Positions 1 to 41,722 of a DNA stretch of 41,722 nucleotides are shown piece by piece. The stretch spans positions 1 to 41,722 of the forward strand of contig JAOPYX010000003.1 in assembly GCA_025964535.1 (NCBI GenBank), written 5' to 3'. The notes beneath the pieces were generated by a model. It was not told where the DNA came from. It was given only the letters and a program-made list of their open reading frames with translations, and ran no database searches. The DNA comes from Actinomycetes bacterium (GTDB lineage Bacteria; Actinomycetota; Thermoleophilia; Gaiellales; Gaiellaceae). Position 1 is the first letter of the stretch. The number at the start of each line of letters is the position of its first letter. A program made the translations under genes and the position numbers.

Positions 1-2258
<2,258 letters not shown>

Positions 2259-2262
2259 GCAC

Positions 2263-2580
2263 ATGCGCTGTCGCACCTGTCAGCCGCTGCCCGAGGAGAT
2301 CGCCCGCGCGGCGGAGCTCCTCGGGCGGCGGTGGGTGCTCGCCATTCTCTGGGCGTCGTCCGAGGCGGGCGCCGTGCGCTTCAACGAGTTCAAGCAGGCG
2401 CTCGAGACGATTCCGCCACGGACGCTCGCCGCACGATTGTCGGAGCTCGAGGAGGCGGGCGTGCTCGAGCGGCGTGTCATCGACACCCGCCCTCCACGCG
2501 CCGAGTACCGGCTGACCGACACGGGCCGCCGCCTCGGCGCTCTCGTCGACGCGATGCGGGCCTACGCGGCCCACACCTAG
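2263..2580 (+). CDS. HxlR-family winged-helix transcriptional regulator
   Basis: 105-aa DNA-binding protein of the HxlR (MarR-like winged helix) family. The family layout is visible: a Cys-containing N-terminus (MRCRTCQPL), a helix ending LLGRRWVLAILW, the recognition region IPPRTLAARLSELEEAGVL, and a wing ending in AEYRLTDTGRRL. HxlR proteins usually sense redox or small electrophiles through an N-terminal Cys; Cys3 and Cys6 are candidates here, which is inference. The ATG lies 4 nt after the lon stop without a strong Shine-Dalgarno of its own, so translation is probably coupled to lon. It could regulate lon or a distant target; nothing in the window shows which. Confidence 0.88.
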   Translation: MRCRTCQPLPEEIARAAELLGRRWVLAILWASSEAGAVRFNEFKQALETIPPRTLAARLSELEEAGVLERRVIDTRPPRAEYRLTDTGRRLGALVDAMRAYAAHT

Positions 2581-2584
2581 ATCG

Positions 2585-2603
2585 CCTGCCGCTACGCGGC
2601 GGG
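2585..2603. terminator. Short hairpin between convergent HxlR and sigma factor genes
   Basis: Arms of 8 nt (CCTGCCGC and GCGGCGGG, one G-T wobble) around a TAC loop, sitting at the 11-nt junction of two convergent genes and overlapping the sigma factor stop codon. There is no T-run on either strand, so intrinsic termination would be weak. Confidence 0.4.
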
Positions 2604-3641
2604 AGAGAGGGCCGCGATCTCCCGCTGTTGCGCGAGCCGGCCGAGTGCCTGGGTCTCGATCTGACGCACACGCTCCCGTGTGATGCCCATCTCCCGGCCG
2701 ATCTGCTCGAGTGACTTGGGCTCCGTCTCCCCGAGCCCGTAACGCGTCACGATCACAAACTTCTCGCGCTCGGGCAGCGTCTCGATCGCCCGGTGGAGCG
2801 CGTCCTCGCCGAGCGCCACGACGACCTCCTCCTCGATGTCCGCGCCGTCCTGGGCGACGATGTCGCCGAACGAGGTATCGCTGTCGCCGACCGCGCGGTC
2901 GAGACTCGCGACGGTGCGTGCGGCGCCGCGTACCTCGCGCACGTGCTTCGCCTTGAGGCCCGTCTTCGTCGCGATCTCCTCGTCGGTCGGCGGGCGATCG
3001 AGCTGCACGAGGAGGTCACGCTCGGCACGGGCGATCTTCTGCTCGCGCTCGACGATGTGAACGGGGATCCTGATCGTGCGCGACTTGTTCGCGACGCCGC
3101 GTTGCACCGCCTGGCGAATCCACCAGGTCGCATAGGTCGAGAACTTGAAGCCGCGGCGCCAGTCGAACTTCTCCACTGCGCGAATGAGGCCGATGATCCC
3201 TTCCTGGATCAGGTCGAGCAGCGAGAGGCCGTGGCCCTGGTACTTCTTCGCGATCGACACGACGAGCCGGAGGTTGGAGTTCACCATCCGATCCTTCGCC
3301 TCCTTGTCGCCTTGCTCGATGCGCTTTGCAAGCTCCACCTCCTCCGCTGCGGTGAGCAGCGGGTAGCGGCCGGCCTCGTTGAGGAAGAGCTGGAGCGAGT
3401 CGCTCGTCATTGCGGCGACCTGTGGGTTCCCGTACGTCGTCTCCTCGACCTCGGGGAGACCGCAGTCGTCGGTGACGTCGATCCCCTTTTGCTCGAGCGT
3501 CTCGTAGAGGGTTGCGATCTCGTCGTCGGGGAGGTCGAGCTCCTGCAGGAGCGTCGTGAACGCGGACAGGTTGACGCAGCCCACCTCCTCGCCGTAGTTC
3601 ATCAGCGCGCGTAGCTGGTCGTAGCTCATGCGCTTCTTCAT
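2592..3641 (-). CDS. RNA polymerase sigma factor, RpoD/SigA type (sigma-70)
   Basis: 349-aa sigma-70 protein with all promoter-recognition regions. Residues 1-60 resemble region 1.1 ([17 protein letters not shown], then [21 protein letters not shown]), a feature of primary sigma factors. Region 1.2 is [20 protein letters not shown], and region 2 includes [12 protein letters not shown], the [19 protein letters not shown] helix and [12 protein letters not shown] with the -10 recognition residues. Region 3 follows, and region 4.2 is the helix-turn-helix [20 protein letters not shown]. It is shorter than typical actinobacterial primary sigma factors but complete, so it is either the housekeeping sigma of this lineage or a close group-2 relative. 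The start is the first ATG of MKKRM; a second in-frame ATG four codons later is possible. It is convergent with the HxlR gene. Confidence 0.93.
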
Positions 3642-3703
3642 CCCCGGAGAGCCGGGCTCCTAACCGGATTGCGGTGAAGAAACCGTGAAGATCCCTTGGC
3701 GGG

Positions 3704-3731
3704 TTCACCGCGCGGCCGGGCGGGGTAGACT
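3704..3731 (+). promoter_or_regulatory. Candidate promoter for a leaderless small-protein transcript
   Basis: A TAGACT hexamer (3726-3731) lies exactly 7 nt before the ATG at 3739, with TTCACC 16 nt further upstream as a possible -35. A -10 this close puts the transcription start at or next to the ATG, the classic layout of leaderless actinobacterial genes, and no Shine-Dalgarno precedes the ATG. Confidence 0.4.
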
Positions 3732-3738
3732 CGCGACC

Positions 3739-4017
3739 ATGGGCCATCACCCCGTCTGGGAGCTCGTGTTCTTCATGTTGATTCTCAAGATCCCGATCGT
3801 CTATCTCGGCATGGTCGTGGTCTACGCGATCCGGGCCAAGCCGACCCCTGAGGACGGCGTCGTCGTCACCGCGCAGCTCGGGCCGAGTGACTCGGGCTCC
3901 GGTTGGAGCCGGCGGCGTCCGCGCCGCCTCGTGCCTCGCCCGCACGGCGGGCCCTCGCGCACGTACGCGCGCTCCCAGCGCGCCGCCGTCGCTCGCACGG
4001 AGGCAAGCCGCCGATGA
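3739..4017 (+). CDS. Small single-pass membrane protein, function unknown
   Basis: 92-aa protein not assigned to a family. Residues 6-32 (ELVFFMLILKIPIVYLGMVVVYAIR) form one clear transmembrane helix. The remaining 60 residues are a hydrophilic tail with a very Arg-rich second half (SRRRPRRLVPRP), presumably cytoplasmic. The ATG is chosen because a -10-like TAGACT sits 7 nt upstream; an in-frame ATG at 3685 would give a less likely longer form. The stop overlaps the next ORF's start by 4 nt (ATGA), so the two small membrane proteins are translationally coupled and lead into the oxoglutarate dehydrogenase gene. A cytochrome-oxidase-like or membrane-anchor accessory role would be guesswork. Confidence 0.6.
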   Translation: MGHHPVWELVFFMLILKIPIVYLGMVVVYAIRAKPTPEDGVVVTAQLGPSDSGSGWSRRRPRRLVPRPHGGPSRTYARSQRAAVARTEASRR

Positions 4018-4280
4018 CCGACATCGGCTACGAAGGCGGCGGGTCGCGGCCGTCGGAGACGGTCGCCGGCTTCCTTGCGGCGCTCGCGATCTTCTTCAGC
4101 CTCATCTCGCTCGCGTGGCACCCGCTGCGGTTGATCCTTCCGGCGATCCTCATCGCGTTGATCGCGGCGGCGATCGGCGGCCGGCATCGCCGCCTCGCAT
4201 TCGCCGCGGTGATGATCTCCGCAGCCTGCTTCTTCTTCGGCCTGACGATTGCGGTCGTCACGAGCCGCGGCCTCTGGTAG
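4014..4280 (+). CDS. Small multi-pass membrane protein, function unknown
   Basis: 88-aa hydrophobic protein beginning at an ATG that overlaps the preceding stop codon (ATGA). After a short polar N-terminus (MTDIGYEGGGSRPSE) there are about three membrane segments: TVAGFLAALAIFFSLISLAW, LRLILPAILIALIAAAIGG and, after a basic loop (RHRRL), AFAAVMISAACFFFGLTIAV. It resembles the short DUF4190-like actinobacterial membrane proteins only in layout, and I cannot assign a family. It is probably in one operon with the preceding small membrane protein, and sucA starts 30 nt downstream. Confidence 0.6.
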   Translation: MTDIGYEGGGSRPSETVAGFLAALAIFFSLISLAWHPLRLILPAILIALIAAAIGGRHRRLAFAAVMISAACFFFGLTIAVVTSRGLW

Positions 4281-4310
4281 AGCGCTCCACGCTGCTACAA
4301 AGGGGCTGAA

Positions 4311-7169
4311 ATGGCTTCCCGACCCGAGGTGGACGGACTCAACGCGGGCTACGCGGCGCTCGTGCTCGAGCAATACCTCGACAATCCTTCGGCCGTCTCC
4401 GCCGAATGGCGCGCGCACTTCGAGAACAGCGATCCGGAAGAGCTGCTTGCGATCCAGCCGGGCCTCGCGCGGCTGCTCGAGCATTTCGAGTCGGAGGGCG
4501 GCAACGGGCACGTCGTCGCGGCTCCGCCGGCGCCCGTCGCCGTCGCCGCTCCCGCAGCAGCGTCGGTCGACGACGAGCTCCTGGGTGGCGTCGCCGCCGC
4601 CATGGCCCTCGTCAAGGCGTTCCGCATGCACGGGCATCTCGCCGCGCACCTCGACCCGCTCGGCTCCGAGCCCTCGGGCGACCCTGCGCTCGAGCCGGAG
4701 CGGCTGATCCCGAAGCTGACGCCCGAGCTCCAGGCGCGCATCCCCGCGTCGATGCTCCGCCTCTATGTCGAGGGCGAGACGCTCGCCGACGCGCTGCCGC
4801 GGCTGCGCGAGGTGTACTGCGGCACGATCGCCTACGAGATCGAGCACATCTCCGACCACGAGGAGCGAGTCTGGCTCCGGCAGGCGATCGAGTCCGGCCG
4901 CTACCGCCAGCCGCTCACCGACGAAGAGCGCGTCCGGCTGCTCGCGCGGCTGAGCCAGGTCGAGGGGATGGAGCAATATCTCCGCCGCGCGTTCCTCGGC
5001 CAGAAGCAGTTCTCGATCGAGGGCCTCGACGTGATGGTGCCGATGCTCGACGAGTCGATCGAATTGGCCGCCGAGGCGGGCGCGCACGAGGTCGTGATCG
5101 GCATGGCCCATCGCGGACGCCTCAACGTGCTCGCCCATGTCGTCGGCAGGCCGTACGACGTGATCCTGCGCGAGTTCGAAGGCGAGCGCACGATCGAGGC
5201 GGTCGTCGCGAGCGACGAAGGCGGGACCGGGGACGTGAAATACCACCTCGGCGCCGAGGGCACGCGGGCAACGCACGCGGGGGAGATCACGGTCACCCTG
5301 GCATCGAATCCGAGCCACCTCGAGGCCGTCGATCCGGTGGTCGAGGGTCGCGCGCGCGCCGAGCAGACCGATCGCTCCACGCGCGAGGGGTACCACGACC
5401 CGAGCGTCGCGCTTCCCGTCCTCATCCACGGCGACGCATCGTTCGCCGGCCAGGGCGAGGTTGCGGAGACTCTCAACCTGCAGGGCCTCTCCGGCTATTC
5501 GACCGGCGGCACGCTGCACGTGATCGGCAACAACCAGGTCGGCTTCACGACCGATCCCTCCGACGGGCGCTCGACGCGCTATTCGAGCGACCTCGCGAAG
5601 GGCTTCGACGTCCCGATCATCCATGTCAACGCCGACGACCCCGAAACGGCGATGTCGGCGATCCGGCTCGCGCTGGCCTACCGTCGCCGGTTCGGCCACG
5701 ACGTCGTCGTCGACCTCGTCGGCTATCGCCGTCACGGCCACAACGAGCAGGACGAGGCGGCGTACACGCAGCCGTTGCTCGCCGCGGCGATCGCTGCACA
5801 TCCGACCGTGCGCGAGCAGTACGCGGCGCGCCTGGTCGAGACGCGCGTCGTCACGCAGGAGCAGGCGGACGAGCTCTTCACCGACGTGCAGACGCAGCTG
5901 CGTGCGGCGCACGAGGCCTTGAAGGCGACGTTCACCGAGGCGCCGCCGCGGCCCGCGGCCGACGGACGCACTCCCGCGGGGACTGCGAGCTCCGTCGTCA
6001 CCGCGGTGTCGGCCGACCGCCTGGAGTTGCTGAACGAAGAGTTGCTCCGTGTGCCCGAGTGGTTCACGCCACATCCGAAGCTCTGGAAGCAACTCGAGCG
6101 GCGCCGAACCGCGCTCGAGGAAGGCGGCATCGACTGGGGTCAGGCAGAGGCGCTTGCGTTCGCGTCGCTGCTCGTCGACGGCATCCCCGTCCGGATCACC
6201 GGGCAGGACACCGAGCGCGGGACGTTCTCGCACCGGCACGCCGTCCTGCACGACGTGAATACCGGCGCGACATTCACGCCGATGCAGCATCTCGACGAGG
6301 CCGCAGCGGCGTTCGAGATCCACAACTCGCCGTTGTCCGAGTACGCCTGCGTCGGCTTCGAGTACGGCTACTCCGCCGCCGCGCCGGAGGCACTCGTGCT
6401 GTGGGAGGCGCAGTTCGGCGACTTCGTGAACGGCGCTCAGATCATCATCGACCAGTTCATGTCGGCCGGCCTCTCGAAGTGGAGCGAGACCTCGCGCCTG
6501 ACGCTGCTGCTGCCCCACGGGTACGAGGGGAACGGCCCCGAGCACTCGAGCGCGCGGCTCGAACGGTTCCTCCAGCTTGCCGCGCAGGAGAACATCCGCA
6601 TCGCGAACTGCACGACCTCCGCGCAGTACTTCCATCTCGTGCGACGCCAAGCGCTCGACGCGACCGCGCGCCCTCTCGTCGTGATGACGCCGAAGGGCCT
6701 GCTGCGACTCAAGCAGGCGGGCTCGACGCTCGCGGATCTCTCGGAAGGCGACTTCCAGCCGTTGATCGACGACGCACAGGCCGATCGCGATCAGGTCACC
6801 CGTCTCGTGCTCTGCTCCGGGAAGATCTACTACGACATCGTCGGGCACGAGGATCGCGCGGCCGCGACACGCGTCGCCGTCGCGCGCCTCGAGCAGCTCT
6901 ATCCGTTCCCGGTCGAGCAGGCCGCAGCGTTGCTGCGGGGCTACCCGAACCTGCGGGAGGTCGTCTGGGCGCAGGAAGAGCCGCAGAACATGGGCGCCTG
7001 GCGCGCGATCCGGCATCGGCTCGAGGAAGCGAAGCCGGACGGCGTTCCGCTCCTCTACGTCGGGCGCCCGTGGCGGGCGAGCCCGAGTGAGGGGTATCCG
7101 ACGGCGCACCTGCGTGAGCAGGACCGGATCGTGCGCGCCGCCCTCGCTCCCTCGGCTCTCTCGGCCTAG
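4311..7169 (+). CDS. sucA: 2-oxoglutarate dehydrogenase E1 component
   Basis: 952-aa ThDP-dependent E1 subunit that decarboxylates 2-oxoglutarate in the TCA cycle and passes the succinyl group to the E2 lipoyl domain. The N-terminus (GYAALVLEQYLDNPSAVSAE) is the E1 docking segment, followed by an Ala/Pro-rich linker at 65-85. The catalytic part has the substrate-loop motif MAHRGRLNVL, the ThDP-binding stretch from HGDASFAGQGEVAE to IGNNQVGFTT, and the transketolase-type pyrimidine domain (SHRHAVLHD, FEYGYS, QDFVNGAQ-like QFGDFVNGAQ). Length and order match E. coli SucA (about 930 aa). The roughly 350-residue acyltransferase domain fused to mycobacterial Kgd is absent, so a separate E2 must exist elsewhere. 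AAAGGGG about 8 nt upstream of the ATG is a good ribosome site. The S66 peptidase starts 5 nt downstream. Confidence 0.95.
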   Translation: MASRPEVDGLNAGYAALVLEQYLDNPSAVSAEWRAHFENSDPEELLAIQPGLARLLEHFESEGGNGHVVAAPPAPVAVAAPAAASVDDELLGGVAAAMALVKAFRMHGHLAAHLDPLGSEPSGDPALEPERLIPKLTPELQARIPASMLRLYVEGETLADALPRLREVYCGTIAYEIEHISDHEERVWLRQAIESGRYRQPLTDEERVRLLARLSQVEGMEQYLRRAFLGQKQFSIEGLDVMVPMLDESIELAAEAGAHEVVIGMAHRGRLNVLAHVVGRPYDVILREFEGERTIEAVVASDEGGTGDVKYHLGAEGTRATHAGEITVTLASNPSHLEAVDPVVEGRARAEQTDRSTREGYHDPSVALPVLIHGDASFAGQGEVAETLNLQGLSGYSTGGTLHVIGNNQVGFTTDPSDGRSTRYSSDLAKGFDVPIIHVNADDPETAMSAIRLALAYRRRFGHDVVVDLVGYRRHGHNEQDEAAYTQPLLAAAIAAHPTVREQYAARLVETRVVTQEQADELFTDVQTQLRAAHEALKATFTEAPPRPAADGRTPAGTASSVVTAVSADRLELLNEELLRVPEWFTPHPKLWKQLERRRTALEEGGIDWGQAEALAFASLLVDGIPVRITGQDTERGTFSHRHAVLHDVNTGATFTPMQHLDEAAAAFEIHNSPLSEYACVGFEYGYSAAAPEALVLWEAQFGDFVNGAQIIIDQFMSAGLSKWSETSRLTLLLPHGYEGNGPEHSSARLERFLQLAAQENIRIANCTTSAQYFHLVRRQALDATARPLVVMTPKGLLRLKQAGSTLADLSEGDFQPLIDDAQADRDQVTRLVLCSGKIYYDIVGHEDRAAATRVAVARLEQLYPFPVEQAAALLRGYPNLREVVWAQEEPQNMGAWRAIRHRLEEAKPDGVPLLYVGRPWRASPSEGYPTAHLREQDRIVRAALAPSALSA

Positions 7170-7174
7170 CGCTC

Positions 7175-8182
7175 GTGCTGCCACGGCGGCTCGAACAGGG
7201 CGACCTCGTCGGCATCGTCTCGCCGTCGTCGCCGGTCGCCGCGGGCACCCCGCGCAGGTTCGAGCGCGGCGTCGCGGAGCTCGAGCGGCGCGGCTTTCGG
7301 GTGCGCGTCGGTGAGCACGCACGGTCGAAGACCGGGTGGACGGCCGGCACTCCGGTCGATCGTGTAGCCGACCTGCACGCGATGTTCGTCGATCCCGAGG
7401 TGCGCGCGATCGTGTGCACGATCGGCGGCTACAACGCGAATCAGCTCCTCGAGTTGCTCGACTACGACCTGATCGCAGCGAACCCGAAGCTCTTCGTCGG
7501 TTTCAGCGACATCACCGCGCTGCACGGCGCGATCCATGCGCGCACGGGCCTCGCGACGATGCTCGGCCCTGCGCTGCTCGGGCAGTTCGGCGAGTACGGC
7601 GGCGTGCACGACTACACGTGGGACGCGTTCGAGCGCGTCGCGATGCACGCGGCGCCCGCGGGCGTCTTTCGCCGGCCGGAGCATTGGTACCCGGAGCGGC
7701 TCTGGTGGGACACGCAGGATGACCGGCCGCGGTGGCCCGAGCCGGCGCCGCCGTGGCGCACGGTTCGCGACGGATCCGGCGAAGGACCGATCGTCGCCGG
7801 CAACGTCAACACGCTGCTGCTCCTGAACGGCACGCCCTGGTCGCCGTCGCTCGACGGGGCGCTGCTCTGTCTCGAGGACGACGAGGAGTACGGCAAGCCG
7901 TGGATGGTCGAGCGGCAGCTCTTCCAGCTGCGGCACCTCGGCGCCTTCGAGCGCGTGGCCGGTGTCGCGTACGGCCGAATCCATCCGGAGTCGGGGTTCG
8001 AGTCGGACGAGTGGATCGACGAGATCCTGTTGCGTGCGACCGCGGGTACGGAGATCCCGGTTGCCGCGGGCCTCGACTTCTCGCACACCGACCCGCTGCT
8101 CACGCTCCCGTGGGGCGTCCGTGCGCGCCTCGACACAGGCGACGAGGTGACGCTCGAGTTACTGGAAGCGGCGGTGGACTAG
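7175..8182 (+). CDS. Peptidase S66 family (LD-carboxypeptidase/MccF type)
   Basis: 335-aa serine peptidase of family S66, which includes murein LD-carboxypeptidases (recycling of peptidoglycan tetrapeptides) and MccF-type immunity peptidases that cleave microcin C-like peptidyl-nucleotides. The N-terminus GDLVGIVSPSSPVAAG is characteristic. The catalytic triad is visible: Ser111 in GFSDITAL, Glu234 in LCLEDDEE and His304 in FSHTDPLL. No signal peptide is seen, so it is cytoplasmic. The DNA start is GTG, 5 nt after the sucA stop and without a clear Shine-Dalgarno, suggesting coupling. The large central insert (HWYPERLWWDTQDDRP) and acidic loop favour the MccF-like branch, but the sequence alone does not decide between cell-wall recycling and antibiotic detoxification. 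Confidence 0.88.
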   Translation: MLPRRLEQGDLVGIVSPSSPVAAGTPRRFERGVAELERRGFRVRVGEHARSKTGWTAGTPVDRVADLHAMFVDPEVRAIVCTIGGYNANQLLELLDYDLIAANPKLFVGFSDITALHGAIHARTGLATMLGPALLGQFGEYGGVHDYTWDAFERVAMHAAPAGVFRRPEHWYPERLWWDTQDDRPRWPEPAPPWRTVRDGSGEGPIVAGNVNTLLLLNGTPWSPSLDGALLCLEDDEEYGKPWMVERQLFQLRHLGAFERVAGVAYGRIHPESGFESDEWIDEILLRATAGTEIPVAAGLDFSHTDPLLTLPWGVRARLDTGDEVTLELLEAAVD

Positions 8183-8358
8183 CGCGGGCGGCGCGTGGCG
8201 CGACGGAGCTCGAGCAGCTTCGCCGCCGCCTTCGGCCCGTGCTTGCGCGCGAGCGTCAGAGCCTGCTTGCGCTGCTTCGGTGGCAGCCGGCGCCACACGT
8301 CGTACAGCGTGATCGCGATTCCGACGGGGCCGGGGCGGAGCTTGCCGAGGCGAGGCAT
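8179..8358 (-). CDS. Small basic protein (59 aa), function unknown
   Basis: A 59-codon ORF read on the minus strand. It starts MPRLGKLRPGPVGIAITLYD and continues VWRRLPPKQRKQALTLARKH before a basic C-terminus ending TRRPR; about a third of the residues are Lys or Arg. The regular amphipathic character, coding-like codon choice and third-position GC suggest a real gene. It ends on the CTAG shared with the S66 stop (3-nt tail-to-tail overlap), so it fills the interval exactly. The helix after PPKQRKQ could bind nucleic acid or acidic partners, but this is inference and no family is recognised. It lies just 9 nt downstream of the secreted Pro-rich protein gene on the same strand and could be co-transcribed with it. 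Confidence 0.6.
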   Translation of the reverse strand: MPRLGKLRPGPVGIAITLYDVWRRLPPKQRKQALTLARKHGPKAAAKLLELRRATRRPR

Positions 8359-8367
8359 GACTCCATG

Positions 8368-9189
8368 TTAGTGGGAGTCGTCGCCTCCAGCGTCGCCGTG
8401 CCCGTGTTTATCGCCGGTGCCACCGATGAACGGCAGCTGCGGAGCGACGACCTGGGGCGCCTGCGGAGCGACGACCTGGGGCGCCTGTGGAGCCACGACT
8501 TGTGGCGGCGTCGGGGCCACGACCTGCGGCGGCGTCGGGCTGACGACCTGGACGGCCGCGAGTACCGTGGAGCTCTTGTCGTCTCCCTTGCTTCCGTTGT
8601 TCCCGTTGTTGCCGCCATGGTCGCCGCCGTGCTTGTCCTCGTTGCCCTGACCGTGATGCTGCTCCCCGTCGCCCTGGTGCTTGCCCTCGTTGGGCGCGAC
8701 CGCCGGGGTCTGGGCGAGCCCGCGGTCGGTGGGAGCGGGGATGACAGGAGCGGGGGTCGCGACGGCGACGGGCGCCGCGGCGGGGGCGGGCGCAGGAGCG
8801 ACCGGAGCGGGAGCAGGCTTGGTCGGGGTGGGCTTCGTGGAGCGCGGACGAATGGCAGCCGGCGTCGACGAGACGCCGGCAGCGACGTGCGCGGGCTGCA
8901 CACGGGCCGGATGTGTCGCGGTCGCGGGCGCCTTGATGCGCGTGATCACGATCGTGCGCGCGGGCGGGCCGACGGCGAGTTGGCCGGGGTGCGTCGAGAC
9001 GGCCGAATGCTGGGGCGGCGCCCATGGAGCAGCCTGCACGACGAGCGGGGAGCCGGGGGCCGACGGCAGCGCGGAGGCGCCGAACGCGGGCAGAGTCGGC
9101 TCGCTTGCGAGCAGATGGGCGAATGCCGCCGCGCCCGCCACCGCACCGGCGAGAAGGATCGCCGCGACTGCTCGTCCCATGCCACTCAT
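8368..9189 (-). CDS. Secreted or membrane-anchored low-complexity Pro/Ala-rich protein
   Basis: 273-aa protein of unknown function. Residues 4-27 (MGRAVAAILLAGAVAGAAAF) form a signal peptide or signal anchor. The rest is low complexity: a Pro/Ala region with KPTPTKPAPAPVAPAPAPA, a His/Gly/Asn/Asp-rich stretch (EGKHQGDGEQHHGQGNEDKH and on), then four 8-residue repeats of the PPQVVAPQ type, and a His/Asp-rich C-terminus (GDKHGHGDAGGDDSH). Such regions commonly span a cell wall or bind divalent metals; both are inference. GGGGGA with 6-7 nt spacing upstream supports the ATG at 9189. It is divergent from the diguanylate cyclase gene, with an inverted repeat between them. Confidence 0.7.
   Translation of the reverse strand: MSGMGRAVAAILLAGAVAGAAAFAHLLASEPTLPAFGASALPSAPGSPLVVQAAPWAPPQHSAVSTHPGQLAVGPPARTIVITRIKAPATATHPARVQPAHVAAGVSSTPAAIRPRSTKPTPTKPAPAPVAPAPAPAAAPVAVATPAPVIPAPTDRGLAQTPAVAPNEGKHQGDGEQHHGQGNEDKHGGDHGGNNGNNGSKGDDKSSTVLAAVQVVSPTPPQVVAPTPPQVVAPQAPQVVAPQAPQVVAPQLPFIGGTGDKHGHGDAGGDDSH
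8437..8551. repeat. Tandem 24-nt repeat inside the Pro-rich protein gene
   Basis: Four to five head-to-tail 24-nt units: 8437-8460 and 8461-8484 are identical, 8485-8508 and 8509-8532 diverged, and a partial copy begins at 8533. They encode the eight-residue PQVVAP repeats. Two identical neighbours point to recent slippage or unequal exchange. Confidence 0.9.
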
Positions 9190-9204
9190 GCTCTACTCCC
9201 CCGA

Positions 9205-9237
9205 TGCCGACAACATCACTCGAACGAGTTATCGGCA
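9205..9237. promoter_or_regulatory. Nested inverted repeat in divergent promoter region
   Basis: Outer arms TGCCGA (9205-9210) and TCGGCA (9232-9237) enclose an inner palindrome, ACTCG-AA-CGAGT (9218-9229). It lies between the divergent starts of the Pro-rich protein (9189) and the diguanylate cyclase (9270), a natural place for a shared operator, although a transcript hairpin is also possible. No regulator is assigned. Confidence 0.45.
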
Positions 9238-9269
9238 GGTGCCGGTCCGACCTTGAGGATTGAGCCGAG

Positions 9270-11054
9270 ATGAGGGGCGTCGGGGTGGGAAGCTTCAAGT
9301 TCAAGCTGGTGGTCTACTTTCTGCTGCTCTCGCTCTTGCCGATTGCAGCGGCCTTCTGGGGATTCGCTTCGGTCGCCGGGCAGAGCGCGACGCGGCGCGT
9401 CGACTCGCGGCTCCAGGCCGGGCTGCGCGCATCGCTTGCGGGCTACCAGGAAAAGGTGGACGCCGCGCAGGCGAGTGCCGCGAGGCTCGCGCGCAACCGC
9501 GCGTTCCAGGTCGAGCTTCAGCGCCGGGATGTCGCAGCGCTGACAGCGGCGTTGGGCAAGGCGGCCAACGTGTACGTCGTCGCATCAGGGCACGCACTGC
9601 ACGTGGGGCGGCGCCCCGGCTTGGCGGCGCAGCGTCAGGTGGCCGTCTTCACGCCGACCGGCCTCGCGGGAACCGTCACAGCGTTCGTCCCGTTCGACGC
9701 TGCACTCGTGAAGTCCGTCCGTGCGCGATCGAGCCTTGCAGGTGTCGACGCGCTCGTGCTCGTGCACGGCTCGCGCATCGTCGCCTCGTCGCCCAACGTG
9801 GCCGGCCGGCTGCCGCTCGGCGTCGGGCAGACGCAGACGGTGACCGTGTCCGGCACGCGCTACCGGGCGCTCGTCGGGCCGCCGGTCGGGGAGATTTCCG
9901 GCGTTCGCTTCGCCGTCCTCAGCCCGCAGTCGCTGATCGACTCCGCCAACGCGAGCTCGCGCAACCGCCTGCTCCTGGGACTGCTCGCGTCGCTCGCGCT
10001 CGTCTCGCTCGTCGCCTTCTTCGAGGGGCGCTCGATCGTGCGCACCCTGCGCGGCCTCGGCGAGGCGGCCCACGCCATCGCACGCGGCAGGCTGTCGGAG
10101 CGCGTGCCGGTGCGCGGCAAGGACGAGTTCGCGCTGCTCGGCGTCGCCTTCAACGACATGGCGAACCAGCTCCAGGCGCGGCTCGACGATCTCGAGGACG
10201 AGCGCGGCCGCCTGCGCGACGCGATCACGCGCTTCGGCGAGGCGCTCTCGGCGTCGCACGATGTCGAGCAGTTGCTGCGGGTCATCGTGGAGGCGGCGGT
10301 CGAGGCGACGGGAGCGACCAGCGCGAGCCTCGCGGCCGGCAGCGACGAAGTCGTCGTAAACGGCGACCCGACCGCGACAGGAGAGCGTCTCGAGCTTCCG
10401 ATCACCGCCGGCCACGAGACGTTCGGAACGCTCACGCTGGTCGGCGCCCACTTCACCGCGGAGCAGCGGATGACCGCTTCGTCGCTCGCGTCGCATGCAG
10501 CCATCGCGCTCGAGAACGCGCGGCTCCATCGCATCGTCGAGCGCCAGGCGCTGGTCGACGGGCTGACCGGCATCGCGAACCGCCGCCAGTGCGAGGAAGC
10601 GCTCATCTCCGAGATCGCGCGCGCCGACCGCCTCGCGACTCCGCTCACCCTCGTGCTCGCCGACCTCGACGACTTCAAGGCGATCAACGACGTCCATGGC
10701 CACGCGACCGGCGACGACGTGCTGCGCGAGTTCGCCTCCGTCCTCCGCGCGACCGTCCGCGACTCCGACCTGGCCGGGAGATGGGGCGGGGAGGAGTTCC
10801 TGCTCCTGCTCCCCGGTGCCGACGGAGTGGGCGGAGCCCAGCTGGCCGATCGCGTCCGCGCGTCGCTCAGCGAGCGGTCGTTCGCCGGTCACGCCGGAGT
10901 GGTGGTCTCGGTCACGTGCAGCTTCGGCGTGGCCCAGCACACCCCCGGCCTGAACGAGCGTGAGCTCTTCGCCGCGGCCGACCGGGCGCTCTACCGGGCC
11001 AAGCGGGAGGGCAAGAACCGGGTGGAGATGGACACACCCGTCCGGAGCTTTTAG
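9270..11054 (+). CDS. Membrane diguanylate cyclase (sensor-HAMP-GAF-GGDEF)
   Basis: 594-aa membrane sensor that makes cyclic di-GMP from two GTP. The order is: transmembrane helix 13-33 (LVVYFLLLSLLPIAAAFWGF), an extracytoplasmic sensor of about 190 residues (Cache-like, family not certain), a second helix at about 232-250 (RLLLGLLASLALVSLVAFF), HAMP (about 253-308), GAF (about 318-425), then GGDEF. The active-site motif is GGEEF at 506-510, and the product-inhibition I-site RDSD lies at 497-500, the correct five residues upstream. DGLTGIANRR and DLDDFKAIND supply the metal- and nucleotide-binding residues. All catalytic features are intact. The ATG at 9270 has only a weak GAGG upstream, so a slightly different start is possible. 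Confidence 0.92.
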   Translation: MRGVGVGSFKFKLVVYFLLLSLLPIAAAFWGFASVAGQSATRRVDSRLQAGLRASLAGYQEKVDAAQASAARLARNRAFQVELQRRDVAALTAALGKAANVYVVASGHALHVGRRPGLAAQRQVAVFTPTGLAGTVTAFVPFDAALVKSVRARSSLAGVDALVLVHGSRIVASSPNVAGRLPLGVGQTQTVTVSGTRYRALVGPPVGEISGVRFAVLSPQSLIDSANASSRNRLLLGLLASLALVSLVAFFEGRSIVRTLRGLGEAAHAIARGRLSERVPVRGKDEFALLGVAFNDMANQLQARLDDLEDERGRLRDAITRFGEALSASHDVEQLLRVIVEAAVEATGATSASLAAGSDEVVVNGDPTATGERLELPITAGHETFGTLTLVGAHFTAEQRMTASSLASHAAIALENARLHRIVERQALVDGLTGIANRRQCEEALISEIARADRLATPLTLVLADLDDFKAINDVHGHATGDDVLREFASVLRATVRDSDLAGRWGGEEFLLLLPGADGVGGAQLADRVRASLSERSFAGHAGVVVSVTCSFGVAQHTPGLNERELFAAADRALYRAKREGKNRVEMDTPVRSF

Positions 11055-11099
11055 TAGTCTCGAACCGGAATCCGGACTGAAACCCGGACCAAAGCGGGC

Positions 11100-11105
11100 T
11101 ACAAT
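11100..11105 (+). promoter_or_regulatory. Candidate -10 element (TACAAT) for the 111-aa protein gene
   Basis: TACAAT matches the sigma-70 -10 consensus at five of six positions and lies about 50 nt upstream of the ATG at 11156. No convincing -35 is seen at 16-18 nt. The short leader ends in a strong GGGAGGA ribosome site. Confidence 0.4.
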
Positions 11106-11155
11106 GCCCCCCGGAGGAGAGAGAAATTGGCACGTCCCCGATCGGGAGGAAGGCT

Positions 11156-11491
11156 ATGCCGGTAGAGACACCGTCGTTGTTCGCCGAGGTGATCAAGGAT
11201 CACCTTGCGTTGAAGGAGCAGAACTCCACGCTCGACCGGCACATGCCGATCGACCGCTACAAGAACGAAGACCCGTTCCAGAACCACCCGCTGTTCAAGA
11301 CCGAGGAGCAGGCGCGCCTCGAGGAGACGATGGACGGCGTGCCGGCCTTCGCCGCCGCCCCGGCCGCCGACACGAGCTTGCCCTGGCCCGGCGAGGAGAC
11401 CGCGGAGAACGCGGCACCTCCCGCGGCTGAGATCGAGGACTCAGGCTTCTGGGCCGTCGACCGCGCCCGGGACTTCGACTGGGGCGACTAG
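11156..11491 (+). CDS. Conserved-looking 111-aa soluble protein, function unknown
   Basis: Unrecognised protein with two parts. Residues 1-62 look ordered and charged (SLFAEVIKDHLALKEQNSTL, then PIDRYKNEDPFQNHPLFKTE and EQARLEETMDG). Residues 63-111 are an Ala/Pro/Glu-rich disordered tail ending in an aromatic-acidic patch (GFWAVDRARDFDWGD) that looks like a short docking motif. There is no signal peptide or membrane segment. Expression signals are unusually good: a TACAAT -10-like hexamer, a near-perfect GGGAGGA Shine-Dalgarno 7-8 nt before the ATG, and two intrinsic terminators in a row directly after the stop. That suggests a highly expressed single-gene transcript. The function cannot be inferred; an adaptor or partner-binding protein is one guess. 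Confidence 0.75.
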   Translation: MPVETPSLFAEVIKDHLALKEQNSTLDRHMPIDRYKNEDPFQNHPLFKTEEQARLEETMDGVPAFAAAPAADTSLPWPGEETAENAAPPAAEIEDSGFWAVDRARDFDWGD

Positions 11492-11493
11492 TA

Positions 11494-11539
11494 GGTCCGC
11501 GGCGGCGCTGACCCGCCGTCGCACACGGACCGTCTTTTT
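11494..11539 (+). terminator. First of two tandem intrinsic terminators
   Basis: Outer stem GGTCCG (11494-11499)/CGGACC (11526-11531) with inner stem CGGCGG (11500-11505)/CCGCCG (11513-11518), separated by a small bulge and followed by TTTTT at 11535-11539. It begins 3 nt after the stop of the 111-aa protein. Confidence 0.7.
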
Positions 11540-11540
11540 C

Positions 11541-11575
11541 GGGCGGCGGCCATCCGGTCGCCGCCCTTTTTGTTT
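11541..11575 (+). terminator. Second tandem intrinsic terminator
   Basis: Perfect 8-bp GC stem, GGGCGGCG (11541-11548)/CGCCGCCC (11559-11566), a 10-nt loop, then TTTTTGTTTT. The T-run is on the plus strand only, so it serves the 111-aa gene rather than the convergent glycosylase gene. Confidence 0.9.
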
Positions 11576-11611
11576 TCCGGATGTACGGGTTCCGGCGGGA
11601 GCCCCGCGAGC

Positions 11612-12229
11612 TCACAGCACCGCCGCGACCTTGCGGAGGTCGTCGACGAAACGGGCGAACTCCTGGCGCCGCGCGTCGCCGTCCCGCTGGCGCAGGATCG
11701 CGCTCGGGTGGATCGTCGCCGTCACGAGCTCGGCGAGATCGGAGTCGATCCATTCGCCCCGCTGCTTCGTGACGCGGAACTGCTTGCCGAGGAGCGCCTG
11801 GCCGGCGACCGCGCCGAGGCAGACGAGCACCCGCGGACGCACGACCGCGAGCTCGGCCTCGAGCCAGGGCCTGCAGGCCATCGTCTCCGACCACGTCGGC
11901 TTCTGATGGATCCGCCGCTTGCCACGCCCCACCCATTTGAAGTGCTTCACGGCGTTCGTCACGTAGGTCGTGTCGCGGTCGATGCCGGCCTCCGCGAGTG
12001 CCTCGTCGAGCAGTCGGCCCGCGGGCCCGACGAAGGGACGCCCCTCGATGTCCTCCCGGTCGCCGGGCTGCTCCCCGACGAGCATCACCTCGGCGTTCGG
12101 GCTCCCCTCGCCGAAGACCGTCTGGGTCCCTGTCTCCCACAGCGGGCAGGCTCTGCAGTGCGCCGCGGCCTCGCGCAGGCGCGACAGCGTCGGGCGCTCG
12201 GGGACGAGCGGGGCGGCTGATGCAGCCAT
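11612..12229 (-). CDS. udgX: UdgX-type uracil-DNA glycosylase (uracil-DNA cross-linking)
   Basis: 205-aa member of the family 4-like uracil-DNA glycosylases. Four cysteines (Cys25, Cys28, Cys119, Cys137) are placed as iron-sulfur cluster ligands. Motif A is GEQPG (52-56) and motif B is HPS (174-176). The distinctive loop KRRIH lies at 104-108, so His108 falls where UdgX carries its nucleophilic histidine. In characterised UdgX proteins that His attacks the sugar after uracil release and the enzyme stays covalently bound to DNA, instead of leaving a free abasic site. GEQPG in place of the family-4 GEAPG also fits UdgX. I chose the ATG at 12229 (AAGGG upstream, usual length); an in-frame ATG at 12295 would add 22 residues. 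The gene is divergent from the GGDEF/HD-GYP gene. Confidence 0.92.
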   Translation of the reverse strand: MAASAAPLVPERPTLSRLREAAAHCRACPLWETGTQTVFGEGSPNAEVMLVGEQPGDREDIEGRPFVGPAGRLLDEALAEAGIDRDTTYVTNAVKHFKWVGRGKRRIHQKPTWSETMACRPWLEAELAVVRPRVLVCLGAVAGQALLGKQFRVTKQRGEWIDSDLAELVTATIHPSAILRQRDGDARRQEFARFVDDLRKVAAVL

Positions 12230-12379
12230 CTTCCGGCCCTTACCCACGCGCGGATCCGTCAACTCGTACCTCCGCTGGGGGATGGGAATCCGCATGAAAT
12301 ATGGCGATGCTTGACGTATTCGCTTCGATTCCGAGGAGCACGACCTGCGGCAAGTGGCAACCCATACGAAGGGGCACGC

Positions 12380-15034
12380 GTGGTAGCGCGCCCTGAGTCG
12401 ACCCTCCGGCTGCTGCCGGGGCAGTTCGACGTGCCCACGGACGCAGTGGTCGAGTCGTATCGGCGGCTCGCCGACGTCTTCCACGAGGTGCTCGCCGAGC
12501 AGAGCCTCGACGCGCTGCTCGTACGCATCGCCGACACGCTCGCGGATCTGATCCCGCACGACACCCTCACCATCTACGAGGCCGACGAGGCGCAGGGCCT
12601 GCTCGTCCCGATGCTCGTCCGCGACGAGTACGCCGACGAGATCATGAGGACGCGCATCGGCTTCGACGAGGGCGTGACGGGCTGGGCGGCCCGCAATCGC
12701 GAGGCCGTGCTCGTCAACCAGGCGCACCTGGATCCGCGCGTCGGCGTCGTGCCGGGGACCCCGGTCGACCCCGAGGCGCTGATCTCGATCCCGCTCATCG
12801 CCCGCGCCCAGATCAAGGGCGTGCTCAACATCTATCGCGTCGGCGAGCACGCCGTGTTCAGCGACGAGGATCTCGAGCTCGCGACGCGGTTCGGAGACGC
12901 CGCCGCGCTCGCGCTCGACAACGCGCAGATTCGCGCGCGACTCGAGCATCAGGCGCAGACAGACTCGCTCACCGGGCTCTTCAACCACCGCGCGTTCCAC
13001 GAGCGGCTGCTGACCGCGCTGCAGGAAGCGAGCCGGACGCACAGTCCGATCGCCGTTCTCATGCTCGACCTCGACAACTTCAAGCGGGTCAACGACGTGC
13101 ACGGGCACGGCGTGGGGGACGAAGTGCTGCAGCTGCTCGCCGAGATGCTGCGCTCGTGCGTCCGACCGGAAGACGTCGTCTGCCGCCTTGGCGGCGAGGA
13201 GTTCGGCGTCATCATGAGCGCGTGCGACGGCGCCGACGCGGTTCGTGTCGCGGAGCGCATCGTCTCGCACGCCGGGGAGCTGGACATTCCCGCGGTCGGC
13301 TCCGTCACCGTGTCTGTCGGTCTTGCGCGCGGCCCCGAGCACGCGATGAACCCGCGAGAGCTCGCCGCCTGCGCCGAGGCGGCCATGATGACCGCAAAGG
13401 CGCAGGGCAAGAACCGCATCGTTCTCTACGCCGACGAGGCGACGGAGCGCCCGAACGAGCCGGCGAAGGTACGCGACGTGCGCTCGATCGCGCACCTGAA
13501 GATGCTGCAGAGCCTGAGCGGAAAGCTCAACCGGCTGAACGACGTGCGCCAGATCGGCGACGAGATCGCAGACGAGCTCCGCTCGCTGATCGATTACCAC
13601 AACTGCCGTGTGTCGGTGGTCGACGGCGACGACATCGTCCCCGTCGCGTTCCGTGGCGAGCTTGCCGCCGAGACGTCTGCCCTGCCGCTCGAGCTGCTAC
13701 GCGCAAAGGTGGGCGTCGGCATCACCGGCCGCTGTGCGCAGACCGGCGAGTCGCTCCTGATCGGCGACGCAGCGAACTGCGAGTTCGGCAGCCTCATTCC
13801 CGGGACGCCCATGATCGAGGAGTCGTTGCTCGCGGTTCCGCTGCGCTACGGCTCGCGCGTCGTCGGCGTCATCGTCGTGTCGAAGCTCGGGCTCGACCAG
13901 TTCGACGAGGACGACGTGCGCCTCCTCGAGGTGCTCGGCGGGCACGCCGCGGTTGCAGTCGAGAACGCGAGTCTCTACGAGTCGGCGCGACGCGAGGCGG
14001 AGAGTGCGACCTCGCTGCTGGAGTTCGGCCGGGAGCTCGCCACCGCGGCAAGCCTCGACGACATCCTCGAGCGGGTCGTGAAGTTGAGCGCGGACCTGCT
14101 CGGTTCGCCTCGCACCTCGATCTGGCTCGAGAACTCCGAGGGTCAGCTCGCACCGCGCAAGCTGCACGGCTACACACCCGACGACCGCGCGCGTGTCGAG
14201 CTGCGCCGCTTCGACGTCTCCGACGCGCGCCAAAGGCTCGAGGCAGGGCCCGAGCCCTTCGTGCTCGGACCGGCGCAGATATCGCGCATCACCACCGACC
14301 GGCTCGACGTCGACGTGTCGTACGCCATCGCTCCGATCGAGGTCGGCGAGGGCGTCGGCTATATCGTCGCGGTGCTGCCCACCGAGGAGTTCAGCGAGCG
14401 AGAGCTGCGACTGCTCGGCGGGCTCGCGCACCAGGCCAAGCTCGCGCTCGCGAACGCGAGCAACTACGAAGGGCTCGAGCAGGCCTTCGTCTCGACCGTG
14501 GAGGCGCTCGCAAACGCGCTCGAGGCCAATGACGAGTACACGTCGCGGCACGCACGCTGGATCACCGATCTGTCGTTGCGTGTCGGCGGAGAGCTCGGCC
14601 TCGGCGAGGGCGCCTTGAAGCACCTGGAGCTCGCCGCGCTCCTCCACGACATCGGCAAGATCGGCATCCCGAGCGACATCCTCGCGAAGCCGGGTCGGCT
14701 GACTGCCGAGGAGCGGCGCGTGATCGAGACGCACCCCGCGCTCGGAGAAGGGATCATCGCGCCGATCGACCGGCTCCAAGCCGTGAGGCCGATCGTGCGC
14801 CACTGCCACGAGCGCTGGGACGGTGGCGGCTATCCCGACGGTCTCGCCGGCGACGCCATCCCGCTCGAGTCGCGCATCATCTTCGTCTGCGACGCGTACC
14901 ACGCGATGACGACCGATCGCCCATACCGGAAGCAGCTCAGCCACAGCGAAGCCGTGCGTCGCCTCCGGGACGGTGCAGGCTCGCAGTTCGATGCGCGCGT
15001 CGTCGAGATCTGCCTCGGTTTGCTCAGCCTCTAA
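12380..15034 (+). CDS. Dual-domain c-di-GMP protein: GAF-GGDEF-GAF-GAF-HD-GYP
   Basis: 884-aa soluble protein with both c-di-GMP synthesis and breakdown modules. The order is: GAF-1 (about 20-185), GGDEF (about 190-355), GAF-2 (about 365-535), GAF-3 (about 540-700), HD-GYP (about 705-884). The cyclase motif GGEEF (271-275) and inhibitory I-site RPED (262-265, five residues upstream) are intact. The phosphodiesterase has HDIGK with His756-Asp757 and the GYP signature GGGYPDG (815-821, Tyr818-Pro819). No transmembrane helix is seen, so the GAF domains presumably sense cytosolic ligands. The start is taken at GTG 12380 because GAAGGGG lies 6 nt before it; an upstream TTG at 12311 would add 23 residues without a ribosome site. 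It ends in a 4-nt tail-to-tail overlap with the ABC exporter. Confidence 0.93.
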   Translation: MVARPESTLRLLPGQFDVPTDAVVESYRRLADVFHEVLAEQSLDALLVRIADTLADLIPHDTLTIYEADEAQGLLVPMLVRDEYADEIMRTRIGFDEGVTGWAARNREAVLVNQAHLDPRVGVVPGTPVDPEALISIPLIARAQIKGVLNIYRVGEHAVFSDEDLELATRFGDAAALALDNAQIRARLEHQAQTDSLTGLFNHRAFHERLLTALQEASRTHSPIAVLMLDLDNFKRVNDVHGHGVGDEVLQLLAEMLRSCVRPEDVVCRLGGEEFGVIMSACDGADAVRVAERIVSHAGELDIPAVGSVTVSVGLARGPEHAMNPRELAACAEAAMMTAKAQGKNRIVLYADEATERPNEPAKVRDVRSIAHLKMLQSLSGKLNRLNDVRQIGDEIADELRSLIDYHNCRVSVVDGDDIVPVAFRGELAAETSALPLELLRAKVGVGITGRCAQTGESLLIGDAANCEFGSLIPGTPMIEESLLAVPLRYGSRVVGVIVVSKLGLDQFDEDDVRLLEVLGGHAAVAVENASLYESARREAESATSLLEFGRELATAASLDDILERVVKLSADLLGSPRTSIWLENSEGQLAPRKLHGYTPDDRARVELRRFDVSDARQRLEAGPEPFVLGPAQISRITTDRLDVDVSYAIAPIEVGEGVGYIVAVLPTEEFSERELRLLGGLAHQAKLALANASNYEGLEQAFVSTVEALANALEANDEYTSRHARWITDLSLRVGGELGLGEGALKHLELAALLHDIGKIGIPSDILAKPGRLTAEERRVIETHPALGEGIIAPIDRLQAVRPIVRHCHERWDGGGYPDGLAGDAIPLESRIIFVCDAYHAMTTDRPYRKQLSHSEAVRRLRDGAGSQFDARVVEICLGLLSL

Positions 15035-16764
15035 CTCGCGGCCGAGCGCACGCCGGCGCCGCCCGTGAGGTCGTGCGCAAGCCGGCGAAACGGTCCGTCC
15101 GCGGCGAGCAGCTCGCTCTCGGTTCCGCGCTGCACGATGCGTCCTTGCTCGACGACGACGATCTCGTCGGCTCGTCGGACGGTCGACAGGCGATGCGCGA
15201 TGATGATCGAGGTGCGCCCACGCAGCAGGCGGTCGAGCGCCTGCTCGATCAGCACCTCGGTCGGCCGGTCGATGTTCGAGGTCGCCTCGTCGAGGATGAG
15301 GATGCGCGGATCCGCAAGCAGGGCCCGCGCGATCGAGATCAGCTGACGCTCGCCGGCCGAGAGGCCGGAGCCGCCCTCCCGCACGGCGTGCTCGAGGCCG
15401 CCGCTCACCCGTGCTGCAACACGGTCGACGCCGACGGCGGCTGCGGCAGCCTCGACCTCGGCGTCAGTCGCGTCGGGCTTGCCGAAGCGGATGTTCGAGG
15501 CGATGGTTCCGCTGAAGAGGAACGGGTCCTGTAGGACGACGCCGAGCTGGCGCCGATACGAGCGCAGTGAGACCTCGCGCAGGTCGACGCCGTCTACACG
15601 TACGGCGCCCGAGTCGGGGTCGTAGAAGCGGCCGACGAGCCGGGCGAGCGTCGACTTCCCACCGCCGGACTCCCCGACGAGCGCGAGACAACCGCCTACC
15701 GGCACGGTGATGTCGATCCCGTGCAGCACGGGCTCTTTGCCGTACGAGAACACGACCTTGTCGATCTCGAGGTCCCCTTCGATGCGCGGGAGAACGCGTG
15801 CGTTCTCGGGCTCGCGAATGTCGGGCTCCTCGTCGAGAACCGTCGCGATCTTCACCATCGCCGCCGCGCCCGACTGCAGCTGGCCGTAGACGTCGGAGAG
15901 CTCCTGCAGCGGCTGGAACACGAGCTGCAGCAGGTAGAGCGCGGTGATCAGCGTTCCGATCGTGATCGAGTGGTGCGCGAGCAGCGTCGAGCCCGCGTAC
16001 AGCACGGCGCCTGTCGCGACGACGCCGAGGAACTCGATCGACGGGAAGAAGATCGAGAAGATCTTCTGCGTGTAGACGTTCTGCTCGCGGTTCGCCGCGT
16101 TCAGCTCGTCGAACTGCTCCTGTAGGCGGCGCTCGCGGTTGAAGGCCTGCACGACGGCCATCCCCGAGACGGATTCGGCGATCTGCGCGGTCACCGACGC
16201 GATGCGGTTGCGCGTCTCGACGAGCGCCACGTGTGACGTGCGCTGGAACCACCGGGTGAGGACGAGCGCGGGCGGGATGATCGCGAGGACGACGAGACCC
16301 AAGCGCCAGTCGGCGATCAGCAGCGCGATGACCGCCGCCGGCAGCAGCACCAGGTTCGCGACGAGCGTCGGCATCCCCTGCGACAGGACGTCCGAGACGG
16401 CGTCGACGTCGCTCGTCAAGCGCGCGATGATCCAGCCCGCCTTTTGCTGCGAGAAGTAGCGGAGCGAAAGCCCTGTGAGATGGTCGAAGAGATCGCGCCG
16501 CAGCCCGAGCACCATCCGCTGGCCGATGCCTGCGAGACCGCGGATCAGCACGGCCTGGAATACCCACCCCACGGCGGCGACGACGAGGTAGATCGAGACG
16601 ATCACCGTGAGGCGGTGCTCGTTGCCCGCGCGGATGCCCTTGTCGATCGCGTCGCGCACGAGCAGCCAGCCGCCGGTCTGGCACGCCGCGTTTCCGGCTG
16701 CGACGAGGACGAGCAGGAACGCGAGCAGCCGATGGCCTTCGAGGTAGCGCCAGAGCCGGTTCAT
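15031..16764 (-). CDS. Heterodimeric ABC exporter, subunit with consensus ATPase motifs
   Basis: 577-aa half-transporter: a six-helix exporter membrane domain (about 1-310) fused to an ATPase domain (about 335-577). Walker A is GESGGGKST. Walker B LILDEATSNID carries the catalytic Glu493, and the H-loop IAHRLST carries His524, so its own hydrolysis residues are complete. Its signature motif, LSAGE (468-472), is off-consensus. The partner gene immediately upstream has the reverse pattern, as in heterodimeric exporters such as TM287/288 or BmrCD. The ATG overlaps the partner's stop codon (4 nt), ensuring paired synthesis. The substrate (drug, lipid or peptide) is not evident. Confidence 0.92.
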   Translation of the reverse strand: MNRLWRYLEGHRLLAFLLVLVAAGNAACQTGGWLLVRDAIDKGIRAGNEHRLTVIVSIYLVVAAVGWVFQAVLIRGLAGIGQRMVLGLRRDLFDHLTGLSLRYFSQQKAGWIIARLTSDVDAVSDVLSQGMPTLVANLVLLPAAVIALLIADWRLGLVVLAIIPPALVLTRWFQRTSHVALVETRNRIASVTAQIAESVSGMAVVQAFNRERRLQEQFDELNAANREQNVYTQKIFSIFFPSIEFLGVVATGAVLYAGSTLLAHHSITIGTLITALYLLQLVFQPLQELSDVYGQLQSGAAAMVKIATVLDEEPDIREPENARVLPRIEGDLEIDKVVFSYGKEPVLHGIDITVPVGGCLALVGESGGGKSTLARLVGRFYDPDSGAVRVDGVDLREVSLRSYRRQLGVVLQDPFLFSGTIASNIRFGKPDATDAEVEAAAAAVGVDRVAARVSGGLEHAVREGGSGLSAGERQLISIARALLADPRILILDEATSNIDRPTEVLIEQALDRLLRGRTSIIIAHRLSTVRRADEIVVVEQGRIVQRGTESELLAADGPFRRLAHDLTGGAGVRSAAS

Positions 16765-18527
16765 GCTGCGACCACCTCGTCGCCGAACAGCTCGGCGAAG
16801 GCGCCGCCTGCGCGGAGCAGGTCGTGTGGCGTGCCCGACTCGACGATTCGGCCGTCGACCAGCACGACGGCACGGTCGGCGAGCTCCACGGTCGAGAGCC
16901 GCTGCGTCGCCACGAGCACCGTGCGCCCCTGCAGCGCCGGCCGGAGGCGCTTCACGAGCCGCCGTTCCGTGAGCGTGTCGACGGCGGAGAGCGGATCGTC
17001 GAGCACGACGACCCGCGCCTTCGTGACGAGGGCGCGTGCGAGCGCGACGCGCTGACGCTGCCCGCCCGAGAGATTGATGCCGCGCTCTCCGATCAGCGTG
17101 TCGTAGCCGTCCGGCAATCCATCCGCGAACGCGTCGACGCCAGCGGCCTCGCAGGCGGCGAGGACCTCGTCCCAGTCGGCGTCCTCGCGGCCTGCCATGA
17201 GGTTCTCACGCAGAGGCACCGAGAAGAGCACGGGCCGTTGCGTGACGAGTGCGACCGACGCGCGCAGCTCGGCGATCGGCACGTCGCGCGTGTCGACACC
17301 GCCGACGAGCACGCGCCCGTCCGTCGGGTCGTAGAAGCGCGGGAGGAGGTTGAGCAGCGACGTCTTCCCGGATCCGGTCGGTCCGCAGATGGCGACGATC
17401 TCGCCCGGCTCGACGGCGAGGTCGAGATCGTGCAGCACGTCCACCTCGCCGCCGTACGCGAATTGCACGGCCTCGAAGCGCACTCCGAGTGGGCCTGCGG
17501 GCAGCGGCCTCGGGTCGACCGGTTCCGGGAGCGGCTTGATCCCTTCGAGCCACGCGAAGCTGCGGCCGGCCGACGCGAGCGCCCGCTGGCCGAGATTCGT
17601 GATCCACCCGAGCGCCTCGAGAGGCCACACGAGCTGGAGCAGCAGCGTCTCGAAGAGCACGAACTCGCCGATCGTGAGCGAGCCCGAGATCACCTGGCGG
17701 CCGCCGAAGAAGACGACGGCGGCGATGGACAGCGACGGGAGGTAGTAGAGGCCGGGCAGATGCCTCGCTTCGACCCCAGCCTGCCGCAGCACGGTCTCGC
17801 GCACCGCCTGCGCCTTGTCGCCGAAGCGCGAGCGGACCTCGGCTTCGCGGCCGAAGGCCTGCACCATCTCGATGCCCACGACCGCCTCGTCGGCGGCCTC
17901 CGTCACGTCGCCCTTGCGCTCTTGCACCTGTCGCGAGAGCGGCGACACGCGTCGGGCGAACCGCAATGCGAGCACCGTGATCGGCGGCATCGCGACCGCC
18001 GTGTACAGGGCGAGGCGCGGGTTGACGATCACGAGCACGATGCCCGCGGCGACGATCATCATCAGGCTCTGGATCCCCTGAATGAGCCCCCAGCCGATGA
18101 AGTAGCGGATCGGGTAGAGGTCGTTCGTCGCGCGCGAGAGCACCTGGCCCGTGGCGTGCCGGTCGTAGAACGCGCGGGGATAGCGCAGGTAGGCCTGATA
18201 GAGGAGCTCGCGCATGCGCGCCTCGATCCGGATCCCGATGCGCGCGGTCGCGAAGCGCCGCGAGAAATTGACCGCAAACCGGAGCAGGGCGAGCGCGACG
18301 ATCGCAGCGATGTACGGCCAGAGCGGGTGTTTGTGCCCGACGATCGCGTCGTCGATCGCGCGCTGCGTGAGCAGCGGGATCGCGATCGAGATCAGCGTGT
18401 AGGTGAGTGCGAACAGGCAGCCGAGGACGCCGAGCCGCCATTCCGCGCGCCAGAGGCGGAGCAGCCTGCGGAATGTCGGCAGCAGGCCGAGGTCGGGCGG
18501 ATCGACGGGATTCGCGAATTCGGGCAT
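16761..18527 (-). CDS. Heterodimeric ABC exporter, subunit with degenerate ATP site
   Basis: 588-aa half-transporter, first gene of the exporter pair. The membrane domain (about 20-330) has the exporter coupling features (FYDRHATGQVLSRATNDL). The ATPase domain has Walker A GPTGSGKTS, but the catalytic Glu after Walker B is Asp511 (VVLDDPLSAVD) and the H-loop His is Gln542 (VATQRLST). Its signature LSGGQ (486-490) is perfect. In the dimer, this Walker A/B pairs with the partner's LSAGE to give a non-hydrolysing site, while this LSGGQ completes the partner's active site. The N-terminus has no signal peptide (MPEFANPVDPPDLGLLPTFR). Family members export drugs or lipids. Confidence 0.92.
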   Translation of the reverse strand: MPEFANPVDPPDLGLLPTFRRLLRLWRAEWRLGVLGCLFALTYTLISIAIPLLTQRAIDDAIVGHKHPLWPYIAAIVALALLRFAVNFSRRFATARIGIRIEARMRELLYQAYLRYPRAFYDRHATGQVLSRATNDLYPIRYFIGWGLIQGIQSLMMIVAAGIVLVIVNPRLALYTAVAMPPITVLALRFARRVSPLSRQVQERKGDVTEAADEAVVGIEMVQAFGREAEVRSRFGDKAQAVRETVLRQAGVEARHLPGLYYLPSLSIAAVVFFGGRQVISGSLTIGEFVLFETLLLQLVWPLEALGWITNLGQRALASAGRSFAWLEGIKPLPEPVDPRPLPAGPLGVRFEAVQFAYGGEVDVLHDLDLAVEPGEIVAICGPTGSGKTSLLNLLPRFYDPTDGRVLVGGVDTRDVPIAELRASVALVTQRPVLFSVPLRENLMAGREDADWDEVLAACEAAGVDAFADGLPDGYDTLIGERGINLSGGQRQRVALARALVTKARVVVLDDPLSAVDTLTERRLVKRLRPALQGRTVLVATQRLSTVELADRAVVLVDGRIVESGTPHDLLRAGGAFAELFGDEVVAA

Positions 18528-18627
18528 GGCAAGGCGACGCCGCCCGTCATGCCTTCTCTCCCGGGGCCGTTGACAAGCGGCGCCTTCGACGATAGCAAGC
18601 GTGTCAGCGCGGCAAAAAGGAACGCAA

Positions 18628-19614
18628 CTAGCCGCGCGAGCGCGTACGCGCGAGCGCTGCGAGACCCTCGCTGAAGCTCGGTGGAGCCAACGGTTGCGCG
18701 AACGACTCGCGCGCCTCGGCTACCTCGCGGCGGCGCAGCCCGCGCTCCCGCTCGAGCAGCGCGTTCCGCTCGGCGTCGAGCCCCTGGCGTACCAGTGCGA
18801 GGTCGCGCTCCTTGGCATCGAGTGCCGACTCGCGTTGCGTGAGCGTCCGCTCGCGCTCCTCGACGGCGACGAGCTTCGTCGCGGCGTCGCGTTCGGCCGA
18901 GCCGGTCTGCCGCGCGCCGTGCTCGGCGGCGGTGTCGAGAGCGGCCGCCTGGGCTTCGACCTCCGCAACGCGCGCCTCGAGCTTCTGTCGCTCCGCCTCG
19001 ATCTCCATGCGTGCAGCGGCCAGCGCCTTCTCGCGCTCGTGCACGGCGCGGTCGCGCTCCTCGAGCCGTTCGCGCTCGGCCGTGGTGAGCTCGCGTTCGG
19101 CGTCGGTCGCCGCGAGCTTCGCCTCGGCCGCCTTCAGCTGCGCGGCGAGCTCGCGCTCGCGCTCCGCGAACCGTGCAGCCTCCGTCTCGAGCTCGGCGGC
19201 TTTCGCCTCGACGGCGCGCTCGCGCTCGTCGAGTGCTTGCGCGCGTTCGTGCGTGGCACGCTCGCGTGCCGCAAGCGCGTCGCCGTCGCCGGCCTCGCCA
19301 TGGTCGCGATGCTTCGAGCGCAGGTCGTCGAGCCGCCCCCGGATGCTCGGCCGCCCGCTCTCGAGACGCCGCTTCAGCTCGTCGAGCTCGCGCTCGCGCG
19401 CCGCAACAGCCTCGGCGCGCTCCCGCAGCGACTGCTTCAGTCGCTCCACCTCGATGTCCGCGCCCGTCTCCGCGGCCTGCCGCCGTTCCGCGAGCTCGCG
19501 GGCAAGCCGCAGCAGCTCGACACGGTCGAGATCGGTGCCCGTGTCGTCGCCTGCGTCGGGTCGCCCCGGCGTCTGCGGCGTCCATGTGTCGAAGCCCTCT
19601 TCCCAGCTGTCCAT
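18628..19614 (-). CDS. Long coiled-coil protein, function unknown
   Basis: 328-aa protein dominated by Glu, Arg and Ala. After a polar N-terminus (MDSWEEGFDTWTPQTPGRPD), residues about 35-300 form an almost uninterrupted heptad-like coiled coil with recurring ARERE/ERERE patterns (RERAEAVAARERELDELKRR, AERERELAAQLKAAEAKL, EERERTLTQRESALDAKERD). A short non-helical C-terminus follows (AQPLAPPSFSEGLAALARTR). There is no signal peptide, membrane helix or enzymatic motif, so a cytoplasmic scaffold, filament or DivIVA/SMC-like role is possible but unproven. GGAG upstream supports ATG 19614. It sits between the ABC exporter and the histidine kinase on the same strand; 100 nt separate it from the exporter. 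Confidence 0.8.
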   Translation of the reverse strand: MDSWEEGFDTWTPQTPGRPDAGDDTGTDLDRVELLRLARELAERRQAAETGADIEVERLKQSLRERAEAVAARERELDELKRRLESGRPSIRGRLDDLRSKHRDHGEAGDGDALAARERATHERAQALDERERAVEAKAAELETEAARFAERERELAAQLKAAEAKLAATDAERELTTAERERLEERDRAVHEREKALAAARMEIEAERQKLEARVAEVEAQAAALDTAAEHGARQTGSAERDAATKLVAVEERERTLTQRESALDAKERDLALVRQGLDAERNALLERERGLRRREVAEARESFAQPLAPPSFSEGLAALARTRSRG

Positions 19615-19647
19615 CGGTCTCCACAGTCTGCATGACCCGCTCGGGGG

Positions 19648-19851
19648 ATGGAGGAGAGGGACGCCGGCTCCGATCCTCGCAACGTGAACCGCAAGGTCCT
19701 CTGGATGTGCATGGCCGTCGGCTCGACGGTTGGCGGCTACCTCCCGACCCTCGTCGGCCAGGGCTCGTTCTCGCTCGCGTCGTTCGTCGGCTCTGGGCTC
19801 GGCGCCGTCGCGGGCGTGTTCGCCGCCGCGCGGATCGACGCCGACTTCTAG
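19648..19851 (+). CDS. Small glycine-rich two-helix membrane protein
   Basis: 67-aa protein with two membrane segments (VLWMCMAVGSTVGGYLPTLV and SLASFVGSGLGAVAGVFAAA) separated by a short turn and ending RIDADF. The abundance of GxxxG-like glycines suggests helix packing. The start is uncertain: ATG 19648 gives 67 aa, and an in-frame GTG at 19684 (NRKVLW...) would give 55 aa and drop a polar leader. The stop shares CTAG with the histidine kinase stop. Small proteins of this layout occur in actinobacteria without known function. Confidence 0.6.
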   Translation: MEERDAGSDPRNVNRKVLWMCMAVGSTVGGYLPTLVGQGSFSLASFVGSGLGAVAGVFAAARIDADF

Positions 19852-21599
19852 TCGCGCCGCGGCTGCGATGGGAGCACGAGCATGAAGCGCGCGCCGTGCG
19901 GCAGTGCGTCTTCGTAGAGCAGGTCTCCGCCGTGGGCACGCGCATACGAGCGCGCGATGGCGAGCCCGAGACCCGTCCCGGGCGCGGCCGCCGGCGAGCC
20001 CTGGCCGCGCGAGAAGCGTTCGAAGAGGTCCGGCACGAACTCCACCGCGACGCCGAGGCCGCGATCCTCGACCGACAGGCGGAAGTGACGGTCGCTCTGC
20101 TCCGCGCGCACGATGACGGGCGGCGTCCCGTAGCGGAATGCGTTCGTGACGAGGTTCGACACGATGCGCTCGAGCGCGTTGCGGTCGGCCACCGCGATCG
20201 TGTCGTCGTCGATCACGATGTCGACCGCAGCGGGATCGGCTGCGACTGCCACGACGATCTCTTCGATCTGGTCGCGTATGCGGATCGGCTCCGGGGCGAT
20301 GTCGATCGCCTCGGCGTCGAGGCGAGAGAGGTCGAGTAGTTGCTCGATGAGAGCCGCCATGCGGTTCGTCTGCTGGAGCAACGCGTCCCGCACCTGCGTG
20401 CGCTGCTCCTCGTCGAGGCGATCCGAGAGATGGTGCAGCGTCGTGACGAAGCCGTGAATCGTCGTCATCGGCGTACGCAGCTCGTGTGCTGCGAGCGCGA
20501 CGAAGTTCGACTTCACCTCGTTCGCGCGTTCGAGAGCGATGCGCGCTTGGTGCTCGGCCTGGAAGAGGTTGACGTGGTCGAGCGCGAGCCCCGTGAGCGC
20601 TCCGAGCGTGCGCAGGAGCGCGAGCTCTTCGTCGCCGAAGAACGGCGCATACGGCGACGTCCATACGAAGAGGCTGCCGCCGGGGACATCGAGGTCGACG
20701 ATCTCGGCATCGGGCCACAGTCGCGGCACCTCTCGCCCGAGCTCGAGGCTCGCCCATTCGTCCCCCGGCACGTTCCAGGCAGCGACCAGCTTGCCCTCGG
20801 CGTTTCGGATCGCGATCGCGCGGGCGCCGACGATCGCGGCCGCAGGCTCGAGGACGCGCGACGCGACCTCCTCCTGTGACTGGGCGAAGGAAAAGAGGCT
20901 CGTGATGGCCGCCTGCAATCGAGCCGTCTCGGGACCGCGCCACCACAGGCGAATGAGCGGAGGCGGCGCGAAGCCCAGCAGGAACGCGGCAGCGCTCAGG
21001 GAGCCGAGCACGCCGGAGGCCAGTGAGACCGCCGAGTCACGATCGGATGTGAAGATCGCGAACAGGAGGGCGACGACCAGTCCGGCCGAGGCCAATGCGA
21101 GGAGGTGCATACGGCGGCGTGCGACGGTGGGCTGCGCGGTCCCTGCACGCCACAGCCGGCGCGCGGACACGATCGAGAGCACCGCCCAGTGGATCATGAA
21201 GGCGGCGATGTAGACGATCAGGAACGTGGGTCGCGGCTCGCCGGGCTCGGGCAGCCTCGGTAGCGCGAACGTCCAGAGGACGAGGATGGCGGTCAGCGAG
21301 AAGAGCGCGTTCGCGAGTCGCTTGCCGGCCGGCCTGAAGGCGGTGGTGAAGCGGAAGAGCAGGTAGGGGAAGAGCACGAGCAGTGCAATCGCGATCCGTC
21401 CGAACGCCCGTTCCGGAAGGTTCCCCGGGTGGTTCGGGATGAGGCCGAGGAGGACGATCAGCCCGAGTGAGCTGAAGGTCGCCGCGGCCCACATCGAGGC
21501 CGCATTGCGCCGGTGCCGCCAGTACGCGAGCGCGATGAATCCCAGCGCCGCATAGGCGATGAGATTGACGGTGCGAAAGACCAGTACCGCGCCGTGCAT
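19848..21599 (-). CDS. Membrane sensor histidine kinase with GAF domain
   Basis: 583-aa kinase of a two-component system. Residues 1-215 contain about seven hydrophobic helices (NLIAYAALGFIALAYW, FSSLGLIVLLGLIP, then others), a 7TM-like sensor region. A GAF-like domain covers about 225-350. The dimerisation/phosphoacceptor domain has His372 in AAHELRTPMTTI. The HATPase domain has an N-box (ERIVSNLVTNAFRYG), G1 (VEDRGLGV) and G2 (PGTGLGLAI). It should autophosphorylate His372 and pass phosphate to a response regulator, but no regulator gene is in the window, so it is an orphan here. GGGGGA about 7 nt upstream supports the ATG at 21599. It is divergent from cheW. Confidence 0.93.
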   Translation of the reverse strand: MHGAVLVFRTVNLIAYAALGFIALAYWRHRRNAASMWAAATFSSLGLIVLLGLIPNHPGNLPERAFGRIAIALLVLFPYLLFRFTTAFRPAGKRLANALFSLTAILVLWTFALPRLPEPGEPRPTFLIVYIAAFMIHWAVLSIVSARRLWRAGTAQPTVARRRMHLLALASAGLVVALLFAIFTSDRDSAVSLASGVLGSLSAAAFLLGFAPPPLIRLWWRGPETARLQAAITSLFSFAQSQEEVASRVLEPAAAIVGARAIAIRNAEGKLVAAWNVPGDEWASLELGREVPRLWPDAEIVDLDVPGGSLFVWTSPYAPFFGDEELALLRTLGALTGLALDHVNLFQAEHQARIALERANEVKSNFVALAAHELRTPMTTIHGFVTTLHHLSDRLDEEQRTQVRDALLQQTNRMAALIEQLLDLSRLDAEAIDIAPEPIRIRDQIEEIVVAVAADPAAVDIVIDDDTIAVADRNALERIVSNLVTNAFRYGTPPVIVRAEQSDRHFRLSVEDRGLGVAVEFVPDLFERFSRGQGSPAAAPGTGLGLAIARSYARAHGGDLLYEDALPHGARFMLVLPSQPRRD

Positions 21600-21736
21600 G
21601 CCGCATTCCCCCGAACTCTGTTGCCGGACTCGCTTCCTGCCGGGCGCCCCCTACGAGGCCCGGCCGCTCAACGTTCTGAGGCAGGCGCCGATTACCTGCG
21701 CTGGAACCGTGTGACGACGACCCGAGGAGCACCGCC

Positions 21737-21775
21737 ATGAGGACCACCAATCGGCAACGGACGACCAGAGCATGA
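21737..21775 (+). CDS. 12-codon leader ORF coupled to cheW
   Basis: ATG at 21737 preceded by a good Shine-Dalgarno (GAGGAG, 6-7 nt away) encodes MRTTNRQRTTRA and stops at a TGA that overlaps the cheW ATG (ATGA). The CheW start itself has only a weak AGAG upstream. The mini-ORF therefore probably delivers ribosomes to cheW by translational coupling; a regulatory attenuator peptide is an alternative. Confidence 0.5.
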   Translation: MRTTNRQRTTRA

Positions 21776-22197
21776 GCGGCCAGCTCGTCATCTTCGCGCT
21801 GGAGTCGGAGCAGTACGCGCTCCCGATCACCGAGGTCCAGGAGATCATTCGCTACACCGAGCCTCGTGCCGTCTCGTCGGATGCCCCGTGGGTGCGTGGC
21901 GTGATCAGCCTGCGCGGCAAGATCGTGCCCGTGTGCGACCTTGCGGATCGCCTCGGTCTCAGCGGAGAGCGCGCGGACACGGCCAAGATCGTCATCGTCG
22001 AGACCGCCTCCGGCACCGCCGGCGTGATCGTCGACGAGGTGCTCGAGGTCCTGACCGTCGACGACGCGCAGATCGAGAAGCTGCCGACGGCCGGCGCTGC
22101 GTTCATCGAGGCGATCGCCAAGATCGACGACCGCCTGGTCGTGCTGCTCAATTCCGACGGAATCTTCGCCGGTCTCGAGCTCGACCTCGCGGCCTGA
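21772..22197 (+). CDS. cheW: CheW-like chemotaxis coupling protein
   Basis: 141-aa single CheW domain, the adaptor that links chemoreceptors to the CheA kinase. The fold is recognisable from QLVIFALESEQYALPITEVQ, the conserved WVRGVISLRGKIVPVCDL strand pair, and AGVIVDEVLEVLTV. Length is normal and the protein is soluble. No CheA, receptor or flagellar gene is in the window, so it may serve a remote chemosensory array or a non-motility signalling complex with one of the nearby sensor proteins. It is divergent from the histidine kinase gene and convergent with the luciferase-like operon. Translation probably depends on the overlapping 12-codon leader ORF. Confidence 0.93.
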   Translation: MSGQLVIFALESEQYALPITEVQEIIRYTEPRAVSSDAPWVRGVISLRGKIVPVCDLADRLGLSGERADTAKIVIVETASGTAGVIVDEVLEVLTVDDAQIEKLPTAGAAFIEAIAKIDDRLVVLLNSDGIFAGLELDLAA

Positions 22198-22212
22198 GCA
22201 GCGCGGTCGAGC

Positions 22213-22225
22213 CCGAGACGCTCGG
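22213..22225. terminator. Small hairpin between cheW and the convergent operon
   Basis: CCGAG-ACG-CTCGG 5-bp hairpin ending next to the stop codon of the luciferase-like gene, in a 28-nt convergent junction. Short and without a T-run; weak evidence. Confidence 0.25.
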
Positions 22226-23227
22226 TTACGCGCGCAGCTGCGGTACGACTCGACTGCCGAGGAGCCGCACGCCGTCGTGCTCGTCGAGGCCGTGTGGCCC
22301 GCCGAACTCGACGCGCGTTCCGCCTGCGTCGAAGATCGCGGCTGCCTGCGCGGCGATCTCGTCCGCCGTCCCGGAGAAGGCGAAGCGGTCGAGCAGCTCG
22401 TCGCCGATCTGACGGCCGGCAGCCTTCGCGTCGCCTTCGACGAGCAGGGTGTGGATCCGCTCGATCAACTCCGGCTCGAGCTCGAGTGTCGGATCCAGCG
22501 GGGCGACGACGTCGATGTACATCGCCACCCGAGCTCGGGCGTGGGCCCGCGCCTCGTGGCTGTCGTCGCCGACGACGGTGACCGCTCCGGCGACGAGGCT
22601 CACGGAGCCGCGCTCGCGGCCTGCGGCGTCTTCCGCACGGTCGAGTCGTTCGCGCACGAGGCGGACGAGGTCCGGGTTGGCGGTGCCGCCGAGCTTCAGC
22701 TCGTGCGCCTCCGCTCCGGCGAGCTCGGTCAGCCGCGGCGACCAGGTGCCGATCAACAGCGGGACGGCCGGGCGCTCGACGGGATAGGCGAGCCGGGTCC
22801 CGGAGGCGAGTCGGAAGACCTCGCCTTCGAAGCCGTCGGTGTCGCCTGCGAGCAGCTTCGAGATCACGATCCAGGCCTCGCGGACGGTCGCGGCCGGCCG
22901 GCGCTGCTCGACACCGAGATCACCCAGCCACGCGCCGGCCGCGAGACCGAGGAACGCGCGGCCGTGTGACGCCGTGTCGAGCGCCGCGATCTGGCCCGCG
23001 ATCTCGACGGGGTGGACCGTGTAGGGATTGAGACAGGCTGGCCCGACCCGCACGCGGCTCGTGGCCGCGGCGATCTCGAGCAGGGCCGGCAGCGCGGGTT
23101 GGTACCAGAGGTCGTTGAACGTCGTGACGACGTCGAAACCGGACTCCTCCGCCGTGCGGGCGAGTGCGGCGTACGCCCCCGGCCGCTTGTCCGTCTGCAG
23201 GCCGAGCCCGAGCTCGCGCGGGCTCAC
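22226..23227 (-). CDS. Luciferase-like (LLM) flavin/F420-dependent oxidoreductase
   Basis: 333-aa TIM-barrel enzyme of the bacterial luciferase-like family. Visible family features are the N-terminal LGLGLQTD and YAALARTAEESGFDVVTTFND strands, the TSRVRVGPACLNPYTVHPVE segment, FLGLAAGAWLGDLGV and the C-terminal FSGTADEIAAQAAAIFDAGG. Such enzymes use FMN or coenzyme F420 to oxidise or reduce small organic substrates; the layout is nearer the F420-dependent N5,N10-methylene-tetrahydromethanopterin reductase-like group, but the cofactor is not provable here. The GTG start at 23227 overlaps the preceding stop (GTGA), making it the last of five tightly coupled genes. The substrate is probably linked to the catabolic locus. 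Confidence 0.85.
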   Translation of the reverse strand: MSPRELGLGLQTDKRPGAYAALARTAEESGFDVVTTFNDLWYQPALPALLEIAAATSRVRVGPACLNPYTVHPVEIAGQIAALDTASHGRAFLGLAAGAWLGDLGVEQRRPAATVREAWIVISKLLAGDTDGFEGEVFRLASGTRLAYPVERPAVPLLIGTWSPRLTELAGAEAHELKLGGTANPDLVRLVRERLDRAEDAAGRERGSVSLVAGAVTVVGDDSHEARAHARARVAMYIDVVAPLDPTLELEPELIERIHTLLVEGDAKAAGRQIGDELLDRFAFSGTADEIAAQAAAIFDAGGTRVEFGGPHGLDEHDGVRLLGSRVVPQLRA

Positions 23228-23544
23228 GTCAGCTCGGACGTGGGGATCGCGCGGCGTCCGATCCGTTCGATGCGCATGACCACGCGCTCCTCGGGATCGG
23301 GGCAGCACACGAGCGAGTCCTGCTCGAGCCAGTCGCCGGCAGGCAGGCGCCGTTGCTTCGCGGGGAGGAGCGGCAGGACCGCCTGCAGCGCATACAGGCA
23401 GAAGTGCTTGCCTTCCGGGATGCGCAGCCGACTCGACTCCGTCAGCTCGAAGTAGTCGCCGACGGCGAGGCCGCAGACAGAGCGACCCTCGATTCGCTCG
23501 ACGGTGACGCGCAGGTCGTAGAGCTCGGTCGTGTCGCCGCTCAC
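23224..23544 (-). CDS. TIGR04076-like small protein
   Basis: 106-aa protein resembling the TIGR04076 family, whose role is unknown. Family-like features are GDYFELTESSRLRIPEGKHF followed by a Cys and an aromatic (FCLYAL), and VCCPDPEERVVMRIERI near the C-terminus. Conserved cysteines (in SVCGLAVGD, HFCLY and LVCCPD) could bind metal or be redox active. The GTG start at 23544 overlaps the cupin stop (GTGA), and its own stop overlaps the GTG of the luciferase-like gene, so it is locked into the operon between a cupin and an oxidoreductase. The family call comes from remembered patterns and needs a profile search. Confidence 0.65.
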   Translation of the reverse strand: MSGDTTELYDLRVTVERIEGRSVCGLAVGDYFELTESSRLRIPEGKHFCLYALQAVLPLLPAKQRRLPAGDWLEQDSLVCCPDPEERVVMRIERIGRRAIPTSELT

Positions 23545-23918
23545 AGGCTCTCGCCGGCCGCGTGGTTTCGCCGGACCACCTCGAAGGTCTTCTCGAGCTC
23601 GGCCGTCGGCGTGAACTCGAGCGCGTCGCTGTCCTCCTCGAAGATCACCTTGTGCCCGGGGGCCACGTAGTACGCCTGTCCGGCGACGATCGTCTCCTGC
23701 CGGTCGCCGTAGTCGATCACGATCCGGCCCGTGAACAGGTACCCCCAGTGCGGGGCCTGACAGCGATCGTCGGGGAGCCCTTTCACGAGCGAGGAGGCGT
23801 CCTGGCCCGCCTTCGCGGACTCGAACGCGACCGTTATCCCACCCCAGTCGGCGATGCGGGTCGAATAACCGGGAACGATCTCCTGCAGCGGCAGCTCGTC
23901 GCGGCTTGCGCTCGGCAT
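23541..23918 (-). CDS. Cupin-fold protein
   Basis: 125-aa single-domain cupin. The core is visible in HWGYLFTGRIVIDYGDRQET, with the first cupin motif His, and IVAGQAYYVAPGHKVIFEED, containing the second-motif Gly-Pro-type turn and His. Only some of the classical metal ligands are present, so it may be a binding or sensing protein, or a metal-dependent enzyme, rather than a typical dioxygenase. It starts 8 nt after the RidA stop; its stop overlaps the start of the TIGR04076-like gene. No direct function can be given; it presumably handles a ligand of the same pathway as the XRE-cupin regulator. Confidence 0.8.
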   Translation of the reverse strand: MPSASRDELPLQEIVPGYSTRIADWGGITVAFESAKAGQDASSLVKGLPDDRCQAPHWGYLFTGRIVIDYGDRQETIVAGQAYYVAPGHKVIFEEDSDALEFTPTAELEKTFEVVRRNHAAGESL

Positions 23919-23926
23919 GGCTCTCT

Positions 23927-24334
23927 CTACTTTCTCTCGTTGGGGTCGGCGACGACGGCGTCGAGCTCGACCTCGACGAGCACGCCGTCCGGGATGAAGC
24001 CTTCGACGTAGTGCGTCGTGTTCGCGGGGTCGATGCCCGCGAACGTCTCGGCGTGTGCGCGAATCGCCTCACGCCAGTCGGCGTCGCGCGTCAGGAGCAG
24101 CCGGCTGCGGATCACGTCTGCGGGCTCGCCGCCGAGCTCCGAGACCGCTGCGAGCGCGCGCTGCAGCGATTCGGCGGTCTGCGCGTACGTATCGCCGGGC
24201 GCAAGAGCTCTGCCGTCGTCGCCGGTCGCCGCAGTCGCGCTCGTCGCGATGAACGCGCCCACGCGGACTGCGCGCGAGTACGCAGCCATCTGCTCGAAGG
24301 GACTGCCGCTGCGAGAGTGTGTGCGGACCGGCAT
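23927..24334 (-). CDS. RidA family enamine/imine deaminase
   Basis: 135-aa RidA (YjgF/UK114) protein. RidA enzymes hydrolyse reactive enamines and imines, such as 2-aminoacrylate or imino acids, to the keto form. Family features are SRAVRVGAFIATSATAATGD, YAQTAESLQRALAAVSELGG, and VRSRL-type DVIRSRLLLTRDADWREAI with the conserved Arg, ending GVLVEVELDAVV. The acidic Glu after LVEVE corresponds to the catalytic-region residue. The context is informative: an amine/amino-acid oxidase (which makes imines) is divergently transcribed from the same intergenic region. Start ATG 24334 is chosen; GTG 24340, overlapping the regulator's stop (GTGA), fits the operon's style and is equally possible. Confidence 0.9.
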   Translation of the reverse strand: MPVRTHSRSGSPFEQMAAYSRAVRVGAFIATSATAATGDDGRALAPGDTYAQTAESLQRALAAVSELGGEPADVIRSRLLLTRDADWREAIRAHAETFAGIDPANTTHYVEGFIPDGVLVEVELDAVVADPNERK

Positions 24335-24336
24335 CG

Positions 24337-24921
24337 TCACATCGTCGGCGGTGTGTCGACGCAGACCAGGCGGAGCGGCTTCTTCGCGCTTCCGTTCGAG
24401 AACAGGTGGGGACGCTCGGCCGGGTAGTACGCCGCGTCGCCGGGACCGAGCCGCCGGGGCTCGGCGCCCTCCAGCTCGAGGAGCAGCTCGCCCTCGAGGA
24501 CGAGCAGCCACTCCTCGCCCGCGTGCCGTCCATGCTCCGCGAGCCGGGCGCCCGGCTCGAACTCGACGAGCATCGGCATCATCTGGTGCCGCGTGTCGGA
24601 AGTGAGGAGAAAGACGTCGATGCCCTCCGCCGGCGAGTGCAACAGCTTCCGGTCGTCGGGGCCGACCACCTCCGGATAGCCGCTCGCTGCGTGACCGGGC
24701 ACGAGATCGGTGATCGAGATCCCGTAGAACTCGATCAACCGCACCAGGCGGCCGATCGTGATGTCGCTCTTCTCCTTCTCCACGAGCGAGAGGAACGAGG
24801 CGGAGATGCCGGTCGCCTCTGCAACGTCGGCGAGCGAGAGCTGCCGGGCCTTCCGCACCTCGCGGAGGGTGACGCCGACGGCGGCGTGGGCTGTGCTCTT
24901 TTCGGCGGGACCGATCGTCAT
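24337..24921 (-). CDS. XRE-cupin transcriptional regulator
   Basis: 194-aa regulator with an N-terminal XRE helix-turn-helix (about residues 17-75: LREVRKARQLSLADVAEATG, ISASFLSLVEKEKSDIT) and a C-terminal cupin sensor domain (about 115-190: GEEWLLVLEGELLLELEG, LGPGDAAYYPAERPHLFSNG). Known relatives (for example PuuR-type) repress amine or amino-acid catabolic genes and are relieved by a pathway metabolite. It is the first gene of the minus-strand operon and divergent from the FAD oxidase, so it most likely controls both arms and itself. I chose the ATG at 24921; an ATG at 24975 would overlap the divergent promoter. No strong ribosome site precedes it. Confidence 0.9.
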   Translation of the reverse strand: MTIGPAEKSTAHAAVGVTLREVRKARQLSLADVAEATGISASFLSLVEKEKSDITIGRLVRLIEFYGISITDLVPGHAASGYPEVVGPDDRKLLHSPAEGIDVFLLTSDTRHQMMPMLVEFEPGARLAEHGRHAGEEWLLVLEGELLLELEGAEPRRLGPGDAAYYPAERPHLFSNGSAKKPLRLVCVDTPPTM

Positions 24922-24929
24922 GTGCACAT
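24920..24929. promoter_or_regulatory. Palindrome ATGTGCACAT overlapping the regulator start
   Basis: Perfect 10-bp palindrome covering the XRE-cupin start codon and lying 2 nt from a TTGACA hexamer of the divergent promoter. Position suits an autoregulatory operator for the XRE-cupin protein; TGCA-GCATAG-TGCA further along the region is a second possible half-site pair. Binding is inferred only. Confidence 0.4.
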
Positions 24930-24931
24930 TC

Positions 24932-24959
24932 TTGACACCGCTATTCCCAACAGTAAAGT
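24932..24959 (+). promoter_or_regulatory. Sigma-70 promoter for the FAD oxidase/ABC importer operon
   Basis: Perfect -35 TTGACA (24932-24937), 16-nt spacer, -10-like TAAAGT (24954-24959), about 20 nt before the FAD oxidase ATG at 24981. It reads into the seven-gene plus-strand operon. Confidence 0.6.
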
Positions 24960-24980
24960 GGAGCGCGTGCAGCATAGTGC

Positions 24981-26141
24981 ATGCTTCGGACAGAACCTTA
25001 CGTGAGCGCCGCGCGCGACGTCGTGGTCGTCGGCGCCGGTGTGACGGGCCTCTCGATCGCGCTCGAGCTCGCCGAAGCAGGCCTCGCGCCGCTCGTACTC
25101 GAACGAACGGGTGTCGCGGCCGAGGCGTCGGGCGTCCAGCCCGGCGGCGTGCGCCAGCAGTGGAGCACGCGGATCAGCTGTGAGCTCGCGCGCGAGTCGT
25201 TCGGCGTCTACCGCGAGCTGGCCGCGCGGCTCGACTCCGATCTGCCACTCGAGTTCGATCGCTGTGGCTACCTCTTCCTCGCACACAGCCAGCCGGCTCT
25301 CGCCGAGCTCGAGCAGAGCGTCGCCCGCCAGAACCAGGCGGGCGTTCCATCGCATCTCGTCACCCCGGAGGAGGCCGCCGTCTTTGCGCCGGGACTCGAC
25401 GTGAGCTCGGTCACGGGCGCGTCGTGGTGCTCCGAGGACGGCTACTTCGATCATCCGCAGGCCGTCGTCGAGGCGTTCGCGCAGGCCGCGCAAGCGCGTG
25501 GCGCGACACTTGCGATCGACGAGGTCACCGCGATCGAGAGCGACGGCGCCGGCTGGCGGCTGCGCCTGCGCACGGGCGTACAGGTCCGCGCGGCGCACGT
25601 CGTCGTCGCCGCAGGCTACGACTCTCCGGAGCTCCTGCGTCCACTCGGTGTCGAGCTTCCGATCGTGCGGGAAGCGCGCCATCTCTTCTTCAGCAACCCG
25701 GTGCCGGAGAGCATTCTTCGTCCGCTCGTCATCTCGTCGGAGCGGCACTTCGCTGCCAAGCAGCTTGCGGACGGGCGGGTGCTCGCGAGCGACCTCTCGG
25801 CGGTCGGGGACCCGGAGGAGGCGCGTCCGCACTGGCGGCAGCACCTGCGGGAGACGATCGAGGAGCTGCTGCCGATCCTGGGCTACGTCTCGCTGCCGCT
25901 GCTCGTGACCGGCTTCTACGACGTCACGCCGGACAACCAACCGGTGCTCGGGCCGATCGCCGGGTTGGAGGGCCTGCATCTGGCCGCAGGCTTCAGTGGG
26001 CACGGCTTCATGCTCGCACCGGCCGTCGGCCGCATCGTCGCAGGGCCTGTGCTCGGACGTGCCCCCGACGAGGCGCTCGAGCGGCTCTCGCTCGACCGCT
26101 TCTCGAACGGCTCCCTGACCCGAGAGCTCCAAACCGTTTGA
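24981..26141 (+). CDS. FAD-dependent amine/amino-acid oxidase (DAO family)
   Basis: 386-aa oxidoreductase of the DAO superfamily (sarcosine oxidase beta, glycine/D-amino-acid oxidase type). The FAD-binding Rossmann motif is VVVVGAGVTGLSIALELAEA (residues 14-33), and a second FAD region is HVVVAAGYDSPELL. The C-terminal family motif is FYDVTPDNQPVLGPI and HLAAGFSGHGFMLAP, the stretch that contacts the flavin ring. It should oxidise a C-N bond of a small amino compound to an imine, passing electrons to O2 or another acceptor; the substrate is unknown. It is the first gene of the plus-strand operon and divergent from XRE-cupin and RidA, fitting an imine-producing role. No signal peptide; cytoplasmic. 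Confidence 0.9.
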   Translation: MLRTEPYVSAARDVVVVGAGVTGLSIALELAEAGLAPLVLERTGVAAEASGVQPGGVRQQWSTRISCELARESFGVYRELAARLDSDLPLEFDRCGYLFLAHSQPALAELEQSVARQNQAGVPSHLVTPEEAAVFAPGLDVSSVTGASWCSEDGYFDHPQAVVEAFAQAAQARGATLAIDEVTAIESDGAGWRLRLRTGVQVRAAHVVVAAGYDSPELLRPLGVELPIVREARHLFFSNPVPESILRPLVISSERHFAAKQLADGRVLASDLSAVGDPEEARPHWRQHLRETIEELLPILGYVSLPLLVTGFYDVTPDNQPVLGPIAGLEGLHLAAGFSGHGFMLAPAVGRIVAGPVLGRAPDEALERLSLDRFSNGSLTRELQTV

Positions 26142-26171
26142 TGACCCCCCACCACGAAGTGAAGGAGTGAC

Positions 26172-27767
26172 ATGACACGCAGGAACAGAGGTTCTGCGCG
26201 CCTGCTCGCGCTCTGTCTCGTCGTACTCGTCGCGGCCGCGGTTGCCGCCACGGCTGCGACGGCGTCGCGCTCGCACGCGGCGGCGAACGACACGCTCGTC
26301 GTCGACAAGTCGTTCGACCTGAAGACCGCCGACCCGCAGCGCCAGTTCGAGCCGACCGGCGGGATCGTCGATCGTGCGCTCTACGACTCGCTGCTGCAGT
26401 TCAAGGGCGCCGACGTCGCGCACCCGCAGCCGGACGCTGCGGCGTCGTACACCGCTTCGAAGGACGCACGCACGTACACCTTCACGTTGCGGCACAACGT
26501 CCGCTTCTCGGACGGCACGCCGCTGACGTCGGCCGACGTCGTGTTCTCGTTCAACCGGCTCGTCAACCTGAAGGGCAACCCGTCGTTCCTGCTCGCCGGG
26601 ATCACGACGAAGGCAAAATGTCTGTACACGGTCGTCATGACGTCGGCGAAGCCGAACCCGGCAATCCCGGTGCTCGTCGCGAACACCTCGCTCGGGATCG
26701 TCAACTCCAAGCTCGTGAAGGCCCACGGGGGCACCGACGCGGTCGGCGCCGATACGGCGGACAAGGCCGAGGGCTTCCTCAACTCCCAGTCCGCCGGAAG
26801 CGGCCCCTACATCCTCAAGACCTACAGCACCACCACGCAGGTCGTGCTGACGGCGAACCCGAAGTACTGGGGCCCGAAGCCGAAGTTCAAGAACGTCGTC
26901 ATCCGCAACGTGAACGCGGCTGCGCAGCTCCTCGACGTGCAGCGGGGCACCAACGAGATCTCGCTCGACCTCTCGCCCGACCAGGCGAAAGGCCTGAAGG
27001 GCGTCCAGGTCCACGGCGTTCCGTCCGCGAACGTCTGGTTCCTCTTCGCGAACAGCAACTCGAAGGTCTCCGACGTCAGCTCGAATCCGCACATCCAGAA
27101 CGCGATCCGCTACGCGCTCGACTACTCCGGCTACGTGCGCCTGGCCGGCTCGGGTGCGGTGCACGCGCTCGGTGTCGTGCCGTCGATGTTCCTCGGCGCG
27201 CTGCCGAAGTCGGCGGCCGTCAAGCAGAACCTGGCCAAGGCGAAGGCTGAGGTCGCTGCATCGGGCCTGAAGTCGCCGAAGGTCTCGCTCGAGTTCCCGA
27301 GCGACATCACCTCCAACGGACTCTCGTTCGGCGTGATGGCACAGAAGGTGAAGTCGGACCTGGAGGCCGTCGGGATCAGCGTCGATCTCGCCGGTAGCCC
27401 GGTTGCAACGTCGCTGAACACGTACCGCGGCGGCACCGAGCAGCTCGGCCTCTGGTACTGGGGCCCGGACTACCCGGATCCCAACGACTACCTCGTCTTC
27501 CTGCCGGGCGAGACGGTCGGCCTGCGCGCCGGCTGGGCCGCAGGCTCGTACCCCGCGCTCGAAGCGCTCGGCAAGAAGGCGGGCTCGACGTCGTCGCCGG
27601 CCACCCGCGGCGCTCAGTTCCAGCAGATCCAGAAGATGCTGAACGCGAAGGGGCCGTTCTACCCGCTCGTGCAGCCGGGCCAGGTCGTTGCTGCATCGAA
27701 GAACCTGACGAGCACCACGTTCAACGTCCTCTACTGGATCGACGTTGCCGCCGTAGGTGCGCATTAA
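26172..27767 (+). CDS. ABC importer substrate-binding protein, peptide/opine family 5
   Basis: 531-aa extracytoplasmic binding protein of the DppA/OppA family. Residues 1-38 are a Sec signal peptide (basic MTRRNRGSAR, a hydrophobic core, an Ala-rich cleavage region near HAAAND). The mature part has typical family segments (ADPQRQFEPTGGIVDRALYD, YTFTLRHNVRFSDGTPLTSA with DV following, GSGPYILKTY). No lipobox cysteine is present: Cys15 lies within the hydrophobic core after LLAL, unlike a [A/S]-[G/A]-C lipobox. It therefore looks secreted or trapped in a periplasm/cell wall rather than lipid-anchored. A strong GAAGGAG precedes the ATG. A 15-bp hairpin follows the stop. Confidence 0.93.
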   Translation: MTRRNRGSARLLALCLVVLVAAAVAATAATASRSHAAANDTLVVDKSFDLKTADPQRQFEPTGGIVDRALYDSLLQFKGADVAHPQPDAAASYTASKDARTYTFTLRHNVRFSDGTPLTSADVVFSFNRLVNLKGNPSFLLAGITTKAKCLYTVVMTSAKPNPAIPVLVANTSLGIVNSKLVKAHGGTDAVGADTADKAEGFLNSQSAGSGPYILKTYSTTTQVVLTANPKYWGPKPKFKNVVIRNVNAAAQLLDVQRGTNEISLDLSPDQAKGLKGVQVHGVPSANVWFLFANSNSKVSDVSSNPHIQNAIRYALDYSGYVRLAGSGAVHALGVVPSMFLGALPKSAAVKQNLAKAKAEVAASGLKSPKVSLEFPSDITSNGLSFGVMAQKVKSDLEAVGISVDLAGSPVATSLNTYRGGTEQLGLWYWGPDYPDPNDYLVFLPGETVGLRAGWAAGSYPALEALGKKAGSTSSPATRGAQFQQIQKMLNAKGPFYPLVQPGQVVAASKNLTSTTFNVLYWIDVAAVGAH

Positions 27768-28836
27768 GGCACCGCTGAGCCTGGTGAGGCCGGGACGATC
27801 GCGCGAGCGATCGTCCCGGCCGTTCGTCCGTTTTCTGCTCAGACGGCTCGTCGCGCTCGTGCTGCTCGGCGTCGGCATCACCTTCGTCGCGTTCTGTCTC
27901 ACGAACATCGTTCCGGGCGATCCCGCCGCGGCGAACCTCGGTCAGCGGGCGATCGAGGATCCGGCCGCCGTCGCCGCGTTCCGTCATCACTACGGGCTCG
28001 ACAAGCCGCTCCCGGAGCAGTACGGCATCTATCTCTGGCACATCGTGCACGGTGACCTCGGCCAGTCCGAGCAGAACCACGATGCGGTGACGCACGACCT
28101 CGGACAGTTCATCCCGGCGACGGCCGAGCTCGCGCTGCTCTCGATCTTCGTCGCAGTGGTCGTCGGCGTCGGCCTGGGCGTCATCGCCGCCGTGCGTCGC
28201 AACAAGCTGACCGACCACGTTCTCCGTGTCGTCTCGCTCGGCGGCGTCTCGATGCCGACCTTCTGGATCGCCCTGGTCGGCCTCTATGTCTTCTTCTTCC
28301 GCCTGAACTGGCTGCCTGGAACGGGGCGGCTCGACCCCGTCGTCTCGCCGCCGCCACACCTCACCGGTCTCTTCACCGTGGACGCGCTCGCGGCCGGACA
28401 GTGGTCGACGTTCTGGAACGCGTTCCAGCACCTCGTGCTGCCTTCGCTGGTGCTCGCCGCGTCCAACATCGGTCTGCTGACGCGCTACACCCGCTCCGCC
28501 GTGCTCGAGGTGATCTCGAACGACTACGTCCGCTCGGCGCGCGCGAAGGGGATGCCCGGGCACACGGTCATCCTCCGCCACGTTCTGCGCGCCGCCCTGC
28601 CCACGGTGATCACGGTGATCGGACTCGCCTTCGCCAACGTGATGACGGGTGCCGTGCTCGTCGAGAACATCTTCTCCTGGCCGGGCATCGGCCAGTACGC
28701 GTACCGCTCGGCGACGACACTCGACTTGCCGGCGATCATGGGCGTAAGCCTCTTCGTCGCTGTCGTCTACATCACCGTCAACTTCATCGTCGACGTGCTC
28801 TACGGCGTCATCGACCCGAGGATCCGGCTCGCATGA
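27757..28836 (+). CDS. ABC importer permease, DppB/OppB family
   Basis: 359-aa inner permease with about six transmembrane helices, beginning RFLLRRLVALVLLGVGITFV and including TNIVPGDPAA, the family N-terminal loop. The EAA motif (ARAKGMPGHTVILRHVLRAA) contacts the ATPases. The GTG at 27757 overlaps the binding-protein stop (10 nt), but the first 25 codons, including PGRSRERSSRP, are encoded by a perfect hairpin, so real initiation may be at GTG 27784 or later. The usual family start (MLRFLLRRL) corresponds to about residue 24, where no ATG, GTG or TTG is available. It forms the channel with the next gene. Confidence 0.9.
   Translation: MRIKAPLSLVRPGRSRERSSRPFVRFLLRRLVALVLLGVGITFVAFCLTNIVPGDPAAANLGQRAIEDPAAVAAFRHHYGLDKPLPEQYGIYLWHIVHGDLGQSEQNHDAVTHDLGQFIPATAELALLSIFVAVVVGVGLGVIAAVRRNKLTDHVLRVVSLGGVSMPTFWIALVGLYVFFFRLNWLPGTGRLDPVVSPPPHLTGLFTVDALAAGQWSTFWNAFQHLVLPSLVLAASNIGLLTRYTRSAVLEVISNDYVRSARAKGMPGHTVILRHVLRAALPTVITVIGLAFANVMTGAVLVENIFSWPGIGQYAYRSATTLDLPAIMGVSLFVAVVYITVNFIVDVLYGVIDPRIRLA
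27788..27821. terminator. Perfect 15-bp hairpin with GCGA tetraloop after the binding protein gene
   Basis: Arms at 27788-27802 and 27807-27821 pair perfectly around the loop GCGA (a GNRA tetraloop), followed by a short CGTTTTC. It lies 20 nt after the binding-protein stop and within the annotated 5' part of the permease frame. Such structures after binding-protein genes usually cause partial termination or protect the upstream mRNA, giving more binding protein than permease. Confidence 0.75.
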
Positions 28837-29729
28837 GTGCACAGGCTCCTGCGCCGCCGATCCGGCTTCGCGTCTGGCAGCGCCGTCGCCCGGTCGTCGG
28901 CAAGGCATGGCGGCACCCGCTCGCGATTGTCGGCCTCGTGCTCGCCGGCGCCTGGATCGTCATCGCGATCTTCGCGCCGCTGATCGCGCCGCACGATCCG
29001 CTCGCGCAGACCGCATCGTCCTTCGCGCACCCCGGCTGGCACCACCTGTTCGGAACCGACGAGCTCGGGCGAGACGTCCTCAGCCGCGTGCTCTTCGGCG
29101 CGCGGCTCTCGATCCCGCTCGCGCTGCTGCTCGTCTCGCTGGCGCTCTTGATCGGCGGGACGCTCGGCGCGGTCGCGGGCTACTTCGGCGGGATCCTCGA
29201 CACGGTCGTCATGCGCGCGTCGGACCTCGTGTTCGCGTTCCCGGCGATCATCCTCGCCATGGTCGTCACGGCGGCGCTCGGGCCGAGCGTCCGGAACGCC
29301 GTGCTCGCACTCGTGATCGTCAGCTGGCCGTCATATGCGCGCGTCGTGCGCGGGCTCGTGCTCTCGACCGGCGACTCGGAGTACGTCGCGTCTGCGCGCC
29401 TCCTCGGCTCGTCCGCGCGTCGCGCGCTGTTGCGCGAGGTGCTGCCGAACGTGCTGGGACCGGTGCTCGTGCTCGCGACGCTCGACCTCGGGAACGCCGT
29501 CCTATTGCTCTCCGGGCTCTCGTTCCTCGGGCTCGGCGCACAGCCGCCGACGCCGGAGTGGGGCGCCGGCGTCGCTGAGGGCACGCAGTATTTCCAGTAC
29601 TGGTGGATCGGGACGTTCCCGGGCATCGCGATCTTCACGGTCGTGCTCGCGTTCAACTTCCTGGGCGACTCGCTGCGCGACGCGCTCGACCCGCAGTCGT
29701 CGTGGTCGCACGGAGGTGACGCCGAGTGA
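28833..29729 (+). CDS. ABC importer permease, DppC/OppC family
   Basis: 298-aa second permease with the N-terminal OppC region (HPLAIVGLVLAGAWIVIAIF, LIAPHDPLAQ), the HHLFGTDELGRDVLSRVLFG signature and about five further helices. The EAA loop is ASARLLGSSARRALLREVLP. It pairs with the DppB-like permease to form the transmembrane pore. The ATG overlaps the preceding stop (ATGA), and its stop overlaps the next GTG (GTGA), so the whole transporter is translated as a coupled chain. Confidence 0.94.
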   Translation: MSAQAPAPPIRLRVWQRRRPVVGKAWRHPLAIVGLVLAGAWIVIAIFAPLIAPHDPLAQTASSFAHPGWHHLFGTDELGRDVLSRVLFGARLSIPLALLLVSLALLIGGTLGAVAGYFGGILDTVVMRASDLVFAFPAIILAMVVTAALGPSVRNAVLALVIVSWPSYARVVRGLVLSTGDSEYVASARLLGSSARRALLREVLPNVLGPVLVLATLDLGNAVLLLSGLSFLGLGAQPPTPEWGAGVAEGTQYFQYWWIGTFPGIAIFTVVLAFNFLGDSLRDALDPQSSWSHGGDAE

Positions 29730-30697
29730 CGTTGCTCCGGGTGGAGGATCTGCGCGTGCGGCTGCCGACGTCGAGCGGTCCGGTGACCATCGTCGACGGC
29801 GTCGACTATCAGGTGGAGCAGGGCCAGGTCTTCGGCGTCGCCGGCGAGAGCGGGAGCGGCAAGACGATCTCCGTGCTCGCGCTGATGCAGCTCCTCCCGC
29901 AGGGTGCCCAGGTCGACGGGCGGGCGCTCTACGACGGCCGCGACCTGCTCTCGCTCGGCCCGCGGGCTCTCCAGCAGATGCGCGGCCGTGACATCGCGAT
30001 GGTCTTCCAGGACCCGCTCACGTCGCTCCACCCGATGCTCTCGATCGGCAAGCAGCTGACCGAGCACGTCCGCGTGCACGAAGACGCGTCGCGGGACGTG
30101 GCGAAGCGCCGTGCCATCGAGCTCCTGGAAGAGGTGCGCATCCCCGATCCCGAGCAGGCGTTCCATTCGTTCCCGCATCAGTTCTCCGGCGGCATGCGCC
30201 AGCGCGTCGCGATCGCGATCGCGCTCGCGTGCCGGCCGAAGGTCTTGATCGCCGACGAGCCGACGACGGCGCTCGACGTCACGGTGCAGGCCGGGATCCT
30301 GCGCCTGCTCGATCGGCTGCGACGCGAGAACGGTCTCGCCGTGATCCTGATCACGCACGACCTCGGCGTCATGTCGTCGATCGCGGATCACGTCTCGATC
30401 TTCTACGCCGGACGCATCGTCGAGTCCGGGCCGACGCGGGAACTGCTGACGAAGCCGCGGCACCCGTACACGCGCGCGCTCATCGACGCGCTGCCGCATC
30501 CCGAGGCGGAGGAAGGCTCCGAGCTCGTTGCGATCGGCGGCTCTCCGCCGACGCCGCGCGCCCGCCCGGACGGCTGCGCGTTCCATCCACGCTGTGCCTA
30601 CGCGCGCGAGAGCTGCGAGCTCTCGGTGCCGAGCCTGGTGCCCGTCAGCGACAGCCGGTTGCTCGCGTGTCCCATCGATCCGCTCGGACCGCGATGA
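29726..30697 (+). CDS. ABC importer ATPase, DppD/OppD family
   Basis: 323-aa ATPase. Walker A is GESGSGKT, the Q-loop is VFQDPLTSLHP, the signature is FSGGMRQR, Walker B is VLIADEPTTALD, and the H-loop is ILITHDLGV: all catalytic residues are present. The C-terminal oligopeptide-type extension has a cysteine cluster (CAFHPRCAYARESC, then LLACP) like the iron-sulfur-binding tail of DppD-type ATPases. GTG start, 4-nt overlap at both ends. It energises import together with the next gene. Confidence 0.95.
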   Translation: MTLLRVEDLRVRLPTSSGPVTIVDGVDYQVEQGQVFGVAGESGSGKTISVLALMQLLPQGAQVDGRALYDGRDLLSLGPRALQQMRGRDIAMVFQDPLTSLHPMLSIGKQLTEHVRVHEDASRDVAKRRAIELLEEVRIPDPEQAFHSFPHQFSGGMRQRVAIAIALACRPKVLIADEPTTALDVTVQAGILRLLDRLRRENGLAVILITHDLGVMSSIADHVSIFYAGRIVESGPTRELLTKPRHPYTRALIDALPHPEAEEGSELVAIGGSPPTPRARPDGCAFHPRCAYARESCELSVPSLVPVSDSRLLACPIDPLGPR

Positions 30698-31674
30698 GCG
30701 TCCTCGAAGTACGCGATCTCGAGGTCGTCTATCGGCCGCACGGCCGCGAGCCGGTTCGGGCGGTGGCCGGCGCGAGCGTCTCGGTCGACCGCGGGCAGAT
30801 CGTCGGGCTCGTCGGCGAGTCGGGGTGCGGCAAGAGCTCGCTCGCACGCGCCGCCGTCGGCCTCGTGAAGCCGGAGGCGGGCGAGGTGCTGCTCGACGGG
30901 AAGCCCTTGCCGCATCTCCGCCGCAAGGCGCGGACGCGCTTCGAGGCGCAGGTGCAGATGGTCTTCCAGAACCCGTTCGCCTCGCTCAACCCGCGCAGGA
31001 CCGTCGGCTCGCAGGTCGCCGACGGGCTCGCGTTCAGCGGCGTGCCGTCGCAGGAGCGCCGCGGGCGGGTCGCCGCGCTGCTCGACGAGGTCGGGATCGC
31101 GGCCGCCGGGATGGGTCGCTACCCCCACCAGTTCAGCGGCGGGCAGCGCCAGCGGATCGCGATCGCCCGCGCGCTCGCTGCAGACCCCGCTGTGATCGTG
31201 CTCGACGAGCCACTGTCGTCGCTCGACGCCTCCGCCCAGGCACAGGCGGCCAACTTGCTCGTGCGTCTCGCACGGGAGCGCGGGCTCGGACTCTTGCTGA
31301 TCTCGCACGACCTCGGGATCGTCCATCACGTGGCCGACGTCGTCAGCGTCATGTACCTCGGCGTCGTCGTCGAGTCGGCGCCGACCCGCGAGCTCTGGCG
31401 CGCGCCGCAACATCCGTACACCGAGGCGTTGATCGGGGCCATCCCGCGCGCCGACGGCTCGGGCCTGCTCCCCGAGGCGTTGCCGGGCGAGGTTCCCGAT
31501 CCCGCGCATCCGCCGAGCGGCTGCCGCTTCCATCCCCGGTGCGCGCACGTCTTCGACCGCTGTTCCGGCGAGGTGCCGCCGCTGTACGACGTCGGCGCCA
31601 ATCGTCAGGCGGCGTGCTTCCTGCGCGACAGCGGCGCCACTCATGCAACCCCCATAGCGAAGGAGCTCACGTGA
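30694..31674 (+). CDS. ABC importer ATPase, DppF/OppF family
   Basis: 326-aa partner ATPase. Walker A is GESGCGKSS, the Q-loop is VFQNPFASLNPRRTVGSQVA, the signature is FSGGQRQR, Walker B is VIVLDEPLSSLD, and the H-loop is LLISHDLGIV; all are intact. The C-terminal region has the family cysteines (GCRFHPRCAHVFDRCS). The ATG overlaps the DppD-like stop. Its stop overlaps the GTG of the M24 peptidase, so the peptidase is produced stoichiometrically with the importer, suggesting that it acts on the imported compound. Confidence 0.95.
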   Translation: MSVLEVRDLEVVYRPHGREPVRAVAGASVSVDRGQIVGLVGESGCGKSSLARAAVGLVKPEAGEVLLDGKPLPHLRRKARTRFEAQVQMVFQNPFASLNPRRTVGSQVADGLAFSGVPSQERRGRVAALLDEVGIAAAGMGRYPHQFSGGQRQRIAIARALAADPAVIVLDEPLSSLDASAQAQAANLLVRLARERGLGLLLISHDLGIVHHVADVVSVMYLGVVVESAPTRELWRAPQHPYTEALIGAIPRADGSGLLPEALPGEVPDPAHPPSGCRFHPRCAHVFDRCSGEVPPLYDVGANRQAACFLRDSGATHATPIAKELT

Positions 31675-32810
31675 TCCCAGAGACCGAGTACGCCGAGCGG
31701 CGCGAGAAGCTGGCCGAGCGCATGCAGGAGCAGGGCATCGACGCGCTGTTCCTTCCGCCCTCGTCGGACCTCGAGTATCTGACGGGTCTCGAACGCGACC
31801 TGCCGAGCTTCGGCCAGAGCTCCTACGCGCACGGCTGGGTGACCGGCGTCTTCTTCGCGCCCGGCCGCGAGCCGCTCTACGTGCTGCCGCGGATGTTCGT
31901 CGCCTTCCACCTCTGGGGCAACGAGCCCGCCAACCTGATCACGGTGAACGAGGCCGACGACGGGCGCGCGCTGTTCGGGAAAGCGACCGCGTCGCTCGGC
32001 AAGGTCGGACGGCTCGGCATCGGGGCACGCACGTGGGGCGAGTCCGTGCTGGAGCTGCAGCAGGCGCTGCCGGGCGCAGAGGTCGTCACCGCTACGCCGC
32101 TCGTGAACGAGCTGCGGCGGGTGAAGTCGGCGAACGAGCTCGCATTGATGACGACCGCGTGCGGGATCGTCGACGAGGCGATGGCCGCAACGGCCGAGAA
32201 GGTGCGGCCGGGCGTGACCATGGCAGACCTCGCGGAGGAGGTCGAGCACCAGATGCGCATCCGCGGGTCGCGGACGCCCTCGTTCCCGACGCACATCTTC
32301 TCGTACGGCTACGAGCGCTCGCACGACTCGCAGGCGGCGAGCGGGCTCGAGCCGATCGCAGAGGGCGAGGCCGTGATGTTCGACTTCGGCGCCGTCCACG
32401 CCGGGTACTGCTCCGACTTCGGCCGCACGATCGTCTGCGGTGAGCCGCACCCCGAGTACGCGCACGCGTACGAGGTGATGCTGGCCGCGCAGGAGGCGGG
32501 CCGCGCGGCGGCAGTGCCGGGCGCCCTCGCGTGCGAGGTGAACGCAGCGTGCCGTGCGCCGATCGAGGAGGCGGGATTCGGTGAGTTCTTCCGCCACCGC
32601 ATGGGTCACGGCATCGGTCTCGACGTCCACGAGCAGCCGTTCATCTCCGTCGAGGACCGGACGCCGCTCGAGGCGGGCATGACGTTCACCGACGAGCCTT
32701 CGATCCTCTGGGACGGGCACTTCGCCGTGCGGATCGAGGACGTCGTCGTCTGCGCCGAAGGTGGCGGGCACATGCTGAACGAGCTCTCGGGCGAGCTGGT
32801 CGGGACGTAG
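31671..32810 (+). CDS. M24 family metallopeptidase (Xaa-Pro peptidase/creatinase-like)
   Basis: 379-aa protein of the pita-bread fold: a creatinase N-terminal domain (1-130; IDALFLPPSSDLEYLTGLER) and a catalytic M24 domain. All five dinuclear-metal ligands are present: Asp238, Asp249, His313 (HRMGHGIGLDVHE), Glu342 and Glu356. It is therefore likely an active Xaa-Pro aminopeptidase/prolidase rather than the metal-free creatinase branch. It is cytoplasmic. GAAGGAG 5 nt before the GTG is a strong ribosome site, even though the start overlaps the ATPase stop. In context it should cleave imported proline-type dipeptides or a related amide before oxidation by the FAD enzyme. Confidence 0.93.
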   Translation: MIPETEYAERREKLAERMQEQGIDALFLPPSSDLEYLTGLERDLPSFGQSSYAHGWVTGVFFAPGREPLYVLPRMFVAFHLWGNEPANLITVNEADDGRALFGKATASLGKVGRLGIGARTWGESVLELQQALPGAEVVTATPLVNELRRVKSANELALMTTACGIVDEAMAATAEKVRPGVTMADLAEEVEHQMRIRGSRTPSFPTHIFSYGYERSHDSQAASGLEPIAEGEAVMFDFGAVHAGYCSDFGRTIVCGEPHPEYAHAYEVMLAAQEAGRAAAVPGALACEVNAACRAPIEEAGFGEFFRHRMGHGIGLDVHEQPFISVEDRTPLEAGMTFTDEPSILWDGHFAVRIEDVVVCAEGGGHMLNELSGELVGT

Positions 32811-32819
32811 GAGGCGTCG

Positions 32820-32825
32820 TACACT
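32820..32825 (+). promoter_or_regulatory. Candidate -10 (TACACT) for a leaderless gene
   Basis: TACACT ends 5 nt before the GTG at 32831. As at 3726, the spacing would put the transcript start at the start codon, and no ribosome site is suitably placed. No -35 is clear. Confidence 0.35.
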
Positions 32826-32830
32826 CGGGC

Positions 32831-33160
32831 GTGACCGCGTTCTGGATCTGCGCCGGAGTAACAGAAGCAAGCGCACTCGTCAGCCTCGGGTTCTCGGTCG
32901 CCGCGGTGGTCGCTGCTCACGACCAGGCCCGAGCCAATGCGATGTATGCCTCGTCGCGCAGTGTGGCCCTGGCTGTCGTGAGTCTCGTGCCTCTATTCAG
33001 TCAGACACGATCGTCGCTTCTCACCATCGCTCTCGCCATGGTGATCGTTCAGGCGCTCGATGCGGTGGTTGGGGCGACCATTCACGATCGGATGAAGACG
33101 TTCGGGCCTGCGTCACTTGGAATGCTCAACCTGGCGGTGCTCGTGTGGTTCCTCGTTTGA
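32831..33160 (+). CDS. Small four-helix membrane protein, function unknown
   Basis: 109-aa hydrophobic protein starting at GTG. Membrane segments are about 5-28 (WICAGVTEASALVSLGFSVA), 42-58 (SVALAVVSLVPLFSQ), 62-84 (LLTIALAMVIVQALDAVVGA) and 92-109 (GPASLGMLNLAVLVWFLV), with a short basic loop before the last. The third segment with conserved-looking Asp (QALDAVVG) and the IHDR loop recall the DUF4267-type or NADH-like small membrane proteins, but I cannot assign a family with confidence. It stands alone behind a leaderless-type promoter and ahead of a convergent hairpin. Confidence 0.6.
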   Translation: MTAFWICAGVTEASALVSLGFSVAAVVAAHDQARANAMYASSRSVALAVVSLVPLFSQTRSSLLTIALAMVIVQALDAVVGATIHDRMKTFGPASLGMLNLAVLVWFLV

Positions 33161-33176
33161 GCCCGCCTTGCCAAGC

Positions 33177-33202
33177 GGTGGAGGGGCCGAGGCCCCTCCA
33201 CC
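33177..33202. terminator. Strong hairpin at convergent gene junction
   Basis: Arms GGTGGAGGGGC (33177-33187) and GCCCCTCCACC (33192-33202) pair perfectly around a four-base loop. It sits in the 66-nt gap between the small membrane protein (plus) and the beta-helix glycosidase (minus); a symmetric structure without T-run, suited to stopping both transcripts or protecting their 3' ends. Confidence 0.6.
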
Positions 33203-33226
33203 GGTGCAGACTCTCGCCGGGCGTAT

Positions 33227-35320
33227 CTACCAGGCGGAGGGTGGCGGCGGCGTAACGAGCGGCGGCCGGTCGTCGCACGTGATCGTGTTCGGCAGCTCCC
33301 ACGCTGCGAGCCACGGGCCAGTCGTTCCGCCGCCGTCGTTGCCGCCGAGGTCGGTCACGGAGAACTCCGAGCCCGACGGCGTGAAGTGGAACGAGCCGCA
33401 GTTGTTGATCCCGACCGCACCGACATGGCGGGCGTCGACGTCTTGGAACGATGCCCCGCCGGCGACGCGTGCGCTCAGCACCGAGGTCCCCGTCCCGTCG
33501 ACGTGGATGTGTGCGAAGTGCACGTTCGAGATCGAGTAGAGGTCCTTCACGGGCCAGTCCGACACGAGCATGATCGCGTTGTAGGTGCTCTGGAGGAAGT
33601 TGTCGCCCGTCACCTGAATGTCTGCCGTGAGCGAGCCTTCGAGCGCATAGAGCCAGATCGCGCCGAGGCCGATCTTCCAGTTGAGCTCGAACGTGCCGGC
33701 CCGCACGGTCGTGTTGTCGGCGAACGCGAGGGTCCCGGCGAACGGGGTCGATCCGAAGCGCGAGCCGGCGTGGAGGCCACTACCCTCGCGCACCGGGTCG
33801 GCTACGACGTTGCTCGAGACCGTGTTGTTTCGACCGCCGTAGACGGCGATCCCGTTGGCGAGCACCGGGCTCTGGATCGTGTTGTGGTCGAAGGTGTTGT
33901 TCGCGTCCACGATCCCCGGGCTCCCGCCGACCGCTTCCGACCACATCGCCATCGCGTCGTCGCCCGTGTTGCGGAACAGGGAGTTCTCGACCCTCGAGCT
34001 CGTCACGCCCTGGTGGAAGTTCACGCCGTCCGCGATCTGGTCTGTGACCACGGTGTTCGCGATCGTCACGTTGTTCATCGGCCCGTCGAGCCAGATGCCG
34101 ACCTTCGTGTGGTGGACGTAGAGCGCGTCGATGGTCGAGTTGCTGAGTGCGCCGCCGATGCCGTTCACCTGGTCGGTGTCGATGCGCTCGCGGACGTCAC
34201 CCTCGATCGCGAAGTCCGAGAGGTGCACGTCGCTGCTCCCCCCGTCGGCCGCGTACTTCCCGTAGAAGCCGACCCCCGTGTGGACAGAGCCGTCCGGCGC
34301 GGGCGCGTCGAGCGTGACCTGATGGCCTTTGACGATCGACCACCAGCTGCCGGCACCCTGGATCGTCACGTGGTCGACGACGATGTGCCTGTTGACCTGG
34401 AACGTGCCGGCGGGGATGAACACGGTCTTGTGCGACAGCTTCGCCGCGAGGATCGCCAGGTCGAACGCACGGGCAGAATCGCGACTGCCCGTGGGATCGG
34501 CGCCGAACTTGGTAACGGAGAGGGAGCCCTCCGGCTGCGCTGCCGGCCCGTCGACCTGCTGGAAGTCGGCGAGATCGATGATGGCCCACGCCGCGTTCGT
34601 GTCGGCCGGCACCGCCAGACGCACGACGTCTCCCGCTCTATAGGTCGTGCCGAGCAGCACGCGCTGCTCGTCGTAGAAGTGCGTCGGCCGGAACGGCGTC
34701 GTCACCGTCGGCGTGGGGGTCGTCGCGGCAGGAACGCACGAGCACTCGGTGATCCACCAATCCGGGTGCAGGAGGCCCACCCTCGGATCGTTCGTGAACG
34801 GATACTGGCTGTAGAGGTACGAGTACTTCGAGGTCAGCGTGATCGTCTGCGGATGCGTGTTGTTGTTTCCCTCCCCGTCGCCGTGGTTGTCGACGGCCAC
34901 GGTGAGCGGCGCGTCGATTCCCCCGCCGGACGGCGCGTCCGGGAGCGAGTAGCGGATCGTCACCGCGTTCGCCGGCCGCGTGAGCGTGAACGCGACGTAC
35001 TGCCCCGCCGTGAGCTTGACGGCCTGCCGGCCCGACGCTTCGCCGGAGAGGGTGTAGGCCGACGTGTCGAACGGGAGGATCGAGCCGTTCGTCGCGGCGT
35101 TCTCGGCCTCCTGCTCGGCGATCCCGAGGCGGGCGCCGCGGCCGGCGACGAGCGACGGGTCGATCGCCGCGACGGTCTCGTGCGCGGCCGCTCTCGTGGT
35201 GCGGGGGCCGGCGGCGCCCGAGGAGGCCGCTGCGAGCGCGACGACCGCGACTGCCGCGACCGCGAAGCTGCGCCGGCGGTACGGGGCGGTGCCGTTCCTG
35301 CCAGGTCCCAGATGAGCCAT
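33227..35320 (-). CDS. Secreted beta-helix glycosidase, GH87-like (alpha-1,3-glucanase type)
   Basis: 697-aa exported protein. A Tat/Sec-type signal (PYRRRSFAVAAVAVVALAAA) covers about residues 13-40. Residues 70-270 form a CBM35/6-like module (ASGRQAVKLTAGQYVAFTLT, IDLADFQQV) with an insert carrying two cysteines (CSC). Residues 275-690 form a right-handed parallel beta-helix starting SVTKFGADPTGSRDSARAFD. Candidate catalytic acids are Asp431 in ADGVNFH and Asp454/455 in NTGDD; this arrangement resembles GH87 mycodextranase/alpha-1,3-glucanase. It would act outside the cell on alpha-glucan, for example of fungal walls. It is a paralogue of the next gene but lacks the C-terminal tail. A promoter and AAAGGA ribosome site precede the ATG. 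Confidence 0.8.
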   Translation of the reverse strand: MAHLGPGRNGTAPYRRRSFAVAAVAVVALAAASSGAAGPRTTRAAAHETVAAIDPSLVAGRGARLGIAEQEAENAATNGSILPFDTSAYTLSGEASGRQAVKLTAGQYVAFTLTRPANAVTIRYSLPDAPSGGGIDAPLTVAVDNHGDGEGNNNTHPQTITLTSKYSYLYSQYPFTNDPRVGLLHPDWWITECSCVPAATTPTPTVTTPFRPTHFYDEQRVLLGTTYRAGDVVRLAVPADTNAAWAIIDLADFQQVDGPAAQPEGSLSVTKFGADPTGSRDSARAFDLAILAAKLSHKTVFIPAGTFQVNRHIVVDHVTIQGAGSWWSIVKGHQVTLDAPAPDGSVHTGVGFYGKYAADGGSSDVHLSDFAIEGDVRERIDTDQVNGIGGALSNSTIDALYVHHTKVGIWLDGPMNNVTIANTVVTDQIADGVNFHQGVTSSRVENSLFRNTGDDAMAMWSEAVGGSPGIVDANNTFDHNTIQSPVLANGIAVYGGRNNTVSSNVVADPVREGSGLHAGSRFGSTPFAGTLAFADNTTVRAGTFELNWKIGLGAIWLYALEGSLTADIQVTGDNFLQSTYNAIMLVSDWPVKDLYSISNVHFAHIHVDGTGTSVLSARVAGGASFQDVDARHVGAVGINNCGSFHFTPSGSEFSVTDLGGNDGGGTTGPWLAAWELPNTITCDDRPPLVTPPPPSAW

Positions 35321-35381
35321 CAGAGGTTCCTTTCGAACAGGAGGACGCGGACTTTCGTTTTTCTAATCGAATATTGCGACT

Positions 35382-35411
35382 TTCATACAACTTCTTGCAA
35401 TCCGCTGTCAA
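35382..35411 (-). promoter_or_regulatory. Sigma-70 promoter for the minus-strand glycosidase
   Basis: On the minus strand, perfect -35 TTGACA (35406-35411), 18-nt spacer, -10-like TATGAA (35382-35387), about 60 nt before the ATG at 35320. The 173-bp region between the two glycosidase genes is markedly AT-richer than its surroundings and has ATTGC (35373-35377)/GCAAT (35397-35401) inverted arms flanking the -10, possibly an operator. Confidence 0.5.
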
Positions 35412-35493
35412 GTATGTAACCGTACCCGCGCCTTGCGGCAGGCAGAGGAGCCGGCGACGAAGCCGGCACGTCCTTCAGGAAAGAGGTCGTTGC

Positions 35494-38400
35494 ATGTCGC
35501 ACATGCCAGCACCTTCCCGGTCGCCCGGTCGGCGAGCCAGCCTCAGGAGGCTCGCCCTGGTCGGCGCGATGGCGCTCATGACGGTCGGAGGAGCAGGGGC
35601 CGCCGCCGCCGCAACCGGCGGGGTGGGCGCGTCCCTGCCCTACACCGAGCTCCAAGCCGAGAGCGCCGCCACGAACGGCACCGTGATCGGCCCGAGCTAC
35701 ACCTACGGCCAGCTTGCCGACGAGGCGTCCGGCCGCAAGGCGGTGACGCTCTCGGGAACGGGTCAATACGTCGAGTTCACCCTGCCCTCGACGGCCAACT
35801 CGATCGTCTTCCGCTACAGCATCCCGGACACGGCGAGCGGCTCGGTCTACACGGCGCCGATCGCCCTGTACATCAACGGGACGAAGAACCGTGACTTCAC
35901 GCTGACCAACGCGTACAGCTGGTACTACGGCGGCTATCCCTTCACGAACAGCCCGGGGAGCAACCCGCATCACTTCTACGACGAGGTGCACGCGCTGTTG
36001 CCCTCGATGGCTGCCGGGACGAAGGTCCGCCTCCAGGTCGACACGGCGGGCGCGTCGTCGTACACGATCGACTTCGCGGACTTCGAGCAAGTGGCTGCCC
36101 CGATCGCGCAGCCGGGCGGATCGGTGTCGGTGACGACCTACGGCGCGGACGCCGGCGGTGTCAACGACTCCACGTCAGCCTTCAACCAGGCGATCGCGGC
36201 CGCCGGAGCAGGCGGCACGGTCTGGATCCCGCAGGGCACCTTCAAGGTGACCCAGCACGTCATCGTCAACAACGTGACCGTCACGGGCGCGGGCATGTGG
36301 TACGCGAACGTCTCCGGGAACGGCGTGGGCTTCTACGGGAACTACGCACCGTCTCCGAGCTCGGGCGTCCACCTCTCCAACTTCGCCATCACCGGCGATG
36401 TGCAGGAGCGCAACGACGGCGCGCAGGTGAACGGCATCGGCGGTGCGCTCGCCAATTCGACGGTCTCGGACATCTGGATCGAGCACACCAAGGTCGGCGC
36501 GTGGATGGACGGCCCGTTCGACGGGCTGACCTTCACCCGGATGCGGATCCGCGACCAGACGGCGGACGGCGTCAACTTCCACAACGGCATCACGCACTCC
36601 ACCGTGACGCAGAGCGATCTCCGCAACCTCGGCGACGACGGTCTCGCAACGTGGTCCGAGACGAACGCCGACGCGTTCGACACGTTCAGCTTCAACACGG
36701 TTCAGTACCCGATTCTGGCCAACGGGATCGCGATCTACGGCGGTCACGACAACACCGTGAGCGACAACCGGGTCGTCGACGCGGGCCTGACACAGGGCGG
36801 TGGGATCCACGTCGCACAGCGCTTCAACTCGACGCCCCTCGGCCTGACGACGGTGACGCGCAACACGCTGATCCGCGACGGAAGCCTCGACCCGAACTGG
36901 CAGTTCGGCGTCGGCGCGCTCTGGTTCGACGCCCGCGACGCCGCGATGAGCGGCACCGTGAACGTCGACCAGATCGTCATCCAGCAGAGCCCGTACGAGG
37001 CGATCCAGTTCGTCTCCGGCTCGAGCATCACGAACGTGAACATCTCGAACGCGAGCATCGCGAGCGTCGGCACGTTCGTCGTGCAGGAGCAGGTCGGCGG
37101 CTCGGCCAAGTTCACGAACGTCGTCGCCACACAGGTGCTCGGCCCGGCCGGCCAGTACAACTGCGGCGTCGGCTTCACGGTCATCGACGGCGGCGGCAAC
37201 TCCGGCTGGAACACGACCTACTGCGGGCCGTGGCCCACGCCGCCGAACCCGCCTCCCGTGGGCGTCTCGGCAACCCCGACGGGGCTGAGCTTCGGCTCGC
37301 AGACAACGGGGACCACGAGCGGCGCACAGGCGGTCACCGTGACGAACTCGGGCAGCAGCGCAGTCAGCGTGTCCGGTGTGTCGATCACAGGCGACTACGG
37401 GCAGACGAACACCTGCGGGTCGAGCATCGGGGCAGGCGCTTCGTGCACCGTCAGCGTGACGTTCCATCCGACGGCCAACGGCACCCGGACGGGAACGCTC
37501 ACCGTCTCGACGAGTGACCCCAGCGGACCGACGACCGTGAGCCTCACCGGAACGGGCACCGCGCCCGGGCCGGCGCTCTCGGCATCGCCGGCGAGCCTGG
37601 CGTTCGCGTCGACGGTGGTCGGTACGACGACGGCAGCGCAGTCGACGACTCTGTCGAACAACGGGACGTCGACGGCGACGATCAGCTCCATCGCCGCGAG
37701 CGGGGACTTCGCGCAGACGAACAACTGCGGGACGAGCCTCGCGGTCGGAGCCAGCTGCACCATCAACGTGACGTTCACACCGACGGCAGCCGGTGCCCGC
37801 ACCGGTTCGGTCACCGTCACGAGCAACGCCGTGAACACTCCGACGACCATCTCGCTGTCGGGCAGTGGCATCGGCACGACGACGAACGTCGCGCTGAACC
37901 AGCCGACCTCGGCGAGCAGCTCCGTCAACAACGCGCAGACGCCGAACCTCGCAGTCGACGGAAACGCGAGCAGCTACTGGGAAAGCGCGAACGGCAGCTT
38001 CCCGCAGTGGCTGCAGGTCGATCTCGGCTCGGCTCTGTCGATCGGCAAGGTCGTGCTGAAGCTCCCGCCGTCCACGGCGTGGGGCGCACGGACGCAGACG
38101 CTGTCCGTCCAGGGCAGCACGAACGGGACGACGTTCACGACGCTCGTGAACTCGGCGAGCTACACGTTCGACACGGTAACCGGCAACACGGTGACGATCA
38201 CGTTCGCCGCGTCGTCGCAGCGCTACGTCCGGATCAACATCACGGCGAACACCGGTTGGGCGGCCGGCCAGGTCTCCGAGCTGGAGGTGTACCCGGCGGG
38301 CGGTGGCGGTGGCACGAGCGCGACGCTCTCCACCAACCCGTCGAGCCTCACGTTCGGCAGCACGACCGTAGGCGCGACGAGCGCGTCGCAGTCGGTGACG

Positions 38401-39051
38401 GTGACGAACACCGGCAATGCGGCGGCGTCGGTGACGTCGATCGTGGCGAGCGGCGACTTCGCGCAGACGAACACGTGCGGATCGAGCATCGCCGCCGGCG
38501 CCAGCTGCTCCATCACCGTGACCTTCACGCCGACGGCGAGCGGGACTCGCACGGGCTCGGTCACGATCACGAGCAGCGCCGTCAACAGCCCGACGTCGAT
38601 CTCGCTCTCGGGAACCGGCGCGGCGTCCAACACAAATCTCGCACTCGGCAAGACGATGAGCGCGAGTAGCTCGGTAAACGGGGCGCAAACCCCGAACTAC
38701 GCCAACGACAACAACACCAGCTCCTACTGGGAGAGCGCGAACAACACCTTCCCGCAGTGGCTGCAGGTGGATCTCGCTGCATCGACGAGCGTCAGCAGGA
38801 TCGTCGTCACGCTGCCGCCGTCGACGTCTTGGGCAACTCGCACGCAGACACTGAGTGTCTTGGGAAGCATCGACGGAACGACGTTCACCACGGTGGTTGC
38901 ATCGGCCGGGTACACGTTCAATCCCGCGACCGGCAACACGGTGACGATCACGTTCGGCGCAACGAGCCAGCGGTATCTGCGCCTGAACTTCACTGCCAAC
39001 ACCGGCTGGCCCGCCGGCCAGGCGTCGGAGTTCCAGGTGTACACCAGCTAG
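35494..39051 (+). CDS. Secreted multidomain GH87-like glycosidase with HYDIN and discoidin domains
   Basis: 1185-aa exported enzyme. The signal peptide is about residues 1-45 ([20 protein letters not shown]). A CBM35/6-like module (50-205; [20 protein letters not shown]) precedes the beta-helix (about 208-585), which has candidate acids Asp358 in ADGVNFH and Asp381/382 in NLGDD, the same spacing as in the neighbouring paralogue. After a Pro linker ([12 protein letters not shown]) come HYDIN-like domains at about 590-690, 693-798 and 943-1045, each with an N(T/N)CG...GASC cysteine pair, and discoidin (F5/8 type C) domains at about 800-935 and 1048-1185. These probably bind polysaccharide. The ATG at 35494 has AGAGG upstream. 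Likely target: fungal or bacterial alpha-1,3-glucan. Confidence 0.82.
37576..39048 (+). repeat. Duplicated HYDIN-discoidin module with exact 750-nt period
   Basis: The module at about 37576-38295 is repeated at 38326-39048. Three anchor points (module start Leu codon, the FPQWLQVDL motif at 37999/38749, and the terminal VY at 38290/39040) are all exactly 750 nt apart, so the copies are collinear without net insertion. An extra HYDIN copy precedes them from about 37264. Confidence 0.85.
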
Positions 39052-39061
39052 GGCTGCAGAA

Positions 39062-39098
39062 CCGTGTCGCCGGGAGCCCCGAGCTCCCGGCGACACGG
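39062..39098 (+). terminator. Perfect 16-bp hairpin after the glycosidase gene
   Basis: Arms at 39062-39077 and 39083-39098 are perfectly complementary with loop CCCGA, 10 nt after the stop codon. No T-run follows (GGCCCC), so it is a strong 3' stabiliser or a factor-assisted terminator. Confidence 0.7.
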
Positions 39099-39164
39099 GC
39101 CCCACGCCGACTAACAGAGGCGTCCGGTGGGCAGGCTCGACGGAAGCGATATGAGAGCTCTGAG

Positions 39165-39659
39165 ATGATCGAGGTCGTCCGCGGCGACATCACGGAGCAG
39201 GACGTCGACGCGATCGTCAACGCAGCGAATTCGACCCTGCTCGGCGGCGGTGGGGTGGACGGCGCAATCCATCGCGCGGCAGGCCCGACCCTCCTCGCGG
39301 AGTGCCGGCTGCTCGGCGGCTGCGAGACCGGCGACGCGAAGGCGACGGCGGCGGGCAACCTCCCGGCGCGCTATGTCATCCACACCGTCGGCCCGGTGTG
39401 GAGCGGCGGCGGCGAGGGCGAGCCGGAGCTCCTGGCGTCGTGTCATCGCCGCTCGCTCGAGGTGGCCGCGTCGCTCGGCTGCAGAACGGTCGCGTTCCCG
39501 GCGATCTCGACCGGCGCGTACGGCTATCCCGTGGAGCTCGCCGCGCCGGTTGCGATCGCGGCCGTGCGGGCGGCGCAAGGGCCGCCGGTCGAGGTCGTGC
39601 GCTTCGTGCTCCACAGCGCGTGGGATCTCGACGTGTTCCGGCGAGCGGTCGCCAGTTAG
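39165..39659 (+). CDS. Macro-domain protein (O-acetyl-ADP-ribose deacetylase type)
   Basis: 164-aa single macro domain. It carries all signature stretches of the MacroD/YmdB group: [49 protein letters not shown] and [12 protein letters not shown]. These build the ADP-ribose pocket, with the Asn in VNAAN and the Asp in GVDGAIH being catalytic-site residues. It should remove ADP-ribose or O-acetyl groups from ADP-ribose derivatives. Start ATG 39165; no strong ribosome site is visible, and an earlier in-frame start is unlikely because of the terminator upstream. It is convergent with the efflux permease. No toxin or ADP-ribosyltransferase is nearby. Confidence 0.93.
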
Positions 39660-39729
39660 AAGCTCTGAGGACGCCGCAGCGCGTGCACAGCGCGGCCCCG
39701 CGGCCCGTGCTTGTTCTGTTAGAGCTTCT
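39658..39729. repeat. Inverted repeat bracketing the convergent macro/permease junction
   Basis: AGAAGCTCT (39658-39666) and AGAGCTTCT (39721-39729) are perfect inverse copies spanning the whole 70-nt intergenic gap, with a small GC hairpin (GCGGCCCCGC) inside. In RNA it forms a long-range stem, probably a bidirectional 3' end element. The left arm begins inside the macro stop codon. Confidence 0.5.
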
Positions 39730-40515
39730 TTAGTCGACCGCGCGTCGGTAGAAGCCGCGCACGCCGATCGCGAGCAGCGCGACGATCGCGAGCGGCATCA
39801 CCGTCAGGCAGATCCACACGGCGATGTGAGGGACGCCGGGGACGAGGGCGGCGCGCAATCCCTCGCTCGCGTAGGTCATCGGATTGGCGGCCGTCACGAT
39901 CTGGAACCAACGCAGCCTGTCGAGCGACGGCCACGGGTACTGGCTGCAGCCGGTGAAGAGGAGCGGCGTGAAGACGAGCGAGAAGACGATGTTGATGCTC
40001 GCGGGCTTGACGGCGGTGCCGAGCACGAGCCCGAGACATGCGCCGAGGACGGAGGCGAGGACGAGCACGGCGAGGAACAGGGGAAGCGCGCTCCAGCGCC
40101 ATGGGATCGAGCCGAGAACGAGGACTCCGATCGGGATCATGAGCACGGTCGCGGCGAGCGCCCGGAGCGTTGCGAAGATGACCTTCTCGGCGGCGACGAG
40201 CCCGGTGTCGATCGGCGCGAGCAGGCGATCCTCGATCTCCTTCGTCCAGCCGAACTCGATCACGAGCGGGAAGGCGAGCGCCTGCATCCCGGTGACCACT
40301 GCCGTCAGTGCGAGCAGGCCGGGGAAGAGCAGATCTGCGTAGCCGGGGCGCGTGTAGCCGAGCGAGCCGAGCACCTTTCCGAAGACGAAGAGCAGGAAGA
40401 GCGGTTGCAGGATCACCTGCGCGAGGAACGCCGGCAGCTCGCGCCAGGTGACGTAGAGGTCGCGTCGCAGGATCGCCAGGAAGGCCGCTGCCTGGTTGTG
40501 ACTCCGCTCGTTCAT
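39730..40515 (-). CDS. ABC-2 type efflux permease (DrrB-like)
   Basis: 261-aa membrane protein with about six helices (PAFLAQVILQPLFLLFVFGK, LLALTAVVTGMQALAFPLVI, ATVLMIPIGVLVLGSIP, LFLAVLVLASVLGACLGLVL, INIVFSLVFTPLLF, VWICLTVMPLAIVALLAIGV). FGWTKEIEDRLLAPIDTGLV is the conserved ABC-2 cytoplasmic loop. It pairs with the ATPase just upstream; the ATG overlaps its stop (ATGA). DrrAB-type systems export antibiotics or lipids; the substrate is unknown. Confidence 0.92.
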   Translation of the reverse strand: MNERSHNQAAAFLAILRRDLYVTWRELPAFLAQVILQPLFLLFVFGKVLGSLGYTRPGYADLLFPGLLALTAVVTGMQALAFPLVIEFGWTKEIEDRLLAPIDTGLVAAEKVIFATLRALAATVLMIPIGVLVLGSIPWRWSALPLFLAVLVLASVLGACLGLVLGTAVKPASINIVFSLVFTPLLFTGCSQYPWPSLDRLRWFQIVTAANPMTYASEGLRAALVPGVPHIAVWICLTVMPLAIVALLAIGVRGFYRRAVD

Positions 40516-41483
40516 CGCAGGGCTCGTCCGGTCAGGCTGATGAAGACGTCCTCGAGGCTGGCATTGCCGACGGTGACGTCGGCGAGGTCGAGACCGCGCT
40601 CGGCGAGAAGCGTGGCCGCAGGCCCGACGAGGAGCGGAGCCTCACGGGAGACGTAGAGCCTGAGGTGCAAGCCGCCGGCTGTTGCGTCGCTCTCGACGCT
40701 TTCGACTCCGGGCAGCGCGCCGAGCGCGTCCACGAGCTCGTCGCGGGACTGTCCGTCGACCGCGCCGGTGCTGAGCTCGAGCGTCGTGCCGCCGGGAAGC
40801 TCGCGCACGAGCGCCTCGGGCGTGTCGATCGCGAGCAGCTTGCCGTGGTCCATGATCGCGACGCGGTCGGAGAGCTCGGCGGCCTCGTTCATGTCGTGCG
40901 TCGTCAGCACGAGCGTGACGCCACGGTCCTTCAGCTCCCGCAGGCGGTCCCAGACGAACAGCCGCGCGGCGGGGTCGAGTCCGGTCGACGGCTCGTCGAG
41001 GAACAGCACCGAGGGCTCGTGCATCAACGCGCGCGCGATCATGATCCGCTGGCCCTGGCCCCCGGAGATGAAGTCCGGCTTGCTGTCGGCGCGGTCGAGC
41101 AGACCGAACTGGTCGAGCAGTGCGTCGGCTCGGCGGCCGCGCTCAGTTGCCGAGACGCCGTGGTAGGCCGCATGGAAGACGAGGTTGTCGCGGATGGAGA
41201 GGGCACGGTCGAGATTGCTGCGCTGCGGCACGACCGCAAAGCGACTGCGCGCGGTGACCGGATCGCGACGGAGGTCGACGCCGGCCACGCGCGCCTCGCC
41301 CGCCGTCGGTCGCGCGCGGGTCGTGAGCATCGCGACCGTCGTCGTCTTGCCGGCTCCGTTCGGCCCGAGCAGGCCGAACACCTCGCCCGCTTCGACGGAG
41401 AAGGAGATCCCGTCGACCGCGTTCACCGGCGCCCGCGGATACCGCTTCACGAGCTCGAGCACCTCGACGCTTGGTGCACTCAC
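40512..41483 (-). CDS. ABC-2 type efflux ATPase (DrrA-like)
   Basis: 323-aa cytoplasmic ATPase with Walker A GPNGAGKTT, Q-loop VVPQRSNLDRALS, signature ISGGQGQR, Walker B VLFLDEPSTGLD and H-loop LVLTTHDMNE; all residues needed for hydrolysis are present. The C-terminal region (about 230-323), with SREAPLLVG and DVTVGNASLEDVFISLTG, is typical of DrrA-like drug-resistance ATPases. The GTG at 41483 overlaps the MarR stop (GTGA), so regulator, ATPase and permease form one operon. Confidence 0.95.
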   Translation of the reverse strand: MSAPSVEVLELVKRYPRAPVNAVDGISFSVEAGEVFGLLGPNGAGKTTTVAMLTTRARPTAGEARVAGVDLRRDPVTARSRFAVVPQRSNLDRALSIRDNLVFHAAYHGVSATERGRRADALLDQFGLLDRADSKPDFISGGQGQRIMIARALMHEPSVLFLDEPSTGLDPAARLFVWDRLRELKDRGVTLVLTTHDMNEAAELSDRVAIMDHGKLLAIDTPEALVRELPGGTTLELSTGAVDGQSRDELVDALGALPGVESVESDATAGGLHLRLYVSREAPLLVGPAATLLAERGLDLADVTVGNASLEDVFISLTGRALR

Positions 41484-41722
41484 CGGGACTCCTCGACGAG
41501 CACGCGCAGTCCCTGAACGAAGTGTGCGCGCGCCTCGGGCTCGAGACGGTCGAGCGCCCGCTTCACCATCGCCACACGCTTCGACGCATGTTCGACGAGC
41601 GGGGCGCGGACATGCTCCGAGACGTTGACGATCGTGCGCCGCCGGTCGCGATCGTCCTCTGTCCGCTCGACGAGGCCGACGCGGCTGAGCTCGTTGACGA
41701 GGAGGCTCGTCGTCGTCGGCGC
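41480..41722 (-). CDS. MarR-family regulator (C-terminal part; start outside window)
   Basis: The minus-strand frame is open for 80 codons from the window's right edge to the TGA at 41480. It contains the recognition helix and wing of a MarR winged-helix domain (APTTTSLLVNELSRVGLVER, TEDDRDRRRTIVNVSEHV) and the C-terminal dimerisation helix (VAMVKRALDRLEPEARAHFV). MarR proteins next to efflux pumps usually repress the operon and release DNA on binding the pump's substrate. The N-terminal 60 or so residues lie beyond the window. Its stop overlaps the ATPase GTG. Confidence 0.88.
   Translation of the reverse strand, partial: APTTTSLLVNELSRVGLVERTEDDRDRRRTIVNVSEHVRAPLVEHASKRVAMVKRALDRLEPEARAHFVQGLRVLVEESR

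What the first reader, a model, noticed from the sequence alone, without database searches (positions are those of the whole stretch)
11612..12229. UdgX with intact KRRIH loop: suicide-type uracil sensor
The GEQPG motif, KRRIH loop with His108, HPS motif and four cysteines match UdgX, whose histidine forms a covalent bond to the deoxyribose after uracil excision. A cell carrying it traps uracil sites as protein-DNA cross-links, needing special repair. It is divergent from a c-di-GMP enzyme, not in a repair cluster.
Basis: partly seen in the sequence, partly recalled or inferred. Interest (0 to 1): 0.6.

Follow-up and report, generated by a model that had tools for sequence, protein, structure and literature searches.

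The report
Ordinary UdgX-type cross-linking uracil-DNA glycosylase
The gene encodes a standard UdgX, an enzyme predicted to cut uracil out of DNA and stay covalently stuck to the spot; it is a new member of a known family, sitting in a chromosomal slot where some sister species have lost it.

Summary
Window 11612-12229 (minus strand) encodes a complete 205-aa protein with every sequence hallmark of UdgX: TIGR03914 at 284 bits (cut-off 190), the Mycobacterium smegmatis UdgX structures as best PDB match (1.6e-62), GEQPG, an intact KRRIH loop with His108 (= Msm His109), HPSAILR, and every other residue whose mutation abolishes activity in Msm UdgX. Covalent capture of the abasic site is the likely chemistry, by homology; nothing here shows it directly. 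One detail is wrong: 'four cysteines' is not diagnostic. Msm UdgX has three, and the fourth (Cys137) is variable. The gene is a new member of a known kind, with many relatives in soil Thermoleophilia (about 74% identity) and other phyla. Its position opposite a GGDEF/HD-GYP gene is conserved in ten related loci. The slot is empty in at least four sister genomes, and in a fifth it holds a decayed UdgX remnant, so the c-di-GMP neighbour looks like an old address, not a demonstrated partner. RecA and AddAB-type genes, dUTPase and other UDG-fold proteins are in the genome; the radical-SAM partner of fused UdgX is not found. Side lead: in four other phyla UdgX lies beside ImuA-ImuB-DnaE2 mutagenesis genes.

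The parts
11612..12229 (-). udgX gene, 205 aa
   Evidence: ORF; TIGR03914 284 bits; PDB Msm UdgX 1.6e-62
12062..12076 (-). motif A GEQPG (residues 52-56; Glu53 and Gln54 = Msm E52, Q53)
   Evidence: alignment
11906..11920 (-). R-loop KRRIH (residues 104-108; His108 = Msm H109, the covalent nucleophile)
   Evidence: alignment; function from PMC10359453
11690..11710 (-). motif B HPSAILR (residues 174-180; His174, Arg180 = Msm H178, R184)
   Evidence: alignment
12146..12157 (-). CxxC (Cys25, Cys28), presumed 4Fe-4S ligands, conserved in all relatives that cover them
   Evidence: ligand role inferred from the family
11873..11875 (-). Cys119 (Msm C120), invariant, presumed 4Fe-4S ligand
11819..11821 (-). 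Cys137, the fourth cysteine; not conserved (Leu in Msm UdgX)
12311..15034 (+). divergent GAF-GGDEF-GAF-HD-GYP c-di-GMP gene (true start probably GTG at 12380)
   Evidence: start inferred from the sequence and relatives' starts
11156..11491 (+). small conserved ORF of unknown function (111 aa), convergent with udgX
   Evidence: 53 of 61 genomes searched have it; no NCBIfam or Pfam match
9270..11054 (+). HAMP-GGDEF diguanylate cyclase, outer border of the udgX slot
11541..11566 (+). terminator-like hairpin with T-run between the small ORF and the end of udgX
   Evidence: 1 found, 0.4 expected

Best explanation
This is a stand-alone, intact UdgX. By homology it finds uracil in single- or double-stranded DNA, flips it out and cleaves the glycosidic bond using Asn92 and His174. 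Glu53 then activates His108, which attacks C1' of the deoxyribose, leaving the protein covalently capping the abasic site (single turnover). The cap would block AP-endonuclease incision and be removed later by replication-coupled or recombination (RecA/AddAB) and proteolytic repair. The motifs and catalytic residues are shown here by sequence. The chemistry is inferred from Msm UdgX, and the downstream repair from literature proposals. Within Thermoleophilia it is an accessory gene in a fixed chromosomal slot and has been lost in at least one lineage.
For: TIGR03914 284 bits against cut-off 190, well above the family-4 model (150 bits). Closest PDB sequences are Msm UdgX, wild type and mutants, 1.6e-62. 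All residues essential in Msm UdgX (D59, F65, N91, K94, R107, H178), the nucleophile H109, and E52, Q53, D56 and R184 are present; the R107/H109 pair is invariant in 99 of 99 UdgX-like relatives and absent from the nine family-4 UDGs aligned (PMC10776899; PMC10359453). UdgX scores over the cut-off in 20 of 61 genomes, own included. Tree: groups with Thermoleophilia UdgX including those from the same slot, SH-aLRT 88-93, below the tool's own 95 mark. RecA, AddAB-type genes and dUTPase are present.
Against: No biochemistry can be done here. Motif B has Ile where the published consensus has Leu or Val (conservative; very common in relatives). The physiological role of UdgX is largely unknown even in mycobacteria. 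The genome is only 76.6% complete, so absences are weak.
Confidence: 0.9

Rival explanations
1. A conventional, turning-over family-4 UDG (UDGa) that only resembles UdgX.
For: It also passes the family-4 model (150 bits, cut-off 125), and UdgX is thought to have evolved from that family (PMC10359453).
Against: Motif A is GEQPG, not GE(A/G)PG. R106 and H108 are present, whereas the published survey finds Pro/Asn at these positions in family 4 and none of the nine family-4 UDGs aligned has them. TIGR03914 scores 134 bits higher. Related genomes commonly carry a separate family-4 UDG beside UdgX.
Confidence: 0.04
2. UdgX here works with its neighbours as part of a c-di-GMP-controlled DNA-damage or biofilm response: the divergent GGDEF/HD-GYP gene and UdgX are co-regulated.
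For: The head-to-head arrangement is conserved in ten other Thermoleophilia/Actinobacteria loci (L035, L037, L038, L040, L041, L044, L047, L050, L051, L055).
Against: The c-di-GMP genes keep the same arrangement with the slot empty in G005, G008, G010 and G015. Blocks of the intergenic sequence persist in the empty-slot genomes (read by eye), so they look like part of the HD-GYP promoter. UdgX elsewhere has other neighbours.
Confidence: 0.06
3. UdgX is part of anti-phage or plasmid defence against uracil-containing DNA.
For: Patchy distribution; matches on 376 plasmid records.
Against: No defence genes were recognised by eye around it in the annotated or translated neighbourhoods read (no PADLOC scan was run). 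Phage matches are 32-41% identical, in the range of family-4 UDGs rather than UdgX. The gene is a stable chromosomal resident here.
Confidence: 0.03

Closest known systems
Mycobacterium smegmatis UdgX (PDB 6AJO, 6IO9, 6AIL; WP_011726794.1)
   Same: Aligns over nearly full length; GEQPG, KRRIH, HPS..LR, three conserved cysteines, all mutationally essential residues; stand-alone protein
   Different: Extra Cys137; loop region two residues shorter before KRRIH; gene neighbourhood of Msm udgX was not compared
Fused UdgX (radical-SAM-linked type) on Phaeobacter, Caballeronia and Paracoccus plasmids
   Same: UdgX domain, annotated as UdgX family
   Different: Those are about 480 aa proteins beside the radical SAM gene; here stand-alone, and TIGR03916 is absent from all 61 genomes searched
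Family 4 UDG (UDGa), e.g. Thermus thermophilus 1UI0
   Same: Same superfamily; 3e-33
   Different: GE(A/G)PG, no R-loop, no cross-linking
SRAP/HMCES/YedK abasic-site cross-linkers
   Same: Same working principle: protein caps an abasic site covalently (own knowledge)
   Different: Unrelated protein, different chemistry (own knowledge); no SRAP found in this incomplete genome

Membership tests
UdgX | TIGR03914 above curated cut-off | tested here: met
   284.1 bits against 189.95
UdgX | Motif A GEQPG | tested here: met
   residues 52-56
UdgX | R-loop KRRIH with R107 and H109 | tested here: met
   residues 104-108; R and H invariant in 99/99 relatives
UdgX | Motif B HPS(S/A)(L/V)(L/V)R | tested here: met
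   HPSAILR, with one conservative Ile shared by most relatives
UdgX | 4Fe-4S cluster | not testable with these tools
   the three conserved cysteines are present; Msm has no cysteine at Cys137, so its fourth ligand must be something else; His96 is my inference
UdgX | Covalent His-C1' adduct with uracil-DNA | not testable with these tools
   needs an SDS-PAGE cross-linking assay
Family 4 UDG (UDGa) | GE(A/G)PG; Pro/Asn at positions 107/109; no R-loop | tested here: not met
   GEQPG, R106/H108, loop present (rule from PMC10359453)
Radical-SAM-linked UdgX module | TIGR03916 partner gene | tested here: not met
   0 of 61 genomes; own genome 76.6% complete
c-di-GMP-linked repair module | obligate co-occurrence of UdgX with the GGDEF/HD-GYP locus | tested here: not met
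   locus intact without UdgX in G005, G008, G010, G015

The most novel reading that the evidence does not exclude
UdgX is an accessory of SOS mutagenesis: its cap on abasic sites is handled by the ImuA-ImuB-DnaE2 translesion machinery. Nine of 80 UdgX loci in four phyla carry parts or all of that cassette within about 5 kb. In Thermoleophilia, including this window, the gene works without that linkage.
Probability: 0.15. Interest if true: 0.6.

Novelty: new member of a known kind. Interest (0 to 1): 0.27.

Why it matters
It extends a well-studied enzyme to soil Thermoleophilia. The slot with present, decayed and absent UdgX in close relatives is a natural comparison for asking what UdgX is for, which the literature calls largely unknown. 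The side lead, linkage with ImuA-ImuB-DnaE2 in other phyla, gives a testable hypothesis about how UdgX-capped sites are tolerated.

Tried and rejected
Looked for LexA-, alphaproteobacterial SOS- and PafBC-type boxes upstream of udgX in 81 loci: only one chance-like match. Sigma-70 promoter scan of the intergenic region: none. dN/dS against near relatives gave no value: every pair ended in a math error, probably from saturated synonymous sites. Phage search gave only remote UDG matches. Radical-SAM partner: absent. DnaE2 in the own genome: not above cut-off; the Y-family polymerases there match Pol IV models. Three background controls (RecA, Mug, C307 UDG) were taken as the longest open frame, which was the wrong frame, and are disregarded. 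Structure prediction was not run: the sequence match to solved UdgX structures made it unnecessary.

Full report
OBSERVATION. The stated coordinates hold one complete ORF on the minus strand, ATG at 12229 to stop at 11612, 205 aa. It matches NCBIfam TIGR03914 (UdgX family) at 284 bits, cut-off 190, and the family-4 UDG model more weakly at 150 bits. Pfam gives UDG, 2.8e-36. The best solved sequences are M. smegmatis UdgX and its mutants, 1.6e-62, nearly full length. GEQPG, KRRIH with His108, and HPSAILR are all there.

ACTIVE SITE. I aligned the protein with Msm UdgX, 99 UdgX-like relatives (some of them two fetches of the same genome) and nine family-4 UDGs. Every residue reported as essential for Msm UdgX (D59, F65, N91, K94, R107, H178; PMC10776899) and the nucleophile H109 with its activator E52 and helper Q53 (PMC10359453) is conserved in the window protein. 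R107 and H109, which that paper calls the UdgX signature, are invariant in 99 of 99 relatives, while K105, R106 and Q53 vary a little (ARRIH with GETPG in L062, WRRLH with GEIPG in L070). Most of these relatives were fetched with peptide patterns from the window protein itself, so they are biased towards close kin. Cys137 is Leu in Msm, and Cys in 67 of 99. By position I suspect His96 (Msm H95, 99 of 99), which stands near where family 4 has a cysteine, as the fourth ligand; that is inference.

GENOME. The window lies in a 3.19 Mb, 76.6% complete assembly. Its nearest named relatives are Thermoleophilia and Actinobacteria MAGs, mostly from soil-like samples, at 70-76% identity. Other UDG-superfamily proteins in the genome are a Mug-like protein fused to a Nudix domain, a family-4-like divergent protein and a degenerate UDG-fold protein. 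No canonical family-4 UDG was found in this assembly, though most relatives have one; with a quarter of the genome missing this means little. dUTPase is present in all 61 genomes. RecA is present, split over contig ends. No SRAP protein was found.

NEIGHBOURHOOD. UdgX sits between a HAMP-GGDEF gene plus a small unknown ORF on one side and a head-to-head GAF-GGDEF-HD-GYP gene on the other. The same head-to-head arrangement recurs in ten other loci, and the small ORF is visible in eight of them. A terminator-like hairpin separates the small ORF from udgX. In sister genomes G005, G008, G010 and G015 the c-di-GMP genes are in the same order with no UdgX between them. In G006 the slot holds a decayed remnant: fragments matching residues 63-118 (one frame) and 142-167 (another frame), best 39.3 bits without composition correction (29.3 bits with the settings used for the shuffles), against a maximum of 23.1 bits in 500 shuffles made from blocks of two bases. 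That is direct evidence of loss in one lineage. UdgX matches in G003 and G032 are split into two pieces, which may be decay or assembly error. The tree groups the window UdgX with other Thermoleophilia copies, including those in the same slot; many of its forks are weak. The simplest account is an old resident lost several times; the number of losses was not counted on a species tree.

WIDER CONTEXT. Elsewhere UdgX has other settings: in long proteins next to the radical SAM gene on Phaeobacter, Caballeronia and Paracoccus plasmids, and among stress and carbohydrate genes on rhizobial plasmids. TIGR03916 is absent from all 61 genomes searched. In nine of the 80 loci UdgX lies within about 5 kb of ImuA, ImuB and/or DnaE2: five Acidobacteria from one clade, one alphaproteobacterium, one Verrucomicrobiales, two Chloroflexi. 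Pol IV, AddA and AddB queries from the window's genome found none in the same 710 kb of flank; these control sequences come from a distant genome, so they are a rough background only. No paper in the library holds both UdgX and ImuB. This is a lead, not part of this window.

MECHANISM. Shown: an intact UdgX sequence with a complete active site. Inferred from Msm UdgX: uracil excision followed by His108 attack on C1', leaving a covalent cap. Inferred from proposals in the literature: protection of abasic sites and later resolution by RecA-dependent pathways or proteases. Not supported: a signalling 'sensor' role through c-di-GMP.

VERDICT. A correctly recognised, ordinary UdgX: new member of a known kind, interest low to moderate, raised slightly by the natural presence/loss comparison in the slot.

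Noticed in passing
L052, L053, L054, L060, L071, L079, L092, L078, L066: UdgX lies within about 5 kb of ImuA/ImuB/DnaE2 mutasome genes in Acidobacteria, Alphaproteobacteria, Verrucomicrobia and Chloroflexi.
   Followed up: partly
L147, about 4400-4570 (G006 slot): Decayed UdgX remnant between the small ORF and the HD-GYP gene of a sister genome.
   Followed up: yes
window 11156-11491: Small conserved ORF without Pfam or NCBIfam match, present in 53 of 61 genomes with or without UdgX.
   Followed up: partly
L145 4220-4330 (G005 slot): The empty slot holds copies of a palindromic repeat, GGTGTCAGACACC/GGTGTCTGACACC, absent from the window.
   Followed up: no
L054, L071, L091: Acidobacterial UdgX is followed by a large Lhr-like/DEXH helicase gene; DUF72 genes lie near UdgX in 12 loci.
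   Followed up: no
L004 1324-1965 (G000:C328): Degenerate UDG-fold protein lacking the usual motif A, in this genome; similar weak hits are frequent in relatives.
   Followed up: no
L023 (G045): A 45% identical UdgX-like protein with GEQPG, VRRIH and an inserted loop, but Arg in place of the otherwise invariant His95.
   Followed up: no
L003 1312-2448 (G000:C58): Mug-type mismatch glycosylase fused to a Nudix domain.
   Followed up: no
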